Assembly: GCA_950295325.1 (NCBI GenBank)
Contig: OX485805.1
Location: forward strand, 19,331,501 to 19,395,500
From: Polytrichum commune
Lineage: Eukaryota > Streptophyta > Polytrichopsida > Polytrichales > Polytrichaceae
Length of the DNA stretch: 64,000 nt
Reading direction: 5' to 3'
Positions 1 through 64,000 of this stretch are shown here, piece by piece (the stretch's first letter is position 1; every line of letters starts with the position of its first letter). Made by a program: the position numbers and the translations under genes. The notes beneath the pieces were generated by a model, which saw only the letters and a list, made by a program, of their open reading frames with translations, had not been told where the DNA came from and did no database searches.

Positions 1-2136
1 GTGGGAATGCTCATACTATCCTTGATTGCAGCATGGTTGCAAGATATGCAGCACCCTTATGTTACAATTTTCTTAATCTGATTCGCCTCCGGAACTCAGA
101 TGGAACAGAACAGTTGACCGTTTTTGAGAGTGTAAGTCTCGCATTGCAAACTTAGAATGTCAGTGTATTATGAGCTATCTCACTCTTGATAGTTTGTCAT
201 TTTGTTACTGTGTTGGAATGATGCATTAGAATGACGTTCCTTTTATTGTTGATGTGTTCTAGGTTTTAAGACCATCTACTTTTTGGAGTCATGTACAGGG
301 TCCTGTGAAGTTGAGACTAGAGGTTTCTGAGAAACTGTTTCATATAGCAGCTTACAGTTGTTAAGGTCTAAATAGACATTCACGTTGAGAATCACATTGC
401 ATCTCAGGATGAATTCACAAGGATGCTTAGAGTGCCTTTGTTCTTCAGACTGAGCAATTGTGACCTTAATTGTCAATTTTTGTTGAGTGCAGAAAATGGG
501 CACAATGACAGAAATTCCCTTTATTGGAGGCCAATTCAACAGAATATATCCAATTTTCATGGTCATATATACTGGCCTGTTAGCCAGCAATGTTCTTAAT
601 CGGGTAATGGATTATTTTGGAAGCTGGGGATATTTTAGGAGCCATGATGCTGAAGATGGTGAAGGGTTTGATCCTTCTGGCCTCATCATTTTACGCAAAG
701 GTACTCCAATTTTCAAAGTGCCTGTTTGCTGGCTTCTATCCCATTGATGATTCTAAGCAGTGATAACTGATCATCAATCAATCATCAATCATCTGCATTG
801 CAATGTTCATTGATCGGTTATTTGAGGTCACATGTAGGCGACAATTTGGTGGTAACATAACTACTTGTTCCCACCTCAATAATTGTCCTAAATTTTTGGT
901 CCAAGGAACAACTAGCATGTACATGTTCCCTTTTGCGTGTGCAATCCACTGCAGTTTCTTTTTGTTTCATAAGATGGTTGACATCCTAACATACTGTGCT
1001 CGATGGACAGAGCGGACTTGGCTTGCTCAAAGTGGTGTAACTGCTGTCTTTTTGTCTTAGAAGATGGTGGTAACAATGGCCGTATCCTAACATACTTTGC
1101 TCAATGGACAGAGCGGACTTGGCTTGACCAAGGTGGTGTGGTAGGAGAAAATGTGGTGCCTTTGGCCCGAAACTTTGGCAGTGCTGAATTGGATATAGAA
1201 GCTGAAGCTATTCTGGGAAAGGTATGCATTTAAATACCGGCATATATATCTTTGATACATTTACAAACTCCACCCTCTGGTTGATCTTTTATGAAGTGTG
1301 AGGCCTTAAATGAATATGAAAAGAGATGGATGCATGCCTGAGTAAGAAATAACCATGAGTATAGTCTCAGATCCATTGCAATTGAGAATCGACTGAAACG
1401 ATTTCTGAGCCAATCAAATTTTCAGAAATGTCTCTGGAGTTGGTAGTGCCAACAATAGGGCCGCAGACCTTATCCTAGTTCGAGTGGAATGGCATGCCAA
1501 GATCAAATAGTTATTTATGTGTTTTGTGTCTTGCTAAAATTGCAGAAGGGCATTCCAGAGAAGGAGGGTCTCCAAAGCAATTCACGCCTGGTCTCTGCAA
1601 GCAGTGCACCCCCAGCTATTCGGGAGGGGCCAGGAAGCCGTCAGTCTGGACGAGGTGAAAAGCCCTCATCCAAGGATGCCATTGTCTCCAAATATTCAAG
1701 CCTTAGGGATACTTCAAAACAGTCGTCCGGGAACATATCAAGAGGAGGGCTGCCCTTACCTCAGTCATTGCACTATGGCAATCCACAGGGCAATGTACAG
1801 GGCTCTTCAAAAGGATCCTTTGGGAACAACCCAAGAGCTCCAGTACCTTCGACACACTCTTCACCGTCATTGATCGACTTGCACACTGCGCCCTCGAGTA
1901 CTCTCCCTCAACAAAGGGATGCAATAGAAGGGTCAGGTGGATTTGCTAAGAATTGGGATACGATGATGTCTGGGATACAGAAAATTGGGACAAAGAGATT
2001 TGCTCCTTTGCGCCAAGACAGGTCCCAACTCCAGCCTACTTCCTCACAAACTCTGGACAGCATATTCCAAGGTCTGCGTACCAAACGAGAGCCGGGCGAT
2101 GAGGAGGATGCCCTTGATTTACGGTTGTTAAGATAG
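1..2136 (+). CDS. LMBR1 domain-containing protein 2-like membrane protein (3' part)
   Basis: Partial gene that enters the window already inside an exon. Exons read are <1-131, 493-700, 1112-1221 and 1546-2136 (stop). All borders are GT..AG and the codon phase is continuous. The first exon gives a segment with CSMVARYAAPLCYNFLNL, and the second gives GGQFNRIYPIFMV followed by GSWGYF and EGFDPSGLIIL. These are the conserved C-terminal membrane and post-membrane blocks of plant LMBR1-like proteins, multi-pass membrane proteins of poorly defined role. The last exon codes for a long Ser/Pro/Gly-rich hydrophilic tail ending in DALDLRLLR, likely cytoplasmic. Intron 3 (1222-1545) holds a degraded MITE, and the acceptor of exon 3 is duplicated 101 bp upstream. 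The family call is by motif resemblance; function is not inferred beyond the family. Confidence 0.85.
980..1150 (+). repeat. Tandem duplication covering an intron-exon junction of the LMBR1 gene
   Basis: The acceptor and first bases of exon 3 occur twice, 101 bp apart. AGCGGACTTGGCTTG starts at 1011 and again at 1112, each preceded by a similar stretch ending in GGACAG. The downstream copy continues in the conserved LMBR1 reading frame. The upstream copy runs into a TAG after 16 codons. Confidence 0.8.
1275..1482 (-). repeat. MITE family A, degraded partial copy
   Basis: Resembles the reverse complement of the ~400-bp element seen at 6570, 8388 and 11468. The shared part includes GGAGTTGGTAGTGCCAACAA and the terminal part near CCTTATCC. 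It lies inside intron 3 of the LMBR1 gene. Confidence 0.55.
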
Positions 2137-3933
2137 CATGGGGTCAAAGTGCCCTCTGATAATTGTGTCATTTTTTGCCTCATTCTTGCATACAAGTATT
2201 TGAGATCTTAGCCTGCAAATGAGAATAGCAACATTCTTTGAAGGGAGATAGATATAATGTCAACTTTCACCCTCTGACTGCAAACCAGCTATGCATCTCA
2301 GAATTGCTCCATGGATGCTAGTGTAGTTCATCATCAACCTGGGCCGAGTAGGTTAATAGACATTTTTGAGTAACATAAATGTGAGAAATCAAGTGTAATT
2401 AATTACAGTATATCCATCTCTCCAGGCATGGATCAACTTACCTGCCGGTTCTGCATTATGATTCCTGAGCAGCAAAATCCAATTCAATATGAATTGGATT
2501 GACACAAATACATCTCTATTTTGGACCACTTCTGAGTATTTTAATACTGAAGGTGCTTCTGGCTCCATTCATAGTGTTGAAATTTCGTAGGGAATGACAT
2601 GTTGTCAACAAATACTTATGTGGCTTTCTTGATCTCACTTTCACAAAGTAACATGTTTACTCCTCTTTGGCTGGCGGTGGTTTCTGTCACAAAGCTTGTG
2701 GTCCACAGCACTTGCCTAAAGGTTTCACTGGCCATAATCTGTGGTGATACTGCTCCCTTAGCTTGAAACAAACTTACTTCCTTGTCCTAGGTGACTGTTC
2801 ACCTCTTGCTTGAGAAGTGTTGTAAGGTATGTGGCCCTATTATGGGCAATTCCAACTCCACAGACGATTTTGAAAGTTAGGACGGATCAGGAATGGCCTC
2901 ATCCAGTTAGCAAATATGAGAGGAAGATAGTCAAGTCAAGTTTCAGAATTGCAGTTGAAATGCAATATTCTGAAGAGGTCACAGTGAAGATTCTCTTTCT
3001 CAAATGATTATATAGGTTCTACCAAGTGTATTATCCATTGAAGCTAGAATGGCTGCTATAATTCAATCTCATCGTAACATGCCTCTTTGTAGTGTGTACT
3101 TTAACCAATTAACTATAGACTTTGCTGTAGACCACTCAAATATACGAGAAGTAATATGATATATGGCCAGTCAGAAGAGTGACCGCACAAGTTCAGTTGC
3201 AAATACAATCACACCCCTAAGGTAGGTAACTTATAATAGAATAATGTTCTTACAGAACGAGAGGCACAGAAAAGAACGATCTGTAACAGCTACAGTAGTC
3301 CCTTGTAAAATAGGCTTACAAATGTCACACCTGTAACCTACAACTTGGGAATCAGCCAATTACCCAGGTGCAGGGGGATGATGTCTAATCCATTACACTG
3401 CAACAAAAGCAAACCGCCGCTGTTCATAATCAAATACTACCTTTGCTCTAGTAAGCAAATCTCCACACAGAAGACCAGCGGTATATTCAGATGTGTCCAG
3501 CTCACCGGTGTTTGTGAGCAATGCATTCACCTAGTACAACATGTTCCAAGGATCAGTTAAGTGAAAACGCTGGGCTCTATACTGATTCAATATATTCTGC
3601 ATGCACACCTTGCAGATCCAAACCTGGGTACCTACTCCCAACTCTGATCTTAAAACTCCAGTAGGAGGTGACGGCTACGCTATATATACGATTTATTGTG
3701 GGCCACACTCTTCATAATCGACAACAACAATGAAAAATGGACTATTTTTCCTATAACACCTTTTCTCACTAATGTTTATAATTGTAGCCGGTGTATTTTA
3801 CTATGCATTTACAATAACATAAAAAATAATTCCTACTGTGACAAGAGGCTTGAATAATCTTCAACAATACAACACATCAGTTTTCCAGTTTAAACAATAA
3901 TGTTGCTCACAATAAACATGCGGCACATTATTT
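2137..3933. other. Intergenic region between two tail-to-tail genes
   Basis: Contains the 3' UTR of the LMBR1 gene (roughly the first 200-300 bp), one MITE A copy, and the 3' UTR of the - strand protease gene. The short open frames here show no domain and lie in repeat sequence. Confidence 0.6.
2819..3230 (+). repeat. MITE family A copy
   Basis: Starts GTTGTAAGGTATGTGGCCC and shares internal blocks with the other copies, such as GTGAAGATTCTCTTTCTC. Ends near GTGACCGCACAAG. The 3' end is less certain than the 5' end. Confidence 0.7.
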
Positions 3934-6900
3934 CTAATACCACATTACATCAGAAAAATATAAGGAAATCATGAGCCCTTTGTGTCTGACGGCGGCAGAA
4001 CTGTTCCGGATGGAAAAGATTAAAGTGCTTCGCCGAACAATAACTGTCTGTTCCCACACAGTGAATGTCTAGAAATAATAGAATAGATCTGACTGAGATT
4101 TTGTTGACAACTTGTTGAAACTCAATACATATCTAAATTCATCATAGCAGTATGTTTGATAAAAGTCTTCTTTTGACACGTGTGCCATGAGATAAGCTCA
4201 CCTGATAAAATACATGCATGGCCACCTCCAGTTTGTCCAGCACTGCATATTTCACCTGTCACAAAACCTTTTCACTTCAAAACATAATCTGGAGGATTCT
4301 TGTGCTGACACTTCTGACCAATATATTATACGAGCACACAAATATCCTTGAAGCAGTTGGAGTTGTCACAAGTTCTCATCATGGGTTTCCATATACTACA
4401 ATGGTGAAGTAGGACAGGAAATTGGTCAAATCGGGAAGCCCCTCACTGTGGCTGAATATCAATCATCTGTCAGGCAACTCATGACAGACTCCCTAAAGCA
4501 CAAATTAATGTTAAGTTTTATGCAATTGCTTTGTAAGGTACCAGGTGAGCATGCCTCGGCAAGGTGTGGACCTTTTGTAGGCACTTCCAACTCTGGAGAC
4601 ATTTCGGGCCATTGGGTCAGCTTAGGTATTGTCTCATCCAGTTAGCAATTCTGAATCAAAAAGACTGTCATCTCAAGTTTCAGAGTTGAGTAGAGATGCG
4701 AAGGTTGTAGGAGATCAAAGTGAAGATTCTCTTCCTCTTAAAATGATCACAGAGGCCCTTCCAATTGTATATTCACTATTAAACCTAGAGTAGTGTCTAT
4801 ATTGTGAGTAGTCATCCAATCTCCATGTGACATGTGTCTTTTTGGTGTCCATTTTTCACAGAAGCCTTGCCATTATTCACTCAAATAAGCGTCCAATTAA
4901 GAGTGACCAGATAAGGCCCATATACCTTGTTACTCATGTCATCAACTAACACGAGGTTGCAAAGACATGTCCACAGCAGAGACACATTGGTGAACCATTT
5001 GAAGACATTCAGGATTACAGAGTGGCTTTACCTGGAGACCAGGTCCAGGCGTGCCTACGCCCATAAGATCAGCAAGGCTTTCCGGTTGTAAAACATTGAG
5101 GAGGTCAAACTCGTTCACAGAACGGCCATTAAATATGACATCGACACCACCAGCTCCGACATCAAACATGAAGAGAGCAGTGCGGCCATTGAAAGTAGCC
5201 GACACATGGGGCACATTCTCAATGAATTCCATGGTCTGAAACACAGAAGGGATTGAAATAAAGAGAATTGCTGAGAATCACTTAAGAGGATAAAGAAGGT
5301 TTTTCAACAGGAATACGCATAAATGTACAGATGTAAGTATATGTAAGAGCTCATGTACCCACATGCCATTGCAAAGCTTGACCGCACAATGGCCTGTACA
5401 TTACAGGATCAAAGAGTGAGAGTGTGCCCTCTCCATGCGCCATCTGTCAGAACAAAAGATGACAAGCAGTTAATCCTGTCAAGAAAAGATTCAACTTAGT
5501 GCACTCTTAGATGATGTGAGTAATTGCAGTCCAGACTTACCTCGACCACACAGTGACAGAAGATGTCATAACCGCAGATACCTGCCAATGCTGGTGATGC
5601 TCCATTCTCAAGTCTTGCAAGAGGCACCTTCACATCCCATATAAGTAAAGTTCTGAACACATGGACATGATTTCAAACATATACCTCCTGAGCGAGCTGA
5701 TCTATCTTGATAAAATGGAGGATAAATGATGGCTGGGCACTAATTCTTTGCACCAAATTTGCCAATCATAGTATAGATAATCTTCCAAAGGCAAGAAACA
5801 CACCACAAAAGAGGTTTGCAATGGTGAGGAGCTCCTTGCAGTCAAATAAACCAAACATAGTAATGAAGTGACTGAAGTCAGGCTAAAGAATGTCAATTGC
5901 ACGTGACAACACCTATTTTGTTGCATAATTAAAAGATATCTGACCTCCATAAACATTGGATTTTGAATTCGTAATGGCCCCAGCTGAAAGCTATCTGCTC
6001 GGCAGTACTGCGATTTTGCCTAAAGCACACATCAACAGCTCTTTCAAATGAAATTTCCATTCTCGAGATTGACTTCATATTGAACACTCAGATTGAGATT
6101 GACATTAATAGCATAATTTGCACATGTTGTATTTTCTCCATGAGCCCTAGGGGTAAACTCAAAATCGAAAGTCAGAGTCACAACAACTCAAAACTTGGTG
6201 AAACAAGGGACATTGAGGACAAATAAAATATGGACTCGAACCCCATCAGTCCTACCTTACCCTCGGCACATGTGAGGTGCACTTCTCCAAATGCGTTCAG
6301 TCCAAGCTCCCTTGCCTGCACAGCTACCATCGTTTAATTTAATAAATTCCAGGATATGGAGCATCCACTTGACCACTTGCAGTACATGCTGGAAACAAGT
6401 GATCTATGTGCTAACTGTGCATAGTCAAGAATCCTAAGTGCAGGTCATTGCAGGTTTACTGAAGGTCCCTGACGTGGCAAATAAACAGAATTCAGAACAT
6501 ACAAGAACATTTTCCATTCTGACTCGCTCTTTGTTCCTTGCCATAGCAATACCGCTATTGCATCATGTGGTGTTAAGATATGCGACCCTATTATGGACAC
6601 TTGCAATTCCAGGGATATGTTTGGCTATTGGATTGGCTTGGGAGTTTATTTATCCAGTTCGCAATTGTGAATAACACAGATTCTCAGTTCAAGTTCAAAA
6701 TCAGTGCTGAGATGCATAACTTATAATAGGTCAAAGTGAAGATTCTCTTTCTCTTGAAGTGGTCATATAGGCACTCACAATTGCGCCTACCATTGAACCT
6801 AGAATGGCTGATATAATTGAGCACATAGTCCAATCTCATTGTAACATGTGTCTTTGTAGTGTCTATACTTAACCACAAACCTCGTCATATACCATACCAT

Positions 6901-9900
6901 TAAGAAGAATGACCACATAAGGGCCACACACCGTAACTCTTGTCTACAAAGTACTGGGGTAGTTCCCTCAACATTATGGATCTGTATTGGCAGCCCCATA
7001 GTCCACTAGAAACAGGAGCCAATAATATTGCCAGACATACACAGGTTCCTCAATATACAAAAGTAAGAAGGAACACTACCTTTTGTGGCACAATGGTGAG
7101 GCTGCTGGCCCCGGTGTCCAACATGAAGTATCTGAACATAACATTCCCTATGTTAGAAAGATTAAAAAATCTAAATCTACGAATGCAATCTGACATCTTT
7201 GGCTTGAAATTCACCATGACTATGCACCTACCCTATATCTTCTCCATTCACAAGGGGGCGCACCAGGTAATGGCCATTGTCTGCTCTTATCATCTGTAAA
7301 ATGCATACAATGAAAGGGTCAGTTACATGCAAACGCCGGAATGCATAGGTGTAGGTCTTTAATAAATGATCTGCATAGGATGGCTTTTTCAAGAAACATG
7401 AGCCAGCCATATTTGTGAATAATTGGAATAATAAAATAATAAATGTACTGAAGCATGACAATCTACCTGTACAGAAGGCATACAATTGGAATCAATGTGG
7501 GTGCAAGGATGGTTGTGTTGTGGCCGAAAAACCGTCATAGATTCTGGCAAGTGGTATCTAGAATGCATGTCCTCCTCCAGTACTCGATCTAAAGAATGAT
7601 GTACTAAGTACACTTCCTTGTTTCCTGAAGCTTGTGTGTGAATGCTTGAGAATGGGAAAAAGCGCCCTTGCCCTCTCTGCATAAACCCAGAATCCCTGGT
7701 GATATAAGCCCAGGTGAGACTTTCGTGGTAAAAGGAAGGTAAAAACATCAAGCATATCAGTTAATTGTACTCAAGCTTTGTAGTTTTCAATACTTGTGCA
7801 ATTTGTATGAAATCAACAAAATTATTGCATATCAGTTCATCCTTACATGAGCTTCCAGAAATTCTAATTTAGATTAGAGAACTAAGGAGTTTCTGATAAT
7901 TTCGTTTCTTTTTCAAGGAATTTGTTGAGGAATGGCTCACCAGGAGAGGTTGCCAGTCAGAATACTGCCACTTGCACCAGCCTCCAAATGCTTTAATACT
8001 TGCTCGCAGTGGATGCCATGTCTTATTGTCAACTATGACATATGCCACTACCTACATGGTTGAGTTGAACACAACTGGTCATTTGCAACAAGCCCACCAT
8101 TTCTCTCCAAATCCAGGTGATATGATCATCTCGTCCAATACAATTTTCTCAAGCAAAATTGCAGTTAGTCCATTTTTGAACCTAAGCCCATGCAAACCTT
8201 AAACCCCTGAGGTTTACAATAAATGGATTTCTCATGATTCGTTACATATTGTATCATGAGCTGAATACAGGGAGAGGACTACATGCTTGGTATTATGTAC
8301 CAGTTTGAGGTTATTACAAGAGTCTTAATCAGTTTGTGTCTCCTGCTCTTCATGGAGTATAAGGATTTGGGTATTGGGTATAAGGTAGGTGGGCCTTTAT
8401 GTAGCCATTCTTCTTCATTGGACATCTATATTTGAGTGGTAGATAGCAAGCTTGTAGTTAAGAACGGACACCAAAAAGACAGGTGTTACCATGAGATTGG
8501 ACTATGTGCACAAACTATATTAACCATTCTAGGTTTAATAACAAACCCTATTGGGTGGACCCATGCGACTGTTTAAAGAGAAAGAGGTACTTAGCATCCC
8601 AACCGACAATCTTTGTGATTCACAATTGCTAATCAGATGAGACGATTCCTGAGTGGATCTTACAGTCATGAATGTCTGTGGAGTTGGAGGTGCCTACAAT
8701 AGGGGCATATTCCTTAGAACCTCCGTCGTGTATGTGACAAAAGCAAAGACGGGGTAACAATACATAATTAAGAAGATGGGACACAAATGCGTTCTTTTTG
8801 TGATCAATGGTGTACTTGGCACCACTCTAGAGCTTTTATAGAGTGGTGCACAATCAGCTCGTAATCTTGAAAATGAAAGTAAATACAAATAAAACATAAC
8901 CAACGAGTTTTGAAAATGTTGTGAAGGTTATTCTGCACCTTGCATTCCCTCAATTTTACTGCTAGGATCATCTCTGAAGAGGACCTCTCCATGTCAAGAA
9001 CTTCGCCTCCTTCGACACAGATATGCAGCTGCTCTTGGCCCCCCTGTGTCACCCAAAAGCCTGTCCGAATCCATGCCGCCAATAAGCAGACCTGCATTGC
9101 CAGAAACAAGTGAACGTGGTACCCTGGAAACGCATTGCACATTGAAAAGATTCAAAGATTGTAACTCAGCCAGTTAGTGAAAATCTCCATTTAGCCAACC
9201 TTATGATCAACTGCGTGATTGCACATACTGAATGACAGAGGCTCAGGTATTTCATTACAACTCCAGAGAAGATGCATGTTGATGTAAGAAGGCTTTCCAA
9301 ATTCACATGATTCCCTTCCCTACACTTCAAATGATCATCGAATGATCAATCATACACTTCAAACAAACTTCAAAATTCGTAGAGAACTCATACAAACTAG
9401 GTAATGGATGCGAGGAGCCCAGCCAGTCTGTAGTAGGCACCCAGCCTACCGAGCTGCAGGGGCAACGAGTTAAGTACTGGGTGCCTACTACAACCGATGG
9501 TAGGGCAACGCATGTCCATTACTGGATGTAGTAGTCATGGTCATCAATTAAAGGTGATAGTGTGCCCCATTACATTCAATCAGGAATAGACAAGTCAACA
9601 AAATCACTTGGCCTGACCTCTACAATCTTCGAATGGTGCAGAGCTTAAACTGTTTGCTAAATTAAACCTACATACCTTACCTCACGGTCATCAAGCTCCA
9701 GGGTGGATACACGGCCGGCTGCATCAACAGCCCATGACGCATTCCTCCCATCATACGCCCATTCCAAGGTCATTTCGCTACCATCAAATTGCTCCCAAAA
9801 TTGACCCTTGCTGGTCCATGTCATCCGCCATTGCCCTTCCATTCCCAACAAGGTTTGAGTTCCTGCGCGCAGCATAATTCATGAGGTACTGTCTTAGGAG

Positions 9901-11321
9901 AATTTTTTCTTCAAGCAAATACAGGAACCACTTCTTAGCACGACATGCTTGTAACGTATTATCTGTAGCACCCGCAGGGGCCAGCATTGTTAGAACTGGT
10001 GTGGAGTTAGAAAACTTTTTTAGAAAGCACAATTGTGGAGCTGCTTTCACATAAAAGCATTTTCAAGACTACAAATTCTAAAAAAATTCTAAATTCACTC
10101 GGAAGTGAAAATACACACCTAGTGGGTCTGTCGGATGGTGACCCCTGCTTTGGAAAAATTGCTTCCAAATAATTCTAAATACGACATTTGAAAGTGTTAA
10201 ACCTTTCTAGTCTGGACATAAATGGTATCAATGGACTTCACCTCTCTGACCTCTTTCTAAGCATGTTGCTCCTCTTAGTGAAATTAGAAATCATCAATTC
10301 TCCAGAATCATTAGAAGTGATTCAGAAACAGTTGTTTCAGAGGAGAGAGTTGGCTCTGGGGGCGTCCCAGCGGACTACTATGTCAACAGCGAGTGACAAA
10401 TTCTGGAACCTCAACATCTTCAGCCACAACAATTAAATCCAACATTGATACAAAACTGTTTTAAGAACTAGCTTACAGAATACAAACAGGAAAAGCACGA
10501 TTGACTCCGTAAGGTATGTGTTTGGAGAGTGCTTCTTCACCTGACACTTAAGCAGCCATGGCCATGGCCGGGGAACACTTCACTTTTATGTGTTATGATG
10601 TGGATCTCTTGTTGCTGTTTTTCCCTTTTGCTAAATCCTTTTGGCATGGAAGAGGGGTCCAACTGCTAATAAATCAAGTTCCACTCGTGCCAACATATAT
10701 AGTGAGGTATGTGTTTGAAGAATGTTTGTTAACCTGAGACACTAAAGCGGCCATGGCCATGCCCGGGGAAAACTTCAGTTATATCATGTCATGATGTGGA
10801 TCCCTCGTTGTTGTTTTCCCTTTTGCTTAATTTTTTTGGAATGGAAGAGAGGTCCAAGCGCTAACGAAGTTTCACTCATGCCAACATGTATTCAAACATA
10901 TATTCGAACTTACACCATGAGGTGCATGTGATTGGAGAGTGTTTTCTTCACCTGAGACACTAAAGCGGCCATGGCCATTGACACAAGCTTCAGCACCGAG
11001 AGCCTCGCGAATCCTCCGAATGTAATAGCGGACATCACCATCACCATTCCCGCCATTTTCTGCACCAACATCATTCAAATGTAAGGCACCATCACTCGAC
11101 CTGGACTTGTTGCAAAAGCGTCTTTGAGCTGCTTCCTGCTGCTTTCCCAAACAACGCAGGTGACGGCTCTTCGTGAAATCCCGGGAGTTTTCGAGTACTC
11201 TCACTCCGAATTCTCGAACCACTTTTTGTGCAGGTGAATGTGAGATGCTGACGAAACGCAGTGGATGTCGCTCGTGTTCCAGCAGGAGAAGCCCCGAAGA
11301 GAATCCCAGAAGAGCCTTCAT
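3934..11321 (-). CDS. Two-lobed retropepsin-like aspartic protease, 15 exons
   Basis: Exons on the minus strand in order: 11321-10952, 9862-9681, 9091-8939, 7981-7941 (weakest), 7719-7467, 7293-7232, 7131-7080, 6315-6256, 6019-5945, 5701-5685 (17-nt microexon), 5652-5541, 5443-5363, 5235-5032, 4255-4202, 4068-3934. All use GT..AG borders and the phases add up to one frame of about 616 codons. The N-terminus is Ser/Arg-rich and resembles an organelle transit peptide. Residues ~124-240 form a conserved W-rich module (GMEGQWRMTW, WVTQGG). The catalytic motif YFMLDTGASS sits at ~355-364, followed by AFGEVHL, FQLGPLRI and GICGYD. A second lobe begins NVPHVSATFNGRTALFMFDVGAGG at ~493-516, so a DVGA motif mirrors the first DTGA. 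This matches aspartic proteases with retropepsin-type lobes; substrate unknown. Three MITE A copies lie in its introns. Which exon joins 8939 to 7719, and the last two small exons, are inferences from phase. Confidence 0.75.
4530..4935 (+). repeat. MITE family A copy (in protease intron)
   Basis: Begins TTGTAAGGTACC and ends near AAGGCCCATATACCTTG. Shares GTGAAGATTCTCTTCC and GTCCAATTAAGA-type blocks with the other copies. Lies between the exons at 5032 and 4255 of the protease gene. Confidence 0.7.
6570..6935 (+). repeat. MITE family A copy (in protease intron)
   Basis: Best preserved copy. The left end GTTAAGATATGCGACCC mirrors the right end of the copy at 11468-11862, where ATACATCTTAAC closes the element. 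This indicates terminal inverted repeats. Intronic in the protease gene. Confidence 0.75.
8388..8720 (-). repeat. MITE family A copy, inverted (in protease intron)
   Basis: Reverse-complement copy. Runs from TAAGGTAGGTGGGCCTTT to GGGGCATATTCCTTAG, and includes GAGATTGGACTATGTGCACA, which recurs near 25675 and 63370. Confidence 0.7.
9430..9491. repeat. Perfect 15-bp inverted repeat
   Basis: GTAGTAGGCACCCAG (9430-9444) and CTGGGTGCCTACTAC (9477-9491) are exact reverse complements with a 32-nt loop. They lie in the intron between exons 2 and 3 of the protease gene. Confidence 0.8.
10512..10985. repeat. Tandem ~200-bp repeat spanning the exon 1 donor of the protease gene
   Basis: Two full units (about 10512-10704 and 10705-10920) and a partial third (10921-10985). 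They share GCGGCCATGGCCAT, GATGTGGATC and TTCCCTTTTGCT blocks, with anchor positions at 10541, 10734 and 10952. The third unit contains the real end of exon 1 and its donor. A diverged fourth copy lies at about 12810-12930. Confidence 0.8.
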
Positions 11322-11467
11322 TTTCAGAGTTCGCGGTTTCTACCAACGAGCCTTTCTTTCATTCAAAACACATCTGGTGAATTTTAATGGAAAGAAGACT
11401 TGCAATCACCATCACTCGGTGTTTTATTCGGCAAGAATACTGGTGTTGGTCTCAAAATTGTGAGCAG

Positions 11468-11862
11468 TGTATTAAGGAATGTGGCCATTTTGTGGGCATT
11501 TCCAACTCCACATATAAATTTGGCTGTTGGATCAGATCGGGAATTGAATCATCCGGTTACTAGTTGCAAATTACGCAGATTGTCACTTTAAGAGTTAGAA
11601 TTGGAATTAGCATGCAAAACATAAGAGGGACCGAAGTGAAGATTTTTTTCGGTTATTAACTTATCATATGAAGCCTTCCAATTGTGTTACCTACTGAACC
11701 TAGAATTGTGTCGATGTTTCAAATACAAAGTCTGCTCTCATTGTAACACGTGTCTTTTGGAGTTTGTTCTTAAGTACTCTAAACCTTAAAATTATATATC
11801 ATTGAAACACTTATCAGTGTCCAATTAAGAAGAGGGGCCACACAAGGCCCATACATCTTAAC
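11468..11862 (+). repeat. MITE family A copy
   Basis: Starts GTATTAAGGAATGTGGCC and ends GGCCCATACATCTTAAC. The ends form imperfect inverted repeats. It lies just upstream of the protease gene start, so it may be in its promoter region. Confidence 0.75.
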
Positions 11863-12059
11863 CCCTACAAGGCATAGGAAACATGGATTCTCATAGCTTT
11901 TTAGTGTGAAGATCTCATTCGTTTACTTCATTTCTTTTATGCCGAAACATATAACATAAATGGCTTTCTACAAGAATTCCAATCCATAACAATTCTAGGC
12001 TGATCATTTTGTCCAGATGAGCAGTCTAAGTGAACTATCATATTTAGAGTAAGAAAGAA

Positions 12060-12288
12060 CTACATTGAATATGATATTTAGTGTCACCTACTATTTGGAT
12101 TTACACAGTGCTCTATATTTTTATTATTGATGTAATTTTCTACCAGGTAAAGTTGTTGCTATTCTTTAATGTCCAAACAACCAATTAAACATTTGTTGGT
12201 AAAATATGACATATACAATAAATAAACATATGATTGCGTAATTCCAAATAATAAGTGACTCTAAATATTGAATTTAGTGTAGTGTAAT
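12060..12288. repeat. Putative MITE with ACTACA..TGTAGT ends
   Basis: The left end reads ACTACATTGAATATGATATT. The right end, reverse-complemented, reads ACTACACTAAATTCAATATT. The same terminal motif appears at about 44750-44785. The ends recall CACTA-type termini but no transposase is present. Confidence 0.5.
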
Positions 12289-13114
12289 GCCATGTCCATA
12301 GTAGGGCTAGTCACTACTCTTTGGATAGTAAGAGGAGTCCCTCTTGATAGGGAAAATTCATCTTTTTATGAAATTCACTACTATCAACAACGATTTTTCG
12401 TCCCACTCATTATAACGTTACTAGATGTAGTATACATACAAGAAATGAACTTCTATCAAGATGGAAAATCTTGCATTATTGTGGGCCAATTGTTGGTCCA
12501 AGTGTGGACATGCTATAGACCATATTCAACCTAAATACATGGGGGATCACCACTTGCAAGTAACTTGAACAAACACGTGGATGTTTGTCTATAGCAAGTA
12601 GGGAAAAGAACTCCCATGTATGTTGACCACCAAAATACTCTAATGCTTGAGAATGGTAGACAATCACCAAGTAAGTTACATAATAGTTGCAACACTTAAG
12701 ATGCTCAAGATTTTTTTTTTAAATTATACACATGTACCACAAAAACAAACAAACAAACAAACACACACACCTTCTTCAAAAGGACTTCTCCTTGCAATAG
12801 TGTGATCACACAAAGTTTACACTTGAGCCATGTGCCCGGGAAATACTTTACTTTGGTCATGACGTGGATCCTTTGTTGGTCTTGTGTTGCTCTTTTGGAA
12901 GAAAAAGAAAGGCATATGAGAGGGGTGCAATCATCAGTTGGTGTGTTGTCTCCATTTTCTGAGATCCAAATTCAAATAGCGCAACATATGCCATGATTTC
13001 ATCCATCCATGTTGGACGAGGGACCGGCTGTGTAAGTGCTGGAAATGGATGATAAGTTTGCCCACATCCTATCCAAAGTCCAATGAGGTAGGTGCGTAGA
13101 AGGCAGTCGGGCGG

Positions 13115-13158
13115 GTACGTACGTACGTAGGAAGTTAGGTAGGTAGGTAGGTAGGTAG
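13115..13158. repeat. GTAC/GTAG tetranucleotide microsatellite
   Basis: Runs of GTAC followed by runs of GTAG, interrupted once by GAAGTTAG. Confidence 0.85.
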
Positions 13159-13392
13159 CACGCCTACCGTCCATGGACATTCCTGCTGAGGTCCAATGGG
13201 GCGTCGCCACGTATCTTCCTCCCCCCCCCCTCTCGGGAATCGGCCCCTCGGAGGGGCACACAGTTTTCCTTCGGAGCCAGCCAGCACCCCCTTTACACTT
13301 GGGGCACCAAAATCCCTTGCAATACTTCGGAAACCTCTTCGGATATTTCAATCTCTCGATAGAGATTTTCGGGGCTTACGAGGATGTTGTCC

Positions 13393-15319
13393 ATGGCGTC
13401 CTCGACGTCCATGAATTTGCTTCCTCACCATGGAGCTGCCGCTCAAGAGCAAGCTCTGGTGAAGCGGAGTGTTGTAGTAGGGTGCCATTCGAGGAGGCGA
13501 AGGGTGGTGGAAAATAGAATCCAGATTGCGACTCCTTCCAGCTTCGTCGGAGTGCAAATCACGCCGTCGCGTCTCGCACGGGCCGAATCGAAGCGAGCAA
13601 CTGCAGGCTACTCGCCCCGAGTTTCTGCTGCTCTTGTGGTACTTCCGCTCTTCCTCCTCGTCTCCCTCACATTAGAAGCTCCTGGAGATGTAAATGCTCT
13701 GGCGTTTCCCGATGCGTGGGCAGGGCAAGGCATGTCTGGCCATGGGCAGAGGCGAGAGAAAGAAAATTCTCGCATATGAACCAGCGTATCTCTCATCCAT
13801 CGAACATAAAAAGTTTTTTTTTATTTGGATTGATTTGACACCGGAATTAGCTCTAAAAACCACGAATTCGTGTAGTCCAAGTCATTTGAGATGATTCACA
13901 CATGTACACCTATAGGGGGTCAAATTTTTATGTGAGATAGATGAGAGGTCTGCACGTATGCGAGATTTTTCTCTTGCCTCTATTTGCCCCTGCCCACACA
14001 TTGGGACGCGCGAGAGGGTTCTAATGTGAGGGCTTCTCTTTTAATCCTTGGTTCTTTTCCCAGAATTTTCTGGATTTTATGTGGATTTTATGTGGATTTG
14101 TTTTTCCTCTCCCATTGGTTCCGGCCTGGTGATGACGAAGGGTTTGGCGGGATGCAGCAAAAAGTGTCAGCTCGTGAATTGGACGATATTCTTGCCAACG
14201 AGCGGACATCACCTATGGTGGTAGATTTTTACGCAACGTGGTGTGGCCCTTGCATTTTGCTAGCTCAAGAGCTGGAGCAGGTAGGTCACCTATGGCGCCT
14301 TTTTCTGGTTTGTTTATGTAATTTCTTATATACATGGCCGAGTGTAGGCCTAACTCTTCGCATAACACCAATGTGGAATGTCAATACCACTGATTGAGTG
14401 GGTGCCCTATTCGTGGTACTAGGGTAGATGGGGCTAATATTGAGCATTGAGCGTCAAGTCTAGGTACTTTCGATGTGTTGACGGAAATTTAGATGATTCT
14501 TGTTTGTGAGCATTTCAATACTTTGGTGCAGAATTCCATGTGGCACTCGTTAATAGAGGATTCCACTGCACCAAAGTATGTTTTTGGATTTTTATGCAGA
14601 AGTTGTAAGGGTTTGAAGTTTCATTGGTACGGGAGCTTGATGTTAAGGTGGTGGACATTCACAACATAAATATGTACTCATTGTGTATTGGTTTTGGTTG
14701 AAGTCATGATGGTTTTAGCATGCTCTGCCTTTGTGTCCAGTAGGAGGGAGACTTGTTCAATGTTGATAGTATATACAAGCATATCCGAATCTTGCAAATT
14801 GAACTCACAAATCTGATTATTGTAATATCCATGACTGCAGGCAGAATTAATTATGAGAAGTAAGTGGTGGATGATTGACAGAGAGGTTTTGGATTTTGCA
14901 GCTAGCGGTAGAATATGGTGACAGGGTTCGGTTTCTGAAGATTGATACCGACGAAGAGCATGAGCTTGCCAATCAAATGGAGGTTTTACTCTTCACCTTC
15001 ACCTTCTTTTCTTTGTCATTCTTGATTGCGAACATGAGATTGTTTCTGTCCTATTTATCACCTCTACGTTCTTTGAACCAATTATAAACCACGCTTTGGG
15101 TTGTGAAATCAATTTTTTGGACATTTTACATTTTGGACATTGAATTTGGAAATAATAGGATTTCTTCTCGTGACCGAAGGCCAATGCATGTCCTGTCTGC
15201 AGATCCGAGGCCTGCCCACTATGGTGTTTGTGAGCCCGGATACAGAGAAACTTGCCATTCGCACTGAAGGGTTGCTAGCTACAAATGTCATTCGGGACAT
15301 AATTGAGAAGGAACTCTGA
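13393..15319 (+). CDS. TRXZ: Plastid thioredoxin, TRX z (CITRX) type
   Basis: Four exons fit in phase 0: 13393-13689, 14158-14280, 14902-14982, 15203-15319; 205 codons. The mature part has the thioredoxin fold order: VVDFYATWCGPC with redox cysteines at ~128 and 131, then EYGDRVRFLKIDTDEEHELA, then the cis-proline strand RGLPTMVFVSPD and IRTEGLL..IRDIIEKEL. The CGPC motif, the DTDEE strand and the ISPD/RTEGL-type C-terminus are hallmarks of TRX z, a stromal subunit of the plastid-encoded RNA polymerase complex. Exon 1 codes for a Ser/Arg-rich leader typical of a transit peptide. ATG 13393 is chosen over 13384, but either would serve. The end of exon 1 is the least certain border. As read, it ends just after an unexpected hydrophobic stretch (ALVVLPLFLLVSL) not known from TRX z. 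Confidence 0.82.
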
Positions 15320-18300
15320 GGCCATTTTATTCCCTAATTGTTGATGAAGAGAGACAGTTGGCGGTTGTCAGCAGGCACACACACTGCTACCTTGTCCTGT
15401 ATTTTCTGAAGGACAGTGGTTCATATTGATATCCAGGTGTGGACTCTAGGACTTTACATTCTTAAACAGACCCTTAGGATTAAAACATCATTCACATTAG
15501 GTTTGAAGTCTTTGGGGTTTATCCTCTTTTGTGACGCCAATATGTATGCAGAATGGTGTTTCTTGTGGCCAACTTTGACTTCACTTCTATTTTGGCGCAA
15601 TTGGGGCCAATTGAAACAATCATTTTTGCAATTTGACAAAATTTTGCAACTTGATGCAACTGGAGTGCTGACCTCCACCACTAGAAATATAATTTGCAAG
15701 GGTCACTAGAGCTCAATACAAAACACCAGAGTTGTTTTCTGGATTGACTCAAAATTTGCAAAGCTATGCATACCAGGCTGATCTCAATTGGAAATTCTGT
15801 ATTCAAATTGGTTGCAGAGGTTTGTAAACTCCTCTATGACACAATAATGTAGTGCAATTGTTGTAGGTATATGGTTTCAAATGCAGACTAGTGAGACCAA
15901 GAAATTCAATGTATTATGTGCACAGAACCCCAGTATTTTCTGAGGTGCAAAACTGATATTATTTGGTTGTTTTAGTGCGGTACTCCAAGGGTTTGTGGGT
16001 TTGCAGTAATATAAGTAGTGGCCATCATTGAACTGTCAGAATTCAGGTGATCAACATGTTCACTTTCATCTGAACATACAGATATATACACAATTGTGGT
16101 CCTATGTTTGTGGCAATAGCTGGTTGTCACAGTAGGTCGTAATGCACTAATTCTCAGGCTACCTACTTCATGAAGCAAACTAGAACCTTGCTCATCATAC
16201 ATGCTCTGGGAGGTGGTCAAAATTTCAAAATGAAAAGAATATCTATCAGGCGATAAATCCAGGTAATACCAGGAAGAATACTGCACTGAGATTCTTAGTT
16301 ACAACCAATACATGGCCAGCATGGAACCGAGGGACCAGAATGAACAGGGTTTATAGTGTAATGTATTAGAAGTTGACAAATGGTGGGGCAGGGGAGGGCG
16401 AATGCTGGACTCCTGAATTGAGCAGCATCTCTTTTTTCAGTTGTGTCATCCTGCATAAGAAATTTTTCTGTCAAATGCATAAATACATCAAGTTCTCAAC
16501 ACAATCCTTTGCATCACAAAACATTCAAATCGGCTACATTCTATTTGTGATCAACTACTAATCGCTGCAGAGAGGATGCATCTAGATATCTGTCTTAATT
16601 GAACATTTTGCAAGCAGATTTTTAATCCCTATGTGGCAGACAAACATGAACATCTGATGACAGCATCTTGTAACTATATCCACAAATCCTTCAGAAAGTA
16701 CAGTGTTGTATGCAAAACTTAATTGGAGTAACTTAACAGAAACTTCAATAACTTTAGTGCCACCATTTCATAGATATTGTATCGGCACCCATTATATCAT
16801 CTCTATCCTGGACTCTGAATGCTCTTATCCGGATTATGTGCACCAGTCTTCAGGTAGTTTACTCATGACTGACATTTCTGGATGAAAGGTTTGAAAGTTT
16901 GCCACAAACTACCAAGAGAATGCACAGGCTTTCAAATATTTACCACTTCCGCTATACTGACAAGACTCCAACATTAATACTCTTGATGATTATTTCGAGA
17001 TTCTTCAGCACAATAAGTAAAGGCCGTGAATAGGCCTTTCGAAAATATTTATATAAACCATAGACAGAGATTCCGCTTTTCGACGAAACACATCTCGTAG
17101 AAGAATTAGAATACATGGTAGCCAGCGACTACCTAACAGCAATGAGGGAAGAGATGGTGGGCCGGGAGAATCGGCTGGTAAGGGTGCCAGGCATGAGGGT
17201 TTGTTCTCTGATCAAGCACACACGCACGCACACACACAAAGTATCAGCATCCGAATGTAAAGAAGAATTAGTATGTTTAAATTTGAATTCAGTTAAAAGG
17301 AATTGGACATAAGAAAGGCAACATTAACACATCTGAACTAAGACAGATTGGATGGATTTTACATTGCTTTGGAAGTCAAGGATCCACTGACATGGATGGA
17401 CCATGACTCCAAAAACAATTTGAAGGTGTAATTCTGATCTCTGTAGAGAATTCCTAGGTTATCCAATTTAGTGGATTGGTTTTTTTGAAAGGCTCGCCAT
17501 CGCCGGGCATCAAACCTGCCTGTGGTGTGTGGTTACAACACCTGTGTTAAACAAGGCATGCTTTCCTCGTGTCTTACGGTATGAATAGTGAAGGAAGTAA
17601 GCTGGGAAATCGACGTCAATTCTCTCAAATGACAATCCGACAACTTTCTCGGATTGTGGTGTCCAGAATTGAGTAGGGAGCAGTAGTTGGTTGCAGAGGA
17701 ACATCTTGGATTACCCCTCGTCCGTGTTGCAATTATTTCGAACGCCACGAGGACTACGCGATGGACTACCGTTCGCACTGCCACATGCATCTTCAGGACT
17801 GCAGCATCGGACCCTGGTGTTACCGTCCTTTCCCATTTTAATGTTCAACTTCATACCGCTACCGGGCATGCAGAGCTGCATCCAAAAACCCAGGTTACTC
17901 GCTTTCTGTCACCTGAACTACAAAATAGAGACTCTTCGTCACGATTTCAGAGTGTCTGATTTCGAATCAGATGAAGAATCTGGAGGAAGGACAGGAGACT
18001 ACGTTGGAATTAATTTCTGGAGATGACAATGGGAAGGTTTGGCGATGATTGATTTTCACTTGGGAAGAGATCAAATCGTCCAGTGTCACTCACAACAACA
18101 TCGCAGACTCATAATACAGACTCTAGTGGTATTTCGGGACTGAGCTTCCGATTGCACTCCTGGATAACGATGCATGGATCGGAGTCGAAGCCTGACCAGG
18201 ACCGAGGAAGCCATACGGAATCATTTCCACGAGGAGCAACGTACCTTGACAGCATTTTTGCCACCAGAGGGACAGTTCTGGGCGCTGGGGCTACATCTCT

Positions 18301-18840
18301 GCTGCGATCTGCAATTGACAACCGCCTAACCGTAAACTCGTGTACCAAAAATCGTTAATTACAGCGTTCACACCCTGTCTTGAAACTATTGCACACAAGA
18401 AGCTTCAGACGAAACCGTGGAACGCACACAGCATTAACCTAGAGGTAGAAATTCACATCCAAGCTTATGTTTCTGGCCTACCCTGGGATTCCTGGAAGTA
18501 GGATCAGGCAGCTTCATCACCAAGAACGTAATGCAGCCGGGTTGTGATGATAATCAGCAATGGTATTTCAGGAATCATCCTGGTGAACAAATCATTATAT
18601 TCGGGGTAGGTACCGAGTCCTAGCGATAGTTCGTTCGCAGTTTCACGGGAAAAGTACTAATAACTCATCATCGTCATTTTCATTCATTATGAATCTGCAC
18701 TTCCTCAACTTCCTAGAGGCGTGCCATTTTGAGTTTTTGAAAGAGGCGAAACCACCGATGCAAGGAAGGGAAACACTCCTGCAAACGTGCCTTATTACAA
18801 ATTTTCTCATAAGAGAAGAATTGGTCCAAGAAAGCCGAAA
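15320..18840. other. Intergenic region, no convincing gene
   Basis: The thioredoxin 3' UTR comes first. A (CA)n-like run lies at about 17218-17240. Overlapping open frames on both strands around 17510-18360 show moderate coding-like composition but no domain, and could be further exons of the - strand gene at 18841-19443. Nothing else recognised. Confidence 0.5.
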
Positions 18841-19443
18841 TTAATAAATCCTGATTCGCCATTCATTCAGAAGCATAAAACAATGAGATGTGAAAAGAAG
18901 AATGAATGAATACCTGGGCGATTCACACCGGCCGCCACCTTTGAGCAGCATCTTCTGGTTGTAGGGACGCGGCTCTCCAAGGGTCTCCATCAAGGAGTCA
19001 CCCACCAGTTTGATCCTCAAGTTGTTGGATGGCGAGTGAATTCTGTAGCTCATCTTATCTCGGACCGACTGCACCACCGCCGCGGATTTCCTATCAGCTA
19101 GAGACTTAAATGCCGGGTGCACCGATATGCTAGTCTTGGGCGACGAGTGGATGACTATGGACATGGGCCGATCGTTACAGCCCTTGGAAGTTGACAATGT
19201 GATCCCATTAGGGTTGCCACTTGTAAACCCCCCCTGCTGATGATCTGTCGATATCATGGTATTCTTCCCGGGGCTCATTGAGATGGTGAACTCCTTCCCT
19301 CCAACTTGCTTCACGCATATGTTGTTACACCCCGTCTTCACGAATTTGACAGCCTCGGTGCAACGAGATGCCGCAGGAGAGGATGGCTGTTGTTGCCCTC
19401 CCGAACATGCGACAAGTCGCTGATCATGGCGGCAGCACGTCAT
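18841..19443 (-). CDS. Unrecognised protein, probable first exon
   Basis: Open frame of 200 codons starting at 19443. The first ~177 codons look coding: balanced composition, with GGKEFTISMSPGKNTMIS and MSIVIHSSPKTSISVHP. They end at a good donor (CCCAG followed by GTATTC) near 18915. The remaining codons to the stop look intronic. The upstream side is C/T-rich, compatible with a promoter and 5' UTR. No family recognised; there is a Cys-rich start (TCCRHD) and a later Lys/Ser-rich part. Downstream exons, if real, would lie between 17500 and 18350 on the minus strand, where a frame ends PEIPLESVL. No function is proposed. Confidence 0.45.
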   Translation of the reverse strand: MTCCRHDQRLVACSGGQQQPSSPAASRCTEAVKFVKTGCNNICVKQVGGKEFTISMSPGKNTMISTDHQQGGFTSGNPNGITLSTSKGCNDRPMSIVIHSSPKTSISVHPAFKSLADRKSAAVVQSVRDKMSYRIHSPSNNLRIKLVGDSLMETLGEPRPYNQKMLLKGGGRCESPRYSFILLFTSHCFMLLNEWRIRIY

Positions 19444-20672
19444 GATAGATGATGACGACGATGCAGGCAGAATATTGAACTTCTTATGCTGATGACAATG
19501 AGGAATTTATTGTCTTCGCTGCATAAACAATTCATTCAGTACCGGAAACCGCATGATAAGCCCCTCTACCCCTCGCCTCGGCGACTGATCTGCCTGCGCT
19601 CTCGTTCGCCTAATCTTGCTCGCCTTGTAAACGCCACCAGCCTGCAACTCATATGTGCGACTCTTCACTGCCGTCCTTCCGTCGTAATGATCTATTTCCT
19701 CCAACATGCCTCCTTCCCTCCTTCCTCCCTCCCTTTCCCCCACCTACCTCATCAAAATCAAACGAAACATCGGAGTCTCGTGCAACGTTGTGAATTGGAG
19801 AACGTTCTCCTTACACTTTTCATGTGTTACCAAGTTTCGGCGTAACGATATCGTCGTTCCTTTCGGAAGGTGGTCTCCATAGCCTTGATCCTTACACTTA
19901 GTACTTCACATGCATGCATGTTGCAAAACTCAAACTCAACCGAAGGATAGACTCCGAGTCTCTTTGTACTCTCCTCTCTAAATTCTCTAAATTCTCACTA
20001 GCGGACCTCTACACAATGTGTGCTTAATTGAGAAATTGCTTTAATCTACAATGCATACCACAACAATATTAGAATATCAAAGTCTACTTCTTGGATCCAC
20101 TTTCTGTTACAGCGGGGATATATTCAACACTAATGCTTTCAAATGTCTAACCTCCTCGCTCCTCAAATCTGCACACAGACTCTACTTTCAACTTAGGTAT
20201 ATGGAGCAACCGGAGTCCACGTTTCCTCTTGGATTCCTTGCAACCAACTCAATGTGCTTAGTTTCATCCACCACCATGAGCATCACAATGCTTGCAAAAT
20301 GCCTAACCTCCTCATCCCCAAATCTGCATACCTAGGGTGGCAACTCCTTTGTATTAGAAATATGCGTATTTTTTTGTTTTAGACATTGTAGAGTAATTGT
20401 TATATATGTTCATAAGGTTTTAACTTTTAAATGCTCATGCAACCCAAAATGGGTCGCCACCTAATATTCTGATGGGTTTAGGATCCACGAGGTGACAATC
20501 TACATGTATGGAAGGTTTCTTTTGATGTAGGGCTTGTCCACTATCAGGGAACAAAAAATTTCATAACTTTTTCTAGTTGCCCCCCGGATGAAGGCCATGT
20601 TCATATGTCAAATTAACTTAACAAACGTCGTCTAATTGACTTCAATTTTTCTCAACAAGAATATATGGTAGT
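19444..20672. other. Intergenic region upstream of the unrecognised gene
   Basis: A CCTCC/CTTCC tract (about 19705-19745) lies on the promoter side of the - strand gene. A ~44-bp direct repeat occurs at about 20128-20172 and 20290-20334 (shared CTAACCTCCTC and AATCTGCA). A copy of a small repeat also found at 37978-38105 lies at about 20405-20520. No gene seen. Confidence 0.5.
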
Positions 20673-21062
20673 CTAGGGGTGAGTTTCCATGTAGGTTGCT
20701 TGCCCACCGTATTCTAGTGTGAATAAGGGCAAACCCGCCCAAATGTAGAGGGAATCTAATAGAGTAGGGTTCGTATGTACCAACTAGCTATTGCCATCTT
20801 CTCAAATTCAGGCCCACCTACTAACCTCCTCCTCCTCCTCCTAAAAGTGGTATTCGATGACCACACTTGTAGGTTTAAGATTCTTTAGTGAGCGCATGGA
20901 AATCTTGCAGCTCGTGTTCATGGCTCTCCACATTCTAGCATAATCCCAAAATGTGGTTGGATAGTAGCTTGTGCTTAACTACATGCCAACCCACTATTAT
21001 CTAGACTTCGTTGGACCAAACAAATCTAGTGGATGCGAAACCTACATGCAAACTCACCCTAG
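20673..21062. repeat. MITE family B, 390 bp
   Basis: The left end CTAGGGGTGAGTTTCCATGT and the reverse complement of the right end (CTAGGGTGAGTTTGCATGT) form terminal inverted repeats of ~22 bp. The internal CTTGCCCACC recurs in the shorter copy at 38767-38893. Confidence 0.7.
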
Positions 21063-21395
21063 TTCACATCCATACGGTTGAATTTCAAAAACACAAAGTT
21101 TATTTTGCTACACAACATAATTTTTTAGCATTGGTGCTAGAAATGCCCAAAAATGGAATGTGAAGGTTTGAGTGTTTAGGAATTAATTTGACATTTTCTT
21201 GTAGGCCAAAGATACTAGAAGATTTCAAACTATTTCACTTTATCTTAGTTTATGAGTCATGTTAGTTAAATATGATGATATACTTTTGAATTTGCTATTT
21301 AAAATAAGTTGAATTACATGTATCCCAGACAAGAAGATACTTGAAGCCATAATCAAAATGTTACAATCCCGAACACAAATCACTACACTACGTAC

Positions 21396-22456
21396 ATAAA
21401 GTTAAAGCCCATACGAATATAAGCGGTAACGAACAAGCGGACAAGTTAGCCAAAATGGGATGTGAACTAGACCATAGAGATGCCATAGCCACACATGAAC
21501 ATGCACACCCCACACCGTACTACCTCCAAAAAGGTTGGTGGCACTCAATGCAAGAAACACCCGACAAAGGCCCCATCCGACACCTTGGTAAATATATCAC
21601 TAAATATGACAAAAAACACAACCTAGCCCTCATAGCTACCCAAACACACCAATTACACAAGTGGCTCGACAACAAAGATATTGACAAAGTATTATCAAAT
21701 GACTTTTGGAATAATCCAATCATCACGGACAGACAAAAAACATGTCTAGTAAAATTCCGTACTGGACAATATATGGGACACGCTAGGAAACAACTCTTCT
21801 TTGGTAGAATCACATACCCGTCCTACACATGCCCCATATGTAACTCACCAGAAGCAGATACATGGTTACACGTACTCCTAAAATGCAAACAACAACACAT
21901 CCACGCGCTCATAACAAATAGACATAACAGAGCGGTATGGGAAATACGCAAGCTTCTCGTCTCAAACAAAGTAACAAGAAACTACATACTTATGAATGCA
22001 GGCACATACAATGAACTACCCCAAGAAAACACAGTCCCAACATGGTTACTACCATGCACATGCAACACCCAAAGATGCTCCTGCAACGCTAGGCTCAAAC
22101 CCGACATAATATGCTTGCTTGGCCACCCATACAACTCCCCACCCCCAGAAGCACCTACGCCAACAATTACCATACAATTTATTGAATTTACATACTGTAA
22201 CGATAGATTCTCTGTAGAAACAAGGGAGAGGAAAATCACAAAATATCAACCACTCATTGACAATATCATAGCAAGAGGTTGGAACGTAGCCCCACTTATC
22301 GTACTAGCATCAGGAGCCAGAGCCACAACTCACATCCCCTCGATGAATGAACTTGAAACACAACTTAAACTCCCTACATCCCAAATTAGAAGCACATTCA
22401 AACAAATAAATATAATCGCTACACAATATGCGCATGCATTCAATATTGATTCATAA
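21396..22456 (+). pseudogene. LINE ORF2 C-terminus: RNase H end, zinc-binding knuckle and terminal domain
   Basis: Open frame of at least 333 codons; it stays open upstream of the first ATG (21455). That upstream part ends an RNase H domain with VKAHTNISGNEQADKLAK, carrying the conserved His and Asp. Next come a CPICNSPEADTWLHVLLKC cysteine/histidine cluster, a second cysteine cluster (CTCNTQRCSCNARLKPDI) and a conserved block IQFIEFTYCNDRF. The latter two are shared with the LINE ORF at 41631-42722, which supports one family. Reverse transcriptase and endonuclease are missing, so the copy is dead on arrival although its frame is intact. Confidence 0.75.
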
Positions 22457-23060
22457 AAGACGAATAGAAAACAACCAATCCATCACAAATCTACAAAACC
22501 ACAATATAAACCCATGAACCCAACACAACATCTTTCTTCCCCCCCCCCCGATCAAAAGAGGGGTAGTGGTAAGACCACTAGTTATTAAGTTACCACCTAT
22601 AGCTCAGAAAGGCGGGGAGTAGCCGGTTGGTTGGCATAACTTTCCTGCCTATGATTACCTCACTTGCAGCACCAAGTCAAAGTGTATTACACTAACACGC
22701 TCAGACGGATTCAACGCGAATCGAACCCGGACCGTATTAATATAACACGCACGTCCTTATCCAACCAACCTTGGAACCATGACTTGGTGACCAACTATAC
22801 AACCAACTTCCTCTTATACCCCAAACAAATACGCACGCTTTTCGTCTCAAACAAAGTAGCAAGACCCACAAAACTCTAAACTAAAACCCATACACCCTAC
22901 ACACACCCCCCTCCCCCCCCCCCCCCCCCCCGGTTCAACCGGTTAAAACATCAGTTACTAACATAGTGTCTACTCCCTGCAAAGGGTGAAGTAGTATTAC
23001 ACCCAACGCCGCTACCCTGGGGTACGGCCACGGTTGTCCTACGAACAGACACTTTATTCA

Positions 23061-23100
23061 CTCCGGTCCCTAGTAGGGACCGGAGTTCTTCTTCTTCTTC
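23061..23100 (+). repeat. 3' terminal hairpin and (TTC)5 tail of LINE copy 1
   Basis: CTCCGGTCCC and GGGACCGGAG pair around TAGTA, followed directly by five TTC units. The family member at 41477 has the same layout with a different hairpin and tail unit. Confidence 0.75.
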
Positions 23101-23221
23101 TCCTAGCGCAAGCTCCTCCAAACATTTATCATTTTATTAAAACTAAAAATATATATACACAATGGAAATAAAGAAAATTTAATTTGTTAAGTTCACATCT
23201 GCCTAGGGCTAGGGCATGCCT

Positions 23222-23510
23222 CCTACACTACCCAGATGAAGCCCGTGCGCCTTGCCCACTCTGCCCAACTTTGAAAAATAAAATTGCCCTTGCACTCTTG
23301 AATGCCGCTTGTCCGTATAACCCATATTGAGTGTACTTCATCTTCAAGGTCCAAAATCCAATATATATGTTCACTTCCATTGAGTAAATAAGCAATTAAT
23401 TGGGATTTCATTTTCGAAAAGAAACCGTCAATAAAGCATGTAATTGACTTGGAAGTCAAAAATATCACAGAACCATCATTAGCACTGAGGTGACAATTAT
23501 TGTGACTTAC
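23222..23510 (-). repeat. Dispersed repeat R2 (copy 1)
   Basis: The reverse complement matches 62760-63010 closely. The shared blocks include TTTTTGACTTCCAAGTCAAT, TATATTGGATTTTGGACCTT and GCAAGGGCAA. A 96-codon open frame here (VIFLTSKSITCF..EHIYWILDLE) is partly preserved in the other copy. Family unknown. Confidence 0.6.
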
Positions 23511-25036
23511 CATTGAAAGGGTCTTTGTTGAGTACGATATGTGTTAGGTGCCTAATGGTGATTTGGGAGAAGGATTCCATTAATTTATGGATATTACGGG
23601 TGGTTAACGCTGAGCTCTTTGAGGTATTTGGTGGTTTGGGTACGAATAGTTCTTCTAATTCTTGTAGTAATAATGATTGGTGGTTGCACTTCCCATCCAT
23701 GTTGGGTTAGAAGTGGTGGGAGTATGGTATATTTATCAAGTTTATGTGCTATGGCAACCATGGGGAATTTGTCATTACAATAGGTGAATTATAGTATTTG
23801 AACTTTTAGGTTGGGGTACTTGGGGGTGAAGGGTGGTTTGGCTCTGGGCATTGTTGCACTTAGAATACACAATATATTTGAGTGTAGCTTGGCACGGCAT
23901 TTGCATAACGAAAGGATGCATGTGCATGGGAGTAGCCAAGAGCATGCAAATGGTGTTGTCAAGGGTGTGGTTATTAAATTTGCCAATGTTTATTAGTGTG
24001 TAACAATGTGTCGTAGAGTGGGCTAGTAGTATTTTGGCTAGGGTTTATATTGCTTTGTTATGGCGGTTTGTACGTAAGTTGTTTATGTGCTTATTCTAAT
24101 AGTAGGATTGTAAGTGGAGACATATGTTGTTTTGTCTACAGTCCACCCTCTATAAATGTTACACCTATAAGTGTTAACCCTCTCTAAATGTTAACTTTCT
24201 TCTACTCCTCACATATTGCACACTATAAATGTTAAACGTGTTAACTGTTAACAAAATGGTACTCCCTTCTTTGTAAATTTGACTCTATAAATGTTAACGA
24301 ATGAAATACAACCATAATATGGATGATAAAAACCATTATAATAAGGTGGAACCCATTCCATCTTATAGTGACTTGCAATCTAGTTTTGGTACCATTAGAA
24401 GGTACATGGAATCACGTTCATGTGATGTGTCCAAGTATGTGGGTTTGTTGGTGCAGATTGAGAAATATTTGCAAGTTGTGCATGCAAATGAATCTCACCA
24501 AAGAACCATTGATTCATACTTCACCCGTGATTTGTAAACTTGATATTGAATAAAGTTTTGATTGGGTTTGCAATTTTATGAATGGTATTCTCTCACAAGG
24601 ACTCTTCACAATTGCTTATATTTATAAATGTTAAGATTTGTATATTGCTCGAAAAAGTAATTTTATAATTGTTAATTGTTAACACCTCTATAAATGTTAA
24701 CTTTGATCCACTCCCGAGGGTTAACATTTATAGAGGGTAGACTGTAGTTGTGCATAAGTTGTAGAGTGAGTTCTACGGTATTGGGATGATGAATGTCTAA
24801 CATTCAAGGTTTAGAAGTAGGTAGATGTTGTCAAGGTAGAGATAAACATGTTTGTGGTGAGTAGTTTAGTGTGTTTGATTGCGAGTAATAATGTGTATAA
24901 TGTAGCTTTGAGAATGTTTGGGTATCCAAGTAGTTTGGCTTCAATGTTTGTATTCAATGGTCCATTGAATACACTAGAACTTGCGATATTGCCTTTGCCA
25001 ACACTATCTAGAGGGGTAAACGCACCGTTCATGTAA
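23497..25036 (-). mobile_element. Degenerate LINE 3' part (copy 3), split by a pogo-like element
   Basis: The minus strand reads an RNase H stretch with LGYPNILKATLYTLLLAIK (24811-25036). After an interruption come SWLLPCTCILSLCKCRAKLH (23789-23986) and a terminal HIVLNKDPFNGKSQ (23497-23700). These align in order with the ORF of the copy at 41477-43035. Several stops and shifts are present. The interruption is the element at 24139-24744. Confidence 0.7.
24139..24744 (+). mobile_element. Pogo/Tigger-like DNA transposon, deletion derivative
   Basis: 606 bp bounded by CAGTC..GACTG ends. The terminal inverted repeats read CAGTCCACCCTCTATAAATG on the left and CAGTCTACCCTCTATAAATG when the right end is reverse-complemented. 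A TA duplication lies on both sides (24137-24138, 24745-24746). Both features are typical of the Tc1/mariner-pogo superfamily. A 78-codon frame (24301-24537) ending QRTIDSYFTRDL resembles the C-terminal tail of pogo/jerky-type transposases. The catalytic domain is deleted. Confidence 0.8.
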
Positions 25037-25739
25037 GTTAGTATGAGTGGGCATGTGGGAAATGTGGAGGTAGGAAGTTAGTTGCAATTGGTGGGAGTGG
25101 ATGTTAATTTTGAGCTAATATGCCAATTGACATTTAATGGTAGCATAAACCACACAATAAACTGACAAATTTTGGAATAGATCACTGTCTTGTTGAGAGT
25201 AGTTTAAGTATGTGAGAGCAATGCATTCGGATTTGAATTTCAATTGGCTAATGGTGTTGACAGTAGACCTAAACTTCTTTAAGGCTTGCACATGATATTT
25301 AGGGAGGCAATGTTATGTAAATTGTGCAAAATGACAGTGAACATTCCCAATAGTTTTCTAAATGCTTCATGCTTTATTCAAACACATGATACAAATTTCA
25401 ATTGTGTACACAAACAATTAAATGTGGCCTTGTAGGTGTCATGAAGTTAAATTATCTAGAACTAAACTTGATTCGTTTTTTTTAAATTACTTTTCACGCA
25501 CACACATACACACGCAATTATGATTGTAATTATTTACTTGAAGAACTCCATGATTTCCTAAGGTAGATGTGCCTAATATTGTTATTTGTCTTTACTAGAC
25601 ACATGTAATTGAGTGGTATGTGATCATGTGTAGCTCTAAGGATGGATACGAAGAAGACACATGTAAAAAAATGATTGGACTATGTGCACAAAATTTAACA
25701 ACCTTTCAAGACTCAATACATTGTAACCTCCCTAACATC
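25037..25739. other. AT-rich intergenic stretch
   Basis: No gene seen. A fragment related to MITE A (GATTGGACTATGTGCACA) lies near 25675. Confidence 0.5.
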
Positions 25740-26778
25740 ACGCCGTGCATCACGCTAGTGGCAACCAAAGTGCACATGATATTAAGGAGGATTGTAGTGT
25801 TAACATGGATGCGTGATAATAAAGAATCAATGTAGCATGTGCCATCATGGAATAACACAAAGTCAACATTGCAATACTAACAATGATAACAACGTGATGC
25901 ATGCGAATGTGTGGTTTGAATTCTTTGGTAATTATTTTAATGTCAAAACCCATTATGTTTGAAAGGGAAATGTGACAACAAGGAGGGAGATTTAAATTGA
26001 GCACATATGTTCCTTGGGGCTTCAGGATATCTGAGAAGAAGTGACAATACAAAGATTGGCATTATAGAGGTCAGGGTGTAGTCAACATGATTGAATCAAA
26101 TCTATATAACAACTTTATGAACACAAGAATTTTCACTTTGAAAATGGAATAAGATATTCACATGAGCTCCAACATTTATGACGATTTGGATTTGCTAACC
26201 ATCTCTTACTAATTGTATGCTTCACATCCTAGGAGAAGTGGGCTGGTTAGGAAAAGTAAGCATTTAGGATCCATCTACCTTACTTTAAACATATGGAAGT
26301 AGTAATCCGTCAACTCCATATACACCCTAAACTCCGTAATATCAACCCCCATAATGTCACTCACTCTCTAATATCCCGAAACCCTAGGGAATGGATGTTT
26401 GTAGTTCAAATCTCACTCCTTATTGTCACATTTCTCTCCTTTATATCATGAATTTTGTCATTAATGCAAACCACCAAAGAAGTCAACCCACACACTCGCA
26501 TTGCACCATGTGTCAATATGTGGAGTGTCACCTTCTTATTCTTATTCTTCTTCTTCTTCTTCTTCTGCCACCTGTTGAATGTTGGTGCATGCATATGCCA
26601 CATCGTCCGGGAAGGCCAAGTGGAGTGGACCACACCACATCATTTAAATGTTGCACTTTGTGTTATTCCATAGTATCACATGCTACAATAATTCTACAGT
26701 ATCACGCATCCATGTTAACACTATAGAACTCCGTAATATCACGTGCACTTTGGTTGCTACAGGTGTGATACTACAGCG
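25740..26778. mobile_element. Foldback element with long inverted-repeat arms
   Basis: The left arm (about 25751-26000) and the right arm (about 26400-26778) are imperfect reverse complements over more than 200 bp. Shared blocks include GCAACCAAAGTGCAC, GTGTTAACATGGATGCGTGA and GGAATAACACAAAGT. The centre (about 26000-26400) is AT-rich without a gene. A CTT-rich run (about 26535-26565) lies in the right arm. Confidence 0.7.
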
Positions 26779-27284
26779 TTTAGAGTGTAATGGTCAGCCG
26801 GAAGAATCGGTAATACCTTTCCGGCCAACCTGCTATTGGCCGGAGACAAGGTTTCGACGACCTGCAACAGCAGGTTTCAAAGTAAGTCAAGCATAATTCT
26901 TTATAAATTGGAGCCGAAATACGAAGTGGCATAGTAGTATGTACTCCATGGAAACTCCAAAAGATGCTCAAGATATTTCATTTATACAAAACATGAAACC
27001 CTAACCCTAATTCTGGGAACCACGAAGTGCACGTGATGGCATTTGGGATTGCGATGCTTCGGAGACACCCTTGAATTCGAGTGTCGATGGAGTCCCGGGC
27101 ATGATGATTTCGAATTTGATATACCGGAAACTGAATCATTTGCAGATAGACTCAAATGTTTGAGAATTAGTAGGTAGTGTTGTTGTTGAGAGAGATCGAT
27201 GCTTTTGGTTTGGAGTCATCAGCGCTTGTATATTTGTTGCAGGAGGTATTTGAATCCTTGGTGTTCGTTGTATTTTTCGTGGCT
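26779..27284 (+). promoter_or_regulatory. Upstream region / 5' UTR of the DExH helicase gene
   Basis: Contains a compact hairpin (CCGGCCAA..TTGGCCGG, about 26822-26845). The sequence becomes less AT-rich toward the start codon. Transcription start not determined. Confidence 0.4.
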
Positions 27285-30200
27285 ATGAGCACCACCGGGA
27301 AGAAGCCTGCGAGGCATGTGTATAAGACTGGAGCTGCTGGATGCGGTGGCAAAGCTGCCCCGACCTCTGCCAAGAATGCTGGCCAGGTGAGAAAAGAGCT
27401 CTCTCATTTCAACTCCTTTCAGCTAACGTAAGTGGCCTTAATTGGAAATGTTTAGCTCTGGACCCGCTTCTTGTAGGGCATGAAATACATCGCAATTACT
27501 GCTAGATGATTGACAATTTCAAACCGGTGTAATGAAATCGGTGTGGATTCTCTGTACCATGTATGCCTTGGAAGTCCTTATAATTCCATCCTTTTTGATG
27601 ACCGACGGGATCGGTAAGGTGTTCACAAATTTGAGAAATTACGTGGATGCATTTCAATTTCCAAGCAATCAAGCTGGAAATTGCAAGCGACAGTTAACCT
27701 AATGAGAGACAATGAGGAATAGCTTGTAACTATTGCCAGAACTATGGCACAATCAATTTGGAGATTGACTCTGATAGTAAATAGTGGTACTGGCTGCTTC
27801 TTGAACTCACTTGAAGATGTGAACTATGTAAGATTGAATGGCCAGCTGGATATCCAGATGCTTGTTGAAATTCCGATGTCACCTTTAAGTTACTTGTTGA
27901 TGCAATTATCAAAGCCCATGTCGCAATCTGCAAGCGGGTAGATTCCATCTAAACCGATTCAGTACTTCTTGCGCTCTTTCCTCCTAACAAGTGGAAAGGA
28001 AAAAGATGCATGCAAAAGAGAAGCTTTAAAATACACATTGAAAATAGCAGCCTTGTGCACTCTTCCGGATACACACTATGATTGAGGAAAGTATCCTTAG
28101 TGTTTCACTTTAAATATCAGGGGGGATTTCACTGTAGCTTCAATAGGAGCTTTTGTCAATATTCCTACAAACATCCACAGCGAATTTTCATTGCGAGAAT
28201 GACAAGTGAAACTGGGGAGTATTTGGTTTCTTTACATAGAGGACAGTCACCCCTGGAGCTGCACTTTGTGAGGAATTACGCAGAATTTTACCTTTACTAA
28301 GGCACAATCCCACATATGTGCCATGAGCATGAAGCCTTATCATATACGGATTGGTGGTATTCACAACTTCAATGGCTACACAAAATCAACTTTTTTTCTT
28401 TGTGCTGTTCAACATCTCTGTCATGGGGTTTCTGTGTGACACAAGGCATCGTTAGTCCAATCCAGGAGTGATTTCTCTCTCCTTTCTTATTGGACGATCT
28501 CTGTTCTATATCAAATGTTGATGAACATCTTACATGCAAAGGGGTATCAGTATGCTTTAGTATTCATGTCTTATAGCTGATTAAGTGGCAAAGGAGCTGG
28601 CAAGCAAAAATTCCAGCTCGATTGTAGAGTGTTTTCTCAAGTTCATATAGTGAATGGTCTGGAATTTTGATATAGTTAACAATCCATGCAACCTATAGAA
28701 GCTCCTGTATAGATAATGCTAGATCTCCTGTTATTCAATAGTCATTACATTCAATGGACAAAGAAAACAACTGATCAAATAGTCTCCAGTTACATTTCAA
28801 GAATGGTTCTCTTGACGGACCAATTACTGTCTGGTCATGTTGTGGCAGCCATTGCCGTGTCCATTCTGTGACAGAATTTTCAAACAAGATGGTCGACTCA
28901 AAGAACACTTGAAGAACAAGCATGCTGATGAAGAACTTCAAGAGTCTGTAGTTCTAGAAGACAGTGGACAGGGAGATCAAGCAACTGTCACAACCGAGAA
29001 TGTGCAAAACCCACAACGTGATGAACATGGCTACCCCATCAAATCTCCAAAGACACTGCTTCATGAATGGTGTCAGAAGAATAAGAAGCCTCAACCAAAG
29101 TTCAAGGCCGTGAGTGGACCTTACCTTCAATGTACTGTGTTTGAGATGAAATGAGATTTTGCAAGTTTCTGTGTGACAATTAGGTCCATGACCTCAGAAA
29201 GGGTTCTTTATCTCAAATGAGTACTTTATAACCAAGTGCCAAGGTCTGTCAACCTTGTGATTTACATGTACGATATAAAATGTTTGATACAGGTGGAGAT
29301 GGAAGGAGGAGGATTTCATTGTCGTGTCATATTACCTGATTCCAAGAAAAGTGAGGCTGATGTAATTTTATGGTTCAAGGGCAGTCCAACTCGAACATCA
29401 ATGGAAGCTCAGCATCGTGCTTCTGTTGTTGCACTCCATTATGTAATGGGAAACCGCAGGTAGGAGAATTAAAAAAATTTCTGTATATGTTTTATGCTTT
29501 TTTAATGATGGTTATAATAAACCAAAGATAGATAAAGGGTCATGATATTTGTTACTATCTATCTTAGGACTATAATTAGAGGAAAAGCTCTGGATCCTTT
29601 TTAGGAGAGAGCTTGTTTGGTGACATTTAACAAAGTAGTTCAAAGATCAAACCAATGAACCCAAGTTACTCATAATGACTACTCAAAATTTCTCTCTCAT
29701 TATGAGTAACGCAAGTTCATTGGTTTGATCTTTGCTTGCCAATGTGATATTTTCGAATTCAAAGATTAACTGTTGTGTTGGTGTAGTGGTGGAGGATAAC
29801 CTCTGCAAACTGAAAATTAATTAGAAGCTTACATTACAATTGGTGTTTGATTGAAATTTGGATGGGATTCAGTGGACCTCTTGAGTGGCCGGAATTGATA
29901 TGTAGGATTTCTTCAGCTGGTTCCAGCTTAACATCACTTCACGGTCTGTTAATTTCAGAATATGTATATACATGAGTCTGTGTATGCTGTTAGCAGTGTC
30001 TGTGAGGTGTTGGCACAATTTGTCATTCCTGTGTATGTGGGAGGATACAATCTCAGTCTTTCTGGATGGATTTTCACATGGTTGGGGTGGCTCTCACACT
30101 GTGATGATTACTGTTGGAGTCTGGTCCTCATATAAGATTGTTAATGTCTGTTTCAGAATTGGTTTGATTGGAATGCACGAAGTTGAGCAGTATATATTCA

Positions 30201-33200
30201 GATGTTGTTGATGATTGATAAATTCAGATTTGGGATGGTTTTGTTGGATCTTTGTGACGAGTTTTACCTATCTTGTAAGTTGAGTACCATGATTTGCTGT
30301 TCCTCATCATTTAGAGCTTGTAGCCCCTCACAAAAAAAATTCCACTATCTTTCTGGGATTCAAGAGACTGATGAAAATGAACAAATTATGAAAGTTGTGG
30401 TCTTAAATTTGCTTGCATAGGTTTGTGAGGTGCAGCTCGCATGACTGTGGTTGGCATATTGGATATGCACACACAATTTTTTCAGGAGATTTGAGATCTG
30501 TTGGTATGTTACACTTGAGCAATAATTATCTGCTCCTCTTGCTATAAGCTGCCTAATTTTGTATTCAGAGAACTACTTTAAGCCTTAAGTTGTCAGTTGT
30601 GTGGTGTGGAATATTTCTGTGCAGTTATGGGTTTTTTAATGTATATTTCAGCTCTAGGCAAGGGAAGGTCAGGTAATTTCTCATTAGATATAGTTCCATG
30701 TATAGAAAATTGGTGGAAAATTGGTTGATCTATATTTGATACTAAGAGAGTTAAATACACAGGCTGGACCGTGTTTTGGGTGAAGACTACAAACAGCTCT
30801 GGTATGACCTTGACACAGCTGCTGAAGAGCGCAAAGCTTATCTTAAGCTACACCCACCACGACCCAAGCCCAAGCCTGCTCCAGTGCAAAATGAGCTGCC
30901 TTCAGTATTCATGAGTGAGGGTAATCGACGTCTTGTTGAGGACATACTTCGAGGTTCTGACATTGGTGATGATGGATCCACTAGTACATTCAATGATCAA
31001 CTCTGGTCGACAAATGAAGATTTGGAGCAGCATCTGGAAGACGACTCTGCAGATACATGGGAGGGCATGGCCGACACTGGGGTGAGTGGGCAGGAGGATG
31101 TCCATCCCCAGTCACATATTACTTTTAAGGTAAGTCTGTCCTTCAATAACAGTTTGGCATTAGTGTAGTACTCCAGAACTTTAGTTCTCCCAATAGGAGA
31201 TTTAGTGTGTAATTCAGAATTATTGTGCACCAAAGTATTTTTCAAAAAATTCATCGTAGAATTAAAGTGTACTACAGTAATTGACAAGATTCACATTCAG
31301 ATACAGAGTGAATAGGTTCATTATGAGAAGATTTCATTCACTTAAACTTGAAAATTATATTGCAGGGTGTGCCAAAGGTGTTCGGAAAAAAGAATCCTTT
31401 AAGAAAACATGCATCAGGGGCAACAACAACCAGAGAGTTGGTGGATGCATCCCCTAAAGATCGAATGCGGTCTCAGCTGGAACGATACGGATTTAAGAGT
31501 CACCATGTAAATGCAGCCCTTACTGAGCGGGATGACCTCTCAAGAGCACTTGATTGGCTGGTCCTTAATGTCCCAGAGAGTGAACTGCCTGCAAAATTTG
31601 CTGCAGAATCTTCAAAAGCTTCAGTCCAGGTGCTTGTGAGGGGGAAACAATTACCCGACAAATTTCCAGGTGGTTTTGCAGATGTGTCAAGCCAAAGTAT
31701 AGGACGCCTGCAAGAGTATGGGTATCCTGATTCTGATTGCTTGGCAGCCTTAGTTGAGACTAATGGTGATGAATCGATGGCATTGAGTAGTCTATTTAAG
31801 GCACTACTACTTGACTCTGAGAGTGGTATGAGCAAAGGTGGGGAAGATGTGTCGGTTGAGGTGATCATGGAGATGAGGAAAGAAGAAGTTGTGGCTCTCC
31901 AATCTATTTTTGAGGAGGAAGCAGTCTCCTTGTCAGAGAGCTTCATGATGTTTGAGTTGTCTTTGAGAGACGACATTGACATATCCCTGGACATGGAGGT
32001 ATGTCTGTCATGCTTTACTTGTGAAGTTACAAAACAGTCCATTGACATGTTTAAATGATGCCTTGATCTGTATGAATAATCAAGAGTCAAAAATATTTTT
32101 TGTATGGCTGGAAGCTGATTATTTTTAATGTTTTTGCAGATACGAATACCTAGTGGATGTCGTTATCCTTATGACATCCCAGTTCTTGCATTCCGGAGCA
32201 GCAAACTGCCCCCAGACTTTCTGCTAGATCTGACAAGGCAGGTTGGTGCATTTGCCCTTCAGATGGATGGACCTATGATATTTGACCTGGTTTCCACGGC
32301 AACTGAACTTGCACAGGCATTACTCATAAATTACTCAAGTTTGGATGAAGACGTGCCAAGAGACACTAGGGGTTTAGACGATTCTCATCCAGAATTTGAG
32401 GCACACTCTGACTTAGAAACCATAGATATGACAGCTCCAGGTAGTAATAATAGTCTAACAAATATCACTCAGAAAGCAAGTACCACAGTTAACGCATCAA
32501 CAACATACATACCTCCTGCATTGAGACAATCCCAGGACATTCGATCCACTAATTCCACTTCACAACAACCTGACGAAAGAGGGCGAAGGGAGCAGAGGAA
32601 CAGGCAAGGTGCAATCAGATTTTCAGGAGAACGCTCTCATACGAACAAAAATGCACTTCAAAATTCAGGAATTGAAGATTTCAAAAGAAATGATGCTGAT
32701 ATACGACTGGAGAGTGAGAGAATGAAGGAGGAGTGGGAGGATTGGCATAAGGCACATAAGCATTCAGAGCTCCGTAATATCAGGGCCAAGTTGCCGGCAT
32801 ACAAGGCACGAAGTGAGCTTCTGCGAGCAATTAACAGTTGTTGTGTTACCATTGTGTGTGGTCAAACAGGATGTGGCAAGAGTACACAGGTACATGTCAA
32901 TTTTGACTCCTCGGTCTTTCAAACTCAATTATTAAATAGCTGAAGTGAATTGATTGCCTGTGTGAGAGAGTGAACAATACTTCTTGGGGTTTCCTGTAAG
33001 CTTCTTAAAGAGTTTATTCTGATGAACAGGTACCTCAATATGTACTGGAAGATTTTATTGAAATGAACAAAGGTGGAGAGTGTAATATAATATGCACACA
33101 ACCAAGGAGGATTTCAGCCATTGGATTGGCTGATCGTGTAGCAAAGGAACGAGGCCAGGCTGTTGGTGCAACTGTGAGTTTCCTACCATTGCTCTTTTCA

Positions 33201-36200
33201 CTTAAAGATGCATGTCAGATTTGGCCTGTTGCAGAATGGCATTTCAAGGTGTTTGTCAGTTAAGTCCTCTAGTGCTGAGGATCAGAAAAACAAATAGATA
33301 TCTGGTGAAGCTTACTTAAATATGTGTGTTTTTCTTTGCTCAGGTTGGTTACTCAGTTCGCTTAGATAGTCGTCGGTCAATTCGCACAAGACTTCTTTTC
33401 TGCACAACTGGTATTTTATTGCGACGGTTATTATCAGATCCTGAGTTGATTGGTGTAAGTCACGTAATAGTTGATGAAGTTCATGAGCGCTCTCTGGAGA
33501 GCGACCTTCTCCTTCTCCTCCTTTGGCAGTTATTGCAAAGGTAGTGCATTCTGAACCTTATGTTAATGGCTCATGCAGCTCTTTACGTGTCAGACATCCC
33601 TCTAAGTGTAGCCATGTCATTTCAATGAAGTTAGCAAAGGCATAGCTGAAGCACAGGTGTGCAGTTTTAGATCTAGTCATTGAGATGATCAGCCATAGTG
33701 CAGTTATTCAAAATAAATCACGTACTGTCCTTGAGTAGAAGTTGTTTGTCTCATGTTTTGGGGCTACTTTGGTTGAGCACTTTTGATTATTTCAAGAATG
33801 TCGATGACCACAACATATGTACCCAATTAATTTCCTGTTAGGTCTGATTTGTGGTCTGTGTGATGACTGTCATGTGAAGGCCTCAGAACACTCTTCATGT
33901 GATACTGATGTCAGCAACAGTGGACTCTGGCACGTTTGCTGATTACTTCAGAAAAAATCTAGGTCACAAACCTCCTATCATGAACATCCCTGGTTTCACG
34001 TTTCCTGTTCGAGAACTGTACTTGGAGGATGCATTTGAACTTACTGGGTACAGAGTTGGGCGAAATTCACGCTACGCTCAACGTAAAAAATCAGCCCCTA
34101 CAGAAGACCACTCTGATGCAGCTGGAAGGTCTGAAAGTCATGGGATTCTCTCTCTTACAGGAGACATAGACAGCTGGGAAAATGGGTTGGATGAGCAAGA
34201 AAGCCCAGACTGTTCAGGCATAGAATCTTACAGTGAGATAACCCAACAATCTCTAAGTATTGTAGATCAGAACATTATCAATTTTGAGCTGATTGAGACA
34301 CTAGTATGTTCCATAATGCAACAGGAAGTAGATCCTTCCACAAAGTATGGGAAACTTACAGCTTCTGGTGAAGATCATGAGAGGAGAGAGGGAAAAGCTG
34401 TACCTTCTAGCAGTGGGCAAAGAGATGGAGCAGGTGCCATACTTGTCTTCCTTCCAGGTATGCTGGAGATTCGGAAGTTACAGCAGAGACTACAATCATC
34501 AAATCAGATTTCTGGTTTGGGACTAGGAGGTTTATGGGTGGTGGCCCTACATGGCTCATTATCTGGTGAGGATCAAAAGCGTGTTTTTAAGAGGCCTCCA
34601 TCAGGTGTTCGAAAGGTTGTTCTGGCAACAAATATTGCTGAGACCAGTATCACCATTGATGATGTAGTGTAAGCATCTTCTGCCTTCCATATGGGAAAAT
34701 GGTTTGTCTAGGAAGACTTAGCTGGACTGATCATACTGACTCATCATATGTAAGTCTGTACATATGACAAAAATACGTCGACCTAGATGATGGGTTGCTT
34801 TCAGTGTTGGGCTGTGATTAGTAGTTGGAAGTCTACTTAAAGGTGTCTACACTTCTTTTTCTTACAGGTATGTGATTGACACTGGGCGCCACAAGGAAAT
34901 GAGGTATGACCATAACAGAGGTCTTTCATGTCTAGAAGACACTTGGGTGTCAAAAGCAAATGCAAAACAGAGACGTGGACGTGCAGGAAGGGTTCGCCCA
35001 GGATGCTGCTTCCGGTTGTTTAGTCGACAGCAATTTCAGAAGTTCGATGATCAACAACTTCCAGAAATGTTGCGTGTCTCTCTTGAAGGCCTGTGTTTGA
35101 GGGTAAGGCTGACCTAGAAGTTGTTATTGCATATGTTGGCAGAGTCCTTTTCTTGTAGTGCCCAATAGAGGCACCCTAAATAGAGGCACCCAACATGACT
35201 TTTGGTCAGGAGTTAGTTATTTTGCACACAATACCTTCCATATTTGGTAAGTATTTGGTGCATGCATTGAGGTAGTGTGGAGGTTTGAATGAAGAACATT
35301 CTATATTGGTTCATTGAGGGTTGAACTCATTTTGGCATGCCATAAGGTGCTAAAATGAGTTTGGCACTGAGATATGTTGATCTTCATTCAAATTCAAACA
35401 CTAGTTTGAGCATGCACCACAAGAAGAAAGAAATTACTGATTTTGTAAGCAAAACAACCAATAGGAGTTAACAGAGGACCAACCTTTGACAAAAAGTTCT
35501 ATTGAGTTAAAAGGATAACTTTAATGTACTTGTGGTACTTGTTGGTAGGTTTTTATATTGTAAATAGAGAGTTTTCAACAGTTCTCCTTTGGGCTGGTTG
35601 GTTGCTGTGACAGGTGAAATCCTTACTCTCAGGAAAAGTAGAGGAAATTGTTTCCCAAATGCTCACACCACCATCTCTAGAAGCTGTTCGGACGTCGTTG
35701 AAGAGCTTGGAAGATTTGAATGCCCTCGACAAATCAGAGCGGCTGACTCCATTAGGTCAGCATTTGGCACGTATGCCAGTGGATGCACGGGTCGGAAAAA
35801 TGTTGATTTTTGGCTGCATGTTGAAGTGTCTCGACCCAATCCTCACAATTGCCGCATCGTTGAGTGGACGGTCACCGTTTATGTCCCCTATGGAGAAACG
35901 AGAAGAAGCCATGGCTGCGAGATCAAAACTCGCAGGAAACAGCAAGAGTGATCACATGGCAGTCGTTGTGGCCTACAATGGGTGGTTGAATGCAAAAACT
36001 GAAGGGTGGTCTTCAGAGAATGAGTTTTGCTCCGCAAACTTCTTGTCAAGAGAGACACTATTGGGAATTGAAGCAAGCCGAGCGGATTACCTCAAAATAC
36101 TCGTGGATTTAGGGTTTTTGTCAGGGGTTGCTGATTACAATGTTTCCACGAGCCCTGTAAATGCAAATGCAACGAGTGTGCGTGTTGTGAAGGCATTGAT

Positions 36201-36690
36201 ATGTGCAGGCTTTTACCCAAATATTGTACGAGTTCTCCACCCTGAGAAAACCTATGTTCAAACAGAAGGCGGAGCAATGGTGAAAGTTGCTGCGGCCCAC
36301 GAGCTTCGGTTTTTCTCCAAGGAAGATGGTAGGGTGTTCTTACATCCAGCAAGTGTGAATTTTCCTGTGGGTATATTTGAGAGCCCGTGGCTTGTGTTCA
36401 CGGAGAAGGTGAAAACATCAAAGGTGTTTTTAAGAGAGAGCACCATGATTCCTGCGTACGCGCTACTATTATTTGGTGGTGAAATCAAGGTGAAACATGA
36501 GCGGCAAGCTATCACAGTCGATGGGTGGCTTCAATTTGAAGCACCAGCCCGAATCGCGGTGCTCATAAGAGAACTGCGGTTGAAAGTCGACATGATTCTT
36601 TTAGATAAAATTCAGCAGCCAGCAGTAGACATCTCGTCTAGTCCAGTTGTTACTGCCCTTATTCAGCTACTCACTACTGATGGATTTTAG
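27285..36690 (+). CDS. DExH-box RNA helicase with C2H2, dsRBD, UBA and RWD modules (DHX29/DHX57-like)
   Basis: Eleven exons, all GT..AG and phase-consistent: 27285-27386, 28849-29109, 29293-29459, 30763-31129, 31366-31998, 32140-32889, 33030-33173, 33344-33540, 33880-34668, 34868-35102, 35614-36690; 1,573 codons. Order of parts: C2H2 finger (C38, C41, H54, H59); dsRNA-binding domain (~103-177, [19 protein letters not shown]); two UBA-like segments (~325-430, [12 protein letters not shown] and [12 protein letters not shown]); RWD (~455-600, [13 protein letters not shown]); helicase core from ~715. Core motifs: GQTGCGKST (751-759), [12 protein letters not shown] (852-855), MSAT (884-887), [25 protein letters not shown] (~1171-1178). 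HA2 and OB-type regions follow ([37 protein letters not shown]). Plant relatives are the DExH4/DExH7 group. Relatives of DHX29 act on structured mRNAs in translation initiation; that role is inferred here. Confidence 0.93.
29641..29734. repeat. Long hairpin in intron 3 of the DExH helicase gene
   Basis: Arms 29641-29678 and 29697-29734 are 38 nt each and pair at 34 positions. The mismatches are clustered in one internal bulge, and the loop is 18 nt. Confidence 0.85.
35257..35418. repeat. Foldback MITE in intron 10 of the DExH helicase gene
   Basis: GGTGCATGC at the left end and GCATGCACC at the right end bound an imperfect palindrome of ~160 bp. Inner paired blocks include TTTGAATGAAGA and CTCATTTT. 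Confidence 0.65.
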
Positions 36691-37700
36691 ATGTATACAC
36701 AACCATTTGAATGCCACACAGGCGCTTTAGGCACAACAATTGTTTTTGACCATATTTGGTCATTTGTAAGAACTCAAAAGTGATGTAGGCTAGATTGAGA
36801 TTTGTTGGTGGATGCATCAATGTTGGTAGCCTTTACATAATCTATGCAGCTAAAATGTGCATGTGGAGCCAACATCTGAATTATATGAAGATTTAACTAG
36901 AGTTAATCAGTTCAATTTAGTATATGCTTTCTCGCCTTGAGAGGCTTGGAGATGCAGTCCACCCTTGATATCTGTTAACACTTCGGAGCAAGGAATTTGT
37001 AGCATGTATGTAGACGATTTGTAACACTTACATGAATGACACTTGTGTGACTCTGGAAATAACACTTGTATAAATAAAGGAGGAAAATACACAAGATATC
37101 AATGTCATCAGACATTTAAGCGTAATTGAAGAATGAATCTAAAGTAGTCTGATGAGATTCTTGTGCATGTCAAGATCCAGTGTTCAATTGCTCTCATGAG
37201 AGGTGTAACATTAGGAGGATTTTGTTCCAAAATTTGCTTCAAGATCATCAATGTTCTTTTGGCATCCTTCAATCCTACTCTGTTTCCACCACATCACCAA
37301 TTTGCACATTGTAAGCTTTTTCAATAGGTTCATTATCAGCTTCTTCGATGGGTTCATTATCAACTTCATATATTTCATCAAGCATACTTATAATTTCCTC
37401 CTCAATAGGTATACATGGAGTTTTTAGATCAATTTCCAATTCATAATTGAGGAACTCATGTAGTCATAGTGGGTCTAATTCCACTTTGCAAAATTCAAAT
37501 ATATGATGGACCTAATTTAGCTTCATCAAAGTTATAAAATTTCATAGCATTATTTTCATCCAGATTAACACTTATCAAGGTGATTTTATTAGATATGGTA
37601 GAAATCTTTCTCTAAATTTTCTTAACAATTAACAATTAACATTTACTAGTGTATTATTTGGATTTTATTTGGGGAACAGTGGTTGCCAATCTTTGTTATA
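36691..37700. other. 3' region of the DExH helicase gene and AT-rich intergenic DNA
   Basis: An AATAAA-type polyadenylation motif lies near 37073. On the minus strand, 37150-37450 shows a broken, coding-like stretch (an acidic run with IEEEIISMLDEIYEVDNEPIE) that may be transposon debris. No intact gene. Confidence 0.45.
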
Positions 37701-38766
37701 TTGACGGTGTTGTTCCACTCTCCTAATCAAGAGGAGGCCTACAAAGACTTTTGAACAAGCTATATGAGTTTTGCACTTCTAGCTTTGAAGTCAACTTATT
37801 TATGACTAAAATCATGATATTTGGCTGCAACAAAAGGAAATTAAACCAAGAGGCATTTTACCTAGATAAGGACCCAATTGAGATCACCCTCGAATACAAA
37901 TACCTTGGGATTGATTTTTATTCACATGGTTACTTTGAGCCATGAGTAAAAGGCAAAGAATTGCAAGCATGAAAGCCTTGATGAGCACTTGAACCTCTAA
38001 ACACTTCCATCCATGTAGATTGCCACCTAGTGGGTCTCAAGCCCCAGTAGAATATTAGGTGGTGATCCATTTCGGGTTGCTTGAGCATTTAAGGGTTAAT
38101 AAGAGAAGCAGTAGTCAGAGTCACATGTTGGGAACTTAGATCCCATCTATTCAAGGTTTTGGTGCTTCCAACTCACATATGGCACTAAAATTTGGGGAAG
38201 CAACTTGAAAAACTCTTATCAGAAGGTCTTCGAGAAGGGCACAAAGATGCATATGATGTCTCACATCAAGTGGGTTCTTCGACTACCTATCATATTTTCT
38301 TGGCCGAATTTGGAGAGCTTCCCATAGAATTACACGCTTTCAAGCTCATCATAGGCTTTCAACAATGGCTTAGTTAGTCAATATCCCACCTCTATCACCC
38401 TTTTGGTTAGTCAATAAAGCAACCTTACTCTCCCAACACTTGGCCGAAGAGGGATTTAACACATGGCACAAATAAACAGCCATGTGGAAGACATCATGGG
38501 GTCTATCTTACTAGGACACCCATGACAACCCAACCAAATTTTTTATTTAAAAAATTAAATTAAATTATAAAAAAAACATATGGTGAAATCAAGGCAGTTT
38601 TCCTTGCTAAAGAATGGAACTCTTTCCATCTCTCAAGGATTTCTCAAATACTTAGTTCTACAATGTAGTTGAAAATGATGCACATTTTGTGTTGGAATGT
38701 CCCCTATATAATCCCATTAGAGATAAGTTTCCATTACTATTTGAGAAATGCAGTCTTAGGTGTCAA
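37700..38766 (+). pseudogene. LINE reverse transcriptase relic, second LINE family
   Basis: Fragments in order on the + strand: LNKLYEFC..TKIMIFG..YKYLGIDFYSHGYFEP (37751-37945), then RIASMKALMST, then EAVVRVTCWELRSHLFKVLVLPT (about 38108-38180), then SSTTYHIFLAEFGELPIEL (in 38192-38377) and FLAKEWNSFHLS near 38610. This is the C-terminal part of a non-LTR reverse transcriptase ORF (the YKYLGI motif follows the palm domain). It is broken by several stops and frameshifts and interrupted by a small MITE at 37978-38105. It differs from the RNase H-bearing LINE family in this window. Confidence 0.65.
37978..38105. repeat. MITE family C, inserted in the LINE relic
   Basis: Reverse complement of the stretch at about 20405-20520, sharing TAATATT, CACCACCT/CGCCACCT, GCAACCC and AATCTACATG blocks. 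The LINE reading resumes directly after it, so it is a clean insertion. Confidence 0.65.
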
Positions 38767-38893
38767 TTAGGGTAGTTTCCAGGTAGGCCGTTTGCCCATC
38801 ATATTACAGTGGAAATGTGGATTCCACCATGTGGCATGTATATTTCCACTAGAATCTGGTGGGCGAGCAATCTACATGGATACTAACCCTTAG
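38767..38893. repeat. MITE family B, short copy (127 bp)
   Basis: TTAGGGTAGTTTCCAGGTAG at the left pairs with the reverse complement of the right end (TAAGGGTTAGTATCCATGTAG). Same termini as 20673-21062 with the centre deleted. Confidence 0.65.
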
Positions 38894-39412
38894 ACCACCA
38901 AGTTGACATGAGCCTCTAACTCAAGGAGCCTGTTGAACTCCACTACTCTAAAACATAAGTTGGTTTGGAACCATCATGATGTACTTTTAGTCCCATTAGC
39001 CTTTTCAACTTCTTGGACTTTACAATCAATTTCATTTCATATAGGCAATTTCAACACTTATTGGGGTAACACATATCCAGGGTGGATTGCAATGTGTTGA
39101 AACATAATAGTTTAGTAGTCTATTACAAGGTCTAAAGATTTGCTTTTGTTAGAAATCTTGTGTGACTCGCATATGAGTAATAGCCACAAAACCTCACGTT
39201 TAAGGTTAGTGGGTTGGATACCTATATTTGAGTATTGGGTAGTTCAATGCATATATAAGAACAGACATCATAAAGACATGTTGTAACATAAGTTTATTAA
39301 GCACGTTAAATTGGTCACAATTTCCAGTCTAAAGGCTCACCTCCCAACATGGAGGAGATACACACAAAACATAACACATGTGTTTTCTTCCCAGAGCCTT
39401 ATCCTTATTTAC
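38894..39412. other. Intergenic AT-rich DNA with repeat debris
   Basis: A weak MITE A-like stretch lies at about 39200-39300 (AAGAACAGACATCATAAAGA). No gene seen. Confidence 0.4.
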
Positions 39413-39648
39413 CCATAGTATCTAAGAGATATTTTTAGAAGTCTCAAGTCTTATTAAATGTAGATTAAAACTTTCGTATTTGTGTACAAGAGATCATTTC
39501 ACTTTATAATCCTCTCTCTTATATATGGATAATACTTATCTAACTTCTCATCCATTGACTTGTTTTCATCCACACTCCCTAGCCTTGGACATTCATTCCT
39601 TCTATTTTCATCATCCTCAATATTCCATTTCCCAATTAGTCCATTACA
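39413..39648 (-). repeat. Downstream LTR of the gypsy element
   Basis: Minus strand starts TGTAATGGACTAATTGGG, preceded by a purine-rich tract (AGAGGGGAAGAG). Matches 63117-63350 over ~235 bp. The outer (3') border is not defined. Confidence 0.75.
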
Positions 39649-39659
39649 CTCTTCCCCTC

Positions 39660-41058
39660 TCCAATTAATACATTGCCCTCAATGAAAAAATTTGGGGTAA
39701 AATTCTCTATAGTCATTTTCTAGCTCCCACGATGCCTCATCCATAGGATAGTCTTTCCACTTAATAAGAATTCTCATGAATAACCTATTCCTGAGGTGTT
39801 GCAAATCAACCTTCAAAATTATTCGAGGTTCTACCAACATCTCACCCTCAGGAGCTACTTGTGGTAAATCTGAAAGTTTATGATCGGGATCAGACAAATA
39901 TATTCTCAACAAACTTACATAGAAAATATTATAATTTTTCCAGTCACTAGGCAAGTTTGTTGCATATGTCACTTGACCAATTCTCTTAAGAATATGAAAT
40001 GAACCATTAAAACTAGGAGAGACTTTAATTCTCCAAGTTTTAACCTCGAGCATTTAGGTGTTACATTCCAAAATAACTTTTAGCTGATCTCAAATTCTCT
40101 TAGAATTCCTTTTTAGATCGGTATACAACTTGGATCTCTCTTGTGCATCTTGCATACATTGTTTAGCACAATCCAAGACACCATGCAATTCTTGAATCAT
40201 TGATTCAAACTCTTAATTTTGGAGTTAAGAGTTGCTAGATATATGGGTTCGACATGCTTGACCATACGAAAGCATAAAATTGACTCATCCCCATGCTACT
40301 ATAGTATTGTTGGTTATAAGCAAATTTTATCAAATACAACCACTTGTCCCAAGAATCCTATTGTTTTTCTCCAATGTACATTATGATCATGTCTTCAAGA
40401 CTCTTATTGATGGTCTTTATTTGTCCATCTGTTTCCAAATCATATGTAGAAATCATACAAATTTTGGTACTACACAATTCGATCAAAGATTTTAAAAATT
40501 CACTCACGAATTTTCTATCTCTGTCACAAATTATCTCTCAAGGTAACCATAATTCACAAACAACTCAACTACTCCTAAAGCTATCATAGTTGTCTTTGTA
40601 GATATGAATTGAGCCACTGTAGTCAGTCTATCAACAACCACAAAATGCTATCAAAGCCATTTCGGGTCCTAGGAAAGATCCATAATGAAATCCATAGAAA
40701 TAGGCTCTCATTTCCTATTAGGAATTGCCAATGGTTGCAGTAGCCTTGGATGTTTTACTTGTTTCAGTTTGTTTCATTGACACAACAAACATCTTTCGAC
40801 ATAACCTTAGCCAAAAGCAATGTCTTTACCCTTACATATATTTTCTGAAACCATGGTTACCTAAGATAGGAATATCGTGGCAATCATGAAGGATGATTTT
40901 TTTATGATTTACTACATCTGGCACAGAAATTCTAGAGTTAAAATATACAATTCTTGCATCCAGGACATAGGCAATAATATATGAATTTCCTCTTGTGTTC
41001 TAGATTTTTTTGACAAACTCCCAAAAGAAATAAAGAAGAATACATCATTCCCATAAAA
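39660..41058 (-). pseudogene. Gypsy integrase C-terminus with chromodomain
   Basis: The open frame 39679-40053 holds the integrase tail (GSFHILKRIGQVTYATNLP) and a chromodomain (ILIKWKDYPMDEASWE), the mark of chromoviruses. The integrase core upstream (to ~41050) is degenerate and read only in pieces. The chromodomain keeps the W..Y and SWE positions. Confidence 0.75.
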
Positions 41059-41476
41059 CTACTTGATGTTATCAAGCATAGTATCTCTCACTAAAGATAC
41101 CACATCTACAAATGGTCTACGTGATAAAGAATCTACCACAACATTTTCTTTTCTTGTGATGTATTGGGATCTCAAAACGAGTTCTTGCATGTATTCCAAC
41201 CAACGACTTTGCATGTGGTTTAGCTTGGTTGGTGATGGCAATGGTTGAATTGTATCTCAATCCGAAACTCACTATCCAATAGATAGTCATCTCAAACTTT
41301 TAATGCATGAATTACCATGAACAATCATTTCTCATGAATTGGAAAATTCAACTTTGCATTATTAAGTTTCCATATTCATAAGCAATCACCTTGCCTTCTT
41401 GCATCAAGATAACACCTACAACCATATCATTGGCATTTGTGCACAAGACCAATGTGCCTTGCAAGAGATCAATAAA
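41059..41476 (-). pseudogene. Gypsy RNase H, downstream half
   Basis: MQSRWLEYMQELVLRSQYIT..KENVVVDSLSRRP is the end of the Ty3-type RNase H / connection domain. Further pieces lie up to the LINE border. The left target duplication (41374-41476) repeats part of the domain. Confidence 0.7.
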
Positions 41477-43035
41477 GAAAAGAAAAGAAAAGATAACGCC
41501 CGTGTTATGCATACCGGCGTGAATGTGAGCCCGTTAACCCTATATTGATCTCGAGAATCCGAGATGCAATATTGGGTGTTATGCCTCCTGTGGGAGGTGG
41601 GCTCTGGTGTAGTGCAAGATAGTTTCCACCTTATGGTGGTAAGATAGGGTTTTGTTTGTTGTCAAGTTTCCTTTTATTTAAGACCAAATAGGTAAGGTAT
41701 TTAATGGCATTTTGGTGTATGTTTTTCATGAGGGTTTTGATGTGGGATTTGGGGATTTTCAGGTTGGTTAATTGTTCGATGGAGTTTTCGTGTATAGCAC
41801 CTCTTACTCCTGCGGTGATAGTAATGAGGGGGTTGGTATTCCATCCGTTAGCTCTTAGTGTGGTAATTAGCGGGTCATATTTGTTGTGTTTGTGTGTGCG
41901 GGCTTGTTCAGGGAATCTATCGTGGCAGTAGGTGAATTCAATGAATTGTACGGTGTGGCTTGGGGAGGGTAGTATTGGAGTTTGCGTTTGGTTGGGATCT
42001 CCGATAATGCACATTTTGTATGGTCTTAATTTGGCTTGACAATGACATGGTGCTTGTGTGCATATACATTGGAGGAGCCAGTCGGGAATTGTTTGGTCTT
42101 GGGGTTGGTTTGGTAAGTTGCCCGCATTGGTCAAGGTGAAGAACCTGGTGTTTTTATTGGCTTGTAGGGTTTGGGCAATGAGGTGGGTTGCTTTATTGTG
42201 TCTTGCGATTCGTAGGCCTTTTAGGTATGGGTGTTCGCATGTGGATAGTAGGTGTGGCCATGTGTCTCTATCATTGGTGCGACATAGTGTGCAGTTGGGG
42301 TTTTGGTATTTAAGGGGCCAGAATATATTTTTCCTATGGTTACCCATGTATTGGGCATATCTAAATTTTAGAGTTTGGGTAATTTGTGTGTCGGGTATTT
42401 TATCATGTTTCCAAAAATGGTTGGAGAGTTTTTGATTGATTTCTTCATTCGAGAGCCATTTGGCAACGTATGGGAATTTTTGTTTGGCTAGTGAAGTTTC
42501 TCGATTTTCGTGATCTTTCATTATGAATGTGTGGAGGTTGCGGATGGCTCCATCATGTGTAGCCGTGGGGGAGGTTGCTAGCCAGTAGGGGGTAGCGTGT
42601 GCTACGTGTATGTGTGGCGTGTTTTCCGGTTTGTCTTTGAGTGTCCCTTCGTTGGCTAGTGCATCCGCCATTTCATTGCCTCTAATTCCCGTGTGTGCGT
42701 GTACTTTGTGTATGTGTATCATGTGTGGGGTCCAATATATTTGGTGAACGATGGCTGCGATGAGTAATTTATCAGGGTGGTGGTGTTGAGATGTTGGGTG
42801 TTGGATGTGGTTGTTTATTAGGTAGATGCTGTTGAGGCCGTCTGTGAATATATGTGTGTCTATTTGGGTGGTTTGTATACTTTTTATGGCTATAAGTATG
42901 GCATTGAGCTCGGCTCTTAGAATATTGGGATATCCCGGTAATCTTTCGGCTATTTGGGTATTGTTGTTGGGACTGTATACCCCTGAGCCCGCGATATTGC
43001 CGACTATTTGTCCCTCGGAATTTTTGGAAGGTGGG
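41477..43035 (-). mobile_element. 5'-truncated LINE with RNase H (copy 2), inserted in the gypsy
   Basis: 1,559 bp on the minus strand. It starts within the RNase H domain at 43035 and ends at 41477 with a hairpin (ATAACACGGGCGTTAT, 41493-41508) followed by (TTTTC)3. Flanked by the 103-bp duplication. The single difference between duplicate arms and the open ORF suggest a recent insertion. Confidence 0.85.
41631..43020 (-). pseudogene. LINE RNase H plus C-terminal domain ORF
   Basis: In the upstream part the frame reads an RNase HI domain: GNIAGSGVYS, then RAELNAILIAIKS and HIFTDGLNS, carrying the catalytic Glu and Asp. It continues into VHAHTGIRGNEMADALANEG at the start of the 363-codon frame (42722-41631). 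Downstream are a zinc-binding cluster (CTLCRTNDRDTW..CEH), a CICTQAPCHCQAKLRP cluster and VQFIEFTYCHDRFPEQ, all shared with copy 1. The initial ATG-bearing frame near 43047 is out of phase with the RNase H frame. Reverse transcriptase is absent through 5' truncation. Confidence 0.75.
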
Positions 43036-43138
43036 ATTCATAAGCAATCACCTTGCCTTCTTGCATCAAGATAACACCTACAACCATATCATTGGCATTT
43101 GTGCACAAGACCAATGTGCCTTGCAAGCGATCAATAAA

Positions 43139-43997
43139 CCTCAAGATTGGGGCTTCTATTATAGCTTTTCTCAAAGCATGAAAGCTTGCATGACAATCAG
43201 TAGTCCAAGTGATCTTTACAAATTTGCCCAAGTCCATGATAGGGGTTGCAATCTTGGCAAAATTCCTTACATACTTCCTCATGTAGATAGTCCACCTCAA
43301 ACAATGTCTGAACTCAATTTTATTCTTTGGCATGAGCCAGCTAACCACAATCTCAATCTTTTTAGAATCAAGTGAGACAGGTCCATCAAACAACACATAT
43401 CCAATGTATTCAATTAGGATACAAAAAATTGGTTTTTGCTTTCTTAGCATACAAATTATGTTTTCTCAAAACCTTAAACACCTTCTCAAGATGTCCCTTA
43501 TGTTCTTTCTTATTTTTGTAAAACAACAATATGTCATCCATGAAAACAAGGAGAGTGTTCATGGGATTCATAAATGTGTCAAGTTCGTTGGTGAGTCCAA
43601 AAGGCATAACCAAGTATTCATAATGAGCAAAATGACTACAAATGGCCGTTCTGAAATATCACATTCTTTGATTCTAATTTGATTGTATCTAGTCTTCAAA
43701 TCAATTTTTTTTAAACTTCTTAGCTCTACTAAGTTGATCAACCGATTCATCAAATATATGCAGTAGATACTTGTTATTGATGGTAGATTTGTTTGGACCT
43801 CTATAATCCACACAAAGTCTCAAACTACCATCTTTCTTGTTCTGAAATAACACTGGAGTACTCCACGGAGATTTGCTAGGTCTAATGTATTGTAGTTGAG
43901 TGTCCAATTCAACCTTCTCCTTAAAAGAATGTCTATAGGGTGCTCTAACCATCATTGTCACACCAAGCATCAATTTGATAGCTTGATCTACCCCTCT
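43139..43997 (-). pseudogene. Gypsy reverse transcriptase and start of RNase H
   Basis: Frames on the minus strand give GVDQAIKLMLG and APYRHSF, then YIRPSKSPWSTPVLF..KKDGSLRLCVDYRGPNK, then VMPFGLTNELDTFMNPMN and VFMDDILLFYKNKKEH (the catalytic box reads FMDD rather than YLDD/YVDD). NFAKIATPI and WTTDCHASFHALR follow. All are Ty3/gypsy RT landmarks. At least two frame changes are needed to follow the domain. Confidence 0.85.
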
Positions 43998-46900
43998 ATT
44001 AACAATAAATTAGTGTTCTTATAGTAGTGGTAAAAGTAAGAAGGAAGTAGATCAAAATTAGGAAGAAAGGATTAGATTAGGCTAGTAAGATGGAAGGTTC
44101 CATTGAAAACGGACCACAATTTTTAAGGAGTGGTTAGGAACAAAGAAGAGAGGATTAGGCACTAGGACTCAAGGTAGATTTACGATGAAGAGGAGCAATA
44201 TTTTAATGTGGAAGGTTTTTGTGGAACGTTGATGCTATGTCATTTTCTTAGAATAGATGGGTGTGATGGTTTTCATTAGATTGGTTGGCCCTAAGTGTGG
44301 AATGGTTACAAGGTATCATCCGGCCTATAGTGCAAGTATTTTGATTGATATGGATGTTACAAATAACTAGTGTATTGCTTGTTCTATAGATTCTAGCTAT
44401 ACTAAACATGATATTTAATGTCATATGGTGTTTTATGTCACTATGTTAACTTTTCAGATGACACTTCTTATGAATTAGTGAACAAATATTGTCATGGATG
44501 ATGGAAGAGTCCATCCATTGGCCAAAACCCTACGTTCTCTTGTCAACAACTTGGTATGAAATATTGTCATGGATGATTGACATTCGAATGAAAAATCACT
44601 TGGTAAGTGAGAGTAAATGCAACACTGTAAATCTGTAATCCCCCCTAAAAATTACAAGGAATGACAAATAATGTTAGGTTAACATTTAGTGTTGGCGACA
44701 CTACACGGTATTTTACAATTAGTATTGAGGAAGACAATTAGAATTGGTGACACTAAATATCATATTTAGTGTAGTGTTCGTGGATCACATTCGGTAGTAA
44801 AAGAAGGTCTCTGAGTAGTCGCAGGGGCTTTTGAGAAGAACTATTCAAGGAGTAAGACCTGAAAATAGTCCTCTAGCGTAATTAAAGGTATTAGTACATA
44901 ACTAATTAGTTGGACTGGTATCAAGTACTCGATAAGCTATTAATGGACAAGGGTAGCTGGAAGCAATGCCCGGGAAGCACAGTCCGGGGAGTTCTGTAGA
45001 GAAACTGGCTAATTGCCGAGGTTTATGGAGGTGGCTCGGATTTTACAAATTTTACCCGGAAGTGGCCTAAAGAGTGCAAAATTTATCGGTTGATAGCCCC
45101 CATTTCCTAATGTGTTTAGGCAATTAGCCGGCAATTTTTTTTTCATTTATGCAATTTCCGGAAGGTCTAAAGTGTGGCCGGTTTTATATTTTGGTGGTGG
45201 ATGTGTCATGATCATTTATTCAATTTTTTTTGAATTAATGTGGATTAATTCAATGTGGGCATTCACTCTCCATTTATTGTCATCTAAATAGTATCCTTAG
45301 CATGATTTGAACCTGGAAAAGCCCCTACCATATTAGGGCTAAGGATTTAGCCTTCGAAAAATACAAGCACCACAAAAGGGTCCAAGTATTATTCGGAGGC
45401 TACTTAGTATTGAAAAGTCACGAGATTTGCGTACCATTGCCGTTAGTATCAATTGCCCCAAACGAACAAGGCACATCACTCATACTCACTATATTAGGAG
45501 AATTCAAATAAGAAGAAGGATTAGCGTACAAAAAACGGTACTTACTGTCTTTCTTCCAAAGTGGGATAGCATCACAAATTATGTCATCTACCTCTTCATC
45601 TGGCCCTTCCAAGGCATAGTCTCCAACTATGCATAGTATTGAAAACCTTACCTAAAATATATATATTTGGTCGGTTGCCCGCCGTGAAAATAATTTCTCA
45701 ATCGGCAAGTTGCCGTGGATACTCTAAGGCAGCTTGCCGAAATGCCGGCATTTTATTTTTCTAATCGGCCCATTTCCGTAAACCTTCATTTTCTTCCGGA
45801 ACCCCTTCCTAAACTTTCCAATTGCATTCGGAAATTCTCAAAATCAACCGGCTAGCTCGTAACTAACTGCCGGCACTACCCGTTCATTGCCGGGAAGTTT
45901 TTGGGCATAAGGTAGAAATACCATAACCCGTGAAAATAAGGTGATTCGCATTGAAGATCCGGTTTGACAATCATGAGATAACTCTTCAAGATAGACGAGA
46001 AGGATTCATGAAGAAGGCAAGTTGTTTCATATTTTTCTGCTCCATACAAAAAATGCTACAATTTTTCAAAGTGGAAAGTTGTCCAACCCTCTACTCGTTC
46101 ACTAGATTCTCCCTACACCGAACACGGTAATCCGCATTTCCATACAGAACATCGCCTAAATCGGTTACCTCATGAGCACATTAACACTTGACTCTCATTG
46201 GCTACACTAAGTGTACACGCATTGAAGTTGCCGCCAAGCCATGATCTGTTCTGACGGCGGTCTAGTGTACGGCTAGAGGGTGGTTAATGGGTTATGGTAT
46301 TTCTACCTTAGTCAGTCAAGCTTCTAGTGATTCTAAACCCAACCGGTTACATGTTGACATCTTCCGGTTTTGCTGCTTTCATTCATTCATTTGAGGTATA
46401 TTCTTCTATAGATTCCTCTAGAATGACCCGTAATTCTCCTGAAGACTTGAACTTCAACCGGTTATTACTCAAACTCAACCGGTTCATCTGTAACTAACCA
46501 CCGGTTCTTCCCGGACATAGGCTGGAAGAATGGAACTAATTTTGAACGTAAGATAATATTAATGTCACGACGAAGAATGACGAAGAATGTTTGTGTTACT
46601 GGTAAACAATGTGAATCTCAACCAAGAGGGGGCTGAGAACAAAGTCCAGTAGCTCAAAGTATTACAGAGGCATGTAAAGGCCGACTCTCCTTGAAAGTTA
46701 GAAACTACGTGTGGGTCAAATATAGGGTCTTTGTTAACGATGGCATTGAAAAAATTGAAGTGGTTTCAAAAGAAAATAGGCCTCACAATATCTGACTTTG
46801 AGTTTAAATAATGTAGGGTGTTATAAATTCCATGAAATTAGTTTATAGGTTACTTCTAAGATACTATGGTATAAAAATATTGCAAAAAAGTTATAGTATA

Positions 46901-47547
46901 TATATAGTATATATATATATTTTCCCCTGCCCTGTCTGTAGTGGATAAAAGTTTGAGGCTAAACCACATTGCAATGACTTATTGGCTCTGCCTTTTGAGA
47001 TGCGCCAAAGTTTGGTCTTGGTCAAACAACTAACTAGAATTGGCCACATGTGGAGGATAATCATAGGGCAAAACACTCTTCCAACCATCCACTTATGGTA
47101 CATGAATATGATCAACCCCAACCTTTCAAAGTAGTTGAAAGGTACTACAAAATGTGCACAATTAGAAAATAACCTAATTGAATGGGTCGTTTAATTGCTT
47201 GTGAGCAAGATAATAGTCCCGAACAATTATGTCCTTGCCACATGTGGTTTCCCTAAGTCGCACTAAGTGTCAACCCCATGTACCCGGGAAGTATCACAAA
47301 GGAAGGATGGTGTCAACTACCGAAAGGACAAGTAGATGACGTCACCTACCAATCGTAGAAATAGTATAAGAAAAGGGTGACCTAAGGAGTATTAGATACC
47401 AGATGAGAACGTGGTAGTACTAGGAAAGAAGGGAACCTGGTAGAGAGCATGATTCGGTAGGCAATTTTGGTAGCAAGTACTACCAAGAATGTGATAGTAC
47501 CAGTAGTATAGTAAAATAATAGAACCAAGAGTGGATAGAGTTTAGTT
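43998..47547. other. Non-coding body of the 11-kb insertion
   Basis: No coding region recognised. Holds a CACTA-like terminal motif (44750-44785), many CCGG-bearing stretches (about 44950-46500), the inverted-repeat element at 45909-46309 and a TA-rich run (about 46895-46920). Confidence 0.5.
45909..46309. mobile_element. 401-bp MITE with perfect 21-bp terminal inverted repeats
   Basis: AAGGTAGAAATACCATAACC plus one C at the left is exactly reverse-complemented at 46289-46309. The inner sequence is non-coding. Flanks next to GGTAG..CTACC are TAA and TTA, hinting at a PIF/Harbinger-type target, but no clean direct duplication is seen. Confidence 0.8.
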
Positions 47548-47637
47548 GAGGGAAGCTATCTTATGAGCGATGAGCAGTGAGCGGTGAGCGGTGAGCAGTA
47601 ACACATGAGCAATGAGCAATAATATATGAGCAATGAA
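47548..47637. repeat. MULE left end with eight TGAGC subterminal repeats
   Basis: TGAGC followed by two purines recurs eight times within ~75 bp of the left terminus. The right end (reverse complement of 54990-55065) has at least four TGAGC/TGAGT units in the same spacing. Likely transposase recognition repeats (inference). Confidence 0.65.
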
Positions 47638-47761
47638 TCCAAATTTAGTAAAGACACACGGGTTTAGGGTACACAACCATAATTTTGACAAATTAATTGC
47701 ATATTTTCAATTGTAAATTGCCAATATTTTATATGAAGCACACGTGAAAGGGCCCTATTAC

Positions 47762-48535
47762 CATGGATCATTTAAAACACTTTCAATCTATTGCTGATTT
47801 TTATTATAATAATCCAAACCAATACATGTTATTTATTGATATCCTTATACATGTAGTTACAACCAACACTTGCACAACTACTCACATTCCACAACACCAG
47901 CAAGTTCAAGTAGGTGCATAACTTCATTATATGTATATGTAGGTGCCATAATTGTGAGCCACTCAAACCGCTCATGGGTTGAGTTAAGGCCCACAATCTA
48001 CAAAAGCAAGGAAATTAGATATTAGAAATAGTCAATATGTAGGTAGCTACTAGGTTTTGAGACATCCGCATGTGGATGCAAGTTGTATAAGAGACTAGTA
48101 TTAGGTCTGGATCAACCCGGGTTCGAATCCGGTTGGTTACATTGACTGGTGCTATCCCAAATCGAGCTAGTGATAAAGTAAGAATAATCTATAGGCGGAT
48201 ACCAAGAAGAGGATACTACGCGGATGTGCATAGAATCTTCTCGATTATTTGTTATTTTTAGAAACTTGTTATTATTTATCCGTGTGAATCAATCAAACCG
48301 TTCACGGTTGGGTCATAGTCTAAATGGAAATGAAGTTACTGAATCATTTGAAATACTTTCAGTCCATTGTTAATTTTTATTATAATAATCCAAACCAAAA
48401 CATGTCATTTATTGACATTCAATTATATGTTGCTTAATAGAACACTTGCAATACTACACACATTCTACAATACCAGCAAGTTCAAGTAGTCGCATGACCT
48501 CATTATATGTATATGTAGGTGCATGAATGAATTTG
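47762..48535. repeat. ~200-bp direct duplication near the MULE left end
   Basis: 47762-47958 and 48335-48535 share TTTTTATTATAATAATCCAA, CCAGCAAGTTCAAGTAG and TTATATGTATATGTAGGTG, ~575 bp apart. The right-hand copy includes the C-terminal codons of the transposase. Confidence 0.75.
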
Positions 48536-50780
48536 TCACTCTCGTAGTCTACCTTGCACAAAAATCTAAACACATAATAAAGATGTTTACAATACACCCA
48601 TTTTCCTTTCTTTTCCAATGCATGAGAGGACATTTTCGTGAAATCCGGGCATGTGCAATGTAGGATGTCGCCAATTATGACATGGTAGGTGATATCCTGC
48701 TTGGAGACAATGCTGATTATCACTCCAAAGCCCGGATATAGAATGGCAGTGACCCCAACCACATAATAACCTTCCATGAGTCTAGCGCTCTCCCATTTAT
48801 TTTTGTGATCCGCCAGCGGTATTGTTGGATTATGACGCACTGTCTTCCCAAACCTGAATGTAGGGTGCGCGTTCAAATTTGGTGGCATACAAAAATGCGA
48901 GCGAGGGATGGGGAGAATTGCGATTGTTGAAAGCCTATGACGAGGGAACAATGTCTCCCTCTGCTATAGTTGAAATCCAACATCTTCAAGTGCCAAAACT
49001 TCCTCTCTCGATAGATTGGTATCTATCTTCACCGGCCACGTGTTGGGTACTATAGGCCAATCCAACACATATTTCTTCTTACTGCCACTCACACAACGCT
49101 TGATGTCGTCAGGGCAAAACCAAAATTCATACTCCATATTGTTGGGAGAGCGAAATTCCTTCCTGAGCCCTTTGTATGTTGGAGCAGGTGTGCCATGTTT
49201 CCCAGTCCTGACTTTGGCATTGCACATAGTCCATGTAATGGCTTGCAGTGCCCAACATCGTTTGGCTGAGTTGGGTGGCAATCTTGCAATATGCCACTTA
49301 GAAGCAAGACAATCAGTCTCTAACACGGATGTAGTATGAGTCACACCATGAATTGCAGAACTCAACGATTCCTCTATGCGTTGACGAGTTGCTCGGGTGT
49401 TGGGACGAGGAATGGAATAGTTCACTTTGTCGGATCGATGAGAGTCACAATCAACACCCGGTGGTAGGTTGACTTTGCGTTTGGTGGAACCAAAAAGCTC
49501 TGACCCTTCCAATGCACAATCTCTAGTGTTAATGTTTTTTGCCCCTGAATAAGACTTCATGGCATCAGCCAACATTTTTGGATCTCCACACCTGGCAACC
49601 GCTTTAAGTTTCAAGGATGCCGAATCAGGACATTTACCATCAGATCTCCCTTTCAACTATGTCCGGTAATTTACAATTTGCATGAAGGCACGAATCATGT
49701 CGTCCACTGTAGCTTCATATAAATAAGTCATCTTATTGCGGATTGTTGGAGCCATTTGTTGTGAAAGTCTCTGCAAGATTGCATATTGGCATTTTCGCAC
49801 GTTCTTCTATTGTCATATTCTATGGACAACACACAAATATGAGGATAAGAAAAATATAAGATATATATAACAATGGAAGAAAAATGAATGACATTGAATA
49901 ATGAATTTTGATATGTACGTACAAATAGCATATGACTACCCCATTGTCTTTGACGAAAGTGTCAAAAACCCAACCACTCTGAAAGGCCAAGGATGCCTTC
50001 TTCTGAGGCAGCTCCGGATGACAACTACCAACAACGAATCACATGATATTTAGTCTCGGCGTCGTTCATTGTTTTTGCGTCTTTGTAATCCTTGCATATT
50101 TGCTTGTGTTAAAACTGCAAGGATGGTTTGATATACTTTTGGGTCACCTTATCCAAACTCGCAAACCAATGGAAAAGACATGTACGCTCACGTGCAACCA
50201 TGGGTAGACTTGGGTCACCATCCCCATAAATCGTCCTCACCTCATTCCAATTAATTTGAGCACTATCAACCATAAACCGTTTGAAATTTACGTTTGGTAC
50301 ACTATTTTTTGCCATGACAGAATTCAAATTCTACCAAAAGAAAATTTGTGTTGCACCATCTTCAGATTGCATGTCACAACACGCAATGGTTAACACTTTA
50401 CAATATCGATTGTCGTACACATGACAAGTCATTGTCGTCCAGTGTTTCAAACGTTTAACATGATCAAACATAATTCATGAATTCTTCATATCCCCCCGAC
50501 TTGCATCTTCTTCACAAGTTCCACACCACTACTTGGAAGGTTTACAGACATGTTGAAAACAAACACTTTATCTTTTGATTGCCCTGGGAACCGACTACCA
50601 TGAACGAACTTAAAAGCAGAGTGGTTTTTAAGTGCCATAATACTATCCATAGGTCCCATTCCACTATGCAAAAAACGCTTTGAATACTATATTGTGCATG
50701 CCGAGAGTACGATTCCAACGGTATATAGCATGAACAAAATGATTTTGTTTTGCATGTTTTAGAGCCAAAAAACAATTAGA
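48454..50780 (-). pseudogene. MULE transposase with SWIM zinc finger, disrupted
   Basis: Read on the minus strand. Around 50671-50486 is FKFVHGSRFPGQSKDKVFVFNMSVNLPSS. Next is the catalytic region near 50450-50330 (CKVLTIACCDMQSED) and FMVDSAQINWNEVRTIYGDGDPSLPM (50109-50327). A middle part (48964-49656) follows, and the end (48454-48951) carries the SWIM finger, with CTC then YCKH (C-x-C..C-x-H). This order matches plant Mutator-like transposases, which cut and paste the element at its terminal repeats. An in-frame TAG (after QIFFW) and further breaks near 49700-50100 and 48955 inactivate it, unless some are introns. Confidence 0.8.
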
Positions 50781-51031
50781 GCATCTTAGATTCTTCTAAA
50801 ATCTTCAAAAAATGAAGATTTTATGAAGGAAATCTAACCATATTAATTTCAGTAGACTTTAACGATTTATGTAAAATTGATATCATCTCCAAATATTCTG
50901 AAATTTTTTGAAGTAAATGGCAAGGCTATAATCTATGCACTTGATTTTTTGTGGAAATAAATTAGAATATTTGAAAAAGTTATAGCTCAAATAAAAAACA
51001 ACTCAAATCAAGGTGCATTTCTCTTCTAAAT

Positions 51032-51591
51032 GGGTAGCCGTTAACGGCCACCCTTTCTATAATGCCAATTTTTGTGTTCTAGTTTAGGACGGCCGTCAAC
51101 GGCCACCCTTTGTATGATGCTATCTTCTCTGTTCTAGTTTAGGACAGCCGTTAACGACCACCCTTCTTGGGTTTCATTCTTCATTTAATAACATAATTTC
51201 TTTGAAATAAAATCACATATATACATATATTTCTTATGTCAGTTCCATCTAAAAGTGTGGTCGTTAACGGCCATCCTTGGTTGCATCTCATATTTTTCAG
51301 TATATGTGTTTCTTTCTTCATGTATACACCCATTTCCGTCATTTTTTGTCCTTCAACAAGGGTAGCCGTTAACGGCCACCTTTATTGAAATTTCATATTC
51401 TTTTCTATATATGTTTATTTCTTCATATATACACTCATTTCTTTCATTTTTTTTCTTTCAACAAGGGTGGCCATTAACGACCACCGTTATTGAAATTTCA
51501 GATTATTTTCTATATGTGTTTATTTCTTCATTTATACATTCATTTTCATAATGTTTTATCCTCCAACAAGGATGGCCGTTAACGGCCATCC
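51032..51591. repeat. Array of seven 22-bp palindromes centred on GTTAAC
   Basis: Units start at 51032, 51087, 51142, 51255, 51360, 51465 and 51570. The core is GGCCGTTAACGGCC with small variations; the unit at 51570 is a perfect 22-bp palindrome. Spacing is 55, 55, 113, 105, 105, 105 bp, so the palindromes ride on two tandem repeat units. The array ends ~170 bp before the ATG at 51764. Confidence 0.9.
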
Positions 51592-51763
51592 TTATTGAAA
51601 TTTCAAATTCTTTTGCATATGTTGTTTTCCCTTATGTATACTCTCACTTTCATAAATATTTTTGCATATTATTTTAGTTTGCATATGTGATTTCTTTCAT
51701 ATGTATATATTTATTTTAATTTGTTCTTGTATTTTATATGGGTGATATTTTTGTGCTTTAGAT

Positions 51764-54389
51764 ATGGAAGTTGTACATCTTTCTGAAGATCAATTGGAGT
51801 TGCGATTGCATGCATTTTTCAAGAAAGAAACTGTCAACACATCTTCCCGTCTTGAACGGTTGAGGTATCAACCAAGGATGAGAATCCTGAGATGATTCAA
51901 AAAAAACTTTGGATGTTAGCAATTTTGGCAATGAATACATCTATGAAGATTAGGTGGCTTGAGAGATGAAACAGTTTACCTTCTCTTCGTGAGGCTCTCA
52001 AGTTTCCGAAACCAAAATTCAATAATATAAAGTTTTCTAAGTGGCTTCATAAAGCTACTTGGTGGGCTCAAGTGATAATTTTTTGTCTATGTTTTTTATT
52101 TTATTTTAACATTTTTTTAATCATTCAATTTTTCTAATCTTTATTTTGTATTTGGCAGTTGGCTATTGAGACCGAGAAGCTCTTTGATGCTACTGTGGCT
52201 GATATGCATGTGTCCATTAAGTATCTTCCAGATGGTATGGATCCTTTGCCCACTATTTTTTATTATGTGGAGGCAATGCGCATATCATTGTGGGATACTT
52301 CATTTTTTCATGAATTCAGTGTAGATAAGGAAGTTCATAAAAATCATAACATTGACACACAACTCAATTTCAATCCATCCATGCGAAGGGTGTTTTATAG
52401 GTACTTCAAATATGTTCTATTTCCTGCTAAAGCCATTTCCAAATTTCCCACTTTTTTGGATAATTATTTGGATATCGAAAGTGAAGAATTCATGTTCAGA
52501 GAGGGGATCATGAAATCTTCGGATCCTATGCATTTTAAAAATGTAGGTGGTATTTGGATTTTCTTCTTAAATCACCTCTCACTTTTGATATTGCCCTTTG
52601 AGTTTCTATTCAACCCGCCCTCAAGGGTGCAACTAAAATTGCTCCCTTCATAATGGATGAGGATATAGCCAAGATGCCAAAAAAAAGTCTAAGCCTAAAA
52701 GACCAATCCTCTTAATTCATGATAGCGATGACGATGCTCCAATTTAAAGTAGTCTCAACAACCTTGTAGTTACTGAACCTTCTTTTTCAAATCTAGAAGC
52801 AATGTTTCATACTTGAAAGCGGCTGAAAAAAACCCCTTCTCCTACCTTCAATATGCCTCCCAAGCTTAGAGGTATGATGGATATCTTGCCTTCTTTACTT
52901 GCAAATCATACATTTTCGGATTTAATCTTGAATGATTCTTTTGTGAGGATTATCGAGGATAAGAAGCAAACATGTACATTTTGTGCACCATATCACGACA
53001 TTGTGGTTTATTTCGTGCACCAAAGGTGAGTTCATTTTATTTTATAGTTTTTAATTTATTTCATGTTTTATAAAGTTTCATTTATGTTTTATCACCTTAT
53101 TTCATTGTTTGCTTTTAATTGTCGTCTTCATTAATGAATTGTAATATTTATATTTTATCTTTGTAGGTTGGTGAAGGTAGATAATTTTTTTTTTATGGCC
53201 AATTGCAAAAGAAACCTGTTGTGGACCTCATTATTGCAGATTACCCAGATGGTCTTCGGGTTCCAAGAGTCTCGGATCCGCCATCTCAAATTCTCCCTTG
53301 GAATGCCAACATTCCAAGTTTTCTCAACATATTGATGGCATTTGGTCTTACCTATCTTCATGATGATGGAACATTTTTTTGTAGGATTCTTCAAGAACTA
53401 TAAGTTCAAGATCAAGGATGAGTGGATTATCATTAATTGCTTGCACTTGGCAAATCTTATGAATCCGTCCAAAAATGTAAGTAGCAATTATAGCTTTGAA
53501 GTTCAAGGCTTTGTTATTGGTTCGATCATTTTTTATTTCCCATTGCGAGGCAACCTCAAGAACTTCTGATGACTATGGATCCTTCAATCTAGAGGTTGAT
53601 TTAGCCACAGATGACGTTCTCTTCAACTCTATTACTACGGAAACTCAATTATGTAGACAAAGAGATGGCAAGCCATGGAGGGGTGCAAAGGAGAAGTCTG
53701 AAGTTTTAATGAAGTTATTTGTTCATGGTTTCAGTCATGTAGGCGGTATTGTGGCAGACATGACTGCTTCTATATGTATTGTATTTTACAGTATCCAATT
53801 ATTAGTTCATATGTTTTTTAATTCATACTTCAATGTTCGTATTTTCCTTATTAATATTGTGCTTCATCCCGGTTCTTCTATTAGAGCGGCTCATTCATCC
53901 AATCGTCATATTCTAGCATTAGAAAGTGATGCCGAACTCTTTGATGAGGTACTAAAGCCTCTTCAAATACCTACAACTGATATCTCAAACGATGGTATGG
54001 ACTTTGATGATGATACTCCAATAGAAAACGCCGCACTACTTATCTTATACGAGTGAGTATTTTCCTTGTTTTTTTTTCAACAACTTCAGTTACAAATTCT
54101 AGATTTTGTATTCAAATTTGTTGTTACATATTCTAATACATGGTTTGTTGTTTGCAGTTGGATGATTCCATCGCCGATACAAACCTCGTCATTTTATCGG
54201 CACCGTGGATTATTGAGAAGCCCCTCTCTTAGTCCTCATAGCCTCCCTGTGTATGCTGAGGCTTTAGCTGAAGCTTATGCTAATGCTTCATCTATTTCAT
54301 CTTCAATTTCACCTTCACCTCGTACATATTACGATACTAGAGTATGTGCTAATTTTGAACTCAGTGCATCTGAGTCTGTCGATATTTAA
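51764..54389 (+). CDS. MULE-borne gene with beta-class DNA methyltransferase-like C-terminus
   Basis: Multi-exon by inspection. The first exon starts at 51764 (MEVVHLSEDQLELRLHAFFK) and ends at a donor near 51864. Later coding pieces are about 51985-52068 (KFSKWLHKATWWAQ), 52159-52540 (LAIETEKLFDATVADMHVS), 52850-53025 (MMDILPSLLANH), 53195-53560 and 53560-54056. Near 53215 is KPVVDLIIADYPDGL, resembling motif IV of amino-methyltransferases. Further on come GKPWRGAKEKSEVLMKLFVH and GGIVADMTAS, then GSSIRAAHSSNRHILALESD and ELFDEVLKP. These fit the AdoMet-binding motif I region, with the acidic residue after strand 2. Motif IV before motif I is the beta-class order. ~130 nt between ADMTAS and GSSIR may be an intron with a damaged acceptor. 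A stop near 51990 lies in or beside an intron. Activity uncertain. Confidence 0.5.
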
Positions 54390-55065
54390 GTTTATATCCA
54401 TGATTTGATTTTTGATTTTTGATATTTGATTTCCAAGAACTTCAACAATTTAAACCTACTACCCGATTTATATTTATAATCCACTTTTGTTGTTCTTTAT
54501 GTTTTGGACTTCGTAAATGTCACCCTCATGATGGTGTTATGATGTATTCAAATTTTACATTGATGTGTATTCTAGTGAGACATTCTAACATGCTACACTT
54601 GTTTTCAACATGAGTTTGCTTATACATTGTCTCCAATTACATTATTATTATCTCAACAGTTGAATGTATATTAGTTCATCTTTAGTACAAAATTGTTATA
54701 GCAACATTCTCATTTGTTGTTCACTTGGACTATAGACCCTTACATGTAATTCCATAGTCATAGGCCCCCAACCGATTTACAAACCATAACCGGGAAAAAA
54801 TTGAAGGCTCACAGGTTCATGCTCACATGCTCACATACTAGCAACCCCGAGTCGTGTACATATTGGTTTTTTTCATTGCTCACTACTTGCAATCTAGCAT
54901 TCATATTGTTTGTCCTCCCCAATCTTCTTATTATTGAATCCTAAAAAATTATTTCTTTAGGCCACGGTTATAGGACACTAGGGGTCCTATTACCAAATAT
55001 TTTGTTTTCTTCACCGCTCAAAAATTACCACTCATCGCTCACTGCTCACAAGATAGCACTCCCTG
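54057..55065. other. 3' region of the + strand MULE gene and right MULE end
   Basis: A Ser-rich tail frame (to 54389, ending ESVDI) may be the last exon of the methyltransferase-like gene. The rest is AT-rich, with scattered TGAGC repeats (as GCTCA on the + strand) toward the terminus. Confidence 0.5.
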
Positions 55066-55125
55066 AGTTTAGTTAGCATGTTGGTTCTACTAGAGGTTAG
55101 CATAAAACATTCTTTAACACTCTCT

Positions 55126-55915
55126 TTCATGTGGCATCCCTGGCAACTCTTTAGGGAGTATATCCTAATGATTTATAATAAAATTAAAAAAAAATCCTCA
55201 ACAACTATTGGTTCTTTGCAATTTGGTTCAGATTCATTTGAAACCTTACAAATATCAATTGCAAAGACATCTTGTTTCTTTCTTAAAAATATTTTCCACT
55301 GTGTAGCAGAAATAAAGCACTTTAGGTTGAGCTCTATTACCTTTGATCTTGAAAGGCTTGCCATTTATAAGGCTATCATGAACCTATCCTTGTTTGCAAG
55401 CAATCACATGTATCCACAATTTTGAGCCATGACATTCCCAATATGACATTGTATTGACTGGAGATTGACTCCATGTCCAAACGTCAAAGTTTGCGATGGT
55501 TTGCGTTCCTTGCAATACCACATGGACTTTCGATAATTGACATTCAATTGGGCTCGACTCACCATTGGATAAGAAACCTTGCAAGGTTCTATCTTGGTGA
55601 CCGGCAATCCTAACTTTGATGCAAACTTTGACAACATAAAGTTATGGGTTGACCTTAAATCAATCAACATAAAAGTCGATTAATTACCAATGGTCCCTTG
55701 AACGTAGAGCTATAGGTTCACTCACTACCTGCTCCTCACAAACTTCAACAAACACACAAACCACCTCTTTGCCCTTAAACATGATTGGAATTTCTACCTC
55801 CACCACCAAAGCCGTTGATAGTTTAGGGCATTTGCTAGCTAGTCACAAGCAATCATTTCTCGATGTTCTATTTGGTCTTTGTAGCTAAGTTTTTTGCCTT
55901 TCAGTCATTGTTTTG
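55126..55915 (-). pseudogene. Gypsy gag end, protease and spacer
   Basis: The minus frame 55670-55404 has MLIDLRSTHNFMLSKFASKL, the Ty3 protease region in which the usual D-S-G-A active-site box reads D-L-R-S; the catalytic motif is thus damaged. Downstream (55364-55173) follows the protease-RT linker, then DILPKELPGMPHER at the border of the 11-kb insertion. Stops and a T-run frameshift are present. Confidence 0.7.
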
Positions 55916-56266
55916 TAATGCAAGTAGAATGTTATTCACAAGTATCTGTGAGATTAACTCTGCACTGTAATGAGAATTTTATTATCCTCAATTCAAACAC
56001 CTTACAGAACTTCTACCTCTAGATGTTCCTATGCGTGGTGGATCTTATACATAGCCATATCTAGACTTAGCCTATCTGATACATTGTGCACACAAAAGAT
56101 AAACTATTGTATTCCTATTTCTGTATATAAAGAATTGCTTCTATCAATCTGTCTAGATGCTTCGGCACTAGAATGTTCTACATGAATTCTACCTTGTTGG
56201 AATACTACGTTTCTAGAATGTTCATTAGTAGGATGAATGTAACTGGATGAACGTATACATCCAGTA
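55916..56266 (-). repeat. Copia downstream LTR
   Basis: 351 bp. Differs from the other LTR by four substitutions and one 1-bp indel, by direct comparison. Confidence 0.92.
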
Positions 56267-56926
56267 CTCCCACTCGTTCATCGAGTTACAGTGATGATGT
56301 AAACCCTAACCCTAGGTTAAAATCTAACTATTAGGTTCCTCCTAAAATCTACAAATACTGAGATAGATCTACATGTTGTCCTAGTAATATCAATCTTCAC
56401 ATTCTAACTAATGATGGTGAATATCTTTCTATCCTAATCTCTAACCCTAGCCTGAATGATGACGACGCATGGTAACCCTAGCCTAAATGATGACGACGCA
56501 TGGTGCTCACGTTCGCGTTGCTTTCTTTGTGCGCTTTTTCACCTTTTGGCGACGGCGTGATGATCCTCTGATGTTTCGTCGTGAAGTTCTCCTTCAACCA
56601 TTCTCTTCTGCTCTTTCTTCACTCTTGTGTACATCTATTTAGTATATATCTGCTTCCTTTTTGGCATCGTCACTTTGTCAGAGTGCTTCCTCTCTTATCT
56701 TGCGAGTGAGCTGTTCTTTTCCTGTCTTCTTTCCTATCTTGTTCATATCTTTCTTCTGCTCATATGTGCAAGTATCAACTCCCTCTCTTATCCTGTGAGC
56801 GAGCTATCTCTTTTCCAAATCTTGTTTATCTAAAGCTAGAAGTTTTCTTGGTACTCACTATACAAATCATTGCAATGTCTTTCTAATCCTTCTGTTGTCC
56901 TATCCTGCTTCATCACACCTTATGTC

Positions 56927-57097
56927 GTGTTACCTTGTTGTTATCGCTCTGACTCCGTTGTGTTTCTGTCTTCTGTGTTTGTTGTGTTACCTTGTTGTTA
57001 TCGCTCTGACTCCGTTGTGCTTCTGTCTTCTGTGTTTGTTGTGTTACCTTGTTGTTATCGCTCTGACTCCGTTGTGCTTCTGTCTTCTGTGTTCGTT
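56927..57097 (-). repeat. 57-bp in-frame tandem repeat at the copia pol 3' end
   Basis: Three copies starting at 56927, 56984 and 57041. On the minus strand each unit encodes 19 residues of the type QKTEAQRSQSDNNKVTQQT. They lie after the RNase H domain. Confidence 0.9.
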
Positions 57098-57425
57098 GGT
57101 CTTCTGCGAGGACGTTATCACTCAATCTCCCACTTGTTCGAGAAGGAGGAGCAACGAGGCCGTGAAGATGGCGGAGATGCTGAAAAGCATCTTTGGTAAG
57201 CGCTTTGGTGAGAATATCTGCGAGTTGTTGCTTGGTGTTGACATAAGAAACTGTAATTTCCTGTTGATCGTATTTTTCATGAATAAGATAATATTTAGTT
57301 TCAATGTGCTTGGTTCGCTTGTGATACCTGGGATTTTTGACAAGTTGAATGGCGCCTTGGTTGTCAGATAGGATCTGTGTAGGTTGAGAAGAAGGAAATC
57401 CCAGGTTGTGGAGAAGGCGTCGTAG

Positions 57426-60425
57426 CTAGATGGCTTCCTTCACGGATTCAGCCATAGCAACGAACTCAGCTTCAGTTGTAGAATCTGCAGTGCAGCCCTG
57501 ACGCTTACTACACCACGCAATAGCACCATTTGCGAGGAGAAACAAATACCCTGTTCGAGACTTACGATCATCGTGGTCACCTGCGTAGTCCGCATCACAA
57601 TACCCCTGGAGAATAAGATCTGGTGTAGAACCATAGTAAGAAAGACCCATGTCTTGTGTACCGCAAAGATAACGAAAAATTCGCTTGACTGTAGTCCAGT
57701 GAGATTGGCGAGGCTTGCTGGTATATTTCGCAACCCTACTGACGGCATAAGCAATGTCAGGCCGGGTGAGAACCATGGCATACATTAGGCAGCCAACGGC
57801 TTCCCTGTAAGGTATGGAAGGTGGGAGGAGAGTATCATCAGGTCCTAATGACTCCTGAAGAGGTACGTGAGTGTCTGCTGGAGTAGAAATAGGATTTGCA
57901 TTTTCAAGTTGAAAACGATGAAGGATGTCGGAAATATATCTGGTTTGATTGATAAAAATGGTGTGAGTTTGTATGTCACGATGAACTTGAAATCCCACAT
58001 AATAATCCATAGGACCATGGGTTACTTTAAACATGTTGGCGAGATGTTGGATAACAACATCGAGGTCTTGTGCATTAGTAACGCACACAATGCCATCGTC
58101 CACGAAAATCCCAACAATAAGATGAACAGATTTAGAAGTTGTTGGTCGATAATAAACACATGAATCAACATCACTTGTTAACAAGTTATAGAGCTTCAGG
58201 AAAGAATCAAAGGTATGATTCCAGAGTCGACCTGATTGTTTGAGCCCGTATAAACTCTTAAGAAGTAAACAAACATGTTTTGGAAGTTTGAGATTGATAA
58301 AACCTTCAGGTTGACGCATATAGATGCGTGTGGTGAGGTCGTTGTCGAGGTAAGCAGTACCAATATCAAATTGACGCATATGCATGCGTAGGACAGCTAC
58401 AATTGCAAATATCACCCTGATGGAGTCGTGTTTGATAACCGGACTAAACGTTTCTGTATAGTCGATGCCATGAACTTGGCTGTAACCTTTTGCGACGAGT
58501 CTGGCTTTGTACTTATCAACAACACCAGTGGAGGTGTATTTGATTTTGTACACCCATTTACATTGAACAATATTTCGACCAGGAGGAGGAGGAACTAAAA
58601 TCCAGGTATGATTGTCCATCAATGAATTGTATTCCCTGTTCATTGCCTCCTTCCATAGTTGAGCTTGAGGTGACATGGTGGCCTGTTGATATGTTACAGG
58701 TTCACGGTAAGACTCAGCGGATGAAATCATATTCGCAAATGATGAAGTCGATGAGACCGAAGGAGCATCAGATTGAGGAGGATCTTAATACAAATCGGTA
58801 AGACTTTTGAACTTTGGTTGAAGAGGTTCATCAGTTGGAATCGGGGTAGAATAAGGAATGTTAAAATCATAGGGATCAGAATGGGGAGAAGAAGGGATAG
58901 ATGGATCTGGAGAAATTGGTAGTGAAGAATGAGATGAGGTGAGAGAAGCCTCATCGAGATGAGGGACTGAGACAGATGAATCCGAAACTCCCACTGGTTC
59001 TGTTATTTCTTCTCCCACTGGATCAATGACGGGGTCTCCCACTGGAGGTATAGGTAAAGGAAGAGGAGTAGAAGAAGGAAAGTTAGAATGAAAGTAGAGA
59101 TGAGCGGGTATACTGACAGAGGATGTCTGTGTAGAGGTAAAAGAAGAATAACCAGTGTGTTCGTCAAAAATAACATCCGAACTCTCAGCTATCTTATCAG
59201 TAGAAGGGTTCCAGAAGCGCCATCCTTTGCTTGTATCGTTGTAGCCAATGAAAATAACCTTATGACCTTTAGCTTGAAATTTTGTGCGTAATGACTTGTC
59301 AATGAAGATGTATGCAATAGTACCGAAGATACGGTAATGAGATACACCGGGTTTAGTGTGAAACCATAATTCATATGGTGTGGTGAAGCCGACTTGAGTG
59401 TTGATGGTCCTGTTGAGGAGATATACGGCAGTATGAATGGCTTCTGCCCAGAGCTTCAGAGGAATGTTGTGATAATGAAGCATGCTGCGGGCGGCTTCAC
59501 ACAGGGTGCGATTATCGCACTCAATATAACCAATCTGCTGCGGTGTATAAGGTGTACTAGTTTCGCGTAGAATTCCTTCACGCTCAAGAAGTAAGTTGAA
59601 ATCATCATTGCAAAACTCTGTACCCCGATCTGTGCGAAGAACTTTGACATGATTTCCTGTTGTGCGTTCAATATAACGGATAATTTTGTTGAAGAACCGA
59701 AGAGCATCATTCTTTGCTTTAAGAAACGCAACAAACCTGTATGAGGTACAGTAATCTTTGATCAGCATGTAGTAAGATGCCCCTCCTAAAGACAGTTGTG
59801 ACATCTTCCCGCAAAGATCGGCATGTAGAATCTCTCCATGTATGTCAGATCTCTCCTTCAGTGGTCGTGAGGCATATGATGCTTTATGTTGTTTGCCGAG
59901 AGCGCATCCTTGGCAAATAGAAAGTAGTTTACCATGAAATGATATGGTAAAGTCTTGTAAACTGTTGTGTGTACTCATCTGTTTGAGAACGTGAATATTG
60001 ACATGCCCCATCTTGATATGCCAGAGTGTGAGGTCTGTATCAGATTTATTTGTAACAACAAGAGCGGTGGATAACTCATGTTGTTCTGTATTCGGTGGTG
60101 GTACAGGATCGATGGAGAGTTTGTATAACGTCCCGGATCGAGTTCCTTCCATGACTTTGGGACCCTTGCCGAGGTCTTGATAGATAACACACATGTCACC
60201 AAGGGTTTGAAAGGATAACCCTGATTTAGATGCAAGACCAATTGAGAAGAGGTTTCGCCTTAATTCAGGTATGTATAACACTCGTTTGAGTATTCCTTTC
60301 TTTGTTGTTCCATCAACACGCCTTGTGATATGAATGTCTCCAAGTCCTCGCACCCAGAGATTATGATCATCAGCAACAGACACGGACCAAGTACCTGAGG
60401 GTATTCCTTGAATGTTGTGAACCAA
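57426..60425 (-). pseudogene. Copia pol: integrase, reverse transcriptase, RNase H
   Basis: The frame from 60425 reads the protease end, a GAG pre-integrase H..C..C region (LWHIKMGH..CQGCALGKQH) and the integrase core with its acidic residues (LHADLCG, TDRGTEF, RTLCEAARSML). One in-frame TAA follows (58785-58787), then reverse transcriptase in the same frame: KWVYKIKYTSTG..YKARLVAKGY, YIRMQPEGF-type box, LIVGIFVDDGIV (FVDD catalytic box). RNase H comes last (YCDADYAGD, TEAEFVAMAE). It stops at a TAG (57426-57428) where the family normally continues. The frame stays coding-like beyond it to ~57120. Three lesions (TAA, TAG, frameshift near 60420) make it non-functional. Confidence 0.9.
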
Positions 60426-61498
60426 TCTCTGTGTTCGGTCATATGCTCTATAGCTCCTGAATCAGCAAACCAGGCCGTCTTGTCTAAATTAACACTTAAT
60501 GCCTGTGAATGACGACTTACTGTCATGAATGCACAAGACTCGGTATCTGATTCTGAAGGATGAGGACTACAGTCAGAAGTAGTTTGCTCGGTTGCTACAC
60601 ACACTTCACTTCGTTTGTTGTTGCTATCTCTGTGTGATCGTTTCTGATGATTCGAATGCTTGACCCGGTTTTGTCGTGGTCGAGGACACTCGGCAGTCCA
60701 GTGATATGGTCCTCCACAGTTGAAACATCGTGTACGACTCTTCAGATCTCAGATGCAATCTGTGTTGTGTTCGTGTTGTGGTTTCTTGCCTTTCGTGGTC
60801 GATCTGTTGGACTGGTCATTGTACCGGTCATTGGAGCGGTCATGAGATCGATTATTGCTGAAGCGGCCATTGCTGGAGCGAGTGAAGAATGCCGCATCGC
60901 CATTGTTTTCAGCACTCTGTAGTGCTAGGACACTTTCCAACTGAAGCAGCCTAACCTTGAGTTTAGCGACAGTTTGGTCCTGAACGTCAAGATTTGCCCA
61001 TGATGTTATGATGTTGTTGTAGCTGGCTGGAAGACTACAAATAATTTTGGTGATCAACATTTTCTCAATAAATAGTTCTCCCATTTCTTTGAGTAAGTTC
61101 CCCATACTCATTATCTTGTTTACATGTGTATTGATGGAATCGCCTGCATGCATCTTGTAATTGAAGAAAGTACTCTGAAGTAGGTAAATATTCTCGCTAG
61201 ACTTCTGTTGGTAGAACGAACAAAGTGTTGCCCACATGCAGGCAGCAGTAGTACAATTGACTAAGTTTTCAAGAACTGGAAGAGATACTAAAGAACTTAT
61301 CATCCTTTTTGCTCGTGAGTCTGTTTTTTCCCAGGCGAGTTGCTCTTCTTCGGTAGCGGTCTCTGGTGGCTTTGGAAGGGTGTTGTTGACAACCGGCATA
61401 GTACCTGTGTCTCCGAAGCAGATTTCCATTTGAAATCGCCAGACGGGAAACTTTTCTCCATCAAAAACCTTGCGGGGCTTGAAATCTCGCTTATCCAT
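60426..61498 (-). pseudogene. Copia gag, zinc knuckle and protease start
   Basis: The frame from 61498 (MDKRDFKPRKVFDGEKF) is a UBN2-type copia gag, with KIICSLPASYNNIITSWANL typical of the family. It is interrupted by TGA at 60749-60751. The same frame then continues through a CCHC knuckle (CFNCGGPYHWTAEC) and the protease box WFADSGAIEHMT. The continuation into pol needs a one-base shift between 60260 and 60425. Confidence 0.88.
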
Positions 61499-61561
61499 TG
61501 GAGCGAATCAGATTGAAGCATAGAATTGCATAATTAATCTAGTGGTAGTGGGCCCATAACC

Positions 61562-61913
61562 TAATGCAAGTAGAATGTTATTCACAAGTATCTGTGAGAT
61601 TAACTCTGCACTGTAATGAGAAATTTTATTATCCTCAATTCAAACACCTTACAGAACTTCTACCTCTAGATGTTCCTACGCCTGGTGGATCTTATACATA
61701 GCCATATCTAGACTTAGCCTATCTGATACATTGTGCACACAAAAGATAAACTATTGTATTCCTATTTCTGTATATAAAGAATTGCTTCTATCAATCTGTC
61801 TAGATGCTTCGGCACTAGAATGTTCTACATGAATTCTACCTTGCTGGAATACTACGTTTCTAGAATGTTCATTAGTAGGATGAATGTAACTGGATGAACG
61901 TATACATCCAATA
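61562..61913 (-). repeat. Copia upstream LTR
   Basis: 352 bp; the partner of 55916-56266. On the minus strand it precedes gag. Confidence 0.92.
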
Positions 61914-62400
61914 TTTTGTCCTTCCAAATGCGAAAACCTTTGGAATTTCTTCCAATTCCCAGGGTTTTTTTCACTATTATTATCTCTACAAGAGACAACA
62001 AAAGAAGATTTCTTCTTTTTTGGCTAACTCAACATTTTTAGCCTCAAATGTTAAGGCCATGTTATAGGCCTTTCCGAGCATATATTAAGGCTTCAAAGCC
62101 TTGACATCATATTTGATAGAACTATGAAGACCCTTAACAAAGAAGATAAAGTTGTCTTTGTCATATAAATTTGGGAAATATTCAACCAATTTGTGGAACC
62201 TATCTTTGTACACTTGAATTGTCAACGCACCTTGTCTAAGGTCTTTCAAGCATTCTTTCATATTTTGAATATGATCATGTGATAAAGAATGTTCTAAAAA
62301 AAACTTCATAAATTTGACCATATTTCCATTGGACCTTTGATGGTATCCTCTTTGTCAGGTTTAACACAAGTTCATCAGAGATGGGCTCGTTCTCTCTATT
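61914..62400 (-). pseudogene. Gypsy gag, 5' part
   Basis: The minus frame 62321-62085 reads MVKFMKFFLEHSLSHDHIQNMKECLKDLRQGALTIQVYKDRFHKLVEYFP, matching the Retrotrans_gag domain of plant gypsy elements (Q-G..V..Y..RF..L..Y). Gag continues to the copia border at 61914 and resumes at 55915. Upstream it is cut by AT-rich DNA (62400-62760). Confidence 0.75.
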
Positions 62401-63116
62401 AAATTTTTTTAATTAAAAAAATAGTATATCACTATATTGATAAATTAAAAAAACTAATAAACAAACCGCCCCAAAAAAAACAAAAAAAAAACAAAGAAAG
62501 AAAGAAATGCCATTTTAAATATTTTTAATCATATTTTTAATCATTTGATTTGGTAAGCATACTTTCTAATTTATTTGGGATTAATTAGGAAAAATAAAGA
62601 TTAATTAGACTTAATTACATTCAATCACACTTAATTAGTTTGAATGCGTATGAATACATGGGAAAGTACACAACATTTCCTAAAATATTATAAAATATAC
62701 ATACTAAATCAACACACTAATTTAAGTATCAATTTAGAATGACAAAGACAATTTCAAATTGTAAGTCACAAAAATTATAACCTCAATGCTAGTGAGGGTT
62801 TTGTAATATTTTTGACTTCCAAGTCAATTACATGCTTTATTGACAATTTCACTTTGATAATGAATTCCCAGTCAATTGCTTATTTACTCGATGGAAGTGA
62901 ACATATATATTGGATTTTGGACCTTGAAGGTGAAGTGCACTCAACATGGGATTTGTAGTCAAGTGGTCTTCAAAAATGCAAGGGCAAAGTTTTTTTCGAA
63001 GTTGGGCGGGGCGTGCAGCAGTTTTCGGTCGGGTTCGAAAATTTCCCAGGAGGGTTGCCCCCGCCAGGATCTGACACCCCCAGAAGTTTGTACAGGGGTG
63101 TTCAATGTCTGCCATC
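62400..63116. other. AT-rich filler and repeat R2 copy 2 between gypsy LTR and gag
   Basis: 62400-62760 is A/T-rich with A-runs and no gene. 62760-63010 is the second copy of repeat R2 (see 23222-23510). 63010-63116 is short GC-richer sequence of unknown origin. This interval separates the LTR from gag and is probably another insertion. Confidence 0.55.
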
Positions 63117-63350
63117 CATAGTATCTAAGAGATACTTTTAGAAGTTTGCAATCTTACTAAATATAAACTACACCTTCTTAATCTATATACATAGATCATT
63201 TCAATTTGTGATTCTCTCTCTTCTATATGGATAATACTTAACTAACTTCTCATCCATCACCTTGTTTTCATCCACACTCCTTAGCCTTGGACATCCAATC
63301 TTGCAATTTTCATCATCCTCAATATTCCATTTCCCAATTTGTCCATTACA
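63117..63350 (-). repeat. Upstream LTR of the gypsy element (partial)
   Basis: Homologous to 39413-39648. Minus strand begins TGTAATGGACAAATTGGG at 63350. Clearly diverged from its partner, with many substitutions and indels, in contrast to the copia LTR pair. Confidence 0.75.
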
Positions 63351-64000
63351 ATTGTGTTTAAAGAGATTGGACTAAGTGCACAAAAATTGTTGACTATCTA
63401 GAATCAATAGTAACATAATTGGGGGAACAACATGGCCTTCTTGGGATGCACAAGATGGATCCACCAGTCATACCGTGCAGGTGGGTTATTCTTCCATCAA
63501 CATCCTGAGTTTCACTTAGATTTCATGGCTATCGGAAGTCATGTCACTGATCCTAAAACTAGTGCCACCCAAACCTATTACAATCTGTCTATTTTTCTGA
63601 ATTAAAGCTTAATTCTCTGCTTGTTTTAGTAGTAAATGACGAATTATTGAGAAATTCAAACTCACCCTGATGTAGCAAGAGTAGACCAAAAAATGGTTAT
63701 TTGACAATGCTCATGATGAACTGTACAGTAACCTACACTATGATACTTTTGTCAATGACGAAGCCATACTGGTGATAACACAAGGCCAGAAAATAATTAC
63801 AAATATATGGGAAGTCCTGAAGCCCCCTTTGTACAATTAAGGCGTAAACTGATCTCAGCCTCCACACCCGCTTGTCACCGGAATCGGTACATTCTTGGTG
63901 AAGCAAGTTGCCTGACAGCTATACCAAACTTAGCAGAAAGCGCAGAAATGGACATCCAATTATCTGCTCATGTAACCTATATTACATGATACAACATTCT
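63351..64000. other. Sequence right of the transposon stack
   Basis: A MITE A-like fragment lies near 63360-63390 (GAGATTGGACTAAGTGCACA). No gene recognised up to the window end. Confidence 0.45.

Follow-up and report, generated by a model that had tools for sequence, protein, structure and literature searches.

Overall organization of the element

The window, a 64,000-nucleotide stretch of Polytrichum commune DNA, holds a two-gene Mutator-like element (MULE) that is dead and deleted internally. The 7.5-kb element, delimited by its ends and its target site duplication (TSD), spans 47548..55065 and is flanked by the 9-bp repeat AGTTTAGTT at 47539..47547 and 55066..55074; the coordinates and the intact target repeat of the original prediction are exact on both sides. 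It starts with the left terminal inverted repeat (TIR) GAGGGAAGCTATCTTATGAGC (47548..47568, + strand) and ends with the right TIR, the reverse complement CAGGGAGTGCTATCTTGTGAGC (55044..55065, - strand). The inverted ends of the MULE type are thus present (GAGGGAAGCTATCTT / CAGGGAGTGCTATCTT) and accompanied by subterminal repeats, of which the TGAGC-type ones following the left TIR reach as far as 47636. The TSDs of MULEs are 8-11 bp long, usually 9 bp, and those of the window copy and of the copies L015, L021 and L029+L022 all have 9 bp. The element is more than a chance arrangement, since the same ends and sequence of both genes recur at other loci, each time with their own TSDs. Compared to the 12.4-kb full-length copy L029+L022, the window copy lacks segments of ~3.0 kb and ~1.1 kb, and stops and frameshifts in both genes mark it as a dead copy.

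The transposase gene

Gene 1, on the - strand, probably encodes a SWIM-type MULE-like transposase. Its exon 1 remnant (49923..50683) retains a 191-aa block with a DDE-like pattern seen by eye, interrupted by five stops; the first 458 of the 712 compared residues are gone at 50683/50684. The gene also carries a frameshift. The exon 2 remnant (48454..49818, bounds approximate) carries the SWIM-like motif CTCPDF...YCKH and has an open 455-aa counterpart in L029+L022. Both the D/D-CxxH spacing and the CxC...CxH motif were recognised by eye only: the Pfam SWIM profile gives E=0.21 for the window and E=0.79 for the transposase of an open relative, both under the cut-off, and the Pfam MULE transposase profile (DDE, PF10551) gives no match, even with the open 712- and 455-aa exons as query. 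The predicted SWIM transposase shows a SWIM-like CxC...CxH motif, falls short of the profile cut-off and is encoded by a broken gene.

The methyltransferase-like gene

Gene 2 runs divergently on the + strand and is a pseudogene in the window. Its first exon remnant (MEVVHLSEDQ..., 51764..51877) is followed directly by a second one (...ENPEM...KATWWAQ, 51878..52071, with a GT donor at 52072), as ~1.1 kb of exonic and intronic sequence has been lost at 51877. The next exon or exons (LAIETEKLFD...VHQR, 52159..53026) contain a charged linker, along with frameshifts and stops. The methyltransferase-related domain is encoded by three exons, E5 to E7. E5 (53167..53476) bears ADYPDG at the motif IV position, β-strand/helix blocks and DEW, and is damaged by a frameshift and by the loss of a piece of the domain between DDGTFF and FKNYKF; E6 (53502..53775), also frameshifted, comprises a segment resembling a target recognition domain (TRD), the motif X-like KPWRGAKEKSE and the first half of motif I (GGIVADMTAS); E7 (53872..54052) supplies the second half of motif I and motif II, (G)SSIRAA...ILALESDAELFDEVLKPL. 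The last exon (54158..54389) ends at a natural stop. A 25-nt intron relic lies where most copies have a 108-nt intron, and the splice acceptor before GSSIRAA is lost. All motifs quoted in the original prediction were recovered on this strand (VDLIIADYPDG, EKSEVLMKLFVHG..GGIVADMTAS, SSIRAA and ILALESD); its multi-exon gene exists as exons and motifs, but is broken in the window copy by frameshifts, stops and the lost acceptor.

The ~1.1-kb gap at 51877 truncates gene 2 not only in the window but also in L009, L010/L011 and L021, which therefore form a deleted subfamily. In longer copies the gene model of gene 2 has about eight exons, and the encoded protein possesses long N-terminal parts. The string DGNHRLQAW, seen by eye upstream in these copies, is a candidate ParB-like segment; it finds no support in Pfam, PHROG or the PDB, and a phage search gave one unannotated match at E=9.

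Resemblance to beta-class DNA methyltransferases

Sequence searches with the C-terminal domain matched PF01555 (N6/N4 DNA methyltransferases) with E-values of 0.0039 for the window copy, 1.3e-4 for the spliced relative P0018 and 0.0022 for the genome majority sequence, and shuffled sequences gave no match in six trials. The match covers 55-63 aa across motifs X-I-II, and its best score, 22.5 bits (P0018), lies below the curated cut-off of 26.7 bits; the profile check thus yielded matches, but none at that cut-off. The best PHROGs matches are DNA methyltransferases (E 1.2e-4, 1.1e-5 and 1.7e-5), and a tblastn search of plasmids (E<=10) returned eight records, six labelled DNA methyltransferase, one rmsM and one unlabelled. 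Foldseek with the low-confidence model 1 found 15 PDB matches at E<=1e-3, 14 of which are beta-class DNA methyltransferases, including M1.HpyAVI, M.BceJIV and CcrM, and the 15th an RNA methyltransferase. The outcome that would have counted against an AdoMet-methyltransferase fold was not observed, but the models are of low confidence and the structural support is weak.

A chance resemblance would fit with the weakness of every single search and with an exon junction first placed by eye, for which the score is 18.0 bits when the joined position is given as X and 12.2 bits with an alternative. Yet P0018, whose junction is undamaged, outscores the window copy (P0002, at E=0.0045, does not), most copies have GT-AG splice sites that bear out the exon join, and independent libraries agree, which makes chance highly improbable. 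Several weak searches agreeing and others being null, the sequences weakly indicate a remote relative of the beta-class N6/N4 DNA methyltransferases, and the domain very probably descends from a beta-class N6-adenine/N4-cytosine enzyme.

Motif assignment by alignment and by eye gave the order IV - VIII - X - I - II, with IV before X and I, which is the beta-class order that had been predicted. In motif order, the X-I-II match and its Foldseek neighbours, gene 2 thus resembles M1.HpyAVI, CcrM and M.BceJIV, but it differs from them as a spliced eukaryotic gene within a transposon, with long N-terminal parts, and in its catalytic loop. The catalytic (D/N/S)PP(Y/F/W) occurs at the motif IV position in none of the 57 aligned rows, which mostly read [ED][YF]PD(G): the first position is E in 44 and D in 11, and the P, D and G of this pattern are found in 54, 54 and 57 rows. 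Motif I retains its D in 24 of 27 rows and its last G in 25 of 26, whereas the first G is found in 12 of 26 and S in 13 of 26; in group B it reads DLTAGTG. Several rows also preserve ESD in motif II. With DPPY replaced in all 57 aligned rows, catalysis by gene 2 is doubtful. The working DNA methyltransferase of the original prediction is not supported, given this replacement, the lack of any profile match at the curated cut-off and the pseudogene state of the window copy. Modification of the element ends likewise finds no support.

Mobility and conservation of gene 2

A match to gene 2 retrieved 20 loci, of which L010 and L011 are identical. Three further copies (L015, L021 and L029+L022) have their own exact 9-bp TSDs and sequence of both genes. 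Fourteen of the 20 loci (13/19 distinct) carry transposase coding upstream of gene 2, L022 and L027 having been extended for this count, while the remaining six end before the transposase region or show none. The right end of the element is present in 16/20 loci, and all three methyltransferase-like exons are open in seven (L014, L017, L018, L019, L022, L025 and L027), although one splice-site dinucleotide is missing in each of L014 and L017. A profile search found 202 relatives (protein clusters), and the 120 listed are all devoid of a Pfam domain or function. Among 12 group-B proteins, exon identities are 86 and 84% against 52% in the intron, with exons above the intron in 66/66 pairs.

These data bear on whether gene 2 is a captured host gene that travels as a passenger. 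MULEs are prone to picking up host gene fragments (PMC6446971). Among copies within the P. commune genome no purifying signal was detected, truncated copies were mobilised, and the relatives known from elsewhere could be genes of their hosts. Capture is opposed by the seven loci with all three methyltransferase exons open and by the strong exon conservation among diverged relatives; moreover, gene 2 retains introns and all exons, which typical Pack-MULE fragments do not. We regard a passenger gene as quite unlikely, and the copies support gene 2 as belonging to a MULE family rather than to a single capture event.

A palindrome array between the divergent genes

The array between the two divergent genes is new here. 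It consists of tandem 55- and 105-bp units (51021..51655) with seven palindromes GGNCGTTAACGNCC of 0-1 mismatches (51036..51587), located at 51036, 51091, 51146, 51259, 51364, 51469 and 51574. The window has eight palindrome matches, a number reached in 0/100 shuffles. The palindrome is centred on GGCCGTTAACGGCC and extends up to 32 bp, and the consensus of 89 units is the perfect palindrome AATAAGGGTGGCCGTTAACGGCCACCCTTATT. The copy number varies from 5 to 33 sites in 19 of the 20 fetched loci. Such an array is a better candidate target of the gene 2 protein than the element ends.

Alternatively, the gene 2 protein might be a catalytically active amino-methyltransferase whose [ED]YPDG loop is unorthodox, and might mark the element by methylating adenine or cytosine, either in the palindrome or in the TIRs. 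Palindromic sites are typical methyltransferase targets, HpaI for instance recognising GTTAAC; 13 of the 16 CpGs in 51020-51660 fall inside palindromes, and the motif I D and last G in most rows, with motif II ESD in several, point the same way. The absence of DPP[YFW] at motif IV from all 57 aligned rows makes such activity unlikely, as does METTL14, an MT-A70 pseudo-methyltransferase that likewise combines a methyltransferase fold with an altered catalytic loop: it has EPPL in that place and is inactive, though it belongs to another family and serves as the RNA partner of METTL3.

Comparison with known systems

A close parallel in logic is VANC of the Arabidopsis VANDAL MULEs, which binds short motifs tandemly repeated in non-coding regions (PMC5735166). 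The VANDAL elements have an extra gene or genes and a short tandem motif in non-coding DNA whose copy number varies between element copies (PMC5735166, PMC10398659); an extra gene and a variable motif in the element's own non-coding DNA are found here as well. The VANC motif is a 9-mer in one orientation, compared to a palindrome here, and the consulted portion of PMC5735166 does not describe VANC as methyltransferase-related. Anti-silencing is shown for VANC, whereas we infer it here, likening the two by logic, not by sequence. Viral DNA transposons also encode a methyltransferase beside the transposase, but belong to another superfamily and carry Methyltransf_26 and C5-cytosine methyltransferase families (PMC3627910). 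Similarly, dinoflagellate and charophyte retrotransposons have acquired DNA methyltransferases, which are C5 cytosine enzymes (PMC5890265), in contrast to the DNA transposon and the amino-methyltransferase relative found here.

Proposed role of gene 2

Gene order, joint mobilisation, conservation among relatives, the motif change, and the array with its copy-number variation are the observed basis for a model. We tentatively propose that a regulator with a methyltransferase fold binds the array of its own element, for anti-silencing or promoter control, although we hold this mechanism as a whole to be somewhat less than an even prospect. The gene 2 protein would have kept a DNA-binding, possibly AdoMet-binding fold with a changed catalytic DPPY loop, and may bind the palindromic sites in the control region common to both divergent genes. 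Binding could keep this region open against host silencing, or regulate both promoters, in what would be the logic of VANC with a different kind of protein. Alternatively, gene 2 could be a transposition accessory that helps the transposase, as MURB of MuDR does, with no link to silencing and with the array as a promoter or enhancer array. The joint mobilisation of two genes that diverge round one control region fits such a helper and no specific counter-evidence opposes it, yet we rate it improbable, on a par with the active enzyme. A bolder reading, possible but rather doubtful, is that an old MULE lineage carries a DNA methyltransferase of the beta class, or what is left of it as a DNA-reading shell, with a cognate array in the shared promoter, and writes or reads a host-foreign mark on its own control region. 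Such an anti-silencing system, by which the transposon marks itself, would have come from prokaryotes and been conserved in several eukaryotic hosts.

VANC demonstrates that MULEs can overcome silencing by means of their extra genes, and the position of gene 2 beside a variable palindrome array suggests that this element may likewise control its own silencing. If true, it would be a second solution to anti-silencing, in which one element carries both a protein with the fold of a DNA methyltransferase and the array that is its likely target. The relatives of amino-methyltransferases would also gain a eukaryotic family whose catalytic loop is changed in one consistent way. The escape of DNA transposons from host silencing would thereby become testable in a new lineage.

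The element and its copies in the genome

The MULE had been predicted at positions 47548–55065 with a 9-bp target repeat, and both proved exact, with AGTTTAGTT on either flank. Its termini are GAGGGAAGCTATCTTATGAGC and, in reverse orientation, CAGGGAGTGCTATCTTGTGAGC, with TGAGC-type repeats next to them. Near the left end of the MULE, the 3' part of the transposase gene recurs in a 183-bp duplication (83%; 47764–47946 and 48340–48522), which other copies also have. Adjoining the MULE, two 352-bp direct repeats of 98.6% identity (55916–56266 and 61562–61913), with TTTTG at both outer sides, probably represent an LTR retrotransposon of ~6.0 kb, and an open frame at 55404–55679 (- strand; STFMLIDLRSTHNF...) appears by eye to be Ty3-type retropepsin-like.

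A search of the genome (407.8 Mb, 64 contigs) using window positions 53600–54050 revealed 41 matches, including the window's own; 33 have at least 91% identity, 29 of them covering 414 or more of the 451 bases; identity in the remainder is 80–89%. From the best-scoring matches besides the window, 20 loci of ~9 kb each were fetched, and three diverged copies (L031–L033) were added afterwards. Two of the 20, L010 on the unplaced 34.9-kb contig C53 and L011 at C2:19230300–19239300 (G000), are identical over 9 kb, being a duplicate or haplotype contig, so that 19 loci are distinct. Besides the window copy, three others are complete at both ends and lie within separate 9-bp target duplications: L015 (CATTACAAA), L021 (ATCTCACCC) and the upstream-extended L029+L022 (CAACTAAGT). 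In the likewise extended L030+L027, the left end is absent and no target duplication was found. The right end is seen in 16 of the 20 loci, being absent from L009–L012. In 14 of the 20, counting L022 and L027 after extension, gene 2 is preceded by transposase coding sequence; the fetched stretches of L013, L014, L018, L020 and L024 stop inside the array or shortly past it. The L029+L022 copy is 12.4 kb long with open transposase exons (frames of 794 and 455 codons); this two-exon MULE-like transposase (- strand) has no Pfam MULE match, and its family may be absent from Pfam.

Compared to L029+L022, the window copy lacks ~3.0 kb at 50683/50684 and ~1.1 kb at 51877. The latter gap is common to the window, L009, L010/L011 and L021, which therefore form a deleted subfamily; the segment is kept in 15 of the 20 loci and cannot be judged in L015. 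Since the window copy and L021 have their own target duplications, copies with truncated gene 2 were mobilised, presumably moving in trans. In L010, a MULE left-end-like CAGGAATGCTATCTTGTGAGCG lies near 4610 within gene 2, where ~1.1 kb of extra sequence close to the position matching 52320 may represent a nested insertion.

A palindrome array between the divergent genes

The region between the divergent genes contains 55- and 105-bp tandem repeats, the part common to both being a palindrome. Seven sites lie within the element, and the rest of the 64 kb has a single match, with two mismatches; shuffled windows gave a mean of 0.57 matches, and eight were reached in none of 100 shuffles. Of the 16 CpGs at 51020–51660, 13 fall in palindromes. 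The fetched loci have 5 to 33 sites in 19 of 20 cases, the counts for L020 and L024 being lower bounds because the fetched stretch stops in the array; L023 has none, and its oriented copy, read over 1–2907, has neither array nor transposase upstream of gene 2. The consensus from 89 units of eight loci is a perfect 32-bp palindrome. Outside the MULE, nine GTTAAC sites cluster in 1.1 kb at 23603–24720.

Coding state and selection of gene 2

The predicted + strand multi-exon gene is present, but the window copy is broken: its reading frame has stops and frameshifts, part of the domain is deleted, one intron has shrunk and one splice acceptor is gone. Across 24 sequences (the 20 loci, the three diverged copies and the window), the three methyltransferase-like exons are free of stops and frameshifts in seven: L014, L017, L018, L019, L022, L025 and L027. 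Most copies follow the GT-AG rule at their splice sites; L017 lacks the AG ahead of exon E7, which holds the second half of motif I, and L014 the GT after it. Among 20 sequences (window counted; L011 and L031–L033 omitted), variants common to at least two copies comprise 53 nonsynonymous or stop against 15 synonymous changes, the neutral ratio, and the majority sequences of two copy groups show 11 against 6 differences (pN/pS 0.52), too few for judgement. As no within-genome signal of selection was found among these 20 sequences, the copies here are mostly decaying. The oriented L022 copy has at 3960–4331 an exon missing from the window copy (KMFMVWDGNHRLQAW), ParB/Srx-like by eye; Pfam, PHROG and PDB searches gave this reading no support.

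The 255-aa domain retrieved 22 proteins (E 7e-49 to 1e-14), and a nine-row profile 202 with E≤0.01. The 120 listed of these 202 are unnamed or "hypothetical protein" (source marks jgi, ena, lgn, ncbi and src) and have no Pfam domains. The relatives inspected are pieces with introns mostly read through. In 12 of the 14 group-B relatives in alignment A9 (P0048 and P0059 omitted), exon identities are 85.7 and 83.8%, compared to 52.1% for the intron. Each exon exceeds the intron in all 66 pairs, so the protein was under selection in the group-B lineages.

Catalytic motifs

A working DNA methyltransferase, raised as a possibility in the original prediction, is not supported: the (D/N/S)PP(Y/F/W) of active amino-methyltransferases occurs in none of the 57 rows spanning motif IV in the 70-row alignment A10. 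These rows instead read E/D (55), Y/F (55), P (54), D (54) and then G (57). In motif I, the acidic first residue (D in 24/27) and the last glycine (25/26) are retained, and the first glycine position holds S in 13 and G in 12 of 26. METTL14 is a pseudo-methyltransferase, and the motif pattern of the gene-2 family is similar to that of such proteins; hence the simplest reading is that the gene-2 protein would bind DNA or AdoMet without catalysis. The rival, an active methyltransferase, may still apply in the form of an altered enzyme.

Comparison with known systems

Viral mariner elements are already known to carry methyltransferases (PMC3627910), as are dinoflagellate and charophyte retrotransposons (PMC5890265). 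The literature matches listed (titles and abstract starts of openly licensed papers) included no MULE bearing a gene of this kind, and novelty is thus not proven; the main text of a MULE survey (PMC6446971) contains neither "methyltransferase" nor "accessory".

VANC of the Arabidopsis VANDAL elements is described as binding short tandem motifs in non-coding DNA and removing methylation there (PMC5735166, PMC10398659). The present MULE shares this anatomy, although its protein is of another kind. By this analogy, the likeliest of the readings considered is that gene 2 encodes a regulator of its own control region; the rival readings make it an active methyltransferase, a helper in transposition or a captured passenger. 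We tentatively propose, as a possible whole mechanism, that a gene-2 protein of methyltransferase fold might bind DNA and thereby regulate the control region of its own element.
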